Positions 1 to 51,032 of a DNA stretch of 51,032 nucleotides are shown piece by piece. The translations under genes and the position numbers were made by a program. Every line of letters starts with the position of its first letter. Within the stretch, counting starts at the first letter, position 1. The notes below the pieces were generated by a model. The model worked only from the letters and a program-made list of their open reading frames with translations. It had not been told where the DNA came from and did no database searches. Source of the stretch: Gammaproteobacteria bacterium. GTDB lineage: Bacteria; Pseudomonadota; Gammaproteobacteria; Pseudomonadales; Azotimanducaceae. The stretch spans positions 1 through 51,032 of the forward strand of contig JAPOYV010000109.1 in assembly GCA_026706385.1 (NCBI GenBank). Direction: 5' to 3'.

Positions 1-962
1 TGGTGAAGGCGGCCACGGGCGAGGAAGTGGACGCCGAGAGCCTCGGTGGCGGCGACGTCCACTCGCGCCGTTCCGGCGTCACCGACTACCTGGCCGTCAA
101 CGACGAGCATGCGCTCGCGCTTGCCCGCGAGATCATCGCCGCCACGCCCATCCGCTACGCGGAAAACGTCGCCAGGCGCGCACCGGCCGCGCCACGCTAT
201 CCCGCGGAGGACCTCTACGGCGTGCTACCGCCCGACACCCGTACCCCCTACGACGTCCGCGAGATCATCGCCCGGCTGGTGGACGAGTCCGACTTCCACG
301 AGTTCAAGGCGCTCTACGGCGACACCCTGGTGTGCGGCTTCGCGCACATCGAAGGCACCCCCGTAGCGATCCTCGCCAACAACGGCATCCTGTTCTCGGA
401 GTCGGCCTTGAAGGGTGCGCACTTCATACAGCTCGCCGACCGGCGCGGCGTGCCGCTGCTCTTCCTGCAGAACATCACCGGCTTCATGGTGGGCCGCAAG
501 GCCGAGAACCTCGGCATCGCGAAGGACGGCGCCAAGATGGTCACGGCGGTGGCCTGCGCCGGGGTGCCGAAGTTCACCGTGGTGATCGGCGGTTCGTTCG
601 GCGCCGGCAACTACGCCATGTGCGGACGCGCCTACGGCGCCCGCATGCTGTGGACTTGGCCCAATGCGCGGGTCTCGGTCATGGGTGGCGAGCAGGCCGC
701 GCACGTTCTGGCAACCGTCCGCCGGGACGGCCTCGCGGCGCGCGGGCAGACCTGGCCGGAGGCCGAACAGGATGCCTTCATGGCCGACATCCGCACGCAG
801 TACGACCACGAGGGTCATCCGTATTTCGCCAGCGCGCGCCTGTGGGACGACGGCGTGATCGATCCCGTCGACACGCGCCGCGTGCTCGGGCTGGCACTCG
901 CCGTTGCCGCGCGCGAGCCGGCTTCGGGTGCCGAAAACCGGTTCGGCATTTTCCGGATGTAG
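1..962 (+). CDS. mccB: Methylcrotonyl-CoA carboxylase beta subunit (carboxyltransferase), 5' end missing
   Basis: The gene enters from the left edge; codons are in frame from base 3, and about 320 C-terminal residues are present of a family length near 535. The protein is the carboxyltransferase half of a biotin-dependent acyl-CoA carboxylase that moves carboxyl from biotin to 3-methylcrotonyl-CoA in leucine degradation. The stretch [12 protein letters not shown], the glycine-rich [16 protein letters not shown] and the segment [15 protein letters not shown] are the conserved carboxyltransferase core, and these particular versions are typical of MCC beta rather than propionyl-CoA carboxylase. 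The biotin-carrying alpha subunit starts 11 bases downstream, which supports the assignment. Substrate choice is inferred from family resemblance. Confidence 0.9.
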
Positions 963-972
963 GCACGCCACG

Positions 973-2916
973 ATGTTCAAGACGCTCCTCGTCGCGAATC
1001 GCGGCGAAATCGCCTGCCGCGTAATCCGTACGGCTCGCCGACTCGGCATCCGCACGGTTGCCGTCTACTCCGATGCCGACGCGCAAGCCTTGCACGTCGA
1101 ACAGGCCGATGACGCCGTTCGAATCGGACCGGCGCCCGCGCCGCAGAGCTACCTCGACCAGGACGCCATCGTTCTGGCCATCGCCGCGAGCGGAGCCGAC
1201 GCAGTACATCCCGGGTATGGCTTCCTGTCGGAGAACGCCGACTTCGCCCAAGCCGTGTCGGCAACCGGTGCGACCTTCGTCGGACCCTCGGCGGACGCGA
1301 TCCGCGCCATGGGTTCCAAGATCGGTGCGAAGGCCCTAGTCGCCGAAGCGGGCACGCCGGTGGTACCCGGCTACGATGGAGCCGACCAGGATCCGCAAGC
1401 CCTCGCCGCCCAAGCCGCCGAGATCGGATTCCCCGTCCTCATCAAGGCATCTATGGGCGGTGGCGGCAAGGGCATGCGACAAGTCGACCGCGCCGAGGAT
1501 TTCGCGGCAGCACTGGCCGGCGCGAAGCGCGAGTCGAGCGCCGCCTTCGGCGACGACACCGTGCTGCTCGAGCGCTACCTGACAGCGCCGAAGCACATCG
1601 AGATCCAGATCCTGGCGGACACCTTCGGCAAGACGCTGTCGCTCCTCGAGCGCGACTGCTCCGTCCAGCGTCGCCACCAGAAGGTGATCGAGGAAGCACC
1701 GGCGCCCACCGTGGATCCCGCATTGCGGTCGCGCATGAGCGATGCGGCGATCCGGGCGGCTCGCGCGGTCGGCTATGTCGGCGCGGGAACCGTGGAGTTC
1801 ATCGCCGAGGGCGGCGACTTCTACTTCATGGAGATGAATACGCGCCTGCAGGTCGAGCACCCCGTCACCGAAGCGATCCTCGGCCTGGACCTGGTCGAGT
1901 GGCAACTCAAGATCGCTGCCGGTGAGCGGATTGCCTTCGACCAGGACGACGTGGCCATCGACGGTCACGCCGTGGAGGCCCGGCTGTACGCCGAAAATAC
2001 GCGCGGCAAGAGGTTCCTGCCGTCGACCGGCACCTTGCAGCGCGTCGTGTTCGGCGAGGCCCGCGTCGATGCGGCGATCCGCGACGGCACCGAGGTGACG
2101 GTCCACTACGACCCCATGCTCGCGAAGGTCATCGCCCACGGCGCCACCCGCACCCAGGCCGTGGCGCGCCTGGACGCCGCCTTGCGCGCGACCGAGATTG
2201 CCGGTGTCGAACACAACATCGCCTGGCTCCGGAACGTACTTGGCCACCCGCAGTTCGCGAGCGGCACCTATACGACCCTCATGGCGGAGCAGCACGCCGA
2301 CGAACTCACGCCGGCGGAGAACTGGCGCTTGAGCGCCGCCGGATTGCTCGGCCATGTGCTAGGGCAGACGGGAGGCGACCCCTGGTCGCGCAACGACGCC
2401 TTCCAGATCAACCGGGCCCACGAACTGACCATCCGCGTCCGGAGCAACCGCAGGACCCACGACATCTCCGTCGTTGCACAACCTGACCACTACGAGGTGG
2501 CCACGCCGGCCGGAGCGTTGCGGTTCGAGGACGTGGATCTCGAACACGGTCAGCTCTCGGCCCGCGTCGACAGCGAACGGTTGCGCGTGCGCCTCGTGTG
2601 CGTGGGGCAGGACGTATTCGTCATGGCGAACGGCGCCACGGAGCGCCTGACCATCGTCGAGCCCGATGCCGGGGCGTTCGGTCGTGCGAGCGAGCGCGGC
2701 GGTCGCGTCACCGCCCCGATGCCCGGGCGCATCGTCTCGGTGGCCGTCGCCGCCGGCGAACGCGTGCGGGCCGACGCGGTGCTGGTCGTCCTCGAGGCCA
2801 TGAAAATGGAACACAGCATCCGGGCGCCCGCCGACGCGGCCGTCGCAGCGGTGCACTGCGCGGTAGGCGACCGGGTGGACGAAGGCGTCGAACTCGTCAG
2901 CCTCGAGTCGGACTGA
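973..2916 (+). CDS. mccA: Methylcrotonyl-CoA carboxylase alpha subunit (biotin carboxylase + biotin carrier)
   Basis: The 647-residue protein carboxylates its own biotin with ATP and bicarbonate and passes the carboxyl to the beta subunit. It opens with the biotin carboxylase N-domain (FKTLLVANRGEIACRVIRTA). The ATP-grasp glycine loop GGGGKGM lies near residues 162-168 and the active-site segment EMNTRLQVEHPVTE near 287-300. The C-terminal biotinyl domain has EAMKMEH, with Lys611 as the biotinylation site. I chose the ATG at 973 because the protein then begins exactly at the conserved N-terminus; the frame is open further upstream. It follows mccB by 11 bases, so the two form an operon. The usual enoyl-CoA hydratase (liuC) is not between them. 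Confidence 0.93.
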   Translation: MFKTLLVANRGEIACRVIRTARRLGIRTVAVYSDADAQALHVEQADDAVRIGPAPAPQSYLDQDAIVLAIAASGADAVHPGYGFLSENADFAQAVSATGATFVGPSADAIRAMGSKIGAKALVAEAGTPVVPGYDGADQDPQALAAQAAEIGFPVLIKASMGGGGKGMRQVDRAEDFAAALAGAKRESSAAFGDDTVLLERYLTAPKHIEIQILADTFGKTLSLLERDCSVQRRHQKVIEEAPAPTVDPALRSRMSDAAIRAARAVGYVGAGTVEFIAEGGDFYFMEMNTRLQVEHPVTEAILGLDLVEWQLKIAAGERIAFDQDDVAIDGHAVEARLYAENTRGKRFLPSTGTLQRVVFGEARVDAAIRDGTEVTVHYDPMLAKVIAHGATRTQAVARLDAALRATEIAGVEHNIAWLRNVLGHPQFASGTYTTLMAEQHADELTPAENWRLSAAGLLGHVLGQTGGDPWSRNDAFQINRAHELTIRVRSNRRTHDISVVAQPDHYEVATPAGALRFEDVDLEHGQLSARVDSERLRVRLVCVGQDVFVMANGATERLTIVEPDAGAFGRASERGGRVTAPMPGRIVSVAVAAGERVRADAVLVVLEAMKMEHSIRAPADAAVAAVHCAVGDRVDEGVELVSLESD

Positions 2917-2971
2917 CGGCGGTCGGCGCCTCGCTACCGCCGGCGACCACGATGCGGTCGCGTCGCGTATG

Positions 2972-2977
2972 TATAAT
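2972..2977 (+). promoter_or_regulatory. Possible -10 element of the cytochrome gene
   Basis: A perfect TATAAT lies 38 bases before the cytochrome c ATG, in the short gap after mccA. No convincing -35 hexamer is seen at the right spacing, so this is suggestive only. Confidence 0.35.
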
Positions 2978-3014
2978 GCGCCGCCGTCCCATGGCCCCCC
3001 CGGGTGAGTCGTTG

Positions 3015-3458
3015 ATGTCCAACGCCAAGCACAAGCTGTGCCTCCTCATCGCCGCCTTCGTCGCCGTATTGGCCTTCGGGCAAACCCTGGACCCCGGCAC
3101 CGTTGCCGACATCGCCGAACGCACGGCACCGTTCGGCAAGCTATGCCTTGAAGGCCAGGACTGCGCCGGCCCCCAGTCCGACGAGGCCGCCACGCCGGTT
3201 GCGGCGTTGAGTGGCAGCGACGTCTACGGGACATTCTGCCGCACGTGCCACGACGCCGGGCTCAACGACGCGCCCAAGGTCGGCGACGCCGAGGCCTGGG
3301 CACCGCGCCTCGCGAAAGGCAACGAGGTTCTGCTGCAGAACACGAAGGATGGATTCGCCGACGGGTTGATGCCAGCCATGGGACTCTGCATGGCGTGCTC
3401 GGACGCCGAGCTTCAGGCCGCGATCGACTTCATGACGGGTGACGCCGAAGCCATCTGA
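3015..3458 (+). CDS. Exported cytochrome c5-like monoheme c-type cytochrome
   Basis: This is a 147-residue protein with an N-terminal hydrophobic export segment (residues 8-21). It has one heme-attachment motif, CRTCH, at residues 75-79. Near the C-terminus, LMPAMGLCMACSDAEL matches the axial methionine and the paired cysteines typical of cytochrome c5. It would carry electrons in the periplasm. The start at 3015 is the ATG directly before the signal peptide; a longer open frame upstream overlaps mccA and is not real. It converges on comM with only 23 bases between the two stops. The linker between signal and heme domain is acidic and unusually long. The heme and family calls are firm; the redox partner cannot be told from here. 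Confidence 0.85.
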   Translation: MSNAKHKLCLLIAAFVAVLAFGQTLDPGTVADIAERTAPFGKLCLEGQDCAGPQSDEAATPVAALSGSDVYGTFCRTCHDAGLNDAPKVGDAEAWAPRLAKGNEVLLQNTKDGFADGLMPAMGLCMACSDAELQAAIDFMTGDAEAI

Positions 3459-3481
3459 GCCGTGCACGCGGGCCAGCGCGG

Positions 3482-4993
3482 TCACGCATCGAGGTCTCGG
3501 CCACCTTCCATCGCCCGGTAGCCCAGGGCTTCGCCGACGTGAAGGGTGCCAACCGACTCCGCGCGCGCCAGATCGGCGATCGTCCGCGCGACCTTGCGCA
3601 CCCGGTGAATCGCACGCGCCGATAGCCCGAGCCGCTGACCGGCGCGGCGCAGCAGGCTCTGGGCCTTGGGCTCCAGCGTGCAGTACTCGTCCACGGCCGC
3701 CGCCGCCAGCGTCGCGTTCAGGCACCCGGCTCGATGCCACTGTCGGTCGCGCGCCTCCGCAACGTCGCCACGCAATGCGCCGTCGTCGAGTGTCGGCGCG
3801 CGCTCCGCCCACAGGTCGTCGTCGGCGACCGGTCCGACTTCGATGCGCACGTCGATCCGGTCGAGCAGCGGCCCCGACACGCGACTCCGGTACTTCGCGA
3901 CCTGCTGCGGGGCGCAGCGGCATCGCGCTTGGTCGCAGACGAAACCGGCAGGACATGGGTTCATCGCGGCGACAAGCTGGAACCGGGCCGGGAAGCGTAC
4001 CGTCTGGTTGACGCGGGCGATGGCGACATCGTCGCTCTCGAGCGGCTCGCGCAGGGCCTCGAGGACGTCGCGGTGGAACTCCGGCAACTCGTCGAGGAAC
4101 AGGACGCCGCAGTGCGCGAGCGTGACTTCCCCGGGCACGATCGGATTTCCGCCGCCGATCATCGCCGCAGCCGACGCGCTGTGGTGCGGATCGCAGAAGG
4201 GGCGCTCGGCGAAGCCGGGGGCGCGGCGAGCCGAAACCGAGTAGACGGTTGCCACTTCGACGGCCTCGCTCGGCTCGAGTGGCGGCAGCAAGCCCGAGAG
4301 GCGGCGCGCCAACATCGTCTTGCCCGTTCCTGGCGGGCCGACCATCAACAGGTGGTGGCCACCCGCCGCCGCGACCACCAACGCGCGCTTGGCATGCGCC
4401 TGGCCGCGCACGTCGTTCACCGATGGCGATCGGTTCGCCACCGGGAGGGGTCTGGCGAGCGTGACTGCGCCCGGAAGCACATCCGCGGCGAGCAGTCCCA
4501 CCACATCAAGCAGCGAGTCCACGGGGTAGACGGCGAGGTCGGTGTCAGCGAGCGGCCCGAGCTCGTCGCGTTGCGCGCTGGGGATCACCAGCCCGGCCCC
4601 GGTTCCCGCCACCTTCGCCGCCGCGCAGAACGCGCCCGCCACGGGACGAAGTTCGCCGTAGAGGGAGAGTTCCCCCAGGAACTCGAGCCTCGCCAAGTGG
4701 CGATCGGGGACCTGCCGGGTGGCCGTGAGGATGGCAACGGCGATGGCGAGATCGAATCGGCCGCCGTGTTTGGCCAGATCCGCCGGAGCCAGATTGACGA
4801 CCAAGCGGCCCAGCGGAAAGTCGAGACCTGCACTGCGGATCGCGCTGCGAACCCTGTCGCGTGCCTCACGCACCGCCTTCTGCGGCATACCCACCAACGT
4901 GAAGGAGGATGCACCCGGCTGATAGTGCGCCTCGACGAGCACCTTCGGCGCTTCGAGGCCGTACTGGGCGCGGGTGTTGACGGGCACGGCCAT
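3482..4993 (-). CDS. comM: YifB/ComM family Mg-chelatase-like AAA+ ATPase
   Basis: The protein has 503 residues, the usual length for ComM, a hexameric helicase that promotes branch migration during natural transformation. The N-terminal domain (residues 1-180) starts with the family signature AVPVNTRAQYGLEAPKVLVEAH modified by a few residues. Walker A GPPGTGKTM is at 219-227 and Walker B GVLFLDELPEF at 296-306. A cysteine cluster, NPCPAGFVCDQARCRC, follows at 345-360, and the Mg-chelatase C-terminal region closes the protein. The ATG at 4993 is preferred over an in-frame ATG at 5167, because the extra 58 residues look non-coding and would run over the NtrC site upstream of the porin operon. 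Whether the organism is competent cannot be judged from this gene alone. Confidence 0.92.
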   Translation of the reverse strand: MAVPVNTRAQYGLEAPKVLVEAHYQPGASSFTLVGMPQKAVREARDRVRSAIRSAGLDFPLGRLVVNLAPADLAKHGGRFDLAIAVAILTATRQVPDRHLARLEFLGELSLYGELRPVAGAFCAAAKVAGTGAGLVIPSAQRDELGPLADTDLAVYPVDSLLDVVGLLAADVLPGAVTLARPLPVANRSPSVNDVRGQAHAKRALVVAAAGGHHLLMVGPPGTGKTMLARRLSGLLPPLEPSEAVEVATVYSVSARRAPGFAERPFCDPHHSASAAAMIGGGNPIVPGEVTLAHCGVLFLDELPEFHRDVLEALREPLESDDVAIARVNQTVRFPARFQLVAAMNPCPAGFVCDQARCRCAPQQVAKYRSRVSGPLLDRIDVRIEVGPVADDDLWAERAPTLDDGALRGDVAEARDRQWHRAGCLNATLAAAAVDEYCTLEPKAQSLLRRAGQRLGLSARAIHRVRKVARTIADLARAESVGTLHVGEALGYRAMEGGRDLDA

Positions 4994-5140
4994 CTGTGGA
5001 CTGTAGAAGCTACGCCCACGGCACGGAAAGGGACAAACGCCTCCGGCGCTTGTAGGAAATCGACCCGTCGTGGTGCTCGCGGAGCCATCGCCGGGACGCG
5101 CCTTCGCTTGACGTGCCCGCGCGGACCGCAGCCGAATAGG

Positions 5141-5156
5141 TGCACCAATCTGGTGC
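5141..5156 (+). promoter_or_regulatory. NtrC (NR-I) enhancer binding site
   Basis: TGCACCAATCTGGTGC is a near-perfect dyad matching the enterobacterial NtrC consensus TGCACC-N4-TGGTGC. It sits about 85 bases upstream of a sigma-54 promoter, a normal enhancer distance. A second, much weaker half-match follows at about 5174-5189. The stretch 4994-5336 holds no gene; besides this site and the promoter I see nothing else in it. Confidence 0.8.
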
Positions 5157-5238
5157 CCTAACGACATTTTCGGGCACTACATGGAGGCATGTCGCAGGTC
5201 CACCACCGTAACCCATTGAGACCAAATAGGTTTGTTTC

Positions 5239-5254
5239 TGGCACGCCATATGCA
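5239..5254 (+). promoter_or_regulatory. Sigma-54 (RpoN) -24/-12 promoter of the porin-glnK-amtB operon
   Basis: TGGCACGCCATATGCA matches the sigma-54 consensus TGGCAC-N5-TTGCA with one mismatch (A for T in the -12 box) and has the invariant GG-N10-GC spacing. Transcription would begin near 5265, giving a leader of about 70 bases before the porin ATG at 5337. The upstream NtrC dyad and downstream nitrogen genes strongly support it. Confidence 0.8.
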
Positions 5255-5336
5255 GTTTTGCGCATCATATACGCGGTCGCTCGGTGGCCGAAACGGTGCG
5301 CCGAGCCATACGCAAACTCAACAAGGGGAATCTGAA

Positions 5337-6050
5337 ATGAAGAAACTACCCATGCTCCTCGCCGCCGGGTTGCTGGCCACGCCTATGGCCTTCGCTCAGG
5401 ACGGCCCCACGATCGAGGGCAACGTGACCCTCGCTTCCGACTACTCCTTCCGCGGATGGTCGCAGACACAGCGCGACCCGGCGATCCAAGGTGGGTTCGA
5501 CCTCGCGTTCTCGTCCGGCTTCTACGTCGGCACATGGGGCTCGAACGTCAATTTCGGCGCCGACGACGACGGCAACGTCGCCTCGATGGAGTGGGACCTC
5601 TACCTGGGCTGGTCTGGTGAGGTGGCTGACGGGGTCGGCCTCGACGTGTCGTTCATCAACTTCGAGTATCCCGGCAACCGCGAGGCGCTCAACTACCAGG
5701 AACTGGCGGCTTCGCTTTCGTTCGCGGACTTCACTCTGGGCGTCAACTACTCCCCGGAGTACCTCGCCGTCAGTGACGTCACGTTCATGTACCCGTATGC
5801 CGATTACAGCTATGCCCTGGGCGAGTTCGTCACCTTGGATCTGCATCTTGGCTTCAACATGGCGGACTCCCCCGGCGGCGATTTCTTCGGCACGGAGCAG
5901 GGCGACGAGTACATCGACTACAGCGCCGCCGTATCGTTCGAGCTGCTCGGCGCATCCGTCTCGCTGGGCCTCTACGGAACCGACATTGACGACGATGGCA
6001 GTTGCGGCCGCGACTGCGAACTCCGCCCGATTCTTTCGCTAAGCCTGTAA
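5337..6050 (+). CDS. TorF family putative porin
   Basis: The protein has 237 residues with a clear signal peptide (MKKLPMLLAAGLLATPMAFA, cut before QDG). The mature chain alternates aromatic and polar residues as in an outer-membrane beta-barrel (SDYSFRGWSQTQ..., then repeated YVGTWGSNVNF- and DLHLGFNMA-type strands). The start at 5337 has an AAGGGG ribosome site and begins the signal peptide directly. This porin family is commonly found beside glnK-amtB, as here. Its place under an NtrC/sigma-54 promoter suggests it admits ammonium or a small nitrogen compound during nitrogen limitation; the substrate itself is not shown by the sequence. Confidence 0.85.
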   Translation: MKKLPMLLAAGLLATPMAFAQDGPTIEGNVTLASDYSFRGWSQTQRDPAIQGGFDLAFSSGFYVGTWGSNVNFGADDDGNVASMEWDLYLGWSGEVADGVGLDVSFINFEYPGNREALNYQELAASLSFADFTLGVNYSPEYLAVSDVTFMYPYADYSYALGEFVTLDLHLGFNMADSPGGDFFGTEQGDEYIDYSAAVSFELLGASVSLGLYGTDIDDDGSCGRDCELRPILSLSL

Positions 6051-6123
6051 TCAAGGCACAATCCTTGGCGGCATCGATCTTCCACGAGACATGCACCAAG
6101 GAGACTAAACACGCGCTCAAGAG

Positions 6124-6152
6124 TTCGCGCCCGCCAACTGGGCGGGTGCGAA
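6124..6152 (+). promoter_or_regulatory. Intercistronic RNA hairpin between porin and glnK
   Basis: TTCGCGCCCGCC (6124-6135) pairs with GGCGGGTGCGAA (6141-6152) around a five-base loop, giving a 12-pair stem with one G-U pair. There is no T-tract, so it is more likely an mRNA-processing or stabilising element, or a partial attenuator, than an intrinsic terminator. Confidence 0.6.
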
Positions 6153-6167
6153 CCGCACGCGCATTGA

Positions 6168-6518
<351 letters not shown>

Positions 6519-6580
6519 GTACCGGCGCGTCGCCTAGCGGCGCGGCCGCGTAGCCCGACTCAAAACCTTAGGAGAGAATC

Positions 6581-7834
6581 GTGGAAGATCTTATCCAGAC
6601 CAACTATGCCCTAGACACCTTCTACTTCCTGTTGATGGGTGTGCTGGTGATGTTCATGGCATGCGGCTTCTCGATGCTCGAGGCGGGGATGATCCGGGCG
6701 AAGAACACGTCCGAGATCCTCACCAAGAACGTCGCGCTGTATTCCATCTCGTGCATCATGTACCTCTTGATCGGGTACAACATCATGTACATGGATGCCC
6801 CCGGGGGTGGCATCTTTCCCAGCTTCGGCTTCCTGATCGGCGAGGAGAACACAGCCGAGCAGATCCTCAACGGCACCGCCGGTGGCGTTGCGACCGACCA
6901 CTCGGAGCGCTCGGACTACTTCTTCCAAGTCGTCTTCGTGGCCACCGCCATGTCTATCGTGTCGGGCGCGGTCGCCGAACGCATGAAGCTGTGGGCTTTC
7001 CTCGGTTTCGCGGTCATCATGACCGGGATCATCTACCCCGTTCAGGGGATGTGGACCTGGGGCGGCGGCTGGCTGTCGGAGTTCGGCTACAGCGACTTCG
7101 CCGGCTCCGGCATCGTCCACCTCTGCGGCGCGGCCGCAGCCCTCGCAGGCGTCCTGCTGCTGGGACCGCGGAGCGGCAAGTACGGACCAGGTGGAGAAGT
7201 GCACGCCATTCCCGGCTGCAACATGCCGCTCGCGACGCTCGGCATGTTCGTCCTCTGGTTCGGCTGGTTCGGCTTCAACGGCGGCTCGGAGCTCAAGATC
7301 TCCAACGTCGACGAGGCCAACGCCGTGGCGCAGGTCTTCGTCAACACGAACATCGCCGCCTGCGGCGGATTGGTCGCCGCACTGCTGCTCGCGCGGGTTT
7401 GGTTCGGCAAGGCCGACCTCACCATGGCGCTTAACGGCGCCTTGGCAGGCCTCGTCGCCATCACCGCCGAGCCGCTGGCCGGTTCCCCGTTCCTGTCGAT
7501 GATCATTGGCGCCGTCGGCGGCCTGATCGTGGTGTGCTCGATCGTGCTACTCGACAAGCTCAAGATCGACGATCCGGTCGGTGCCATCAGCGTGCACGGG
7601 ACCTGCGGCATATGGGGCGTGATCGCCGTGGCCTTCCATGGCGACGCGTCGATCGGCGCCCAGATCGTCGGCATCCTGGGAATCTTCGGCTGGGTGTTCA
7701 TCGCCTCGCTCGTCATCTGGTACGCCTTGAAGGCGACGGTCGGCATCCGGGTTTCCGAGGAAGAGGAGTTCTCGGGCGTCGACATCTCCGAGACCGGCAT
7801 CGAGGCCTACCCGGAGTTCCAGCAAGCGGCTTGA
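6581..7834 (+). CDS. amtB: Ammonium transporter AmtB
   Basis: The 417-residue inner-membrane channel for ammonium is built of eleven hydrophobic segments. The paired pore histidines are His180 (GIVHLCGAAAALAG) and His339 (ISVHGTCGIWG). The recruiting aspartate region lies at YSDFAGSG (about residue 172), and the signature FGWFGFNGGS is near 227-236. It starts with GTG at 6581 behind a GGAGAG ribosome site. There is no cleaved signal peptide, as in many non-enteric Amt proteins. GlnK directly upstream is its regulator. The gene ends at a strong intrinsic terminator that a transposon has entered. Confidence 0.96.
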   Translation: MEDLIQTNYALDTFYFLLMGVLVMFMACGFSMLEAGMIRAKNTSEILTKNVALYSISCIMYLLIGYNIMYMDAPGGGIFPSFGFLIGEENTAEQILNGTAGGVATDHSERSDYFFQVVFVATAMSIVSGAVAERMKLWAFLGFAVIMTGIIYPVQGMWTWGGGWLSEFGYSDFAGSGIVHLCGAAAALAGVLLLGPRSGKYGPGGEVHAIPGCNMPLATLGMFVLWFGWFGFNGGSELKISNVDEANAVAQVFVNTNIAACGGLVAALLLARVWFGKADLTMALNGALAGLVAITAEPLAGSPFLSMIIGAVGGLIVVCSIVLLDKLKIDDPVGAISVHGTCGIWGVIAVAFHGDASIGAQIVGILGIFGWVFIASLVIWYALKATVGIRVSEEEEFSGVDISETGIEAYPEFQQAA

Positions 7835-7860
7835 CCACCGTCTCAAGACCAACGCGAAGA

Positions 7861-7886
7861 AGGGCGCCGAACGGCGCCCTTTTTTC
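7861..7886 (+). terminator. Rho-independent terminator of the porin-glnK-amtB operon
   Basis: AGGGCGCCG (7861-7869) and CGGCGCCCT (7872-7880) form a GC-rich stem, followed by six T residues (7880-7885). The T-tract with its flanking C residues is also the left copy of the transposon target duplication, so the terminator stays functional after the insertion. Confidence 0.92.
7879..7886. repeat. Left 8-bp target-site duplication of the IS1595-family element
   Basis: CTTTTTTC lies immediately outside the left terminal repeat and is repeated exactly at 10592-10599 outside the right one. Eight bases is the duplication length expected for this family. Confidence 0.93.
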
Positions 7887-7911
7887 GGGAATTGTGTAGC
7901 AAAATACACGA
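7887..7911 (+). repeat. Left terminal inverted repeat of the transposon
   Basis: This 25-bp repeat begins GGGAATTGTGTAGC and is perfectly inverted at 10567-10591. It contains its own small palindrome, GTGTA-GCAAAA-TACAC (7894-7909), a plausible transposase-binding core. Confidence 0.95.
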
Positions 7912-7917
7912 AAACCC

Positions 7918-7946
7918 TTGCACCACGCCACCCGACAACATAGAAT
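7918..7946 (+). promoter_or_regulatory. Putative sigma-70 promoter of the transposase gene
   Basis: TTGCAC (7918-7923) and TAGAAT (7941-7946) are separated by exactly 17 bases. They stand about 30 bases before the transposase ATG, just inside the left inverted repeat. An AGGGAGA ribosome site follows at about 7961. Confidence 0.6.
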
Positions 7947-7975
7947 AATCCACGAGTTCTAGGGAGAAACGACCA

Positions 7976-9004
7976 ATGGCAGTGATCGAGTACGACGCGA
8001 ACGGCAACCCGCACAACGAGTCCGGGAAGCGGATCGCGGAGACGATGAGCGTTGTCGAACTGTTCCGGCTGTTTCCCGACGCCGACGCCTGCTACGCATG
8101 GCTTGAGGAAGCCCGCTGGCACGGCCAGCCCGTCTGCCCGCACTGCGGCGGCATGGACAACATCCGCCCGCGCAAGAACCGCCCGCACTACTACAACCAC
8201 AAGGACTGCCGTAAGGACTTCTCGGTTACGACCAAGACGTGTATGCACGCTACCAAGCGACCGTTGCAGGATTGGATCTACGTGATCTATACGGTCGTCA
8301 CATCGCGCAAGGGCGTAAGCGCGTTGCAGATGAGCAAGGAGCTTGGCGTTCAGTACCGCACCGCGTGGCACATGCTCCACCGGGTGCGCGAGGCTTGCGG
8401 GCGCGGCGACTTCACTCTTGGAGGCACCGTCGAGGTTGACGAGACGTACATCGGCGGCAAAGAGGGCAACAAGCACGAGGTCAAGAAGCTCCATGCTGGC
8501 CGGGGCGCGGTCGGCAAGACGGCGGTGGCCGGTGTCCGCGAACGGGGCGGCAAGGTCAAGGCGCAGCCCGTCAAGCGCACCGACGCACACACGCTGATCG
8601 GCTTTGTCGAGGACGCGGTTGAACCCGGCAGCGTGGTCTACACCGACGACGCTGCGGCCTACGGGGCGTTGCCGTCCATCATCAACCAGTACCAGCACGA
8701 GACGGTCGCGCACGGCAGAGGCGAGTACGTTCGCGGAGACGCGCACATCAACAGCATCGAAGCTGTGTGGGCCGTCCTCAAGCGGAGCATCCACGGCACT
8801 TGGCACCACGTCTCGCCCAAGCACCTTGGCCGGTACGTCAACGAGGCGTCTTTCAGGCTCAACGAGGGCAACTGCGAGATTGACACCATCGACCGGATGG
8901 CGGAGTTCGCCGCCGGGATCGGTGGCAAGAAGCTTCGCTACGTTGACCTCATCGCACCAACAGGAGAATCGGCTACCCCCGTACCCGTCCATCCCGGGGG
9001 CTAG
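7976..9004 (+). CDS. IS1595 family transposase
   Basis: The 342-residue DDE-type transposase should recognise the terminal repeats and insert with 8-bp duplication. An N-terminal zinc-ribbon has CPHC at 54-57. Its second knuckle is His75-x-x-Cys78 instead of the usual CxxC, followed by the family phrase RKDFSVTTKT. The ISXO2-like catalytic domain has Asp155 (VEVDETYIGG), Asp224 (VYTDDAAAYG) and the Asn259/Glu262...Lys269 region (HINSIEAVWAVLKR), fitting the DDN/E-K pattern of this family. No disruption is seen, so it may be active. The methyltransferase frame begins three bases after its stop. Confidence 0.94.
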   Translation: MAVIEYDANGNPHNESGKRIAETMSVVELFRLFPDADACYAWLEEARWHGQPVCPHCGGMDNIRPRKNRPHYYNHKDCRKDFSVTTKTCMHATKRPLQDWIYVIYTVVTSRKGVSALQMSKELGVQYRTAWHMLHRVREACGRGDFTLGGTVEVDETYIGGKEGNKHEVKKLHAGRGAVGKTAVAGVRERGGKVKAQPVKRTDAHTLIGFVEDAVEPGSVVYTDDAAAYGALPSIINQYQHETVAHGRGEYVRGDAHINSIEAVWAVLKRSIHGTWHHVSPKHLGRYVNEASFRLNEGNCEIDTIDRMAEFAAGIGGKKLRYVDLIAPTGESATPVPVHPGG

Positions 9005-9007
9005 CCC

Positions 9008-10349
9008 GTGGGTGCGCCCAACTGGCAGAACCGGACGCTGTTCCGGGGAGACAACCTCACGTTTCTGCGGGCCATGAACTCCGAATCGGTGGACCTCATC
9101 GCCACTGATCCGCCGTTCAAGAAGGGACGCGACTTCCACGCCACGCCCGACAGTCTCGCCGAGGGTGCCAAGTTTCAGGATCGGTGGTCGTGGGAGCGCG
9201 ACGTGCACAACGAGTGGGTTGACCAGATCACCGACGACTTCCCGCGCTTGATGGAAGCAATCGAAGCGGCCCGCTACGCCCACAGCGACGGCATGGGTGC
9301 GTACATCTGCTTCATGGCCGTTCGGTTGTTGGAAATGCGGCGCGTTCTCAAGCCGACCGGGACGCTGTATCTGCATTGCGACCCGACCGCCAGCCACTAC
9401 CTCAAGGCCATACTTGACGCGATCTTTGGCCAACGGAACTTCCGAAACGAGATTGCGTGGTGCTACGCGGGGGGGGGGGATACCCAAGCGCGACTTTCCC
9501 CGCAAGCACGACCTCATCCTGCGCTACTCGAAGTCGAACAAGTGGGTGTACCAGCCCGTCTATCGACCGTACACCGAGGGCACGCAAAAGCGCGGCCGCA
9601 CGAAAGTCAAAGGCAAGTATTTCGACGCCGGGTTGAACAAGAAGGGTACGCCGGTCAACGACTGGTGGCCGGACGTGAAGAAGATCACAAGCCCCACCGA
9701 TCCCGAAAAGACGGGCTGGCCTACGCAGAAGTCGTTGGAACTCTACGGGCGCATCATCACCGTATCGAGCAACAAGGGGGACGTTGTGCTTGACCCGTTC
9801 GCGGGATGCGCCACTACCTGCGTGGCGGCCGAGCAACTGCAACGCCAGTGGGTAGGCATCGACCTGTGGGACAAGGCCAGCGAAGTCGTCGAGGACAGGA
9901 TGGCCAACGAAGTCGGCTTGTTCGGTCGCGTCAACGCTGTGGACGAAGTGCCGCAGCGCACTGACGAGGGCGAAACGGGAGCGCCGTTCCTGCGCGTGAA
10001 GGTCAGGGTCAAAGAACCCTCCGGGCCGCGTTGGAGCCGAAGGGAGATGTACGAATACCTGCTTGGACAGCACGGGGCGAAGTGCCAAGGTTGCGACCGG
10101 ACGTTTGATGACCCGCGATACCTGGAACTCGACCACAACACGCCGCGTTCGGACGGCGGGATCAATCACATATCCAACCGCATCCTGCTGTGCGGGCCGT
10201 GCAACCGGCTTAAGAGCAACACGTACACGCTCACAGGACTTCGACGGCAGAACAAGAAGCTGGGCCACATGGCCAACAGCGGAGTCGAGAATCCGACGCT
10301 GAAACGCATACGCGAGGAACGGACACGACAGCCGGGGTTGTTTGAGTGA
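9008..10349 (+). pseudogene. Beta-class DNA methyltransferase-HNH endonuclease fusion, frameshifted at a poly-G tract (possibly phase-variable)
   Basis: Two overlapping frames make one protein. The first (from GTG 9008) carries TDPPF (motif IV, residues 33-37) and MRRVLKPTGTLYLHCDP. The second carries KHDLILRYSKSNKW, motif I VLDPFAGCATTC, and a C-terminal HNH zinc-finger nuclease domain (CQGCDRTF ... LELDHNTPRSDGG ... LLCGPCNRLKSN). Motif IV before motif I marks the beta class (N6-adenine or N4-cytosine). The frames part at eleven consecutive G residues (9469-9479). Ten would give one 446-residue protein reading WCYAGGGIPKRDFPRKHD. As written, translation from 9008 ends at 9793 and loses motif I and the nuclease. 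This may be phase variation, slippage rescue, decay or a sequencing error. Confidence 0.85.
9469..9479 (+). repeat. Homopolymeric G(11) tract at the frameshift site
   Basis: Eleven G residues lie inside the methyltransferase coding region, between codons for Trp-Cys-Tyr-Ala and Ile-Pro-Lys. The tract length decides whether the methyltransferase-HNH frame is open; ten would be in frame. Confidence 0.9.
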
Positions 10350-10371
10350 CACCGATTGAGGGAGACGAGGG

Positions 10372-10560
10372 ATGAACCGCAAACAGTTCGACAAGACAGA
10401 GCGCCGCCCGGTGAGCAAGGCCAACTTCCTAGACGCGCTGCGGCAGATACTCACGACCGACCAGCCGGAGCCGCGCAAGTCGGAAAACCGGGAGCCGACG
10501 ACCGAGGAATTGAATAAGCGTTGGCGGCTTGACCGGCGCGACGGGAAGCCCGTTGGGTAG
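10372..10560 (+). CDS. Small hypothetical protein carried by the transposon
   Basis: This 62-residue, highly charged, soluble protein begins [19 protein letters not shown] and ends just inside the right inverted repeat. An AGGGATG-like ribosome region overlaps its ATG (GGGAGACGAGGGATG). I recognise no domain. It follows the methyltransferase-HNH stop by 22 bases on the same strand, so it is probably co-transcribed cargo and might assist or modulate the methyltransferase, the nuclease or transposition. No function can be assigned. Confidence 0.6.
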
Positions 10561-10566
10561 GGCGGC

Positions 10567-10591
10567 TCGTGTATTTTGCTACACAATTCCC
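10567..10591 (-). repeat. Right terminal inverted repeat of the transposon
   Basis: This is the exact reverse complement of the left 25-bp repeat, ending AATTCCC at 10591. Identity stops at the 26th base, which defines the repeat length. Confidence 0.95.
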
Positions 10592-10599
10592 CTTTTTTC
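10592..10599. repeat. Right 8-bp target-site duplication
   Basis: CTTTTTTC is identical to 7879-7886 and directly abuts the right inverted repeat. Confidence 0.93.
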
Positions 10600-10642
10600 G
10601 TGTGGCATGATGGATGTTCCGTCCCAACAGAGGGTCAGGCGC

Positions 10643-11569
10643 ATGGGAGCGCGCACCGCAATAACGTGCGGATTGGCGACCTTCGCCATCGCCATACCAG
10701 CCGCAACAGGAGCCGCCGACATGTTCGACCGCGTTGAGCACCGCTACACCAGCAACGATGACGTCCGTCTGCACTACGCGGTGGCCGGACCCGAGGACGC
10801 GCCCCTCGTGGTGTTCATCCACGGCTTCCCGGATTTCTGGTACTCGTGGCGCGAACAGATGGCCGCGCTCGAGGATTCCTTCCGCGTCGCCGCGCTGGAC
10901 ATGCGTGGCTACAACTTGAGCGACAAGCCTCAAGGCGTGGACAGCTACGCCATGCCGCACCTGGTCGCCGACGTCGCGGCGGTGATCGCGGCGGAGTCAG
11001 CCGAAAGCGCCGTGGTGGTCGGTCACGACTGGGGCGGCGCCGTGGCGTGGAACATCGCCATGACGCGGCCGGACGTGGTCCACCTGCTCGTCATCCTCAA
11101 CCTGCCGCATCCGCGCGGGCTGATGCGCGAGATCGCCAACAACCCCGACCAGCGGCGCAACAGCCAGTACGCGTTCGACTTCCAGCAACCGGACGCGCAC
11201 AAGGCCTTGCGCGCCGACCGGCTCGCCGGCTGGGTGCGCGACGAAGCGGCACGCAAGCGCTACGTCGAGGCCTTCGAGCAGTCCGACTTCGAGGCCATGC
11301 TGAACTACTACAAGGCCAACTACCCGCGCCCGGATGCCGAGACGGCGACCATCGCCCCCGAAGCGCCCAACGTGACGATGCCCGTGCTGATGTTCCACGG
11401 TCTCGAAGACACCGCCCTGCTGCCGGGTGCGTTGAATGGCACCTGGAACTGGGTCGATGCCGATCTCACCCTCGTCACGGTCCCCGGCGCAAGCCACTTC
11501 GTGCAGCAGGACGCCGCGGGCCTCGTGTCCACGACGATGCGCGATTGGCTGCTGCGGCGTTCGGACTGA
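10643..11569 (+). CDS. Alpha/beta hydrolase, epoxide-hydrolase-like, exported
   Basis: This 308-residue alpha/beta hydrolase has the epoxide hydrolase/haloalkane dehalogenase motifs: oxyanion segment [10 protein letters not shown] (60-69), nucleophile elbow GHDWGG with Asp129 rather than serine, and catalytic His285 in GASHFVQQD. An ester intermediate at Asp129 would be hydrolysed by water. The N-terminal segment [20 protein letters not shown] looks like a signal peptide. I chose the ATG at 10643 (GAGGG ribosome site about 9 bases upstream) over ATGs at 10607 and 10610. The transposon lies only about 50 bases upstream, so its insertion has replaced whatever originally preceded this gene's leader. 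Confidence 0.85.
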
Positions 11570-11582
11570 CCGCCCCAGGGCC

Positions 11583-11615
11583 TGACCCGCGCCTCGCTGC
11601 GCTGTGCGCGGGTCA
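11583..11615. terminator. Bidirectional hairpin between convergent genes
   Basis: TGACCCGCGC (11583-11592) and GCGCGGGTCA (11606-11615) form a perfect 10-pair stem with a 13-base loop, lying between the stop of the hydrolase and the stop of the flavoenzyme on the other strand. The right arm includes the latter's stop codon. No T-tract is present, so the terminator role is inferred from position. Confidence 0.5.
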
Positions 11616-13220
11616 AACGTCGATCAGCACGCCCGGATTGAGGATGCCGTTCGGGTCCACGCGCCGCTTCGCCGCCCGGAGCATCTCCGCGAACAACTGC
11701 GGCCGCTGCTCGTCGTAACCGTCTCGATGCATCCGGCCAACCGCGTGGTGATGGGTCACCGTCCCGCCCGCGGCCACCACGGCCGCACTGGCCGCTGCCT
11801 TGACCGCCTGCCATCGTTCCTCCTCGGCACCGCGCGGCACGACGCCGCTGAAGCTGTAGTAGGGAGCCGGGCCGTCCGGGTAGACGTGGGTGAAGCGGCA
11901 CGAGAGCCGGGCCTTCTCCCCGATCGCCTCGCGCAAGGCCGCGCCGACCCGCGCGCGTACCTCGGCGTCGAAGTCGGGCCACCTGTCCCAGGTGACGGCG
12001 GTCTCGAAGGTGTCCGAAAGCAGTCCAAGACCCGCGGTCAGGCCGGCGTTGACGCCAATGAAGGCGTTGCGCCACGCGCCCACCGCGCCGCCCCGACCGG
12101 TCGGTTTGCCGGTCCCGTCGTCGATGAGGATCTCGTCGTCGTCGATGAGTCCACCTAAGTCTCGGGCGATGGCCACCGCGGCCCGGGCGTTGTCCCCTTG
12201 CGGGATTTCGCTCGATTCGAACCCGATGATCAGGAGTGCGTGATTGCCGTCCAAGCCCGCCGAGAATGCCGCCTCGCCGGGATCGAGGATCCGCAGGTTG
12301 GCGGGCATGAGCTTGGCCTGGGCGATCGCGCGCACGGCATCCGTCCCCTGGCGCCACGAAGCGAAAAGGACACCGGCGGTGGCACGGAACGTCGGCCGCT
12401 TCTGCAGCCGCAGCCAGCATTCCGTGACGACACCCAAGATGCCTTCCGAACCGAGCACGAGGCGGTCAGGGCTCGGTCCCGCGCCACTGCCCGGCAGTCG
12501 CCTCGACTCGATCCAGCCTTGCGGAGTGAGCATGCGCGTCGACTCCACGAAATCGTCGATGTGCGTGTGATTGGTCGCGTAGTGGCCCCCCGAGCGCGTC
12601 GCGACCCAGCCGCCCACGGTGGACCAGGGGAAGCTCTGCGGGAAGTGCCTCAGGGTGAGCCCGAGTGGCTTGAGCGCGGCTTCCAGGTCCGGCCCCAGCA
12701 TCCCGCCCTGCACGCGTGCGGCGCGCGAGACCTCGTCGACCTCGAGCACGGTGTTCAGGTTGTCGAGGTCGATGGTGACCGCGCTCGGCGCGTCTTCGGG
12801 CACGGTGACGCCCCAGACCACCGAGGTTCCGCCACCGTAGGGGATCGCGACATGACCGTCGCGATCGCACCAGGCCAGGGTCGCCTCGAGCTCGTCCTCC
12901 GTACGGGGATGGGCCACGGCGTCGGGTGGACTGTCGAACCGCCCATGCAAGCCCTTCAGCAGTTCCAGGGAGTGACCGCCGTGTGTGTGGGTGACCCGCT
13001 CCTCGGCCGAGGTGGCGACGAAGTCGGCCAACGCCGCGGGGACATCGAGTCGTGCCGGTCGCAGCGCGATCGCTTCGATCGCCGGCACGGCCGGTGGTTC
13101 GACCACGTGACCGAGCCGCTCGGCGAGGTGCCGTGCTGCATCCTTGCGCGCGGCCTCCGAAGGCTCGTCGGAGACGTAGCCCCAAGTCCAGAAGCTGCGC
13201 CGTTCCGCTCTTGCTGCCAT
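11613..13220 (-). CDS. FAD-binding oxidase of the alkyl-dihydroxyacetonephosphate synthase type
   Basis: The 535-residue protein belongs to the VAO/PCMH flavoprotein fold. The FAD-binding core is visible as VAIPYGGGTSVVWGV and GGWVATRSGGHYATNHTHIDDFV. The C-terminal part has the histidine cluster THHHAVGRMH, which resembles the HHH active-site motif of alkylglycerone-phosphate synthases (ether lipid synthesis). The N-terminus begins MAARAERRSFWTWGY at the ATG at 13220; an in-frame ATG at 13436 would run into the divergent carboxyltransferase promoter and is rejected. Related D-lactate/glycolate-type oxidases share the fold, so ether lipid chemistry is a suggestion. Confidence 0.82.
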   Translation of the reverse strand: MAARAERRSFWTWGYVSDEPSEAARKDAARHLAERLGHVVEPPAVPAIEAIALRPARLDVPAALADFVATSAEERVTHTHGGHSLELLKGLHGRFDSPPDAVAHPRTEDELEATLAWCDRDGHVAIPYGGGTSVVWGVTVPEDAPSAVTIDLDNLNTVLEVDEVSRAARVQGGMLGPDLEAALKPLGLTLRHFPQSFPWSTVGGWVATRSGGHYATNHTHIDDFVESTRMLTPQGWIESRRLPGSGAGPSPDRLVLGSEGILGVVTECWLRLQKRPTFRATAGVLFASWRQGTDAVRAIAQAKLMPANLRILDPGEAAFSAGLDGNHALLIIGFESSEIPQGDNARAAVAIARDLGGLIDDDEILIDDGTGKPTGRGGAVGAWRNAFIGVNAGLTAGLGLLSDTFETAVTWDRWPDFDAEVRARVGAALREAIGEKARLSCRFTHVYPDGPAPYYSFSGVVPRGAEEERWQAVKAAASAAVVAAGGTVTHHHAVGRMHRDGYDEQRPQLFAEMLRAAKRRVDPNGILNPGVLIDV

Positions 13221-13349
13221 CCCTCGGCCCCGTCGGTTGCGATCGGTGAGCTTACCGAATTCGGGGCGACGCGCCCCTCGCATCGACGCCACGGAGTCAG
13301 TCCAACCGTGGTGATATTCTCGCGGTCGCAAAGCAGCTAGAGACCCGCC

Positions 13350-14843
13350 CTGGAAGAGCAACTCGTACGCCAAATCGCCGAGGCCCGGGCGCGTGGTCGC
13401 GACGATGCGCGACCGGGGATCGTCGAACGCGCCCATCGTGGCGGGCGCCTGACGGCACGGGAACGCTTAACGACCCTGTTCGACGCCGCGAGTTTCATCG
13501 AATACGGCGCGCTCGCCGGGGCTACGACCCAGCCAGACGACGACGCATTCGCCGACGGCCTGGTGGGCGGGGTCGGCCTGGTGCACGGACAGCCCGTCGC
13601 CGCTGCCAGCTACGACCTCAGCGTGCGCGGCGGCACGCAGAGCGACCGCAACCAGCGCAAGATGGCGAAGCTGCTCTACCTGGCCGTGGAACATCGCTGG
13701 CCGTTCGTCTGCTTCGTCGACGGGGGCGGCGCCCGGCCCGACGATCCGGCGCCGCCCCCACCCATCGCCGTAACGCCCAGGGGCCGCTTCGAGCTTTACG
13801 ACGGTCTCGCCGAGCTCAACGGCTGGGCGCCGACGGTCGCGATCGCAAGCGGGCGGAGCATCGATGGGCACGCGGGGATCGCGATGCTCTCGGATCTGGT
13901 GATCGCGACACGGACCGCGGAATTCGGGACGCAGGAGGGCCACTTTCGGGGCGCGACCGAGTACGCGAAAAGCGGGGACGTCGACGTCCTGGTCGATGGC
14001 GAGGCGGATGCCATCGCAGCCGCGCGCAGCTACCTCGCGCTGTTCGTCGCCAACGATGTGCCCGGGGCACCTGCCGTTGGCGCGGACACCATCGCGGACC
14101 TGATCCCGGAGAACCGCAGGCGGCCTTACGACATGCGCCGCGTCATCGAAGCCTTCGCCGACGCGGACACTGTCTTCGAACTCGGCGCAGCCTGGGGCCG
14201 GTCGATGCTGACGGCGGTGGCCCGTCTCGAGGGACGCACCATCGGCATCTTCGCCAACCAGCCGAAGTCTCCGCTCGCCGGCGCCATCGACGCCGCGGCC
14301 GCGGACAAGGCGTCGCGCTTCGTCGAACTCTGCGACGCCTACGACTACCCGCTCGTGAGCTTCGTCGACAACCCCGGCTACATGGTCGGACCGCAAGCCG
14401 AGCGCGAGGGCATCGCCCGCCACCATGCCCGCCCGCTAGCGGCACTGCACCACCGCACCGTGCCGCTGTGTTCCGTGCAGATCCGCAAGGCCTACGGTCT
14501 CGGTCCCTACGCGATGTCCGGTTGGGGCGCGGCGCGCCGGGTCCCGGAACTGCGCCTCGCCTGGCCATCCGTGGAGTCGGGCGGCATGTCGCTGGAGGGC
14601 GCCGCGTACCTCGTCAAGCGCAAGGAGATCCTTGCCGCGGCAACGCGGGAGGAAGCCATGGCCATCCGCAACGGGTACGCTGAACGCATGCGCGATGCGG
14701 CCTCCGGGCTCCGCGCCGGTCGAAGCTACCAATTCGACGACATCATCATGCCTGCGGACACGCGCGCCAGGATCAGCACCATGCTGCGGCGGGTTCCGCG
14801 GCGGCGCTCGCCCACCAAGAAACACCCCATCGATCCGCGCTGA
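13350..14843 (+). CDS. Acyl-CoA carboxylase carboxyltransferase subunit (first of a tandem pair), apparent CTG start
   Basis: The reading frame gives about 497 residues, with the carboxyltransferase N-terminal helix (GGRLTARERLTTLFDAASFIEYGAL), glycine-rich acyl-CoA sites and C-terminal KKHPIDPR. Homology clearly begins near 13350, but the frame has no ATG, GTG or TTG between its upstream stop (TAG at 13338) and GTG at 13563, which would cut 71 conserved residues. The codon at 13350 is CTG. I therefore propose a CTG start; an undetected frameshift is the alternative. The gene lies divergent from the flavoenzyme and overlaps the second carboxyltransferase by one base (TGATG). No biotin carboxylase subunit is adjacent. 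Confidence 0.8.
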   Translation: MEEQLVRQIAEARARGRDDARPGIVERAHRGGRLTARERLTTLFDAASFIEYGALAGATTQPDDDAFADGLVGGVGLVHGQPVAAASYDLSVRGGTQSDRNQRKMAKLLYLAVEHRWPFVCFVDGGGARPDDPAPPPPIAVTPRGRFELYDGLAELNGWAPTVAIASGRSIDGHAGIAMLSDLVIATRTAEFGTQEGHFRGATEYAKSGDVDVLVDGEADAIAAARSYLALFVANDVPGAPAVGADTIADLIPENRRRPYDMRRVIEAFADADTVFELGAAWGRSMLTAVARLEGRTIGIFANQPKSPLAGAIDAAAADKASRFVELCDAYDYPLVSFVDNPGYMVGPQAEREGIARHHARPLAALHHRTVPLCSVQIRKAYGLGPYAMSGWGAARRVPELRLAWPSVESGGMSLEGAAYLVKRKEILAAATREEAMAIRNGYAERMRDAASGLRAGRSYQFDDIIMPADTRARISTMLRRVPRRRSPTKKHPIDPR

Positions 14844-16270
14844 TGCGACGCGACGACATCAAGGCGCTCGAAGACGCGCGCAGCGAACTCAAGGATGCCG
14901 CGCGCCCGGAGATCGTGACCAAGGTCGGCAAGACCGGGAAGCTCACGGCCCGCGAGCGGATTCGGTTCCTGCTCGACCCAGGCTCCGCGGTCGAATACGG
15001 CAGCATCGCCGCGAAGAGCGGCGCGGGCGATTGGGTTGCCGAAGCCGGGGGCGTCGACTTCGTCGGCACGGTGGCGGGTCGGCCCATCGTCGCTTCCTCC
15101 ACGGACTACACCGACCACGGCGGCGGCTACGGGGCTGGGAGATTGGGGCGGCTGTTTGGCCTCGCCTACGAACAGCGCTGGCCGGTCGTGCTGTTCGTCG
15201 ACGGCGGCGGCAGCCGCGCGCGACATCCCCGCGCGGGACTGGGCCACATCGAGACGAGCGGGCCCATCGGGCGGTTCTCGTTCCTCGACGGCGTACCCGA
15301 ACTGTCCGGCTGGGCACCGGTGGTGGCGATCGTGTCCGGCCCTTCGTTCGCGGGTCATGCGAGCTTGGCGGGGTTCTCCGATTTCCTCATCAGCACGCCG
15401 GGGTCGTCCATCGGCATGGGCGGGCCGCCCATGGTGGAAGCCGCCCTTGGGCAGCGCATGAAGCCGAATGAGCTCGCGGGTTCCGAGATGCACGAGCTCT
15501 GCGGCGGCATCGACTTGCTGGTGGAGGACGAGCAGGCCGCAATTGCGGCCGCAAAACGCTACCTGTCGTTCTACGACAACGACTTCGCGACGGGGCAGCC
15601 AACGGACGTCGACCTAGACGCGTTGGCACCGGATGCCGAGGCGCCTTGCGACATGCGCGCGATCATCGATGGGGTCTGCGACGCCGAGAGCGTGTTCGAA
15701 CTACGACCTCGCTTCGCCCCGGCGCTGCTGACCTGCCTGGCTCGAATCGACGGGCGCACGGTCGGCGTCCTCGGCAACCAGCCCCTCGTCGGCGATGGGG
15801 CCATCGATCGCGATGCCGCCACCAAGATCGCCCGTTTCGTCGAAGTCTGCAATACCTACGAATACCCGATCCTGGCGCTGATCGACACGCCGGGGTGTGT
15901 TGCAGGCTGGCGCCCCAAAGGGCAGCCGGAGACCGTCGAACCCGGGCTCACCCGTTGGCACGCACGGGCGATGATCGCTCACCAGCAGCGCACGGTACCG
16001 CTCATGAGCGTGCAGATCCGCCGCGCTAGGGGCTTGGGCGCCGCGCTGATGACGGGCGTGTCGACGACGCGCGGCGTGCCGGCGCTGCGCCTGGGCTGGC
16101 CGGGCGTAGAGATCGGCCGCCGGGACGGGTTCTCGGCGGTCGTGGACCACAATGCCTTCGACGACGTGATCCCGCCGCGCGAGACGCGTGAACGGGTGGC
16201 GCGCGTCCTGGCGCTGTTGGGCAAGACGCCGCCGAGTTCGGCGAAGAAGCACCCCATCGACACCTGGTAG
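14843..16270 (+). CDS. Acyl-CoA carboxylase carboxyltransferase subunit (second of a tandem pair)
   Basis: This 475-residue protein is paralogous to its upstream neighbour. It has LTARERIRFLLDPGSAVEYGS at the N-terminus, SFAGHASLAGFSDFLI and MGGPPMVEAALG in the first half, and IARFVEVCNTYEYPILALIDTPGC in the second half. It ends KKHPIDTW, nearly the same tail as the first subunit. Start and previous stop overlap as TGATG, so the two are translationally coupled and probably form a hetero-oligomer. The biotinylated partner must be encoded elsewhere; mccA in this window is one formal possibility. The substrate is unknown. Confidence 0.88.
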   Translation: MRRDDIKALEDARSELKDAARPEIVTKVGKTGKLTARERIRFLLDPGSAVEYGSIAAKSGAGDWVAEAGGVDFVGTVAGRPIVASSTDYTDHGGGYGAGRLGRLFGLAYEQRWPVVLFVDGGGSRARHPRAGLGHIETSGPIGRFSFLDGVPELSGWAPVVAIVSGPSFAGHASLAGFSDFLISTPGSSIGMGGPPMVEAALGQRMKPNELAGSEMHELCGGIDLLVEDEQAAIAAAKRYLSFYDNDFATGQPTDVDLDALAPDAEAPCDMRAIIDGVCDAESVFELRPRFAPALLTCLARIDGRTVGVLGNQPLVGDGAIDRDAATKIARFVEVCNTYEYPILALIDTPGCVAGWRPKGQPETVEPGLTRWHARAMIAHQQRTVPLMSVQIRRARGLGAALMTGVSTTRGVPALRLGWPGVEIGRRDGFSAVVDHNAFDDVIPPRETRERVARVLALLGKTPPSSAKKHPIDTW

Positions 16271-16282
16271 TCCCCGCCGCCG

Positions 16283-16681
16283 TCAGCCAGGGATCGTCGA
16301 CGCCTCGATCTTGTGGCCGTCTGGATCGTAGACGAAGCACCCGTAGAAATCGGGGCCGTACTCGGGGCGCGGGCCGGGCGCGCCGGCGTCCGTTGCACCG
16401 GCCGTAAGCGCCGCGGCATGGAAGGCATGAACGGCTTCCCGGTCCGGCGCAATGAAACTGAAGTGAACGCCGTTGGCAGTGCCCGCCGCGTTGCCATCCA
16501 GGGGCTTCTGCACCCAGTACTCCGGGAAGAACTTGCCGTAGGCCACGGCGACCTCGGGCACCTCGTGCTGCCGTCGCCCGCCCACGGTGGCGAGCACCGC
16601 ATCGTAGAACTTAAGCGCACGCGGCAGGTCGTTGGTGCCGATGGAGACGTGACTCATGATGCTAGGAATGTCGGTGGCCAT
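16283..16681 (-). CDS. VOC (glyoxalase/bleomycin-resistance/dioxygenase) superfamily protein
   Basis: The 132-residue single-module VOC protein has MSHVSIGTNDLPRALKFYDAVL at the N-terminus, GVHFSFIAPDREAVHAFHAAAL in the middle and the family end FYGCFVYDPDGHKIEASTIPG. His, Glu and other potential metal ligands are in the usual beta-strand positions. I chose the ATG at 16681, which has a GGGAG ribosome site; the ATG at 16657 would also give a complete domain. It converges on the carboxyltransferase gene. The reaction cannot be told. Confidence 0.85.
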   Translation of the reverse strand: MATDIPSIMSHVSIGTNDLPRALKFYDAVLATVGGRRQHEVPEVAVAYGKFFPEYWVQKPLDGNAAGTANGVHFSFIAPDREAVHAFHAAALTAGATDAGAPGPRPEYGPDFYGCFVYDPDGHKIEASTIPG

Positions 16682-16744
16682 GGACTGCTCCCGGTGCAAT
16701 GCCGATAAGCTAACATCCGCCGCTTTACGCGGTAAGTGGGCTCC

Positions 16745-17161
16745 ATGGCCGTCCAAGCCAGCAACGTCCAGCGCATCGCCAGCGAGAACTTCGCAGCACT
16801 CCTCGGCGCCCGCTTGGTCGACAGCGCCCGCGACCGCGCGGTGGTCGAACTCCCGTATACGCCGAAGCTCGGCGTCGGCCGGATCCACGGCGGCGCCATC
16901 AGCGCCCTGGTGGACATTGCAGCAACCGCAGCGTTCTGGTCCAGCCCCGACGTCACGCCGGCCTCGCGCGGCGCCACGGTCGGCTTCACCATCAACTTCC
17001 TGAACCTCGCCGTGGCGACCGATCTCACCGCGACAGCCACCGTAAGGCGACGCGGCGGTACGTTGTGCACTGGGGACGTGAGCGTCTCCGATGCCGACGG
17101 TCGCGAAATCGCCGCCGCGATCGTCACCTACAAGCTAACGGGCTACCGCCGGACGCACTGA
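16745..17161 (+). CDS. PaaI-type hotdog-fold acyl-CoA thioesterase
   Basis: The 138-residue hotdog-fold protein has the PaaI signature GRIHGGAISALVDIAATAAFWS (HGG followed by an acidic helix residue) and GFTINFLNLA / GDVSVSDADGREIAAAIVTYKL. It would hydrolyse acyl-CoA thioesters. The ATG at 16745 is taken as start; a GTG at 16736 is in frame with no better ribosome site. Its 3' end overlaps the convergent PhyH gene by 27 bases. Confidence 0.87.
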   Translation: MAVQASNVQRIASENFAALLGARLVDSARDRAVVELPYTPKLGVGRIHGGAISALVDIAATAAFWSSPDVTPASRGATVGFTINFLNLAVATDLTATATVRRRGGTLCTGDVSVSDADGREIAAAIVTYKLTGYRRTH

Positions 17162-17941
17162 GCGGGGCGGGCGGGCATCCGGCATCATCTGCTTGCGGCC
17201 CCAACGGTCGCCGAATCCCAACAGCCGCGCGAATTCCGGCGGATTGCGCTCGAGCACGCTCGGGTCGATGTCCGCATAGGATTCGATGGGCCGCACGTTG
17301 TGCCGGTTGCAGGTCAGGTGCAGGACGACGCGTTCTCCGGCCAAGGTGCGCGGGCAGTTGCCGTGCCACACCGCGCCGTCCCAGAGGATGATCGAGCCGG
17401 CCGGCGCTTCAGCCGGCTGCGCCTCGGTCTCGCCCTCGTCGCCGACGGGGTGGCGCCGCAAATGGTGTGAGCCGGCAACGAAACGGGTGCACCCGCCGGC
17501 CTCGGTGAACTCGTCGCAGCAAAAGATCGCCGTGGCGATTGCCGCATGCCCGGGAAATGGTTGGTCGTAGCCGTTCATGTCGGCATGGATTGCGAAAGCC
17601 TTGGGCGTCGGGCGTTTCACCGATGCAGACACTTGGCTGACGATGAAGCCAGGACCCAAGAGGTGTTCATACAGGGTGTTGAGCTTCTCGACCTGCACGG
17701 CTTGCTCGAAGACACGACCTTCAAGCAGAAGGTTGGTCGGGAAGCGGCGGAAGTGCCGGACCCGTTGCGCCACGGTCGTCACGGCCGTGCGCAAATCCTC
17801 AAAGAACGCTTCTGAGGCCGCGTCCCGAATGACCGTATAGCCGTCGATGGCCAAGTCGGCCACGTTCGCGGCGAGGCCAAGCTCTTCGACCCGCCGCTTG
17901 AGCCCGGTCGTGCGGGCCGCGATTTCCGATGCCGCTGTCAT
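17135..17941 (-). CDS. Phytanoyl-CoA dioxygenase (PhyH) family protein
   Basis: The 268-residue Fe(II)/2-oxoglutarate dioxygenase carries the iron-binding HAD (in IHADMNGYDQPFPGHAA) and a distal His within GAVWHGNCPRTLAGERVVLHLTCNRHNV. Arginine residues positioned for 2-oxoglutarate follow. A GGGAG ribosome site precedes the ATG. It is one of three PhyH proteins in the window. It is followed on the same strand, upstream, by a CaiB-type CoA-transferase gene (27-base gap), and both may act on the same acyl or amine compound. Substrate unknown. Confidence 0.85.
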   Translation of the reverse strand: MTAASEIAARTTGLKRRVEELGLAANVADLAIDGYTVIRDAASEAFFEDLRTAVTTVAQRVRHFRRFPTNLLLEGRVFEQAVQVEKLNTLYEHLLGPGFIVSQVSASVKRPTPKAFAIHADMNGYDQPFPGHAAIATAIFCCDEFTEAGGCTRFVAGSHHLRRHPVGDEGETEAQPAEAPAGSIILWDGAVWHGNCPRTLAGERVVLHLTCNRHNVRPIESYADIDPSVLERNPPEFARLLGFGDRWGRKQMMPDARPPRSVRPAVAR

Positions 17942-17968
17942 CGTTGCTCCCTCTGGGTAGGCATGTAC

Positions 17969-19240
17969 TCAGGCGCCGGCTCGTGTCACGTCCGCCGCCA
18001 GCAGGTCGTCGATCTCCGGGGCGGAGAAGCCGATTTCCCCGAGCAGTTCGCGCGTCTCCGAAGCAAACGGCCGGGTGGCTTCCCGCGACCGGAAGCCGTC
18101 CCCGTCCATCGACACCGGCGGCGAAAGCACCGTGAAGTCGCCCGCCTCGGGGTGTTCGAGCAGATGGAACATCCCGTTGGCACGCGCGTGCTCGTCTTCG
18201 AACAACTCGACCGGAAACTTGACGGCAGCCACCGGCACGCCGGCGGCGTTGAGCGCCCGGGTCCACTCGTCGCTGGTCCGCGTGCGCATCACCGCTTCGA
18301 CGCATTCGGTCAACCGGTCGTAGTAGTCGTGCTTGTCCTCGCTGTCCGCGGCATCCAGGGCCTCGTCGACAAGTCCCACGGCCGCCATGAACTTGACGCG
18401 CAGTGAGCGGCTGCCGCAGGCGATCGCGATCGGCGCATCCGCCGTGTCGTAGGTGCGCAGGTAGATGCGCACCATGGGCAGAGCCCGCGCCGTCGTCATC
18501 GCCCTGCCCTGTTCGGTGAAAGGCACGCCCGCGCTGCGCTGTTCCGCCAAGCGCGCCAGGATCTCCTCGTGCCGCGGCGTGTCCTCGACCTCCGAGCGGA
18601 TCAGCTGGTTGTTCGCGAGTGTCATGGCCGCCTGCATCAAGGAGACGTCGACTGCGCCGCCCACGCCGGTGCGTTCCCGTCGGAGCAGCGCCGCGGACAC
18701 GCCGAAGGCCAGGCTCATCGCACACATGTAGTCCGCGCTCACCGGATCGCCCGGGGCGGGCCGGCCGTCGATCACGCGGCCGTTGGCGGCCATTAACCCG
18801 GTGCGTGCCTGCACCACGGTGTCCATGCCGGCGAGCGAAGCCTCCGGACCCCGCTTGCCGAACGCCGTCACCGCGCCGGCGATCAATCGCGGAAACCGTG
18901 CCTTGAGCGTCTCGGCATCCAGCCCGAGTTCAACATCGAGCCCCGGCCGGAAGTTCATCAGGGCGACATCCGCCCAGGCGAGCAGCCTGTCGATCACTGG
19001 CCGCGCCGCGGGGTCGCGCAGCGCAAGCGGCAACGACCGCTTGCCGCGGTTGCGAGACACGAATGTACGCGTTTCCAGCGCCGAGACCTGACGCAGGAGG
19101 CGGGTGGGATCGCCGGCAAGCGCCTCCACCTTGATCACTTCGGCGCCGCCCTCGGCCAGCAATTGGGCGCAAAACGGCACCGACACGAACTGGCCGAACT
19201 CGACGACGCGGATTCCGGCAAACGGCTGCTGCATGTCCAT
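17969..19240 (-). CDS. CaiB/BaiF family (class III) CoA-transferase
   Basis: The 423-residue protein starts PFAGIRVVEFGQFVSVPFCAQLLAEGGAEVIKVE, the standard class III CoA-transferase opening. The catalytic aspartate is Asp140 in ASLAGMDTVVQARTGLMAANG. It moves CoA between acyl groups through an aspartyl-CoA thioester. The ATG at 19240 is chosen (with a second ATG two codons later); the longer frame to 19396 overlaps the divergent O-methyltransferase region. It reads toward the PhyH gene and probably shares its transcript. Confidence 0.9.
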   Translation of the reverse strand: MDMQQPFAGIRVVEFGQFVSVPFCAQLLAEGGAEVIKVEALAGDPTRLLRQVSALETRTFVSRNRGKRSLPLALRDPAARPVIDRLLAWADVALMNFRPGLDVELGLDAETLKARFPRLIAGAVTAFGKRGPEASLAGMDTVVQARTGLMAANGRVIDGRPAPGDPVSADYMCAMSLAFGVSAALLRRERTGVGGAVDVSLMQAAMTLANNQLIRSEVEDTPRHEEILARLAEQRSAGVPFTEQGRAMTTARALPMVRIYLRTYDTADAPIAIACGSRSLRVKFMAAVGLVDEALDAADSEDKHDYYDRLTECVEAVMRTRTSDEWTRALNAAGVPVAAVKFPVELFEDEHARANGMFHLLEHPEAGDFTVLSPPVSMDGDGFRSREATRPFASETRELLGEIGFSAPEIDDLLAADVTRAGA

Positions 19241-19308
19241 GCCCGACGATGATAGCGAACGCATCGCCGCAAGAGCGCATAATCGCGTTCGCGGCCGCCG
19301 GAGGAACC

Positions 19309-19371
19309 ATGCCCACGCAAGAAACGAACGAGAAGCCGACGCCGGCCAAACCCCGCGGGACGCGCCGCTGA
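19309..19371 (+). CDS. 20-codon upstream ORF coupled to the O-methyltransferase gene
   Basis: A GGAGGA ribosome site, stronger than the one for the following gene, precedes ATG 19309. The ORF encodes MPTQETNEKPTPAKPRGTRR and stops with TGA overlapping the methyltransferase ATG as TGATG. The composition (Pro, Lys, Arg, Thr) is not that of a membrane peptide. It may be a leader that delivers ribosomes to the next gene. Whether the peptide itself has a role is unknown. Confidence 0.5.
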   Translation: MPTQETNEKPTPAKPRGTRR

Positions 19372-20036
19372 TGTCCAGCTTCACCCTCGAACTCACCGAG
19401 ACGCTGCACGACTACCTGCTCGAGCACGGCACCCGGGAGTCCCGGGTCGCCGCCGAGTTGCGCGCCGAGACGCGCGCAGCCACCCGCTGGCACCCGATGC
19501 AGATCTCGCCGGAACAGGGCGCTTTCATGCAGTGGCTGGTCCGCCTCATCGGCGCTAAACGCACGATCGAGGTGGGGACGTTCACCGGCTACAGCGCGCT
19601 CGTGGTCGCCGAAGCCCTGCCCAGCGACGGCCGGGTGATCGCATGCGACATCTCGAGCGAGTGGACGGCGATCGGGCGGCCGTTCTGGGAGCGTGCGGGC
19701 GTTGCGGACAAGATCGACCTGCGCCTGCGACCCGCCGTCGAGACCCTCGACGAACTCATCGCCGACGGCGGTGCCGGCGAGTTCGACTTCGCCTTCATCG
19801 ACGCCGACAAGGCCAACTACGACGCGTACTACGAGCGTTGCCTCACGCTGCTTCGGCGGGGCGGCGTGATCGGCATCGACAACGTGCTCTGGGGCGGGCG
19901 CGTGGCCGACGAGGACGTGGGCGACGAGGACACCCGCGCGATTCGCGCGCTGAACCGCAAGGTCCACGCCGACGAGCGCGTCCACGTCTCGATGCTGCCG
20001 GTCGGCGACGGGCTGACCCTGGCCGTCAAGAACTGA
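19371..20036 (+). CDS. Class I SAM-dependent O-methyltransferase (caffeoyl-CoA/catechol type)
   Basis: This 221-residue methyltransferase_3 family protein has the SAM motif TIEVGTFTGYSALVVAEALP, the metal-binding stretch FAFIDADKANYDAYYE and IDNVLWGGRV. These are the hallmarks of divalent-cation-dependent catechol or caffeoyl-CoA O-methyltransferases. The ATG at 19371 gives a complete N-terminus (FTLELTETLHDYLLEHGTRES) but has little ribosome site of its own; it appears coupled to a 20-codon ORF through TGATG. The LLM oxidoreductase gene follows after 21 bases. Confidence 0.9.
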   Translation: MSSFTLELTETLHDYLLEHGTRESRVAAELRAETRAATRWHPMQISPEQGAFMQWLVRLIGAKRTIEVGTFTGYSALVVAEALPSDGRVIACDISSEWTAIGRPFWERAGVADKIDLRLRPAVETLDELIADGGAGEFDFAFIDADKANYDAYYERCLTLLRRGGVIGIDNVLWGGRVADEDVGDEDTRAIRALNRKVHADERVHVSMLPVGDGLTLAVKN

Positions 20037-20057
20037 AACTCACAAACGAGGATACGC

Positions 20058-20981
20058 ATGCAATTCGGTGCACAACTGGTCAACTACTTCTGCGAGTGGG
20101 ACGACACGCTAGCGACCATCAAGGCGGTACAGAACGGCCGCTGGAACAGCCTGTGGTGGTCCGACCACTTCCTGCCGCCGGTCGGCCGACGGGACCTCGA
20201 GGGTGGCGGCGCGCTCGAAGGCTGGTCCCTGCTCACGGCCGCAGCGGCCATCACCGAGCGGCTCGAGCTTGGGCTCCTGGTCACCGGCAACACGTACCGC
20301 AATCCTGCGCTGCTAGCCAAGATGGCGGCCACGATCGACCAGATCTCGCACGGGCGGCTGATCCTCGGCATCGGCGCAGCCTGGTTCAAGCGCGAGCATG
20401 AAGCCTACGGCTGGTCATTTCCGGGCTTGAAGGAACGCTGCGACCGCCTCGAAGAGGCCCTCGAGGTGATCAAGCTCCTGTTCACCGAAGGCAACGGCGG
20501 CTTCGCCGACTACCAGGGCAAGTACTACCAACTCGACCACTGCCCGCTGTCGCCGCCCTGCGCGCAGTCCCCGCACGTACCGATCCTGGTCGGCGGCAAC
20601 GGCGAAAAGCGCACGTTGAAGACCTGCGCCAAGTACGCCGACATCTGCAATATCGACTTCAACAACCCGGGTGGCGCCGACGTGTTCAAGCACAAGATCG
20701 ATGTCCTCGAACGACATTGCGAAGACTTAGGCCGCGACCCGAGCGAGATCAAGCGCACCGTGCTGATCCCGATGCGCTTGGAGGACGACGAGAAGAAGGC
20801 GGCACAACTGCGCGAGCAACGCGGCGGCTGGGTCCTTTACGGCCCGCCGTCGTACGTGATCGACGTGATCGGCGGCTACGTCGACGCGGGTTGCGAGGAG
20901 ATGATGTTCTCCGCCGTGCCCACGAAGCCCGAGCACTTCGAGCGGATCGACGCCGACGTGCTGTCGGCATTTGCATCGTAA
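20058..20981 (+). CDS. LLM class (luciferase-like) flavin- or F420-dependent oxidoreductase
   Basis: The 307-residue luciferase-like monooxygenase fold has the N-terminal strand FGAQLVNYF, the SLWWSDHFLPP signature and ITERLELGLLVTGNTYRNPALLAKMAATIDQISHGRLILGIGAAWFKREHEAYGW, the classic LLM middle segment. The cofactor could be FMN or F420; the sequence alone does not decide. A GAGGA ribosome site precedes the ATG. It lies 21 bases after the O-methyltransferase gene, as part of the same operon. Confidence 0.88.
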   Translation: MQFGAQLVNYFCEWDDTLATIKAVQNGRWNSLWWSDHFLPPVGRRDLEGGGALEGWSLLTAAAAITERLELGLLVTGNTYRNPALLAKMAATIDQISHGRLILGIGAAWFKREHEAYGWSFPGLKERCDRLEEALEVIKLLFTEGNGGFADYQGKYYQLDHCPLSPPCAQSPHVPILVGGNGEKRTLKTCAKYADICNIDFNNPGGADVFKHKIDVLERHCEDLGRDPSEIKRTVLIPMRLEDDEKKAAQLREQRGGWVLYGPPSYVIDVIGGYVDAGCEEMMFSAVPTKPEHFERIDADVLSAFAS

Positions 20982-20999
20982 GCTCGCCGGGAAGGATTC

Positions 21000-22550
21000 T
21001 CAGCGGATTTCCGGCGGCAGCCACCAGTCGGAACCGGCGGCGAACGGTCTCGCGGGAAGGCGCCCGGCGGCCATCGCTTCGAGCAGGTGCGCCGCGTCCG
21101 GATGCGTCGAATCCGCGGTCGCGAGCGCCTTCGCCCGGTCGACACGACCCGCTGCGGCATCCGCGAATGCCTGCGTGATGCGCGTATTGGCATCGTCCCT
21201 CGCGCCACGCAAGGTCTTGGCACGGGCGAGGGCGCGGTCCGCGAAGCCGCACAGCGCGTCGGCCCGCGCCAGCGCAATGTGCGCCTCGCCCCAGTCCGGC
21301 CGTAGACGCAGCGCTTCGTCGAACCCCTGCCGGGCTCGGCAATCCTCGGCGCCGAGCCGCGCCATGGAGAGCCAGTAGTGCCCGTAGGCATCGGCGGGCC
21401 GCAGCGCCACCAGCGCCTCGTAGTGGCGAACCGCGTCACCGAACCGTTCGCCGCGCATGGCGAAAGCGCCGGCAAGAGCGCGACTGCGCGCGTCGTCGAT
21501 GATCGTGAGCGCACGCCCGACGGCATCCTCAGCGACCTGTGTGTCCGCCGCCTTTCCCCCACTTCGCAATAGCCACGCCAGCCGGTACCAAGCCGCGCTC
21601 GAGTCCTCGTCCAACACTAAGGCGCGTCGCACCTGTGCCACGGCTTCGTCCCGGCGGCCCACGTCCCCCATCACGGCTGCCAGCTTGAGGGCGAGGGCGG
21701 AGTCGTCCGGCGACAGGGCGGCTGCGCTCTCCAAGGCTTGGATCGCCGCATCAAGGTCGCCCCGGCCGAGTGCCCAGTCGGCGGCGATCTCGTAGAACCG
21801 CGCCGAACGGCTCATCTGCGCGACCTCAAGCAACACCGGATCGTCGATCTTCGGTGCCAGACGGTTCTCGGGGCTGCGCGCGAGCCACGCCGTCGCGCGC
21901 TCGACGTCGCCCAACGCCCGATGCGTCATCGCCAGCTTGTAGGCCAGTTGCCCCGCTTCCGGCTCCAGTTCGACCGCTCGGGTCAAGAGGCCGAGCGCCG
22001 CGCGATGGTCTCCGCGCGCACCGGCCACGTCCGCCAGCGCCGCCAACACCAGCGCGGAGTCGTCGTCGAGTTCCCGGGCCCGGTCCAGGGCCGTCTGCGC
22101 ACCTGCCAATTCGCCGCCGAGCAGGAGGGAAACCCCGAGGCGGTACCAGGCGGGCATGTTGTCGGGCGTTGCCCTGGTCACCAAGCGGAAGTCGTGAGCG
22201 GCGCGTTCGATCTCGCCGAGCTCTGCCTGGGCGATGCCGTGCAGATAGCGCCAGCGTACGGTCCCCGCTTCAGCGAGCGCGGCGGCATACGCATCGCGCG
22301 CCAGGAACCGCAGCCGGTGCGCATGGTAGAGCATCCCGAGGTTCCCCCAAGCGGCGGCCCGGGCCGAGGCGTCCGTCGAGGTCGACGCCAGGCGTTCCGC
22401 CTCGCCCCGCGCCTCGCGCATGGTCGCCGCCAAGGCAGGCGGCAGGTCGGCCAACTGGCGCGACTCCGTCATGCCAACCGCCAGTACGGACACGGCCAAG
22501 GCGACCGTCACGGCCGCGTGGTGGCATGCACGGCGCGTTTGAGCGAGCAT
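21000..22550 (-). CDS. Exported tetratricopeptide-repeat protein
   Basis: This 516-residue protein has an N-terminal signal segment (AAVTVALAVSVLAVGM) followed by about ten helical TPR-like units from residue 60 to 450, for example PAWYRLGVSLLLGGELAGAQTALDRARELD and AAWYRLAWLLRSGGKAADTQVAEDA. It ends in a Trp-rich tail, DWWLPPEIR. Such proteins scaffold other proteins in the periplasm. It is convergent with the LLM gene and divergent from the 2-hydroxyacid dehydrogenase gene, sharing a gap of only 40 bases with it. The partner is unknown. Confidence 0.8.
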   Translation of the reverse strand: MLAQTRRACHHAAVTVALAVSVLAVGMTESRQLADLPPALAATMREARGEAERLASTSTDASARAAAWGNLGMLYHAHRLRFLARDAYAAALAEAGTVRWRYLHGIAQAELGEIERAAHDFRLVTRATPDNMPAWYRLGVSLLLGGELAGAQTALDRARELDDDSALVLAALADVAGARGDHRAALGLLTRAVELEPEAGQLAYKLAMTHRALGDVERATAWLARSPENRLAPKIDDPVLLEVAQMSRSARFYEIAADWALGRGDLDAAIQALESAAALSPDDSALALKLAAVMGDVGRRDEAVAQVRRALVLDEDSSAAWYRLAWLLRSGGKAADTQVAEDAVGRALTIIDDARSRALAGAFAMRGERFGDAVRHYEALVALRPADAYGHYWLSMARLGAEDCRARQGFDEALRLRPDWGEAHIALARADALCGFADRALARAKTLRGARDDANTRITQAFADAAAGRVDRAKALATADSTHPDAAHLLEAMAAGRLPARPFAAGSDWWLPPEIR

Positions 22551-22590
22551 AGTGCGTTGCTCTCGTCACCCAACGGAAAAGACACTGAAT

Positions 22591-23655
22591 ATGACCGACC
22601 CCAAGTACAAAGTCATGGTGCAGGCCCAACGCGGCGTCTCCTACGACCTCGCCGACTCGCGCTACGAGATCGAGCGCGAGGCACTCGACCCGATCGGTGC
22701 CGAAATCATCGAGGTCCCCGCCAAGAACGAGCAGGAGTTCATCGACGCCGTCAAGACCGACGCCGACGCGCTGATCGCCCGCGGCCGCCGCATCAGTCGC
22801 GAGATCATCGCGAGCCTCGAGAACTGCTCGGTCATCGGTCTCGGCAGCGTAGGCGCCGATACCGTGGACGTCGACGCCGCGACCGACCACGGCATCGTCG
22901 TCACCAACGTGCCCGACGTCTTCATCGACGAAGTCGCCGATCACACCATGATGATGTTCCTCGCCGCGCACCGCCGGCTGCTCCTGATGCACAAGATGAC
23001 CCAGGAGGGCCGCTGGTCCGAGGGACGCCCGTACCACTCCGACATCCCGCGTCTGTGGGGGCTCACCATCGGCCTTATCTCGTTCGGCAACGTGGCGAAG
23101 GCCGTCGCCCGGCGCTGCCACGCCTTTGGTTTGCGCGTCATCGCATTCGATCCCTACGTGGCGGAACTGGAGATGACCGCAGCCAACGTCGAACCCGTCA
23201 CCAGCCTCTTCGAACTGCTCGAGCGGTCGGATTACGTGTCCATGCACGCCCCGCTCAACGCCGAAACCCACCACATGCTGTCGGACGCGCACTTCGAGCG
23301 CATGAAGACCTCGGCCCTCTTCATCAACAACGGCCGCGGTCCGACGGTCGACGAGGCCGCGCTGATACGCGCCCTGGAGTCCGGCGGCATCGCGGGCGCG
23401 GCCCTGGACGTTTTCGAAGAGGAACCGGTGTCCACCAACAACCCGCTGCTGCACATGGACAACGTGGTCTGCACGCCGCATATCGCCTCGGCGACTGCGC
23501 GCATGGCGCCCGAGACGCGCCGGCGGCTGGGCCGCGAACTGGCTACCGTGCTGCAGGGCATGTGGCCGCGGAGCGCCGTCAACCCCGCGGTACTGCCGCA
23601 CACCAGGCTGCGCCGGTGGCAGCCGTACCCGCAAACGCGCGGACCGAACCGGTAG
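22591..23655 (+). CDS. NAD-dependent D-2-hydroxyacid dehydrogenase / CtBP-like protein
   Basis: The 354-residue protein has the catalytic set of the family: Arg in INNGRGPTVDEAAL, Glu in LDVFEEEPV and His in CTPHIASATARM. It would interconvert a 2-keto acid and a D-2-hydroxy acid. The dinucleotide-binding motif is unusual: at 161-172 it reads GLISFGNVAKAV, so the usual GxGxxG has become SxGxxA (Ser164, Ala169), which may weaken or alter cofactor binding. The ATG at 22591 begins MTDPKYKVMVQ; a GTG-type extension to 22552 has no support. A three-gene membrane operon starts 60 bases after it. Confidence 0.85.
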   Translation: MTDPKYKVMVQAQRGVSYDLADSRYEIEREALDPIGAEIIEVPAKNEQEFIDAVKTDADALIARGRRISREIIASLENCSVIGLGSVGADTVDVDAATDHGIVVTNVPDVFIDEVADHTMMMFLAAHRRLLLMHKMTQEGRWSEGRPYHSDIPRLWGLTIGLISFGNVAKAVARRCHAFGLRVIAFDPYVAELEMTAANVEPVTSLFELLERSDYVSMHAPLNAETHHMLSDAHFERMKTSALFINNGRGPTVDEAALIRALESGGIAGAALDVFEEEPVSTNNPLLHMDNVVCTPHIASATARMAPETRRRLGRELATVLQGMWPRSAVNPAVLPHTRLRRWQPYPQTRGPNR

Positions 23656-23715
23656 GCCGCCCTACGCTCCCGGCGCAGTTCGTGGTATTGCGCCGGTGAG
23701 GCGACCCGGATTCCG

Positions 23716-24408
23716 ATGCGCCGGCTGACGGACACCAACTTGGTTTTCCGGGCGCTCGTCATCCTGGGCCTCATCGGTTTCGGCTTCTACTTGGCGAACG
23801 AGCGCGGGCTGATCCGCATCGCGTTCGACGCCGACCGAAGCTACATATCGACCGTCATCCTCGCGGTCTATCTGCTCGCGAGCGCGCACTGGCTGTACCT
23901 AGCCAAGGCCTTGAGCGGCGAACGCGTCCGTCTCGCCGCGCTCGAACAACGGGTGGCCCAGGGGCACGCGTCCGCCGAGGAAGCCGGTCTGGTCGGCAGC
24001 TTCCTTGTGAACCTCCGCGCGCGAGAATCCATGGACGAACCCGCCGGCCTCGTGGCCGCCTTCGGCGACGCCCTGATGAACCGCCACGCCTTCGGCCACT
24101 TCGTCAGCGATGCGCTGATCAAGCTCGGCCTGCTCGGTACGATCGTCGGCTTCATCCTCATGCTGCTGCCGGTGAGCGAGATCGAAGCGTTCGAACCGGC
24201 GTTGATGCAGCAACTGCTGGCCGGCATGAGCGAAGGGATGGCGGTCGCGCTCTACACCACGCTGGCCGGGCTGGTGACCAGCACCTTGCTGAAGCTGCAA
24301 TACCACGTCCTAGACGCCTCCGCGGCGGATTTGGCGACCCGGCTGGGCGTCCTCGCCGACGTGCACGCGGCGGCTCTGCGGCGGACCGACGACCACGATG
24401 CGCCATAG
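23716..24408 (+). CDS. MotA/TolQ/ExbB-type proton channel subunit
   Basis: The 230-residue protein has four hydrophobic segments: residues about 11-30, 44-64, 136-155 and 176-196. The third and fourth carry the family signatures KLGLLGTIVGFILMLLPVS and ALYTTLAGLVTSTLLKLQ, equivalent to the GLLGTVxG and LxTTxxGLxxA motifs of ExbB/TolQ/MotA that form the pentameric proton channel. A cytoplasmic loop lies between TM2 and TM3. It overlaps the next gene by 11 bases, and the partner carries the matching single TM helix with an aspartate. No TonB, Tol or flagellar genes are nearby, so the driven process is unknown. Confidence 0.82.
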   Translation: MRRLTDTNLVFRALVILGLIGFGFYLANERGLIRIAFDADRSYISTVILAVYLLASAHWLYLAKALSGERVRLAALEQRVAQGHASAEEAGLVGSFLVNLRARESMDEPAGLVAAFGDALMNRHAFGHFVSDALIKLGLLGTIVGFILMLLPVSEIEAFEPALMQQLLAGMSEGMAVALYTTLAGLVTSTLLKLQYHVLDASAADLATRLGVLADVHAAALRRTDDHDAP

Positions 24409-25006
24409 GTCCGCGGACAGCGAAGGCAGCGGGAGCGCGTTTACGGATCTCCTGTTCAACGCCCTGCTCGGCTTCGCGTTCATGTTCGTCGCCGCGTTCA
24501 GCCTGATCGCCGAGCCGGGCACCCGCGGCAACACGGAACGCAAGGCCGAGGTGCTCGTCACCGTGAACTGGCCCGACGACTACGATGACGACGTGGACGT
24601 CCTCGTCGAAGATCCGCGCGGCGAGTTGGTGTGGTTTCGCAACCCGGACTCCGGACTCATGCACCTCGAACGCGACGATCGCGGCAACGCCCTCGACCGG
24701 GCGGTCCTCGGCGGCACCGTGGTCGGCAGTGCCATCAACCAGGAGACGGTGAGCATCCGCGCTCTCGCCGCGGGCGAATACGTCGTCAACGTGCTGCACT
24801 ACCGGGCCGGGAACGACGGGCCCGTACCAGTGAACATCAAGGTCGAGAGGCTGAACCCGAGAGTGAACCTGATCTATTACGGGAAGCGCACCCTCGACGG
24901 GATCGGCGACGAACAGACCGCCGTGCGGTTCACCGTCGGCGGCGACGGCGCGATCGTGGCCCGCAACGAATTGCCGAAGGCCCTGCTCGACCGGAGGGCG
25001 CGATGA
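24398..25006 (+). CDS. ExbD/MotB-like single-pass partner with a non-OmpA periplasmic domain
   Basis: This 202-residue protein has a short cytoplasmic tail and one TM helix at about 15-37 (FTDLLFNALLGFAFMFVAAF) with Asp17 placed like the proton-carrying aspartate of ExbD/MotB. The periplasmic part is not an OmpA or ExbD fold. It reads KAEVLVTVNWPDDYDDDVDVLVEDPRGELV and AAGEYVVNVLHYRAGN split by a linker, resembling the beta-sandwich of YfaP/DUF2135 or pre-peptidase domains. Start overlaps the ExbB-like gene and stop overlaps the next start (ATGA). The partner assignment is inferred from the aspartate helix and operon position. Confidence 0.7.
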   Translation: MRHRSADSEGSGSAFTDLLFNALLGFAFMFVAAFSLIAEPGTRGNTERKAEVLVTVNWPDDYDDDVDVLVEDPRGELVWFRNPDSGLMHLERDDRGNALDRAVLGGTVVGSAINQETVSIRALAAGEYVVNVLHYRAGNDGPVPVNIKVERLNPRVNLIYYGKRTLDGIGDEQTAVRFTVGGDGAIVARNELPKALLDRRAR

Positions 25007-25554
25007 CCGGCTACGAACCGGGCGTGTGGCTCCTGACGGTGGCGTACGTCGCGGTCGCCGCCCTGCTGCTCAACCTGAACCTGGCCACACCACGCCGTGC
25101 CGCCATCAAGGTGGCGGCCATCGCGCTCGTCACGGCCTTGTACGTCGGCGCCTGGCACGGCCACAAAGAGTTGCTCGGCTGGCCCAGCGACGACGCCCTG
25201 CCGGAACGCTTTCGCCTGCACTACGCGACCGTCGAAGATCCGGACAAGGCCTCTCGAACGCCGGGCACCATCTACCTGTGGGTCTCGTCGCTCGATGGGC
25301 CCGCGGCGCGGCGCGAACCGCGGGCCTACCGGATCACATGGGACGCGGAAACGGCACGGGCGGTGCTCGATGCGCTCGCCGAGGTCGAACGCGGGGTGGC
25401 AATGGAGGGCAGTGCCACCGCCTTGAGTGAAACCGGTCGCGTGCGCGCGGTCGAGCCGGCCGAGCGCGTTCAAGTCGGCGACGGCGCGGGAGAGCCGCCC
25501 AGTAAGATCGGCTTTCGGCCCGTGCCAACACCGGTTCTACCGCCGAAATTCTAG
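25003..25554 (+). CDS. Hypothetical membrane protein, third gene of the ExbB/ExbD-like operon
   Basis: The 183-residue protein has two N-terminal TM helices (about residues 8-28 and 34-51) and a soluble, probably periplasmic C-terminal region (from LLGWPSDDALPERFRLHYATVEDP to the Pro-rich end PVPTPVLPPKF). It overlaps the previous gene by four bases (ATGA), so its amount is tied to the channel pair. I do not recognise the family. It may be an accessory subunit of the putative proton-driven complex. Confidence 0.7.
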   Translation: MTGYEPGVWLLTVAYVAVAALLLNLNLATPRRAAIKVAAIALVTALYVGAWHGHKELLGWPSDDALPERFRLHYATVEDPDKASRTPGTIYLWVSSLDGPAARREPRAYRITWDAETARAVLDALAEVERGVAMEGSATALSETGRVRAVEPAERVQVGDGAGEPPSKIGFRPVPTPVLPPKF

Positions 25555-25575
25555 CGGGACTTGAGAGTCCCCGGC

Positions 25576-26694
25576 TTACTCCGCGCGTTCATCGAGCAAA
25601 TAGAACATCCGGCCGACGGCTTGCGCGTTCGTGCCCACCGGGCGACCGAAGTTCTCCGTGTGGGCGCTCAAGTCGACCGCTGCGGCCGTCTCCCCGATGT
25701 TCTTTCCTTCCGCCCGCAACGCGACCACCTGGCTCCACAAGTCGCGGTAGAACGCCTGCACATGGTCGATCAGTTGCAGATCAGTGATGCCCGGGCCGTG
25801 CCCCGGCAGGATCAGTTCGATGTCGAGGGCCTTCAAGTTCTCAAGGGTTTCCGGCCACTCGTCCACGTGACCATCGCCGAGGAAGGACGGCCCGCCGAGC
25901 ATCATGTCGCCGGTGAATGCGATCTTGTCGGCGGGCAGGTAGATCACCACGTCGCCGCCGGTATGCGCCCGACCGCAGAAGATCACCTGGATCTCGCGAT
26001 CCCCGCGGACGAGCGTGATGCGCTCGTTGAACGTCGTATTCGGGGGTGTGGGCACCACCTCCGCGTTCGCGGCGATCTGACCTTTGAGGGACTCGATGCG
26101 CGCTTCGATCTCCGCGCGGCCCACATCATCCTCCGCTTCGCCAAGCGCGGCCTCGAGGCGTTCGAGCCCGTTGCGCTGGCCAGCCGTGTAGCTCGCCCAG
26201 GTGGGTTCCTCGTGCGGCGTGCCCGCCATCCGCATGCGCGTGTGCTCGTGGCCGACGATCTGGATGGGACCGAAGACCTGGTTGCCATGGGCGTGGTCGT
26301 AGTGGAAGTGGGTGTTGACGACGGTCGTGATCGGCTTGTCGGTGACCTGGCGGATCGAGGCGATCAACTGCCGGCCCGTGGCGGGCGTGATGTGCGAATC
26401 GACCACCAGCACGTCGTCTTCATTGATGACCACCATGGAGTTGCTGTTGAACATCGGCACGGTGTAGGTCACGAAGTAGACGCCGTCGGCGACTTCCTCG
26501 AACCTGTGCGTATCGGTCTCGAAGTCGCCCGCGATCGGGGTCGCTGCGGCGGGCGTCAGTTCGGCAGCCGCGACGGTGGCCTCTTCGGCGGCGTCGGGTG
26601 CTTCGGCGGACTCGGGCGGTGCACACGCGGTCAGCATGAACAGCGCCGCGACCAGCATGAAAACGAGCGTTGCAGGACGTCGAATGGTTGACAT
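25576..26694 (-). CDS. Lipoprotein metallo-beta-lactamase-fold hydrolase
   Basis: This 372-residue protein has a type II signal peptide with lipobox LTAC (Cys24) and then an acidic linker. The metallo-beta-lactamase fold starts near residue 60, with the zinc motif HFHYDH at 129-134 (VVNTHFHYDHAHGN) and a further ligand region (CGRAHTGGDVVIYLP, then TGDMMLGG). A helical insert lies at about residues 165-225. It would act outside the inner membrane on an ester, lactone or similar bond. It is divergent from the DUF6152 gene; the two share a 117-base promoter gap. Confidence 0.88.
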   Translation of the reverse strand: MSTIRRPATLVFMLVAALFMLTACAPPESAEAPDAAEEATVAAAELTPAAATPIAGDFETDTHRFEEVADGVYFVTYTVPMFNSNSMVVINEDDVLVVDSHITPATGRQLIASIRQVTDKPITTVVNTHFHYDHAHGNQVFGPIQIVGHEHTRMRMAGTPHEEPTWASYTAGQRNGLERLEAALGEAEDDVGRAEIEARIESLKGQIAANAEVVPTPPNTTFNERITLVRGDREIQVIFCGRAHTGGDVVIYLPADKIAFTGDMMLGGPSFLGDGHVDEWPETLENLKALDIELILPGHGPGITDLQLIDHVQAFYRDLWSQVVALRAEGKNIGETAAAVDLSAHTENFGRPVGTNAQAVGRMFYLLDERAE

Positions 26695-26811
26695 GACAAG
26701 GCTCCCCTCAACTGCGCCGTCGACGCCATCGCGAGCGTGTCGTGTGGCGACTGCTGGCGCGAACGAGTACGATACTAGCGGTTTTCACCGTCAAGCGGTT
26801 CCGGAGGGGAC

Positions 26812-27300
26812 ATGAGACTTCGCATCCAGCCAACCGTGGCAGCGCTGGCCGTCGCCGGTGCGGTCGTGACCGGGTCGAGCACCTTGGCGCACCACGCCTT
26901 CTCGGCGGAATTCGATGCCAACCTGCCGATCCGCGTGCAGGGCGAAATCGTCCAGGTCGACTGGATCAACCCGCACGCCTGGGTGCACGTGGCGCACGTC
27001 AAGGAAGACGGCTCGAAACAGGTCTGGCAGCTCGAGGCCGGCACGCCGAACACGCTGCTGCGCCGCGGCATGACCCGAACCCTCCTGCAGCCGGGTACCG
27101 AGGTCGTGGTGCGCGGCTACCAGAGCAAGGACCAGATCTGCGAGCCGATCTGTTCGGGCAGCGGCCGGGACATCCAGTTCCCGGACGGGCGCAAGTTCTT
27201 CATGGGTTCATCCGGCACGGGTGCGCCGCGCGACGGGGCTGATCCCCGCGAGCCGCCCCGGACGGAAGAGACGAACCTTCCAGAGGACGAAGCCGACTAG
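26812..27300 (+). CDS. DUF6152 family exported protein
   Basis: The 162-residue protein has a signal peptide (ending near SSTLA) and the DUF6152 signature: AHHAFSAEFDANLPI, GEIVQVDWINPHAWVHV, then TLLQPGTEVVVRGYQSKD. It is a small all-beta secreted protein of unknown role. A GGAGGGG ribosome site directly precedes the ATG. The acidic C-terminus (EETNLPEDEAD) is low-complexity. It sits next to two paralogous secreted proteins of the kind often found with DUF6152 genes. Confidence 0.88.
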   Translation: MRLRIQPTVAALAVAGAVVTGSSTLAHHAFSAEFDANLPIRVQGEIVQVDWINPHAWVHVAHVKEDGSKQVWQLEAGTPNTLLRRGMTRTLLQPGTEVVVRGYQSKDQICEPICSGSGRDIQFPDGRKFFMGSSGTGAPRDGADPREPPRTEETNLPEDEAD

Positions 27301-27335
27301 ACTGTACACTGGCGCGAATCGCTGCTAGGCGTACG

Positions 27336-27399
27336 GGAGAACACGAAGCGTTCTCCAACGAATCGCCGCCAGGCGATTCGCCGCCGCTTAGGCGATTCG
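27336..27399. repeat. Palindromic hairpins and repeated CGAATCGC motif between convergent genes
   Basis: GGAGAAC (27336-27342) pairs with GTTCTCC (27350-27356). CGAATCGCC (27359-27367) pairs with GGCGATTCG (27372-27380) across a four-base loop. A further GGCGATTCG lies at 27391-27399 and a CGAATCGC at 27315-27322. The cluster may be a REP-like element or a two-way terminator. Confidence 0.6.
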
Positions 27400-27400
27400 C

Positions 27401-28459
27401 CTACTCTTCGCCCTCCCCGCTCTGCTTCAGTAGTTCCTCCTTCCTCGGCAAGCCCCGGTACCAGGACGGCAACCAGCCTTCCGCGTCGGGCTTACCGTCG
27501 CGCTCTTCCTTGCGCGCCCCGGCGAGCATGAGATGCATCGCCCGATTGCCCTCGTGGCAAGCGTACTCGTAGATCTCATCATCGGTCCTGCGCATGTCCT
27601 GCACCGTCGACCACTTGCCCTCGAACGACTCCGGATCGTCCACGGTGTACTCGTAACGCAAGGCGTCAGCGTCGATCCGCGTGAAGCGCTCGGTCAGGAT
27701 CATGTTCGGGCCGGAACCGGAGAAGCTGGTCTCGGGGCGGAAGTTCCTGGTCTCCACGACCAGCGTGTCCCCCTCCCAGCGGCCACGGGAGTCGCCCTTC
27801 CACAGTCGGACGTTGTCGGGGACGTGTTCGCTGCCATCGGTCGGGATGACCCGGTGGTCGTTGACCATCTCGTTGAGGATGGCCACGTATCCCGGCGACT
27901 GCACCACGCGCATCATGTTGTTGTAGGCGCCTGAACTCATCGGCGGCCCGGAGTTGAAACCCACCAGGCAGCGCGTCGCGGGCGGTCGGTCGCGGGCGGT
28001 GATCGGCCGCTTTTCCCAGACCGCGCGGTTCTCGGCCTGGCGCATTCTCGCGAACATCGTGAGTGCCGGTCGTCGCCCATTCGGCGGATCGACGATCAAA
28101 GACGTCCGCCGCGTGCCCGTGACCTTCGTACCCACGTCGATGAAGATGAAGTCGTAGCCGACATCGACGTCGCCCTGGCTCGGTTCGTCCGACGCCTCAC
28201 GGGCCAGCGCCGCTTCGTGGCCCTTGCGCGTGTTTTCCTCCAGTTCGGCGACCTCCTCTTCGGTGAGGAACTCCTTGTCCTTGAACCGTTCCGGGCGGTT
28301 CATCGGCGTCATGGTGCGGAAGTCCCAGGTGCCTTGCAGATCGGGAACGCCCCAAGACGTCTTCATCGACGCCGGCTCGGCGTCCTCGCTTGCCAGAATC
28401 GGCACTGCGGCGACTGCCAACGCTGCAACCGCGCCACGGATAATCGTTGAGATGGCCAT
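27401..28459 (-). CDS. Secreted hypothetical protein (paralogue of the neighbouring lipoprotein)
   Basis: The 352-residue protein has a signal peptide (STIIRGAVAALAVAAVPILA). The mature part contains WGVPDLQGTWDFRTMTPMNRP and the segment GRWEGDTLVVETRNF ... TERFTRIDADALRYEYTVDDPESF, which is closely similar to the next gene. AGGGAGG precedes the ATG at 28459; a longer frame to 28540 lacks support. I recognise it as a family that recurs next to DUF6152 genes but has no known function. Confidence 0.8.
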   Translation of the reverse strand: MAISTIIRGAVAALAVAAVPILASEDAEPASMKTSWGVPDLQGTWDFRTMTPMNRPERFKDKEFLTEEEVAELEENTRKGHEAALAREASDEPSQGDVDVGYDFIFIDVGTKVTGTRRTSLIVDPPNGRRPALTMFARMRQAENRAVWEKRPITARDRPPATRCLVGFNSGPPMSSGAYNNMMRVVQSPGYVAILNEMVNDHRVIPTDGSEHVPDNVRLWKGDSRGRWEGDTLVVETRNFRPETSFSGSGPNMILTERFTRIDADALRYEYTVDDPESFEGKWSTVQDMRRTDDEIYEYACHEGNRAMHLMLAGARKEERDGKPDAEGWLPSWYRGLPRKEELLKQSGEGEE

Positions 28460-28499
28460 GTCGTTAACCTCCCTTTCGATGGCGACCGTCGCCGGCCGC

Positions 28500-29324
28500 C
28501 TATTGCACGCCTTCGGGGTACGAGTGCCCGAAGGTCGCATACTCCGCGAACTCGATGCACTTGTACTCTAGGATCTGCGCACCGGGTTCAAGCCGCCGGT
28601 ACAACGGCATGCTGATCGTCCAAGGTGCCGTGAAGATGCTCGGATCCTCGATCGTCGCTTCGTACTGCAAGGTGTCCGGACCCGTGCGCGTGTACCGCTC
28701 GGTCACCTTGAGATCAGCGGTGTGGTAGTTGCCCGAGGCGTCGAACCAGGTGTCGGCGACCTGCGCCGTCACGTCGACAACCAGGGTGTCCCCTTCGAAG
28801 CGCCCCAGCGAGTAGCCCATCCACGCCGGCAACTCCGCCTCCGTGCCCGGGCGGTCCAAGTGGATGATGCGCGTGGAACTGGTGAATTCGTAGGCCGCAA
28901 AAATGGCGTCCTTCGACTGCACGAACTGGAACGGGAACGGCATGTAGGTTGCGCGGGGGATGCCAGGCATATAGCACTTCACGGCCGGGTCACGCCGCAC
29001 CCAGTCGGCGCGGTTCTCGTCACGTAAGGCGAGCGCCTCCGGGGTGTAGGGAATCGTGCCGCCGACAACCACGCTGCGACCGGCCGGAATGGCGCCCAAG
29101 GCACCCATCAGCGGCGCCGGGCCCTGCCGCGCCGCGTGGTCCTCGAGGTCCCAGTGAGCCGCGCCCAGCGCTTGCCAAATACCGTTGAAGTCCGGGTCGC
29201 CGTCCGGCGTCTTCGGCACCACGTAGCCGCCGGCCTCGGGTTCGGCCGGGGGAGGAGGAGCACAACCTGCTGCCAAGGCCAGCGCGAACACCACGCCGGA
29301 TACCGAGTAGAACAGTCGGCCCAT
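28500..29324 (-). CDS. Hypothetical lipoprotein (paralogue of the neighbouring secreted protein)
   Basis: This 274-residue protein has lipobox AAGC (Cys21) in ALALAAGCAPPPPAEP. The mature part contains PDFNGIWQALGAAHWDL, PRATYMPFPFQFVQSKDAIF and GRFEGDTLVVDVTAQV ... TERYTRTGPDTLQYEATIEDPSIF, matching the core of the adjacent secreted protein. The gene is on the same strand, 40 bases upstream of that gene. It is likely anchored to a membrane facing the periplasm. No catalytic motif is evident. Confidence 0.8.
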   Translation of the reverse strand: MGRLFYSVSGVVFALALAAGCAPPPPAEPEAGGYVVPKTPDGDPDFNGIWQALGAAHWDLEDHAARQGPAPLMGALGAIPAGRSVVVGGTIPYTPEALALRDENRADWVRRDPAVKCYMPGIPRATYMPFPFQFVQSKDAIFAAYEFTSSTRIIHLDRPGTEAELPAWMGYSLGRFEGDTLVVDVTAQVADTWFDASGNYHTADLKVTERYTRTGPDTLQYEATIEDPSIFTAPWTISMPLYRRLEPGAQILEYKCIEFAEYATFGHSYPEGVQ

Positions 29325-29436
29325 AACCTCCCCCAGTCGTGCAACCGTCCATCGAGCCTACTACAAACCCACATGCGCTGCTCAGCAGGGGCCGCGGTGT
29401 GGCGGTGTAAACTCCGCGCTTTTCTTAGAGGCTGCC

Positions 29437-30111
29437 ATGTCCGAACTCGCAACCTACGAACTGCTCGACCACGTCGCCGTGGTGACCTTGGACGACGGCA
29501 AGGCCAATGCCTTCAGCCCGGACATGATCGCGACAGTGAACGGTCTGCTCGACCGGGCCGAGGGCGAGGCCAAGGCTGTCGTCCTCACCGGTCGGCCAGG
29601 GCTCTTCTCGGGCGGCTTCGACCTGCGCGTCATTCGCGGCGACGATCCGGAAGCGGCGCGCAATATGAGCCTGGGCGGCGCCCGGCTGATGATGCGGCTC
29701 TACGGCTTGCCGCTGCCTCTCGTGATCGCGGCCAGCGGCCATGCGATCGCCTTGGGTGCGTTCTGTCTGCTGACCGCCGACTACCGCATCGGCACCGCTG
29801 GCGACTTCCGCATCGGCCTGAACGAAACCGCCATCGGTATGAGTCTGCCGCCGTTCGGGCTGATGCTCGCCGGCGAGCGGCTCTCCAAGCGCTACCTGAC
29901 GCGCGCGGCGATCGCGGCGACCATGTTCTCGCCCGAGGAAGCCAAGGATGCGGGCTTCCTCGACGAGGTGGTGGCGGCAGACGAGTTGAAGGATGCGGCC
30001 CTGGCCGCGGCTCGCGGGTTCCTGGCGCTCGACGGCAGCGCCTATGCCGCGGTCAAGCAAGGCCTTCGCGGCGACTCCATCGACGCGGTCCTCGCCGGAC
30101 TGGAGGGCTAA
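29437..30111 (+). CDS. Enoyl-CoA hydratase/isomerase (crotonase) family protein
   Basis: The 224-residue protein, a little shorter than the usual 255-260, has the crotonase oxyanion segments VVLTGRPGLFSGGFDLRV and ASGHAIALGAFCLLTADYRIG and a glutamate in GLNETAIGMSLPPFG. It would hydrate or isomerise an acyl-CoA. The short C-terminal trimerisation helix may alter assembly. An AGAGG ribosome site precedes the ATG. No other acyl-CoA gene is directly adjacent on the same strand. Confidence 0.88.
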   Translation: MSELATYELLDHVAVVTLDDGKANAFSPDMIATVNGLLDRAEGEAKAVVLTGRPGLFSGGFDLRVIRGDDPEAARNMSLGGARLMMRLYGLPLPLVIAASGHAIALGAFCLLTADYRIGTAGDFRIGLNETAIGMSLPPFGLMLAGERLSKRYLTRAAIAATMFSPEEAKDAGFLDEVVAADELKDAALAAARGFLALDGSAYAAVKQGLRGDSIDAVLAGLEG

Positions 30112-30127
30112 CGGGGTTCGCCGTCCC

Positions 30128-30958
30128 TCAGTAGAAGGCGAACAGCCGCATTTCGCAGCTATGTCGCGGTGCCGCTTCCGGCCGCGGCTCAGGTAACTCG
30201 AACGCGGTGTGCAGCGTATAGCGCGCACGCCCGTCGGTCGCGGAGTCGTAGACTTTGAAGAACAGCACCTCGTCCGGGGCCATGAACGGGTAGTAGAAGA
30301 ACTGGTGGCGCGGGCTGTAGAGCGCTCGCCAAGTCTCGCCCACCCGGCCCGGGGCGGTACGCGGCACCGGCACCAGGTCCTCCGCCGTCACGGTGCGCGC
30401 GTCGGCGATGGCAATCGGGTCGGACTCGATGGGCCGTCCGATCGGCCGCCAAGCCTGGATGATCGCGAAGCGTCGCTCGAGTAGCTCGTCCGCCTCGTCG
30501 GGCAGCAAGTCGCGCACGCGTTTGCGCGCAGACCAGTGCGTATAGTCGTTGTGCACGCCGCGCGCTGGTGGCTTCAGGCCGGTACTTCGACGCACGTCCG
30601 GGTCGCCGTGCCGAACGGTGTGATCAAAGATGTGGATCCGGCTCGCGCCGGTGCAACGCTCGGCCAGATCGGCCATAACCGGGTAGTACAGTCGCGTGAC
30701 GCTTGCGGCGTCGAGGAAGTCGATCGGCGGCAACGGGCTGTGCCGAAGCTCGAAGCCGTGGACGTCCAGTGAAATCGGCTCGGGCCACGCGCGGCCATCG
30801 AACACCGTCATCTCGTGCTTGGCCGACCCGCCGCCGCGGTTTCGGCCTTCAGATCCGGGGGTGGCCAGCTCGTAGTAGTACTTGTCACCCCCGGTCGCCG
30901 CGTAGGCAAGCGATGCGCGGATGTTCGATGGCTCCAACGTCGTTGCGGGTTCGGACAT
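30128..30958 (-). CDS. CmcJ/NvfI family oxidoreductase (non-heme iron, GA4-desaturase-like)
   Basis: The 276-residue protein has the family hallmarks GVHNDYTHWSARKRVRDLLPDEADELLERRFAIIQAWRPIG, YSPRHQFFYYPFMAPDEVLFFKVYD and ARYTLHTAFELPEP, with HxD-type metal ligands (His-Asn-Asp) and a distal histidine. Relatives include cephamycin CmcJ and fungal secondary-metabolite oxidoreductases. The ATG at 30958 is preferred because AAGGGG lies at a proper distance; a second ATG at 30964 abuts it. It is 63 bases downstream, on the same strand, of the GMC small subunit region. Confidence 0.82.
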   Translation of the reverse strand: MSEPATTLEPSNIRASLAYAATGGDKYYYELATPGSEGRNRGGGSAKHEMTVFDGRAWPEPISLDVHGFELRHSPLPPIDFLDAASVTRLYYPVMADLAERCTGASRIHIFDHTVRHGDPDVRRSTGLKPPARGVHNDYTHWSARKRVRDLLPDEADELLERRFAIIQAWRPIGRPIESDPIAIADARTVTAEDLVPVPRTAPGRVGETWRALYSPRHQFFYYPFMAPDEVLFFKVYDSATDGRARYTLHTAFELPEPRPEAAPRHSCEMRLFAFY

Positions 30959-31036
30959 GATCATCCCCTTGGCGATCGAGGCGCTGCGATTATAGGCGGA
31001 ACGTCGGCGGGCTTAACGCTAGGCAAGCCGACGGCG

Positions 31037-31543
31037 CTAGGCCGGACGGTAGATCTTGCCGCGTTGCTTCACTGGCTCGAGCAGCGACCAGTCGCCCTGT
31101 TCCACCTCGAATCCTTGCGGGAAGGGTGGACGGGGCTCCATCTCCAAGGACTGCATGACGCGGTCGTCGCGGTAGTAACACTGGAGGATGATGCTGATCA
31201 ACGTGCGTTGGCCCGCGATGGCGCCCGGGTCGAATTCCCACTCGATGTCATCGAAGCCGCCGTACGTGTTGCTGCGCTCGACGAAATCGGCGCGGTCCGC
31301 GGCTGACAACTCGGCGAACGGCGCCCCGTACGCCGCCGTGGCCACGGTGTCCTGGAAACCGAGCCCGGCACGCACCGCTTCGTAGTGCGGCCGTGCCGTC
31401 GCGAGGATGTCGGCGACGATTTCCGCGTCGTCGGCACCCGGCACGCCGTACTCGACGCTCGCGGGGATGACCGCACCGGCGAGCGCCGCAAGCGTGTCCT
31501 GCTCCGCCGCCGAAAACGGGTTGTCGCTCGCAATCGTCGTCAC
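31037..31543 (-). CDS. Gluconate 2-dehydrogenase subunit 3-like small subunit
   Basis: The 168-residue protein begins FSAAEQDTLAALAGAVIPASVEYGVPGADDAEIVADIL, characteristic of the small subunit that partners GMC dehydrogenases. It has no signal peptide of the twin-arginine kind usual for this subunit family, which is odd. It follows the GMC gene by 10 bases and almost certainly forms a complex with it. Confidence 0.82.
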   Translation of the reverse strand: MTTIASDNPFSAAEQDTLAALAGAVIPASVEYGVPGADDAEIVADILATARPHYEAVRAGLGFQDTVATAAYGAPFAELSAADRADFVERSNTYGGFDDIEWEFDPGAIAGQRTLISIILQCYYRDDRVMQSLEMEPRPPFPQGFEVEQGDWSLLEPVKQRGKIYRPA

Positions 31544-31553
31544 TTGAAGATCC

Positions 31554-33152
31554 TCAGTCGAACAGGTTAGCCAGGCGTCGCTTCATCGAGTCGGCGACGT
31601 ACAGCGCCAGCGCCTGGATGGTGCGGGTCGGGTTCACGCCGGCGCTGGTCACGAAGATGCTGCCGTCGACGATGAACAGGTTCTTCACGTCGTGCGCACG
31701 TCCCCATTCGTTGACCACGGACCGCTCGGGATCGGTGCCCATGCGGGCCGTCCCCATCAGGTGCCAGCCGCCGACGCCGATGGGTGCTTCGGTGATCACG
31801 TCGACAGCGCCTGCGGCCGTCAGCACCTCCGTCGCTTTCGCGACCGCGTGGTCGAGCATGCGCCGGCTGTTCTCGGACAGGGTGTAGTCGATCTTCGGTG
31901 CCGGGATGCCGTGGCCGTCGGTGAGTTCGGGGTCCAGCGTGACGGTGTTGTGCTCCTCCGGCAGGTCCTCGCAGATGCCGACCATGCCGGCGATCCGATT
32001 GAACAACTCCCGGTAGCGCTCGTGATGGCCCGCACCCCAGGGGATGCGCCCCGAGAACATGCCGGTCGCGGCGGTTGCGACCGGACCGCGGCCGCGGTTG
32101 ATCTCGTAGGTGTAGCCGCGGACGAACCCGCGGTCGAGGTCGGTCTCGTAGAACTCCTGGCTCCAGATGCACACACCCGGGCCGCGGTAACCGTCCAGGG
32201 GCTCATCGAAGATGCCCTGGATCGAGGCGTACGGGTGGAACATCAGGTTCTTGCCCACCAGGCCGCTGGAATTCGCCAAACCGTTCGGGAATGCGCCGGA
32301 CGTTGAGTTCAACAGCAGGCGCGGTGTGCCGACGCCGTTGCAGGCGACGATGACCACCTCCGCGGCCTGGAATTGTTCGACGCCGTCGCGGTCGTAGTAG
32401 ACGACGCCGGACGCCATGCCGTCGGCGTTGACCGTGATCTCGCGTACGCGACAGCGCGTCCTGACCTCGACCCCGGCGCGAACCGCGTGCGGCCAGTACG
32501 TGATGTCCGTGCTCGCCTTGGCCCCTTGCGCGCAACCGCTGCTGCAAGCGCCCAGGTTGATGCACTGGTCGCGGCCGTCGTATTGCGCCGTTGCGATCGC
32601 GGTGTCCGACGGCCACCAGTGCCAGCCCATCTTGTTAAAGCCTCGGGCGATGGTTGCGCCCGACTTGCCGAGCGGCACGGGCGGCATGACGGCCTGCTTC
32701 GGCGGATACGCCGGATCGCCGCCGAGGCCGGATACGCCCATCATGCGGTCGTTCTCGGCGTAGAACGGCTCCAGCCTGTCGTAGTCGATGGGCCAGTCGT
32801 CGGCGACACCGTCCAAGGTCTTGACGCGGAAATCCGACGGGTGGAACCGCGGGAAATGACCGGCGTAGAGGATGGTGCTGCCCCCGACGGCGTTGAAATT
32901 CGCCACCGAGATCGGCGAGTTGGCGTCGTTGACCGGGTAGTCCGTCTCGCGCTTGCGCCGGTTCGGACTGATGCTCATGTCGCTGAAGGCCCGCGATTCC
33001 CAGTCGCGCCCGCTGCTCGGGTACTCGGCCGGATTCATCCAGTCGCCCTGCTCCAAACAGACGATGCGCATACGGGTCTCGGCCAGGCTCCAGGCCACCG
33101 CAGCCCCCGACGCGCCGGCGCCGACGATCAGCACATCCACGGATTCGGTCAC
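31554..33152 (-). CDS. GMC family FAD-dependent oxidoreductase
   Basis: The 532-residue protein opens with the FAD dinucleotide motif DVLIVGAGASGAAVAWSLAE. The C-terminal active-site region reads GVGGWHLMGTARMGTDPERSVVNEWGRAHDVKNLFIVDGS and then SAGVNPTRTIQALALYVAD, with the catalytic His and Asn. It oxidises an alcohol, often a sugar or long-chain alcohol. It makes an operon with the small subunit gene just downstream. The substrate is unknown. A c-type cytochrome electron acceptor is not in the same operon. Confidence 0.9.
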   Translation of the reverse strand: MTESVDVLIVGAGASGAAVAWSLAETRMRIVCLEQGDWMNPAEYPSSGRDWESRAFSDMSISPNRRKRETDYPVNDANSPISVANFNAVGGSTILYAGHFPRFHPSDFRVKTLDGVADDWPIDYDRLEPFYAENDRMMGVSGLGGDPAYPPKQAVMPPVPLGKSGATIARGFNKMGWHWWPSDTAIATAQYDGRDQCINLGACSSGCAQGAKASTDITYWPHAVRAGVEVRTRCRVREITVNADGMASGVVYYDRDGVEQFQAAEVVIVACNGVGTPRLLLNSTSGAFPNGLANSSGLVGKNLMFHPYASIQGIFDEPLDGYRGPGVCIWSQEFYETDLDRGFVRGYTYEINRGRGPVATAATGMFSGRIPWGAGHHERYRELFNRIAGMVGICEDLPEEHNTVTLDPELTDGHGIPAPKIDYTLSENSRRMLDHAVAKATEVLTAAGAVDVITEAPIGVGGWHLMGTARMGTDPERSVVNEWGRAHDVKNLFIVDGSIFVTSAGVNPTRTIQALALYVADSMKRRLANLFD

Positions 33153-33270
33153 TCGTTCCCCCAGCCCCCGACTTGAAGCGTCTCAGTATGCACCGAAAAG
33201 TCGGACCGGAGAGTCACCTTGAGACCGCCCGCTCCTTGTGCGGTGAGCGCAGCCCTCAAGCGTGCGCCAC

Positions 33271-34911
33271 TCAAGCCGCCTTGAAGCGTCTCCTGACGAG
33301 TGCCCAGTTCTCGGGGTGGCGGTCGGCGATTCGGTCGACCAGCGCCTGGTTCGGCGCGTACCCAACGCGGTCGGCCTGGCCGCGCCAATACCGGGCCATG
33401 GCCGCGACGCGGCGCTTCTCCGATTCGGCGAGGTCGTGTTGTTCCGTGCGATCGTCGTCGATGTTGTAGAGCTCCCATCGATGGGGATGCCGGTTGACGA
33501 GCTTCCAGGGTCCGTCACGTACCGCGCGGTTTCCTTCGTGCTCGAACCAGATCGGCTTGCCGCGTTGCCAGCGGCTGTCCCGAAACGATGGCTTCAAGCT
33601 CGACCCCTCCATCGGCTGGATCGCATGATCGCCCACGCTCTCCGGATACGGGGCCCCGGCCACCTCCACGCACGTCGGCATGATGTCGGTGATGTGGATC
33701 GGGGTGTGAACGATCGCGGGGGCGGCGATGCCGCCGGGCCAGTGCACGATGAACGGTGTCGAGATGCCGCCCTCGTGCACCCACGACTTGTAGCGGCGAA
33801 ACGGGGTGTTGGATGCATTCGCCCACGGCAGGTCGTAGGACATGAAGGTGTCGGTCGGCCCTGGCTCGAGGTGCGGCAGGTTGCCGACGCGCATCGGCCG
33901 GCCGTCGACGGTCGGCATGTTGTAGCGATGCGGTGCCGGCGCGTCCGTGTCCTCCTTCAGGAATTCGGCACAGCCGCCGTTGTCGGACAGGAAGAAGATC
34001 AGCGTGTTGTCGAGAGCTTTGCGCCGGGAAAGCGTTGCGACGATGCCGCCGATCGCCTGGTCCATGCGGTCGATCTGGGCGGCATAGACGGCCATCCGCA
34101 GCGCCTCCCAGTCCGGATAGCGGCTCTGGTCAAAGGGCCACGATTCGGAGTCGCGCGGACTGATCGGCCAGCGACGGTCGACGAGTCCTGCATCGCGCTG
34201 GGTTTCGTGCCTGGCCGTGCGGATGGCGTCCCAGCCGCAGCGGTACACGTCGGCGTAGCGGGCGATGTCCTCCTCACGAGCGTGCAAGGGCCAATGCGGC
34301 GCCGTGAACGCCACGTAGCCGAAGAACGGCGTCCCGGCATCGAGCGCGGCTTCGATCCGCGCGGCCGCGTTCTCGCCGATGGCGTCGGTGTAGTAGAAGT
34401 CCGGCGAATCGGGACGGATGAAGGACTCGCCGTCCATCAGCGAGTGCGGATTCCAGAACGAACCGGCGCCGTCCAGCGTGCCGTAGAAGTCGTCGAAGCC
34501 GCGCTGCGTCGGCGTCGGCCAACCCGGCTCGCCCGCTCGCCACGTGTCGGGGCGCTGGGCGTCGTAGGCGTTGCCGACATGCCACTTGCCCGATAGGAAC
34601 GTCCGGTAGCCCGCGCCCTTGAGAACCTCGGCGATGGTGACGCAGCGCTCGTTCAGGTAGCCCTGGTAGGCATCGGTGGAACCGCTGAGCGTGGTGGTCA
34701 TCCAGCCAACGCCGGCCTGGTGCGGATTGAGGCCCGTCAACAGGGCCGCACGCGATGGGCAGCAGCGCGCCGAGTTGTACATCTGCGTATAGCGCAGACC
34801 GTTCGTCCCGAGCGTATCGAGGGTGGGCGTGCGGATCTCCGAGCCGAAGCAGCCGATGTCGGAGAAGCCCATGTCGTCCGCGAGGATGAGCAGTATGTTC
34901 GGCTTGGTCAT
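33271..34911 (-). CDS. Sulfatase (arylsulfatase-type, formylglycine-dependent)
   Basis: This 546-residue protein begins MTKPNILLILADDMGFSDIGCFG, with the calcium-binding aspartate pair at 12-13. The formylglycine motif CxPSR is at 50-54 (RCCPSRAALLTG; Cys50 would be converted). The metal-ligand segment DNGGCAEF appears mid-protein. Without a signal peptide it would be cytoplasmic, which suggests an organosulfate taken into the cell. The phosphotransferase and acyl-CoA synthetase genes follow in tight order on the same strand. Confidence 0.92.
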   Translation of the reverse strand: MTKPNILLILADDMGFSDIGCFGSEIRTPTLDTLGTNGLRYTQMYNSARCCPSRAALLTGLNPHQAGVGWMTTTLSGSTDAYQGYLNERCVTIAEVLKGAGYRTFLSGKWHVGNAYDAQRPDTWRAGEPGWPTPTQRGFDDFYGTLDGAGSFWNPHSLMDGESFIRPDSPDFYYTDAIGENAAARIEAALDAGTPFFGYVAFTAPHWPLHAREEDIARYADVYRCGWDAIRTARHETQRDAGLVDRRWPISPRDSESWPFDQSRYPDWEALRMAVYAAQIDRMDQAIGGIVATLSRRKALDNTLIFFLSDNGGCAEFLKEDTDAPAPHRYNMPTVDGRPMRVGNLPHLEPGPTDTFMSYDLPWANASNTPFRRYKSWVHEGGISTPFIVHWPGGIAAPAIVHTPIHITDIMPTCVEVAGAPYPESVGDHAIQPMEGSSLKPSFRDSRWQRGKPIWFEHEGNRAVRDGPWKLVNRHPHRWELYNIDDDRTEQHDLAESEKRRVAAMARYWRGQADRVGYAPNQALVDRIADRHPENWALVRRRFKAA

Positions 34912-34918
34912 CGCAGGG

Positions 34919-35929
34919 CTAGCCGAGGAGTTCGAGCGCGCGGTCGATAAGCGGCGGCATCGACAGCGCCGTCACCTCCCACGATGGATCCACGCGCTTG
35001 CCGCGTCGATGCAGGCTCAGGTTGAAGCCGGTGATGATGGCGAACTTGTACGCCGCCAGCGCCCGGAACCAGTTCAGATCCGGCAGCGGGTCGCCGTAGG
35101 CTTCGACATACAGCGCCATGAGCGTCTCGGGGTCGAGGAACATGGGGCGCTCGCCCGTGCCTTTCGCCCACGCTTCGCGGTCGCTGAACGTGCAGATCCA
35201 GCCCACGTCGTTCAGCGTCGCGCCGATCCCGGTCAGCTCCCAGTCGATGACAGCGAGCAGCTTGGGCGTGCCCGTGGCAGCGGCATCGAAGAACAGGTTG
35301 GAGGTCTGGAAGTCGCCGTGGAAGATGCCGACCGGCGCATCGGTGGGCAGCGTGTCCAGGAGCCGCCGGCGGCAATCCGGGGCCCGACCGAGCAGTTCGG
35401 CATCCGCGGCGCGTTCGTAGAATCGGTCCCAGCGCTCCACGTCCTCGGCGAACGGTACCGCCTCGCCGAGGTAGGGCGCTTGGGTTGCGTCCACCTTGTG
35501 GATGCCGGCCAACGCCGTCATCACCTGCCGCCCCATGTCCGCGCACTGCTCTTCGGAAAGCGCGGCCGCCCACTCGCCGGGACCTAGCCGGATGACGTCG
35601 CCGTCGAGCTTGGGCACCACGAAATACGGGCAACCGAACCAGTCCAGGTCCTTCCCAGACCAGCGCACCGAGCAGTGCGGCACTTCGGTTCCGTCAAGGG
35701 CATTCAGGGCCTCGACCTGGCGCAACACGTCGGCCGTGCCGCGCCAGTTGACGTTCGGCGGCGGCAGGCGGATGAACCACGACTCGACACTTGAGCCCAA
35801 GTCCACGCTGAAACCGTACGAAAACCCCGCGTGGCCCGGCATCGTGTGCACATCGAAAACGCGCGCCGTGCGGCCGTACTTGGCCGCACAAAACGGGCCG
35901 AGGCGGGACTCCAGTTCGGCCAGGTCCAC
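34919..35929 (-). CDS. Aminoglycoside-phosphotransferase-like kinase (APH/choline kinase family)
   Basis: The 336-residue protein has the kinase catalytic loop IFHGDFQTSNLFF (HGDxxxxN) and the metal aspartate in LAVIDWELTG, typical of the APH/ACAD10 family. The GTG at 35929 starts six bases after the synthetase stop; the longer frame (to 36139) overlaps the synthetase and is rejected, and a CTG at 35938 is an alternative. In many bacteria such kinases phosphorylate hydroxyacyl-CoA or similar compounds, and the acyl-CoA synthetase gene just before it agrees with that. Confidence 0.82.
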   Translation of the reverse strand: MDLAELESRLGPFCAAKYGRTARVFDVHTMPGHAGFSYGFSVDLGSSVESWFIRLPPPNVNWRGTADVLRQVEALNALDGTEVPHCSVRWSGKDLDWFGCPYFVVPKLDGDVIRLGPGEWAAALSEEQCADMGRQVMTALAGIHKVDATQAPYLGEAVPFAEDVERWDRFYERAADAELLGRAPDCRRRLLDTLPTDAPVGIFHGDFQTSNLFFDAAATGTPKLLAVIDWELTGIGATLNDVGWICTFSDREAWAKGTGERPMFLDPETLMALYVEAYGDPLPDLNWFRALAAYKFAIITGFNLSLHRRGKRVDPSWEVTALSMPPLIDRALELLG

Positions 35930-35934
35930 GGCGG

Positions 35935-37476
35935 TCAGACCGGCGCCGGCCCCGGGAACTGGTCGCGCAGGACGCGCTTCAGGATCTTGCCACTCGGGTT
36001 GCGCGGCAGCGCGTCGACGAACGCCGCCCCTTTCGGCTGCTTGAACCCGGCAAGCTTGCCGCGGCAGAAGTTGAGGACGTCCGCCTCGGTGAGCGCGTCG
36101 TCGCCCTTGACGACGACGGCGAAGGGTGATTCGCCCCACTTCTCGCTCGGTTGGCCGATGACGCCCGCCTCGACGATGTCGGGATGCGTCTGCAGCACCT
36201 TCTCGATCTCGGCCGGGTAGACGTTCTCGCCGCCCGAGATGACCATGTCCTTGATGCGGTCCTCGATGGTGATGAACCCGTCCGCATCCATGCGCGCCAC
36301 GTCACCGGTGTGCAGCCAGCCGTCGACGATGGTCTCCGCGGTGGCCTCGGGCCGATTCCAGTACTCGCGCATGATGTGGGGGCCGGCGACCAGCACTTCG
36401 CCAGGCACATCAGGCGGGCAGTCCGTGCCGTCGGGGGCGACGATGCGCACGTCGGTGTGGAAGAACGCCTTGCCGGTGGAGCCGATACGCTTGAGCGCAT
36501 TCTCCGGATCGATGAGCGCCGCCGGACCGCAGGACTCCGTCAGGCCGTAGATCTGGTGTACCTCGATGCCGATCTCCGCACACGCCTCGATCAGCGACTC
36601 CGGCACAGGCGCGGCACCGGACATGCACCAACGCCACTGCGAGAAGTCGTAGCGTTCGAGGTTGGGGACCTGCAGCATGAAGGTGAGCATGGCCGGCACC
36701 GCAAGGCCGATGGTGATCTTCTCCTGGTCGATCAGTTCCCAAACCCGCACCGGATCGAAGCTGCGCATCACGACGCTCGTGACGCCCCGGTAGACATTGA
36801 GCGTGATCGGCGTCAGCGCGCCGACGTGGAACATCGGCAGCGGCGACAGGAACCGGTCGTTCTCGCGGTAGTAGGTGCTGGCGGCGATGGTGATGCAACC
36901 CCAGATGCACGTGTTGTGGGTGTGCACCACGCCTTTCGGCAGCCCCGTGGTGCCGGACGTGTACATGATGTAGACCATGTCGTCGTCGGATGCGCCGATT
37001 TCCGGCTCGGCATCGCTCGCGGCGTCGCGGAATGCGCGGTAGTCCTCGCCGAAGTAGGCGACCTCGCCGCCCGCGACCTGCAGCCAGTCGTGAACATCCG
37101 TCTTGTCGCCTCGGCCGTGCAGTTCGGCCACGGTGTCGACGAAGTCGTCGTCGAAGACGAGGCGCGTGGCGCCGCTGTCCTTCAGGATGAACTCCAGTTC
37201 GTCCGCCACCAGGCGCCAGTTCAGGGGCACGACCACGGCGCCGATCTTGCCGAGGGCGAAGAACAACTCCACGAACTCGGGGCTATTCATCAGCAGGAGA
37301 GCGACCCGCTCGCCCTTCTCGATGCCCGCTGCGCGGAACGCGTTGGCCGTCCGATTGGCACGCGCGTTGAGTTCGACGAAGGTCAAGCGTTCGCCGCCAT
37401 CCCCGTCGACATAGGCCTCCAGTTCCGGCATCAGGAAAGCGCGCTTGGTGAGCCACCAGCCGATGTTGTTTTCCAC
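35935..37476 (-). CDS. Class I adenylate-forming acyl-CoA synthetase (AMP-dependent ligase)
   Basis: The protein of about 513 residues has the AMP-binding signature YIMYTSGTTGLPKGVVHTHN, the second motif DGWLHTGDVARMDADGFITIEDRIKDMVISGGENVYPAEIEK and the C-terminal catalytic lysine region NPSGKILKRVLRDQ. It activates a carboxylate with ATP and CoA. The GTG at 37476 is preceded by GGAGGA; an ATG at 37509 is in frame and equally possible. It is the first gene of a probable operon with the kinase and sulfatase. Confidence 0.9.
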   Translation of the reverse strand: MENNIGWWLTKRAFLMPELEAYVDGDGGERLTFVELNARANRTANAFRAAGIEKGERVALLLMNSPEFVELFFALGKIGAVVVPLNWRLVADELEFILKDSGATRLVFDDDFVDTVAELHGRGDKTDVHDWLQVAGGEVAYFGEDYRAFRDAASDAEPEIGASDDDMVYIMYTSGTTGLPKGVVHTHNTCIWGCITIAASTYYRENDRFLSPLPMFHVGALTPITLNVYRGVTSVVMRSFDPVRVWELIDQEKITIGLAVPAMLTFMLQVPNLERYDFSQWRWCMSGAAPVPESLIEACAEIGIEVHQIYGLTESCGPAALIDPENALKRIGSTGKAFFHTDVRIVAPDGTDCPPDVPGEVLVAGPHIMREYWNRPEATAETIVDGWLHTGDVARMDADGFITIEDRIKDMVISGGENVYPAEIEKVLQTHPDIVEAGVIGQPSEKWGESPFAVVVKGDDALTEADVLNFCRGKLAGFKQPKGAAFVDALPRNPSGKILKRVLRDQFPGPAPV

Positions 37477-37581
37477 GCTTCCTCCGTTGACGGTGATCCG
37501 AACCGACATTGTATGCCGTGTCATGGACCCCGTTAGCGGCTAGCCGGAACGCGGGTTCGTGGATGATCGCGATATGTGCGC

Positions 37582-38613
37582 TTATCGCCAGCCAGCCCTG
37601 TCGAAGACCCGCACAGCCAACGCTTGGTTCGCCCCGAGCACCGACGCGTTGACGGCATCCTCCTTGAACGTACCGAGCTCGGCGATGGGCCCGGTTGCGG
37701 CACCCACGACCGGATACTCGTTGTTGCCTTCCGCGAACAAGCGCTGCGCGAAGTCCCCCGTCAGGTACTCGAGGAACCGGACGGCGTTGGTCCGATTGGG
37801 CGCATGCCGGGTGACACCCGCCCCGCTGATGTTGACGTGCGCGCCCCGGCCTTCCTGGTTGGGGAACAGCACACCGATCGCATCCGTCACGGCCGTGTCC
37901 GCTTCGTCAGCCGACCCCATCAGGCGGCCGATGTAGTAGCTGTTGGCAATGCTGACCCCACATTCGCCCGCCGCAACCGCTCGCAACTGTGCGGTGTCGT
38001 TGCCCTGCGGCGCGCGCTTGAAGTTGGCAACCACGCCAGTCGCCCAGCCGAGTGCCGACTCCTCGCCGTAGTGCTCAATCAAGGACCCTAGCAACGACAG
38101 GTTGTAGATGTTGCCCGACGAGCGCATGCAGACCTGCCCGCGCAACGCATCGCCCGCCAGGTCCTCGTAACGGCTGACGCCCTCGGGAAGCCCGTTGGCC
38201 TTGTTGTAGACGATCACGCGGGCGCGTTTCGAGAGACCGAACCACAACCCCGCGGGATCGCGCAGGTATTCGGGAACGCGCTCGTCGAGCACCGCGGACT
38301 CGATGGGCTGGAAGACGCCCGCCTCGGCCGCCCGCCAAAGGCGACCGGCATCCACGGTGATGAGCATATCGGCCGGGCTGAACTCGGCTTCGTTGACGAT
38401 CCTCTCGATCAGGCCGTCGCTCGAGCCTTCGATGAGATTCACCTTGATACCCGTGGTCTCCGTGAAGCGCTCGTACAGCGCCAGGTCGGTGTCGTAGTGC
38501 CGCGCCGAGTAGACGTTGACCACCGCTTCTGAAGTGGGGCTGGCCTGCGCGATGCCGCCGATCGCGAAAACACAGGCGAGCGTCGCGGGGACCAGCCGGG
38601 ACAGATTATGCAT
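37582..38613 (-). CDS. fbpA: Ferric iron ABC transporter periplasmic binding protein
   Basis: The protein of about 343 residues has a signal peptide (LSRLVPATLACVFAIGGIAQA) and the FutA/FbpA pattern: VVNVYSARHYDTDLALYERFTETTGIKVNLIEGSSDGLIERI, then GLWFGLSKRARVIVYNK and SIANSYYIG, with the tyrosine ligands. It captures Fe(III). The ATG at 38613 directly precedes the signal peptide; an in-frame ATG at 38631 lies within the Fur-like box. Its ATPase and permease are encoded more than 2.4 kb away in separate units. Confidence 0.88.
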   Translation of the reverse strand: MHNLSRLVPATLACVFAIGGIAQASPTSEAVVNVYSARHYDTDLALYERFTETTGIKVNLIEGSSDGLIERIVNEAEFSPADMLITVDAGRLWRAAEAGVFQPIESAVLDERVPEYLRDPAGLWFGLSKRARVIVYNKANGLPEGVSRYEDLAGDALRGQVCMRSSGNIYNLSLLGSLIEHYGEESALGWATGVVANFKRAPQGNDTAQLRAVAAGECGVSIANSYYIGRLMGSADEADTAVTDAIGVLFPNQEGRGAHVNISGAGVTRHAPNRTNAVRFLEYLTGDFAQRLFAEGNNEYPVVGAATGPIAELGTFKEDAVNASVLGANQALAVRVFDRAGWR

Positions 38614-38633
38614 ATTGAGAACCATTTGCATTT
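38614..38633. promoter_or_regulatory. Fur-like box overlapping the fbpA start
   Basis: TTGAGAACCATTTGCATT resembles the Fur operator (NATAATGATAATCATTATC-type), especially the TGAGAANCATTTGCA variants seen in gammaproteobacteria. Its position at the fbpA start fits iron repression. A possible -10 element, TACAAT, lies on the minus strand at 38648-38653. Confidence 0.65.
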
Positions 38634-38741
38634 ACGAACGGTTTGCGATTGTAGTGCATTGGTCGACGCGGGCGGAAGTCCGTGCGCGGGAACGCCGCCC
38701 CGCCATAATGTCCACGGGAGGCTTTTAGGCACACCCCGACC

Positions 38742-41054
38742 ATGGTCAGTTGCGTTCGCACAACGGCAATCCTTCTCATCGCTGCGGCCGCCGGCGCCGA
38801 GCCCGCCGACGATCACGGCGACACCCGCCTCACGGCGACGCTCGTCGGACACTACGGCGTCAGCGTAGCCGGAACACTCGGCTCGTCGAGCGATGTGGAC
38901 GTTTTCCGACTCGACCTCCAAGGGCGCGCCGAAGTCGAGATGCGCAGCAGCGGCGAACTCGACGCACGCGGCACGCTCTACGACAGCGACGGCGCCGTCA
39001 TTGCGGAAGACGACGACGCCGGGACGGACATGAACTTCCGGATCGTCACGACGCTGCCCGGCGGCGTCTACTACGTCGCCGTGGCGAGCGACGTGGACAC
39101 GGGCAGCTACAAGATGACGGCGCGGATTCGCCGGGCGGGGGACGACCACGGCGGCACCTCGGGCGCCTCGACGTTCCTGCCTTTGGGCATCCGCACGACG
39201 GGGCGGATCTCCCCTGCCGGCGACACCGATGCGTTTCGCCTGGAGGTCCCAAACGCAGGCGGGCTGCGCGTCGGCAGTTCCGGGCCGGCCGACACCGTGG
39301 GCGAGTTGCGCGACAGCGCCGGCGCAGTGCTCGCCGTACGCGACGACGGCGGCCACGGCCACAACTTCCGTATCGAAAGGCACGTCGAACCCGGGATCTA
39401 CTATGTCCACGTGAGCGCCGCGACCCCCGGATCGTTCACGTTGCTCGCCGACGTGCATCCCGCCGAAGATCCCCAAGCGGTCGCCCGGGAGGTCTTCAAC
39501 CAGACCATTTACCCCACCATCGTGCAAGCCAAGTGCATCAAGTGCCACGTCAGTGGCGGCGAGGCGGACGCCACGCGGCTCGTTTTCGAGACGTCCGCGA
39601 ATAGCGATCACCGGGCGACGAACTTCGAACGCATGAGAGCCTTCGTCGCTGGCGCCGACGACCGCACGATGCTCGTCCTCGACAAGGTTCGCGGTCTGGC
39701 CGGCCACGGTGGCGGCGAGCAGATCGCCGGCGGTTCGCCCGAGTACGCTGACTTGGAACGCTTCCTGACCTTGCTGGCGGCGAACGGCGCGCCGATCCCT
39801 GATCAGACTCTCATGGCCGGCTCGACGTTGGAGCTCACGGTTCCCTTGGCCGCCAGCGGCGACCGGGCGCTGGACGTCACCTCAAGCGCCCCCTGCGTCG
39901 TCACGGCCGAAGTCGCGGGAACGACCCTGACGCTCACCGGCGTGGTGGCCGGTACCGCGACCGTCACCGTGACAGCGAGCGACGGCGGCTTCATGACGTT
40001 CACCGCAACCGTCCAACCGCCGAGGCGACCCGCTTGGACGTTGCCACGCACCATTCCGGGTGATGCCGGCATCGCGGCCTGCACGGTGAAGGGCGTGCTC
40101 GATCACGTGTTCACGGACCGCGCCGTGCAATCCGCCCTACTGGTCGCCGACGGGACGGTGATCGCCGAACGCTACGCAGCCGGCTACGACGTCGCCAGTC
40201 TCGGCACCAGTTGGTCCGTCGCGAAGAGCTTCTACAGCGCCGCGATTGGTGTGGCCATCGATCAGGGGCACATCGCCTCGCTCGACCAACGGGCCAGCGA
40301 CTTCTTCACCGAATGGGCCGGCACGAACAAGGCGTCAATCACGGTCCGGGACCTTCTGGAGATGCGTGCCGGGCTACCCGACCCCAATATCTTCGTGCAA
40401 TACGATCAAACGGCATTCTCGCTCGCCCAGGAACCCGTCCGCGCCCGCGGCACGACGTTCCAATACTCCAACATCACCTCGCAACTCTTCGAACCGCTCA
40501 TCAGGCGGGCCACAGGCATGGACGCCCACGATTGGCTGGCGGAGACGATCCTCGAACCGATCGGCATCGATCGCGGCGCGATCGGCATGTGGCTGGACCC
40601 CACCGGCACGCAGCCGCTGACCTACTGCTGCCTCGACATGCGACCGGACGACTTCGCGCGCTTCGGCGTGCTCTTCGCCAGCGGCGGCGACTGGGAAGGC
40701 GAGCGGCTGATCACCGAGGACTACGTGCAGACGAGCCTGTCGGCGCAAAGCCCCTTCTACGGGCTGCAGTGGTGGGTGATGAATGGGAGCTACTTCGAAG
40801 GCGTCGAGCCACCCATCGCGGTGAGCGCCGCGCACGGGCTCGAGGGACAGCACATCTACGTGTGGCCGGACGGCAACATCGTACTCGTGGTGTTGACGCG
40901 CTACGAACATGACCGAAGCCAAGGCTACGTCTTGAGCCTCGAGAACTACCCGAGCACATGCGCAGGGCGCAATTCGTGCCCCGGAGCGCAGGGCACCGAG
41001 GTTCCCTCCTACAGCGAACGCACGCTGCTCGAGCGGCTCGCGGCGTTGCGCTGA
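38742..41054 (+). CDS. Multidomain exported protein: two PPC-like modules, c-type heme domain, Big-like module and serine hydrolase (beta-lactamase family)
   Basis: This 770-residue protein has an N-terminal signal (TTAILLIAAAAGAEP). Two pre-peptidase-type beta modules follow (about 40-130 and 145-240; each with a VFRLD/AFRLE ... YYVxV pattern). Next is one heme motif CIKCH (265-269) in a planctomycete-type cytochrome segment, and then a Big-like beta module (about 355-425). The last 320 residues are a class C beta-lactamase-like hydrolase with SVAK (492-495), YSN (575-577) and HG (698-699). The catalytic set looks complete. The fusion is unusual. The open frame begins with ATG 38742; no frameshift is seen. 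Function is unknown beyond an exported hydrolase carrying one heme. Confidence 0.8.
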   Translation: MVSCVRTTAILLIAAAAGAEPADDHGDTRLTATLVGHYGVSVAGTLGSSSDVDVFRLDLQGRAEVEMRSSGELDARGTLYDSDGAVIAEDDDAGTDMNFRIVTTLPGGVYYVAVASDVDTGSYKMTARIRRAGDDHGGTSGASTFLPLGIRTTGRISPAGDTDAFRLEVPNAGGLRVGSSGPADTVGELRDSAGAVLAVRDDGGHGHNFRIERHVEPGIYYVHVSAATPGSFTLLADVHPAEDPQAVAREVFNQTIYPTIVQAKCIKCHVSGGEADATRLVFETSANSDHRATNFERMRAFVAGADDRTMLVLDKVRGLAGHGGGEQIAGGSPEYADLERFLTLLAANGAPIPDQTLMAGSTLELTVPLAASGDRALDVTSSAPCVVTAEVAGTTLTLTGVVAGTATVTVTASDGGFMTFTATVQPPRRPAWTLPRTIPGDAGIAACTVKGVLDHVFTDRAVQSALLVADGTVIAERYAAGYDVASLGTSWSVAKSFYSAAIGVAIDQGHIASLDQRASDFFTEWAGTNKASITVRDLLEMRAGLPDPNIFVQYDQTAFSLAQEPVRARGTTFQYSNITSQLFEPLIRRATGMDAHDWLAETILEPIGIDRGAIGMWLDPTGTQPLTYCCLDMRPDDFARFGVLFASGGDWEGERLITEDYVQTSLSAQSPFYGLQWWVMNGSYFEGVEPPIAVSAAHGLEGQHIYVWPDGNIVLVVLTRYEHDRSQGYVLSLENYPSTCAGRNSCPGAQGTEVPSYSERTLLERLAALR

Positions 41055-41075
41055 CGGTGCCAGTCGTCAGGCGGC

Positions 41076-42116
41076 CTATTCCCTGGCATACACGAACACG
41101 CCCGCCAAATCGAACCTGGCCGAGACCCGGTCACCGACGGCTATCTCGTTCACGGTCGGGACGCGGGCGCGCAGTATCCGACCGCCCGCCGCGACGAGAA
41201 CGCGGTAGCCGTCGCTCAAGAAGCGCACGTCGTCCACCGTGCCGGTTCCGTCGGCATCGCTGGCGACCGGGCTCAGCGACACGGCCGTCGGCCGCACCAG
41301 CACGTCCACCTCGTCGCCCTCGGCGGCGTCGGCGCACGCAACCGGCAACCGACCGAACGGGGTCGTGACGCCGCCCGGCGCCACCGTTCCGGGCACGTGC
41401 TGCGCTTCGCCGAACAGGGTCGCGACCGCACGCTCCGCGGGTCGTCGCCAGATCTCGGCCGGGGTGTCGACCTGGACGATCCGGCCACGCTCCATGACGG
41501 CGATTCGGTCAGCGAGTTCGAGCGCCTCCTCCGGGTCGTGCGTTACGATCACCGCGATGCTCCCGGACTGGCGCAGGGCGTGACGGGCGTCTTCCCGCAA
41601 AGCCCGGCGTAGCGTCGCATCGACGCTTGCGAAAGGTTCATCGAGCAGAACGACGCGCGGGGCTGGCGCCAGCGAACGAGCGAGCGCCACCCGCTGCTGC
41701 TGACCACCCGAGAGCGTATCCGGATAGCGATCCGCAAAGGCGTCGAGGCCCACGGCCGCCAAGCTGGCGTGCGCTACCGCGCGGCGCTGCTGCGGCTCCA
41801 TTCGGCGCAGTCCGAAGGCCACGTTGTCGAGCACCGTCTTGTGCGGAAAGAGGACGTGCTCCTGGAACACGAGGCCGACCGGACGCCGCTCCGGCGGCGG
41901 GTGTTGGCCCGGCGTGCACAGTACGGCGCCGTCGAGCCGGATCTCCCCGGCCTGAAGGTGCAAAAGCCCGGCCGCCAGCCGCAGCAACGTGCTCTTGCCG
42001 CTGCCGGAAGCCCCGAGCAGACAGGTGACCGCGCCCGGTTCGGCCGCCAAGGACACGTCGAGGAGGACTTGCTCGCGCCCGAAGCGATGCGAGACGTGGT
42101 GAAACTCCAGGCTCAT
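41076..42116 (-). CDS. fbpC: Ferric iron ABC transporter ATP-binding protein
   Basis: The 346-residue ATPase has Walker A GASGSGKST, signature SGGQQQRVALARSL, Walker B VVLLDEPFASVD and switch VIVTHDPEEAL. A C-terminal TOBE-type regulatory domain follows (about 245-346). It powers the FbpB permease and matches the Fe3+/spermidine subgroup. The ATG at 42116 is chosen over an in-frame ATG at 42233 because the extra 39 residues lack conservation and overlap the divergent permease gene start. A TATACT-like -10 lies only 7 bases before the ATG, so the mRNA may be leaderless. Confidence 0.9.
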   Translation of the reverse strand: MSLEFHHVSHRFGREQVLLDVSLAAEPGAVTCLLGASGSGKSTLLRLAAGLLHLQAGEIRLDGAVLCTPGQHPPPERRPVGLVFQEHVLFPHKTVLDNVAFGLRRMEPQQRRAVAHASLAAVGLDAFADRYPDTLSGGQQQRVALARSLAPAPRVVLLDEPFASVDATLRRALREDARHALRQSGSIAVIVTHDPEEALELADRIAVMERGRIVQVDTPAEIWRRPAERAVATLFGEAQHVPGTVAPGGVTTPFGRLPVACADAAEGDEVDVLVRPTAVSLSPVASDADGTGTVDDVRFLSDGYRVLVAAGGRILRARVPTVNEIAVGDRVSARFDLAGVFVYARE

Positions 42117-42122
42117 GGACCG

Positions 42123-42128
42123 AGTATA
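42123..42128 (-). promoter_or_regulatory. Possible -10 element for fbpC
   Basis: TATACT on the minus strand ends 7 bases before the fbpC ATG at 42116, so the predicted transcription start falls at or next to the start codon. No good -35 element is seen. Confidence 0.4.
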
Positions 42129-42214
42129 AGCACGGGCCATGCGCCGAACGGCCGTAAGAAAAGAACAACGGTAGAATCGTCGCACACCGTGATTGGGCCG
42201 CCCTCGCCGAAGCC

Positions 42215-43873
42215 GTGAATCGCGTCTGGACATTCGGCTCGTGGCTGATTGCCGCCGTCGTCGCGGCTCCGATCGTGGTCGTGCTCTTGGCCCTAGTCGG
42301 TCAACAGAGCCCCACCTGGTCGCACCTTCGCGAAACGGTGTTGACCGGCTATGTCGTCAATACCGCCGTGCTCGCGGTCGCCGTGGGGGGCTTGAGCGCC
42401 GTGATCGGCATCGCCTGCGCGTGGACCGTGGCCACGCGCGACTTCCCAGGCAAGCGGTTCCTGTCCTGGGCGCTGGTGCTGCCGCTCGCAACGCCGGCCT
42501 ACGTCGTTGCCTACGTCTATACCGACCTCCTCGAATTCGCGGGCCCGGTGCAGTCGGCGCTGCGCGCGGTCACCGGCTGGGAGGCGGGCGACTACGCGTT
42601 CCCGCCGATCCGCTCGCTGGGCGGTGCCGCGTTGATGCTGAGCCTCGTGCTCTACCCCTACGTCTACCTGCTCGCCCGCACCGCCTTCGAAACCCAGGCC
42701 GCGTCCCTCGTCGACGCCGCCCGCGTGCTCGGGGCGGGTTCAACCAGGGCCTTCTACACCATCGCATTGCCGGCCTCGCGACCCGTTGTCGCTGGCGGCG
42801 TGGCGCTGGCCATGATGGAGACGGTCGCCGACTACGGCGTGGTCGACTACTTCGGCGTCTCGACGTTCACCACCGGCATCCTGCGCACCTGGTTCGCGCT
42901 CGGCGACCGCGCGGGGGCGTTGCAGCTTGCCGGCTGGCTGTTCATCGTCGTTGCCGCGCTGATCGTAGCCGAGCAGGTCGCGCGGCGCGGCGGTCACGCC
43001 AACCCCGTCGCAGGGACGGCGGCCATCACACCAGCGCCGCTCAAGGGGCTCCGCGCGTGGCTCGCAACCGCCGTCTGCGCGCTGCCCCTTCTGCTCGGCC
43101 TCGTCGTCCCGATGGTCGTGCTCGCCCGCTATGCCGTGCTCACCGGAGATCCCCTCCTTGGGCGCGGATTCGGTGACTTCGTCACCACGACTTTCGGTGT
43201 GGCCGGCACCGCCGCCGTCGTCGCGACCGCGCTCGCCCTCGTGCTCGCCTACAGCGCGCGCCTGGACCCGCGACCCGCCAACCGCCTGGCCCTGCGCACG
43301 GCAACGCTCGGCTATGCGCTCCCCGGGGCCGTGCTGGCCGTTGGGGTATTGGCGCCGCTGACCGTTCTCGACAAGTCCGTGGCCAGGTTCCTGAACTCCC
43401 AGTTCGACCTCGGCGTCGGGCTGGTGCTCACAGGTACCGCTGCCGCGCTCGTATACGCCTATCTCGCGCGCTTCCTGACGGTCGCCTACAACGCTTGCCA
43501 AGGCGGCCTGGACAAAGTGCATCGCCGCCTGGACGATGCCGCGCGGACCCTGGGCGCCGGACCCAGGCGGGTGCTCCGCGAGGTTCACGTTCCGCTCATG
43601 CGCGGCGCGGTGGCGAGTGCGGTCCTGCTGGTCTTCATCGACGTCACCAAGGAGTTGCCCGCGACCCTGATCCTCCGCCCGTTCAACTTCGAGACCCTGG
43701 CGACCCGCGTCTACCGGCTGGCTTCCGACGAGCGACTGGCCGAGGCCTCGACGGCGGCGCTCGCCATCATCGCTCTCGGCCTCCTGCCTGCGCTTGTGCT
43801 CGGCCTATCCTCGACCCGCCTGCGAGGATCTCGCGCCGCTGAGCAAGTCGACTCCGGTAAGATGCCCGGATGA
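42215..43873 (+). CDS. fbpB: Ferric iron ABC transporter permease
   Basis: This 552-residue fused permease has about twelve TM helices and two copies of the binding-protein-dependent transport inner-membrane domain; the coupling loops read SLVDAARVLGAGSTRAFYTIALPASRP and RLDDAARTLGAGPRRVLREVHVPLMRG. The GTG at 42215 starts MNRVWTFGSWLIAAVVAAPIV. It is divergent from fbpC and overlaps selO by four bases (ATGA). Together with fbpA and fbpC it completes a ferric transporter. Confidence 0.9.
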   Translation: MNRVWTFGSWLIAAVVAAPIVVVLLALVGQQSPTWSHLRETVLTGYVVNTAVLAVAVGGLSAVIGIACAWTVATRDFPGKRFLSWALVLPLATPAYVVAYVYTDLLEFAGPVQSALRAVTGWEAGDYAFPPIRSLGGAALMLSLVLYPYVYLLARTAFETQAASLVDAARVLGAGSTRAFYTIALPASRPVVAGGVALAMMETVADYGVVDYFGVSTFTTGILRTWFALGDRAGALQLAGWLFIVVAALIVAEQVARRGGHANPVAGTAAITPAPLKGLRAWLATAVCALPLLLGLVVPMVVLARYAVLTGDPLLGRGFGDFVTTTFGVAGTAAVVATALALVLAYSARLDPRPANRLALRTATLGYALPGAVLAVGVLAPLTVLDKSVARFLNSQFDLGVGLVLTGTAAALVYAYLARFLTVAYNACQGGLDKVHRRLDDAARTLGAGPRRVLREVHVPLMRGAVASAVLLVFIDVTKELPATLILRPFNFETLATRVYRLASDERLAEASTAALAIIALGLLPALVLGLSSTRLRGSRAAEQVDSGKMPG

Positions 43874-45477
43874 TCGTCCCGTCAACACCTCCCGCATCCG
43901 TTGAAGCCGACCTCGCGGCATTGACCTTCGACAATCGATTCGTCGCGGAACTCCCGGCCGATCCGGAGGCAGGAAACTTCCGCCGCCAAGTCGCCGCGTG
44001 CTACTCGCACGTGGAGCCGACACCCGTGGCGGGGCCGCGGCTGATCGGCTGGTCGCCCGAGGCCGCCGCACTCCTCGACCTGCCCGCCGACGCGGACGAT
44101 GGCACGGCACTCGCGCAAGTCTTCGTCGGCAACCGGCTGCTGCCCGGCATGCAGCCCATCGCCACCTGCTACGGCGGACACCAGTTCGGCAACTGGGCGG
44201 GACAGCTCGGCGACGGGCGCGCCATCAACCTGGGCGAGATCGTCAACAAGAAGGGCGAGCGCTGGACGCTGCAGCTCAAAGGCGCCGGTCCGACGCCGTA
44301 TTCGCGCACGGCCGACGGCCTCGCCGTGCTGCGGTCGTCGCTGCGCGAGTTCCTGTGCAGCGAGGCGATGTTCCACCTCGGCGTGCCCACAACGCGCGCG
44401 CTGTCGCTGACGCTGACCGGCGAGGACGTGATCCGGGACATACTCTACGACGGCCACCCCGCCCCGGAGCCCGGCGCGGTGGTTTGCCGGGTCGCGCCTT
44501 CGTTCACCCGCTTCGGGCACTTCGAGATTCTCGCGGCCCGGCGCGATGTCGAGCTCCTGCGACAGTTGCTCGATTTCACGATCGCAACCGACTTCCCGCA
44601 TCTCACCGCCGCCGACGCCAAGACGCGTTATCTCGACTGGTTCGACGACGTCACGCAGCGGACGGCGGACATGATCGTGCACTGGATGCGCGTGGGTTTC
44701 GTCCACGGGGTGATGAATACCGACAACATGTCCGTTCTCGGGCTCACCATCGACTACGGTCCCTACGGGTGGCTCGAGGACTACGACCCGAACTGGACGC
44801 CGAACACCACCGACGCCGCGACCCGCCGCTACCGTTTCGGCCAGCAGCCCGCAGTCGCGCAGTGGAACCTCCTGCAGTTGGCGAACGCCATCTACCCGCT
44901 GATCGGCGACGCCGAGCCCCTGAACGCGATCCTCGGCGGATACGCCGAGCGCTACACGGAGGGCTCACAAACGATGACGGCGGACAAACTCGGCCTAGGC
45001 GCTTACGACGGCGAAGCGGACGAAGAACTCACGACGGAACTCTTCGGCCTGCTCGGCGAAGTCGAGACCGACATGACGCTGTTCTTTCGCAACCTTGCCC
45101 TAGTCGATCCACGCGCGCCCTCAGCCGCGCCATTGGAGGAGGCGTACTACCAGCCTTCGCAGTTGACGCCCGCCTACCGCGAGCGACTGACCGCCTGGCT
45201 CGGCAACTACGCCAAGCGCGTTCAGAGCGACGGCCGGGCCGACGCCGCCCGGATTGCCCAGATGAACCGCGCCAATCCGCGCTACGTGTTGCGCAACTAC
45301 CTGGCGCAACTGGCGATCGACAAGGCGGAAGCCGGCGACTACACGATGGTAGGCGAACTGCTCGACGTCATGCGGCATCCGTACGACGAACAGCCCGGTC
45401 GCGAACAGTACGCCGCCAAACGCCCCGACTGGGCCCGGCAGCGGCCGGGTTGCTCCATGCTGTCCTGCAGCTCCTAA
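43870..45477 (+). CDS. selO: Protein adenylyltransferase SelO (YdiU/UPF0061)
   Basis: The 535-residue pseudokinase AMPylates proteins in redox homeostasis. It has YGGHQFGNWAGQLGDGRAINLGE, LQLKGAGPTPYSRTADGLAVLRSSLREFLCSEAM and VHGVMNTDNMSVLGLTIDYGPYGWLE, the SelO core. It ends GCSMLSCSS, with cysteine at the place where eukaryotic SelO has selenocysteine. It starts inside the fbpB stop (ATGA), so the two are translationally coupled. Confidence 0.95.
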   Translation: MIVPSTPPASVEADLAALTFDNRFVAELPADPEAGNFRRQVAACYSHVEPTPVAGPRLIGWSPEAAALLDLPADADDGTALAQVFVGNRLLPGMQPIATCYGGHQFGNWAGQLGDGRAINLGEIVNKKGERWTLQLKGAGPTPYSRTADGLAVLRSSLREFLCSEAMFHLGVPTTRALSLTLTGEDVIRDILYDGHPAPEPGAVVCRVAPSFTRFGHFEILAARRDVELLRQLLDFTIATDFPHLTAADAKTRYLDWFDDVTQRTADMIVHWMRVGFVHGVMNTDNMSVLGLTIDYGPYGWLEDYDPNWTPNTTDAATRRYRFGQQPAVAQWNLLQLANAIYPLIGDAEPLNAILGGYAERYTEGSQTMTADKLGLGAYDGEADEELTTELFGLLGEVETDMTLFFRNLALVDPRAPSAAPLEEAYYQPSQLTPAYRERLTAWLGNYAKRVQSDGRADAARIAQMNRANPRYVLRNYLAQLAIDKAEAGDYTMVGELLDVMRHPYDEQPGREQYAAKRPDWARQRPGCSMLSCSS

Positions 45478-45487
45478 GGTCGCACCG

Positions 45488-46213
45488 TTGCGCTCGCCCG
45501 GCTGGACACTCGTCACCGCGCTGGCCATGGTCGCCACCGCAACGGCCGCGCAACCGAATGACACCGACCTCACGCCCATGGATAGGATGATCATCGAGAT
45601 CCAGGCCGACGCAAAACGGACGGCCTTGTACACCGGGCGCGACCGGATCAGTGCACCGGTCATCGACGCGCTGCGCGACACCCCCCGCGAGGACTTCGTG
45701 CCGGCGCGCACGCGCCCGCTCGCCTACGCCAACCACCCGTTGCCGATCGGCCACGGCCAGACCATCTCGCAACCGTTCATCGTCGCCATCATGACGGACG
45801 TGCTGGACGTCAAGTCCAGCCACCGCGTCCTGGAGATCGGTACCGGGTCCGGGTACCAGGCCGCGGTCCTGTCGCACCTGGCCGCCGAGGTCTACAGCAT
45901 CGAAATCGTGCCGGAGTTGGGCATCGAGGCACGGGAGCGGCTTCGGACGCTCGGCTACGCCAACGTCGACGTCCGCATCGGCGACGGCTGGTACGGGTGG
46001 CCCGAGCACGCGCCCTTCGACGCGGTCATCGTGACGGCCGTCGCGGACGAGATTCCGCCGGCGTTGGTCGAACAACTGACCGACGACGGTCGCCTGGTCA
46101 TGCCGTTGGGCGACACGGACGGGTTCCAGGAGCTGATCGTCTACGACAAGCGCGGCGGCGAATACACGACGCTCTTCCCCGTGCGCTTCGTGCCGTTGAC
46201 CGGGGACCGCTGA
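45488..46213 (+). CDS. pcm: Protein-L-isoaspartate O-methyltransferase, exported form
   Basis: The 241-residue protein has PIMT motifs RDTPREDFVPA, HGQTISQPFIVAIMTDVL and SAM motif LEIGTGSGYQAAVLSHLA. It repairs isoaspartyl residues by methylating them. It begins with TTG 45488 after a TAAGG ribosome site, giving a typical signal peptide (TLVTALAMVATATAA). A periplasmic location is therefore predicted, where SAM supply is a puzzle. The gene lies 10 bases after selO. Confidence 0.87.
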   Translation: MRSPGWTLVTALAMVATATAAQPNDTDLTPMDRMIIEIQADAKRTALYTGRDRISAPVIDALRDTPREDFVPARTRPLAYANHPLPIGHGQTISQPFIVAIMTDVLDVKSSHRVLEIGTGSGYQAAVLSHLAAEVYSIEIVPELGIEARERLRTLGYANVDVRIGDGWYGWPEHAPFDAVIVTAVADEIPPALVEQLTDDGRLVMPLGDTDGFQELIVYDKRGGEYTTLFPVRFVPLTGDR

Positions 46214-46242
46214 GCCGTTAGGCACACACCCGCCAGGCCCCC

Positions 46243-47046
46243 CTACGGGTGCTCTCCCATCGTCTCCCGAACCATGCGGTCGAGATCGCGCTGCCGCTCG
46301 ACCGCGTCCGGATCGAGATCCGACTGGGCCGGAATGTCCTTGCCGAAGTGCCCGTAGTCGTCGACGCCGCAGACCAGCAACGCCGTGTCGCGTTCGTGCT
46401 GCGTCTGGCGCATATGCGGGGCGAGGTACTGCGTATTGAAGCCGACGCGGCGCTCGTCGCTTACGTTCGGCAGCGACGAGTGCAGGGTCCAGCCGTGATG
46501 GAACGAGGCCTGCCCCGGATCGAGTTCGCAAGCGACGGCCGTTGACTCGTCGACGCGCTCGACGGTCTGGCCTTGATACAGCACGTTGTCGTCGTCGTGC
46601 GTCGTCCGATGCCCGCGGCGCCCGGACCGATGACTGCCCGGGACCATGCGCATGCAGCCGTGCTCGGTCCTCGCCGGCGACAACGCCAGCCACATGGACA
46701 CCTGGTCGTCGCCGTCCAGGCCCCAGTAGGCGAGATCCTGATGCCAACTCACGAACGCGGGTGTATGCGGTTCCTTGACGATGTACGTTGCGTTCCACAA
46801 CAGCACGTTGGGTCCGATCAACGCCTTGACCACGTCCACCACGCGCGGGTGCGTCGCCAATTCGAGCGGCGAGCGCAGGATCGTGTAGACCTTCGCCTGG
46901 TAGTGCAGAGGACCGAACGAAGCTTCGGCGGCTACCATCCGGGCCCTGTGCGCCGCGACCTCGCGGCCATCGAGGATCGGTACGCCCGCCAAGAACCCGT
47001 CGCGCCTGAATTGCGCAACGTCGGCGGCATGCGCCTCACGCGCCAT
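46243..47046 (-). CDS. Phytanoyl-CoA dioxygenase (PhyH) family protein, tandem gene 2
   Basis: The 267-residue Fe(II)/2-oxoglutarate dioxygenase has the iron motif WHQDLAYW (HxD), the segment CMRMVPGSHRSGRRGH and the distal histidine in FHHGWTLHSSLPNVSDERRVGFNTQY. The motif style resembles chlorinating and syringomycin-type PhyH enzymes, but the HxD aspartate is intact, so it is a hydroxylase rather than a halogenase. It overlaps the other PhyH gene by 11 bases on the same strand. Confidence 0.87.
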   Translation of the reverse strand: MAREAHAADVAQFRRDGFLAGVPILDGREVAAHRARMVAAEASFGPLHYQAKVYTILRSPLELATHPRVVDVVKALIGPNVLLWNATYIVKEPHTPAFVSWHQDLAYWGLDGDDQVSMWLALSPARTEHGCMRMVPGSHRSGRRGHRTTHDDDNVLYQGQTVERVDESTAVACELDPGQASFHHGWTLHSSLPNVSDERRVGFNTQYLAPHMRQTQHERDTALLVCGVDDYGHFGKDIPAQSDLDPDAVERQRDLDRMVRETMGEHP

Positions 47047-47821
47047 CGCCGTTCCCCACGAGATACTTCAACGCCGGCCAATCGTGCCAAATGTCGAGCA
47101 TGGACGCGACCCGGTGGCTGTCGAGATTCCGCACGGACAGGCGGAAGAAGCACATGTAGCGGATGTCTCCCGACAGATTCGGGGAGGCGGTGTGCGCCAC
47201 CTGGTAGTGGGCGAGGACGATGTCGCCCGCCTGGCCCAGGACGTGGACAGGCTTGGGCATGCGCAGGCCGAGTCCGCTGACCGCGCCACCCTGCAGGCTG
47301 TTGACACCGCGATCGCGGAAGTACCGTTGCATCCCGTAGTGCGTCCCCGGCCAGACGGTGAAGTTGCCGCTGAACGGCTCGCGCACATCGCTCAGCAAGA
47401 CCCCGAGCAGCAGCGTGAAGTTGCGCACCACACCATCGTCCGGCACGCCGTTGTGGGGCGTGTGATAGCCGTCGACGTGGGCGCCGGCGACTCTGCGCGG
47501 CGTGCCTTCCGGGAGCGGGAAGCGCAGCGCGATCTGGCACCGCTGCGGCCTCACGGTGCGGCGGTCGCCGAGCAGTGCGCGGACACGCGACCAGACCGAG
47601 GGCGTGATGGCAAGCTGCAGCAGACGCGGGTCGCCCACGAGCTCGGTACAGAAGGACTGGTTGCTGAACCGAATCAGGTCGTCGCGGTCCATTCCGGATC
47701 CGATGGAGTGGTTGATCGCCCGACGCGCACGCTTGACCAAGCGTGGCGGCACCGCGCCTGGCACATGCACGAAGCCGTCGCGAACGAAGCTGCGCTTCTG
47801 CTCCTCGGTCAAGGGCTTCAC
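47036..47821 (-). CDS. Phytanoyl-CoA dioxygenase (PhyH) family protein, tandem gene 1
   Basis: The 261-residue protein has VAGAHVDGYHTPHNG (iron motif HVD), FSGNFTVWPGTHYGMQRYF and AHYQVAHTASPNLSGDIRYMCFFRL with the distal His and 2-oxoglutarate Arg. The GTG at 47821 is preceded by GAGGAGG, a strong ribosome site; the long frame continuing to 49060 crosses the divergent binding-protein gene and is not real. The downstream PhyH gene overlaps it by 11 bases, suggesting paired action on one substrate. Confidence 0.87.
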   Translation of the reverse strand: MKPLTEEQKRSFVRDGFVHVPGAVPPRLVKRARRAINHSIGSGMDRDDLIRFSNQSFCTELVGDPRLLQLAITPSVWSRVRALLGDRRTVRPQRCQIALRFPLPEGTPRRVAGAHVDGYHTPHNGVPDDGVVRNFTLLLGVLLSDVREPFSGNFTVWPGTHYGMQRYFRDRGVNSLQGGAVSGLGLRMPKPVHVLGQAGDIVLAHYQVAHTASPNLSGDIRYMCFFRLSVRNLDSHRVASMLDIWHDWPALKYLVGNGDGA

Positions 47822-47923
47822 TCGTCCTCCTCGCGCGCGTAGCGGTGCCACCATAGCGCAACGGCGCGCCATTCCGTAAGCTTCGCGTTCGTTGAAACGA
47901 CCTCGTAATCTGCGGAGGACGCG

Positions 47924-49138
47924 ATGAGACACATCGCCGTAGTTTTTTCCCTCGCCTCTTATCTCGTCTTGGCCGGCTGCGGCACCGGCGAAGCGCCGAC
48001 CACGGACGACGCCACCGGCGACGAGACCGTGGAAGTCGACGGCGTCTCCGGCACCGAAGTGGTGTTCGGCACACACAGCGACCTCACCGGTCCCATCGCC
48101 ATCTGGGGCACCGGCATCGTCAACGGATTGCGCATGCGCTTCGACGAAGCGAACGCCGCCGGGGGCGTGCACGGCCGCCAGATCCGGCTGATTGTCGAGG
48201 ACACCCAATACCAGGTTCCGAAGGCCATCTCCGCCGCCAACAAGCTGATCAACCGCGACAAGGTCTTCGCCTTCATCATGGCGGTCGGCACCCAGACCAA
48301 CATCGCGGCGATGAAACAGCAATTGCCTGCGGGCGTGCCGAACCTGTTCCCCGGATCCGGGGCGCGCGCGATGGTGGAGCCGTTCCAGGAGCTGGTCGTG
48401 AGCCAGATGGGCGTCTACTACGAGGAGATCCGCGCCGGGGTCAAGTACTTCATCGAAGAGAAAGGCAGGACTACACCCTGCGCCATCTACCACGACAGCG
48501 ACTACGGCATCGAGATTCTCGACGGCGCCCGGGACCAGGCCGAGGCGATGGGGCTCACCCTGGCCGCGACATCCGCGCACAAGCCGACGGACGTGGAGTT
48601 CACCGCCGCCGTGCTGAGGATGCGCGAGGCGGGTTGCGACCTGGTGATGGTGGGACTCGTGCATCGCGACACGATCCTCGCCCTCGAGGCGGCGCGCAAG
48701 ATGGGCTGGGAAGACGTCGACTGGGTCGGCAACGAAGCCGCCTACGGCCAGGTGATCGCCGACCAGAAGAGCGGTTCCGGCGAAGGCTACTACGCCTTCG
48801 TCCCGATCCCGTTGGTGTACGAAGACGACGAGAACCTGGCACCGGAAGTGCGCGACTGGCTCGTCGCCTACCGGGAGCGCTTCGGCGTGCCTCCGAACTT
48901 GCCGGCCATGGTGGGCTATCGCGGCGCGGATCTCGCGGTCCGGGGATTGGAACTCGCTGGGCGAGATTTGACGCGCGCGGGCATGATCGCGGCGCTGGAG
49001 TCCATGAGCGAGTACACGGACCTCTTCGGCAACAGGCTCACTTTCGGGCCGGACGACCACAAGGGTGTGGACTCGTCCTCGCTGTCGCAGATCCAGAACG
49101 GCCGCTGGGTGACGCTTGACACCTCGATCACCTACTAG
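47924..49138 (+). CDS. Branched-chain amino-acid-type ABC transporter substrate-binding lipoprotein
   Basis: This 404-residue type I periplasmic binding protein (LivK-like) has lipobox LAGC (Cys20), then [51 protein letters not shown], the typical opening of the family. [31 protein letters not shown] closes the second lobe. No permease or ATPase gene is adjacent, so it may be an orphan or a sensor. An AGGA ribosome site precedes the ATG. The ligand may be an amino acid, amide or aromatic compound. Confidence 0.88.
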
Positions 49139-49139
49139 C

Positions 49140-49712
49140 GTGGAAAATCCGGCGACCCACGGATCCCTCGCCGAGGCCTACCGGGAACTGCTGGCAGGAA
49201 TCGGCGAGGACGCCAACCGGGAAGGCCTGCGGGACACGCCGCGACGAGCCGCCAACGCCTTGGCGTTCCTGACCCGTGGCTACCAGCAGAGCCTTGAGGA
49301 CGTCGTCAACAACGCGCTCTTCGAGACCGAACTCGACGAGATCGTCCTCGTCAAGGACATCGAACTGTATTCCCTTTGCGAGCACCACCTGCTGCCTTTC
49401 GTCGGCAAGTGCCACGTCGGCTATCTGCCGCAAGGACGGGTTCTGGGCTTATCGAAGGTGGCCCGCATCGTCGACATGTTCGCGCGCCGGCTGCAGATCC
49501 AGGAAACTCTGACCCAGCAAATCGCCAAGACCATCATGGACGTCACCAGCGCCGCCGGCGTCGGCGTCATCATCGAGGCACAGCACATGTGCATGTCGAT
49601 GCGCGGGGTCGCGAAGCAGCACTCGAGCATGAAGACCTCGGTGATGCTCGGTCGTTTCCGCGACAGTCCACCGACACGCAGCGAGTTCCTGCAGCTCGTG
49701 GGTGACCGCTAG
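49140..49712 (+). CDS. folE: GTP cyclohydrolase I
   Basis: The 190-residue protein makes 7,8-dihydroneopterin triphosphate from GTP, the first step to folate. Zinc ligands Cys80 and His83 ([10 protein letters not shown]) and Cys151 ([12 protein letters not shown]) are present. It starts with GTG one base after the upstream stop, so translation is probably coupled. It overlaps the dehydrogenase gene by 11 bases. Confidence 0.95.
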
Positions 49713-50787
49713 GGCGCCTCGCTTGCCTGCTGGCTACCGCATCGCTGTCATTCCTGGAGACGGGATCGGCAAGGAGACCGTGCCGGAAGGCATCCGCGTA
49801 CTCGATGCGGTCGGCGCTCGATTCGGCATCGACTTCCAGTGGGATCACCTCGACTGGAGTTGCGAACGCTACGCCAAGACCGGCGCGATGATGCCCGACG
49901 ACGGGCTCGATGCGATCGGCGGCCACGATGCCATATTCCTCGGCGCGGTCGGGTTCCCAGGCGTTCCCGATCACATTTCGCTTTGGGGTCTGTTGATCCC
50001 CATCCGGCGCCAGTTCCGGCAGTACGTGAACCTGCGCCCGGTCCGCCTCCTGAACGGTGTCGAGTCGCCACTGCGCGGCCGCACGGCGGACGACATCGAC
50101 TTCCTCGTCGTGCGCGAGAACAACGAGGGCGAATACTCCGAGATCGGCGGTCGACTGTTCGCGGGCACTGACGACGAGACGGTTATGCAGGAGAGCGTCT
50201 TCACCCGGCGCGGCACGGACCGGATCATGCGCTATGCCTTTGAACTGGCTCGCACGCGACCCGCAAAGCACGTCACCTCGGCGACCAAGTCCAACGGCAT
50301 CACCTACACGATGCCGTTCTGGGACGAGCGTTTCGAGGCGGTGGCGGCGGACTACCCCGACATCGAGACTGCGAAGTTCCACGTCGACATCCTGGCCGCG
50401 CAGTTCGTCCTGCATCCCGACTGGTTCGACGTGGTCGTCGGCAGCAACCTCTTCGGCGACATCCTGTCGGACCTGGGCCCGGCGATCGCCGGAACCATCG
50501 GCATCGCGCCCTCGGCGAACATCAACCCGGAACGGGAGTTCCCGTCCATGTTCGAGCCGGTCCACGGCTCGGCGCCGGACATCGCGGGTCAGGGGATCTG
50601 CAACCCCATTGGGCAGATCTGGTCGGGGGCGATGATGCTCGACCACTTGGGCCACGGGGAGGCCGCGCAAGCGGTGGAACTTGCCGTCGAGTCCGCGCTC
50701 GCCAACCCGCGCGTCCTGACCCCCGACATGGGCGGCGCGGGAGATACGAAGACGCTCGGGGAAGCGATCGCCCTCGCGGTCGCTTGA
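49702..50787 (+). CDS. Tartrate/D-malate dehydrogenase (isocitrate/isopropylmalate dehydrogenase family)
   Basis: The 361-residue protein begins [26 protein letters not shown]. It carries [51 protein letters not shown] and [29 protein letters not shown], a pattern close to E. coli DmlA and TtuC tartrate dehydrogenases. It oxidises D-malate or tartrate with NAD and decarboxylates the product. The GTG at 49702 overlaps folE by 11 bases. Confidence 0.9.
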
Positions 50788-50842
50788 CGCGGGTCGCGAC
50801 AGCGGCCACTCTCCAAGTCCGTAGGTGGGTAGGGGAAGCGTT

Positions 50843-51032
50843 TTGCACCAGCCTGCGCGACCCCGATCGTTCGTGGAGGCGGCAGCGTCGTTCGGCTGTG
50901 CGTTCGCTGCGATCGCAGCACTTGCCAACGCCCCCGATGGCGAGCCGCCGTGGCCCAGGGAGTGGTTCGAGCCGCCGGCGAAGGCGAGCGAGGTCGGCCT
51001 CACCCGCTTCGCGCAGAGCCCCTACCTCGACG
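50843..51032 (+). CDS. Probable secreted protein, 3' end missing (family 5 solute-binding-like start)
   Basis: The frame opens with TTG 50843 behind AGGGGAAG and runs off the right edge: 63 codons. Residues 8-33 look like a signal peptide (RSFVEAAASFGCAFAAIAALA), followed by PPWPREWFEPPAKASEVGLTRFAQSPYLD. That tail reminds me of the mature start of some peptide/nickel-type solute-binding proteins, but this is too short to be sure. A GTG at 50873 is an alternative start. Confidence 0.45.
   Translation, partial: MHQPARPRSFVEAAASFGCAFAAIAALANAPDGEPPWPREWFEPPAKASEVGLTRFAQSPYLD

Follow-up and report, generated by a model that had tools for sequence, protein, structure and literature searches.

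A transposon-borne methyltransferase gene interrupted by a run of eleven G may be a switch caught in one of its positions, a decaying gene, an assembly error or a gene read by slippage, and the question raised by this locus is which of these is correct. The window, i.e. the whole 51,032-nucleotide stretch of DNA that was analysed, holds a single homopolymer of at least eight of any base, and this G11 tract lies in a methyltransferase-HNH gene that starts 3 nt past the end of a transposase gene (Table 1). The pieces flanking the run comprise 153 and 289 residues, with PF01555 in both and PF01844 also in the second, and with the residues coded by the run they agree with the 446-residue full chain proposed in the preliminary description. 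Its view that the run alone breaks the reading frame is confirmed, no other lesion being seen in the gene. The 261-residue form indeed keeps DPPF; the other frame encodes DPFAGCATT, which we take to be motif I, and the HNH domain. The gene has the layout of a simple-repeat phase-variable methyltransferase, a slippage-prone, frame-changing repeat within the coding region. The G run alone is not extreme for the composition of the window, because 10 of 100 dinucleotide shuffles contain at least the window’s number of 9-G matches. The whole 5.1 Mb genome (G000) has only three G/C runs of at least nine, the window’s among them, all inside contigs; another of the three, a G11, falls within an open frame of 234 codons read from the opposite strand (L002, G000:C51:16792-16802). 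At G000:C96 about 54137-54146 (L005) a C10 immediately follows the start codon of a long reading frame and is in frame, the layout of a phase-variable gene; the product looks secreted and, by eye, PhoX-like.

The methyltransferase-HNH gene is the cargo of a complete IS1595-family transposon of 2.7 kb (7887-10591). Passenger-gene transposons of this family have a transposase, terminal repeats starting with GGG and target duplications of 8 bp, and the window element has a transposase scoring 198.5 bits against NF033547 (cut-off 75), perfectly matching 25-nt terminal inverted repeats and an 8-bp target duplication, placing it in the IS1595 family. A 62-residue frame behind the cargo gene matches nothing in PADLOC or NCBIfam, and the cargo sequence occurs once in the window’s genome. 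The element is inserted in a T-run (window 7857-7886) behind a hairpin that resembles a terminator, seemingly that of an ammonium-transporter-like gene (named by eye). L190, L015, L014 and L010 are elements of the same kind; all four have terminal repeats, those of L010 imperfect, and an 8-bp duplication read by eye from the flanks. In these four the cargo gene and transposase are convergent, and in the window they run in the same direction.

Table 1. Features of the transposon and of its interrupted cargo gene, in window positions.
Feature	Position	Strand	Basis
Left copy of the 8-bp target duplication, CTTTTTTC	7879..7886		matches 10592-10599
Left terminal inverted repeat, 25 nt	7887..7911	+	repeat comparison
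IS1595-family transposase, 342 aa, open	7976..9004	+	PF12762, PF12760; NF033547 above cut-off
261-codon frame from GTG to stop: N-terminal methyltransferase part with DPPF, missense past the G run	9008..9793	+	reading frame, Pfam
G11 tract	9469..9479	+	homopolymer count
Remaining methyltransferase (motif I) and C-terminal HNH domain, in the other frame	9480..10349	+	PF01555, PF01844; NCBIfam IscB-like HNH match below cut-off
Small open frame, 62 aa, within the element	10372..10560	+	open reading frame
Right terminal inverted repeat, 25 nt	10567..10591	-	repeat comparison
Right copy of the 8-bp target duplication, CTTTTTTC	10592..10599		sequence

The methyltransferase half has RsrI, MboIIA, CcrM and type III Mod as its nearest solved structures, and the C-terminal part is nearest to the HNH domains of IscB-like, Cas9-like and maturase proteins. 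Both domains are joined in single open chains in six relatives (L010, L011, L012, L014, L017 and L215). The AlphaFold model of L010 is poor (mean pLDDT 49.8). Like single-chain restriction-modification enzymes (type IIG/IIC-like), the fused enzyme has methyltransferase and nuclease domains in one chain, and the cargo product may be an active enzyme of this kind.

We regard it as probable, though far from assured, that the window gene is subject to slipped-strand phase variation of a single-chain methyltransferase-nuclease. Gain or loss of one G during replication would shift the frame ahead of motif I and the HNH domain, so that the two activities would disappear and return jointly, and the consensus as sequenced would represent the OFF state. 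The run would change in length reversibly in populations and would be maintained by selection. Since each long run in this and related genes either precedes motif I and the nuclease, sits at the 5' end or, in one case (L368), is confined to the C-terminal part, a shift is not expected to leave the nuclease lacking its methyltransferase. Elsewhere in the genus, genome G015 contains two 3-kb copies (L089/L101), 99.83% identical, that differ by one gap, C13 in one and C12 in the other; this is the nearest hint of slippage, in an assembly of uncertain error rate.

The related cargo genes were collected as 38 loci with 39 genes (L368 being two genes), gene spans being tblastn matches plus 75 nt. 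Left out were longer or distant methyltransferases (L016 and L019-L027; 10 of the 18 places of one search), the lower-scoring places of one search (7 taken) and L220, a 78-residue fragment with a stop; the 16 places of another search included three already in the set and two others in one region, and one further member, L245, came from searching the orders to which the L013 and L011 genomes belong. A G/C run of at least ten is present in 8 of the 39 genes, at four or five positions: five of these runs shift the downstream frame by +1, one of 13 G is in frame, and two are at the 5' end. At the window’s own site L216 has G11, also at +1, at a contig edge, and a few residues beyond it L386 (L378) carries the in-frame 13-G run. 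Just before motif I, L015 has G11 and L190 G10, both at +1, where other members have EGD or similar residues. In L368 a G11 at +1 falls in the C-terminal part of a methyltransferase of a second type that adjoins an IS1595-type transposase, and an intact methyltransferase-HNH gene follows downstream, so that two methyltransferase genes of different type stand in tandem behind the transposase (L368 600-3615). The C-terminal part of L369, an intact relative of this second-type gene, gives only a sub-threshold match to Mrr_cat (E 0.0094), and its motifs lead us to interpret it as a putative nuclease. L193 and L385 have C12 at the 5' end, their starts being guessed (GTG or TTG overlapping the upstream stop). 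The internal runs of at least ten, one in frame and five out, are states of different genes, not of one locus. In aligning relatives the window’s site has mixed Gly codons or other residues and an open frame. Plain codon chance at this site was our first impression, as most relatives have mixed Gly codons there, but it was set aside once runs were found to recur at other sites.

These runs are concentrated in the methyltransferase DNA. Eight runs of at least ten are found in 55,670 methyltransferase bases against one in 298,694 other bases of the same loci, and not one of even eight in 11,582 transposase bases. With the window’s run removed the enrichment gives a binomial p of 1.6e-5, which is optimistic because several loci share a genome or possibly ancestry: five come from G438, others also share genomes, and same-site runs may have a common origin. 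Loci with a transposase within 1 kb carry a run of at least ten in 6 of 13 cases, compared with 2 of the 25 others, L396 with its transposase 1.7 kb away being counted among the latter and flank length varying by locus (p 0.011, or 0.025 without the window). In the genomic background, counted as runs of at least ten preceded by another base, there are 3 in the 5.1 Mb of G000, 8 in the 2.5 Mb of the genome carrying L015 and between 1 and 43 in each of the other seven genomes checked, counts that leave out the genomes of L190, L216, L368, L385 and L386. Some genomes of the genus are far richer (213 in G009), partly through contig-end artefacts.

The enzyme family at large does not share this property. 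Viral relatives were gathered by a C-terminal alignment scan of viral_contigs (L108-L110 matching via the HNH part), and the best 80 of 182 have no run of at least ten in 97,907 methyltransferase bases, one run of eight and no broken frame (L119 and L154 hold two genes each). Such runs are therefore not general to the family; long runs instead characterise the cargo genes of these bacteria. A pattern for the window’s own site found no match in viral contigs, nor did the C-terminal piece match plasmids (E limit 1e-30) or phages (E limit 1e-25).

A parallel is seen in other phage methyltransferases, which differ as enzymes from those of the transposon cargo. A scan of viral sequences for at least eight G ahead of motif I found 23 stretches, 18 of them distinct (duplicates flagged by script; L221-L243). 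All 18, selected for the run, have 9 or 10 G, and their upstream frame is in frame in eight, at +1 in eight and at +2 in two, these being states of different genes and not of one. The control was a viral scan, made without regard to any run, for the codons of GG[V][V/L]LDPF, which found at least 80 loci, 79 distinct among the matches listed; it omits genes whose upstream frame runs off the stretch, and L221 is in both sets. The 79 listed control genes contain one run of nine and one short upstream frame. The 10 out-of-frame genes among 18 in the run-selected set compare with the 1 short upstream frame among 79 in the listed control (Fisher p 3.5e-8).

The most serious rival to a switch, which we nonetheless think unlikely, is decay at a mutational hot spot, in which runs arise by use of GGG codons, slip once and kill a dispensable cargo gene, so that nothing is maintained. 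GGG is frequent among the Gly codons of the window genes (8 of 25 in the C-terminal piece, 5 of 35 in the transposase), which allows runs to arise where Gly is abundant, and most copies with a tract are out of frame. The frame changes in nine genes, in eight of them at a homopolymer of at least eight: at a G run of at least ten in the window, L015, L190, L216 and L368, at G8 in L387 and L392 and at A8 in L396, with L197 alone changing frame away from any homopolymer of eight. Decay does occur in the family, as L013, L191 and L213 are broken by ordinary in-frame stops, and L245 looks truncated at the 5' end; L218, in which two frames derive from a second HNH-like piece downstream, has an open main chain and was not counted as broken. 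However, the DNA around the stop-bearing genes has no transposase match or convincing terminal repeats, whereas the complete elements with a tract (window, L015, L190) have open transposases and show no lesion apart from the run. This finding, together with the in-frame 13-G gene of L386, contradicts the alternative raised in the preliminary description that all copies would be frameshifted and otherwise damaged. Moreover, the run in L015 and L190 replaces residues that vary in other members, indicating more than synonymous drift, and the transposase DNA of the same elements is free of runs of eight. The proposal of a phase-variable transposon-borne methyltransferase is thus supported in part, through runs that are recurrent, enriched, placed at several positions and found in and out of frame in different genes, with phage genes in both states. 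Weighing against a switch are the +1 offset common to all five internal out-of-frame runs of at least ten, the single in-frame run, the decayed members (L197 and L245 besides the three with stops), the lack of runs of at least ten in the 80 viral relatives and the poly-G artefacts in related assemblies.

Those artefacts bear on a second alternative, to which we assign a low probability, that the run lengths are assembly or sequencing errors at a homopolymer in metagenome-derived genomes and the true gene is in frame. Poly-G clusters or long stretches lie at or near contig ends in G009, G014, G028 and G035 and are probably sequencing artefacts, and the L216 run is itself at a contig edge. However, runs recur across independent assemblies and collections, G000 has just three of at least nine, all internal to contigs, and the enrichment in these genes concerns the presence of a run irrespective of its precise length; run-bearing phage genes divide about evenly between in frame and out. 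Programmed recoding, in which RNA polymerase or the ribosome slips on the G run to make a little full-length enzyme from a fixed +1 allele, is similarly improbable. In its favour, the +1 offset holds for every internal out-of-frame run of at least ten in the transposon genes and in 8 of the 10 out-of-frame phage genes, and a dangerous enzyme might well be kept at low expression. Against it, the 13 G of L386 preserve the frame, the other offset occurs in two phage genes, the G8 shifts of L387 and L392 are by our reading not +1, the position of the run within the gene varies, and five of five in one direction has a chance of about 6%.

Returning to slippage as the preferred reading, a wider proposal can be made only tentatively, and we consider it possible at best. 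A class of IS1595 transposons may carry single-chain methyltransferase-nucleases in which poly-G contingency tracts have evolved repeatedly at different positions, the element entering or persisting in a cell with its dangerous cargo OFF and throwing ON variants at high frequency. It would be a simple transposon whose restriction-modification cargo is phase-variable and either selfish or defensive, and some phage methyltransferases would offer a parallel. If this is true, a switchable epigenome and a barrier to foreign DNA could move between bacteria on one 2.7 kb transposon, and there would be a simple answer to how a transposon with a fused nuclease enters a new cell, i.e. switched off. Because some phage methyltransferases also have G runs ahead of motif I, the idea can be tested in several systems. 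Among the titles and abstract openings found in searches of open-licence literature, no paper is recognisable as treating such tracts in methyltransferases carried by transposons or phages.

Most known phase variation of methyltransferases concerns chromosomal systems of host-adapted bacteria. The window element is distinct from other IS1595-family passenger transposons in that its cargo is a methyltransferase-nuclease with a G tract, and RsrI, MboIIA and CcrM on one side and the IscB/Cas9-type HNH domains on the other are sequence relatives of its two halves, which here are fused in one chain. Phase-variable switching of type I and III systems has been reviewed (PMC11868660, PMC3711429, PMC12707154), and slipped-strand switching is described for type III mod methyltransferases, in some cases by poly-G or poly-C (PMC11868660, PMC3711429). 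In a phasevarion such a switch alters the expression of many host genes through methylation. Type III mod has separate Mod and Res subunits and is chromosomal, whereas the window gene encodes one chain with an HNH domain inside a transposon. Also close is pglX of the Streptomyces coelicolor Pgl system, for which G-tract switching of a methyltransferase is established, with reported contractions from 8 to 7 G and toxicity of PglX (PMC4365076). Like the window gene, pglX is a methyltransferase gene with a G tract, there switched by a change in tract length; unlike the window gene, PglX belongs to a chromosomal multi-gene defence system, has no HNH domain, is not transposon cargo and has a shorter tract.
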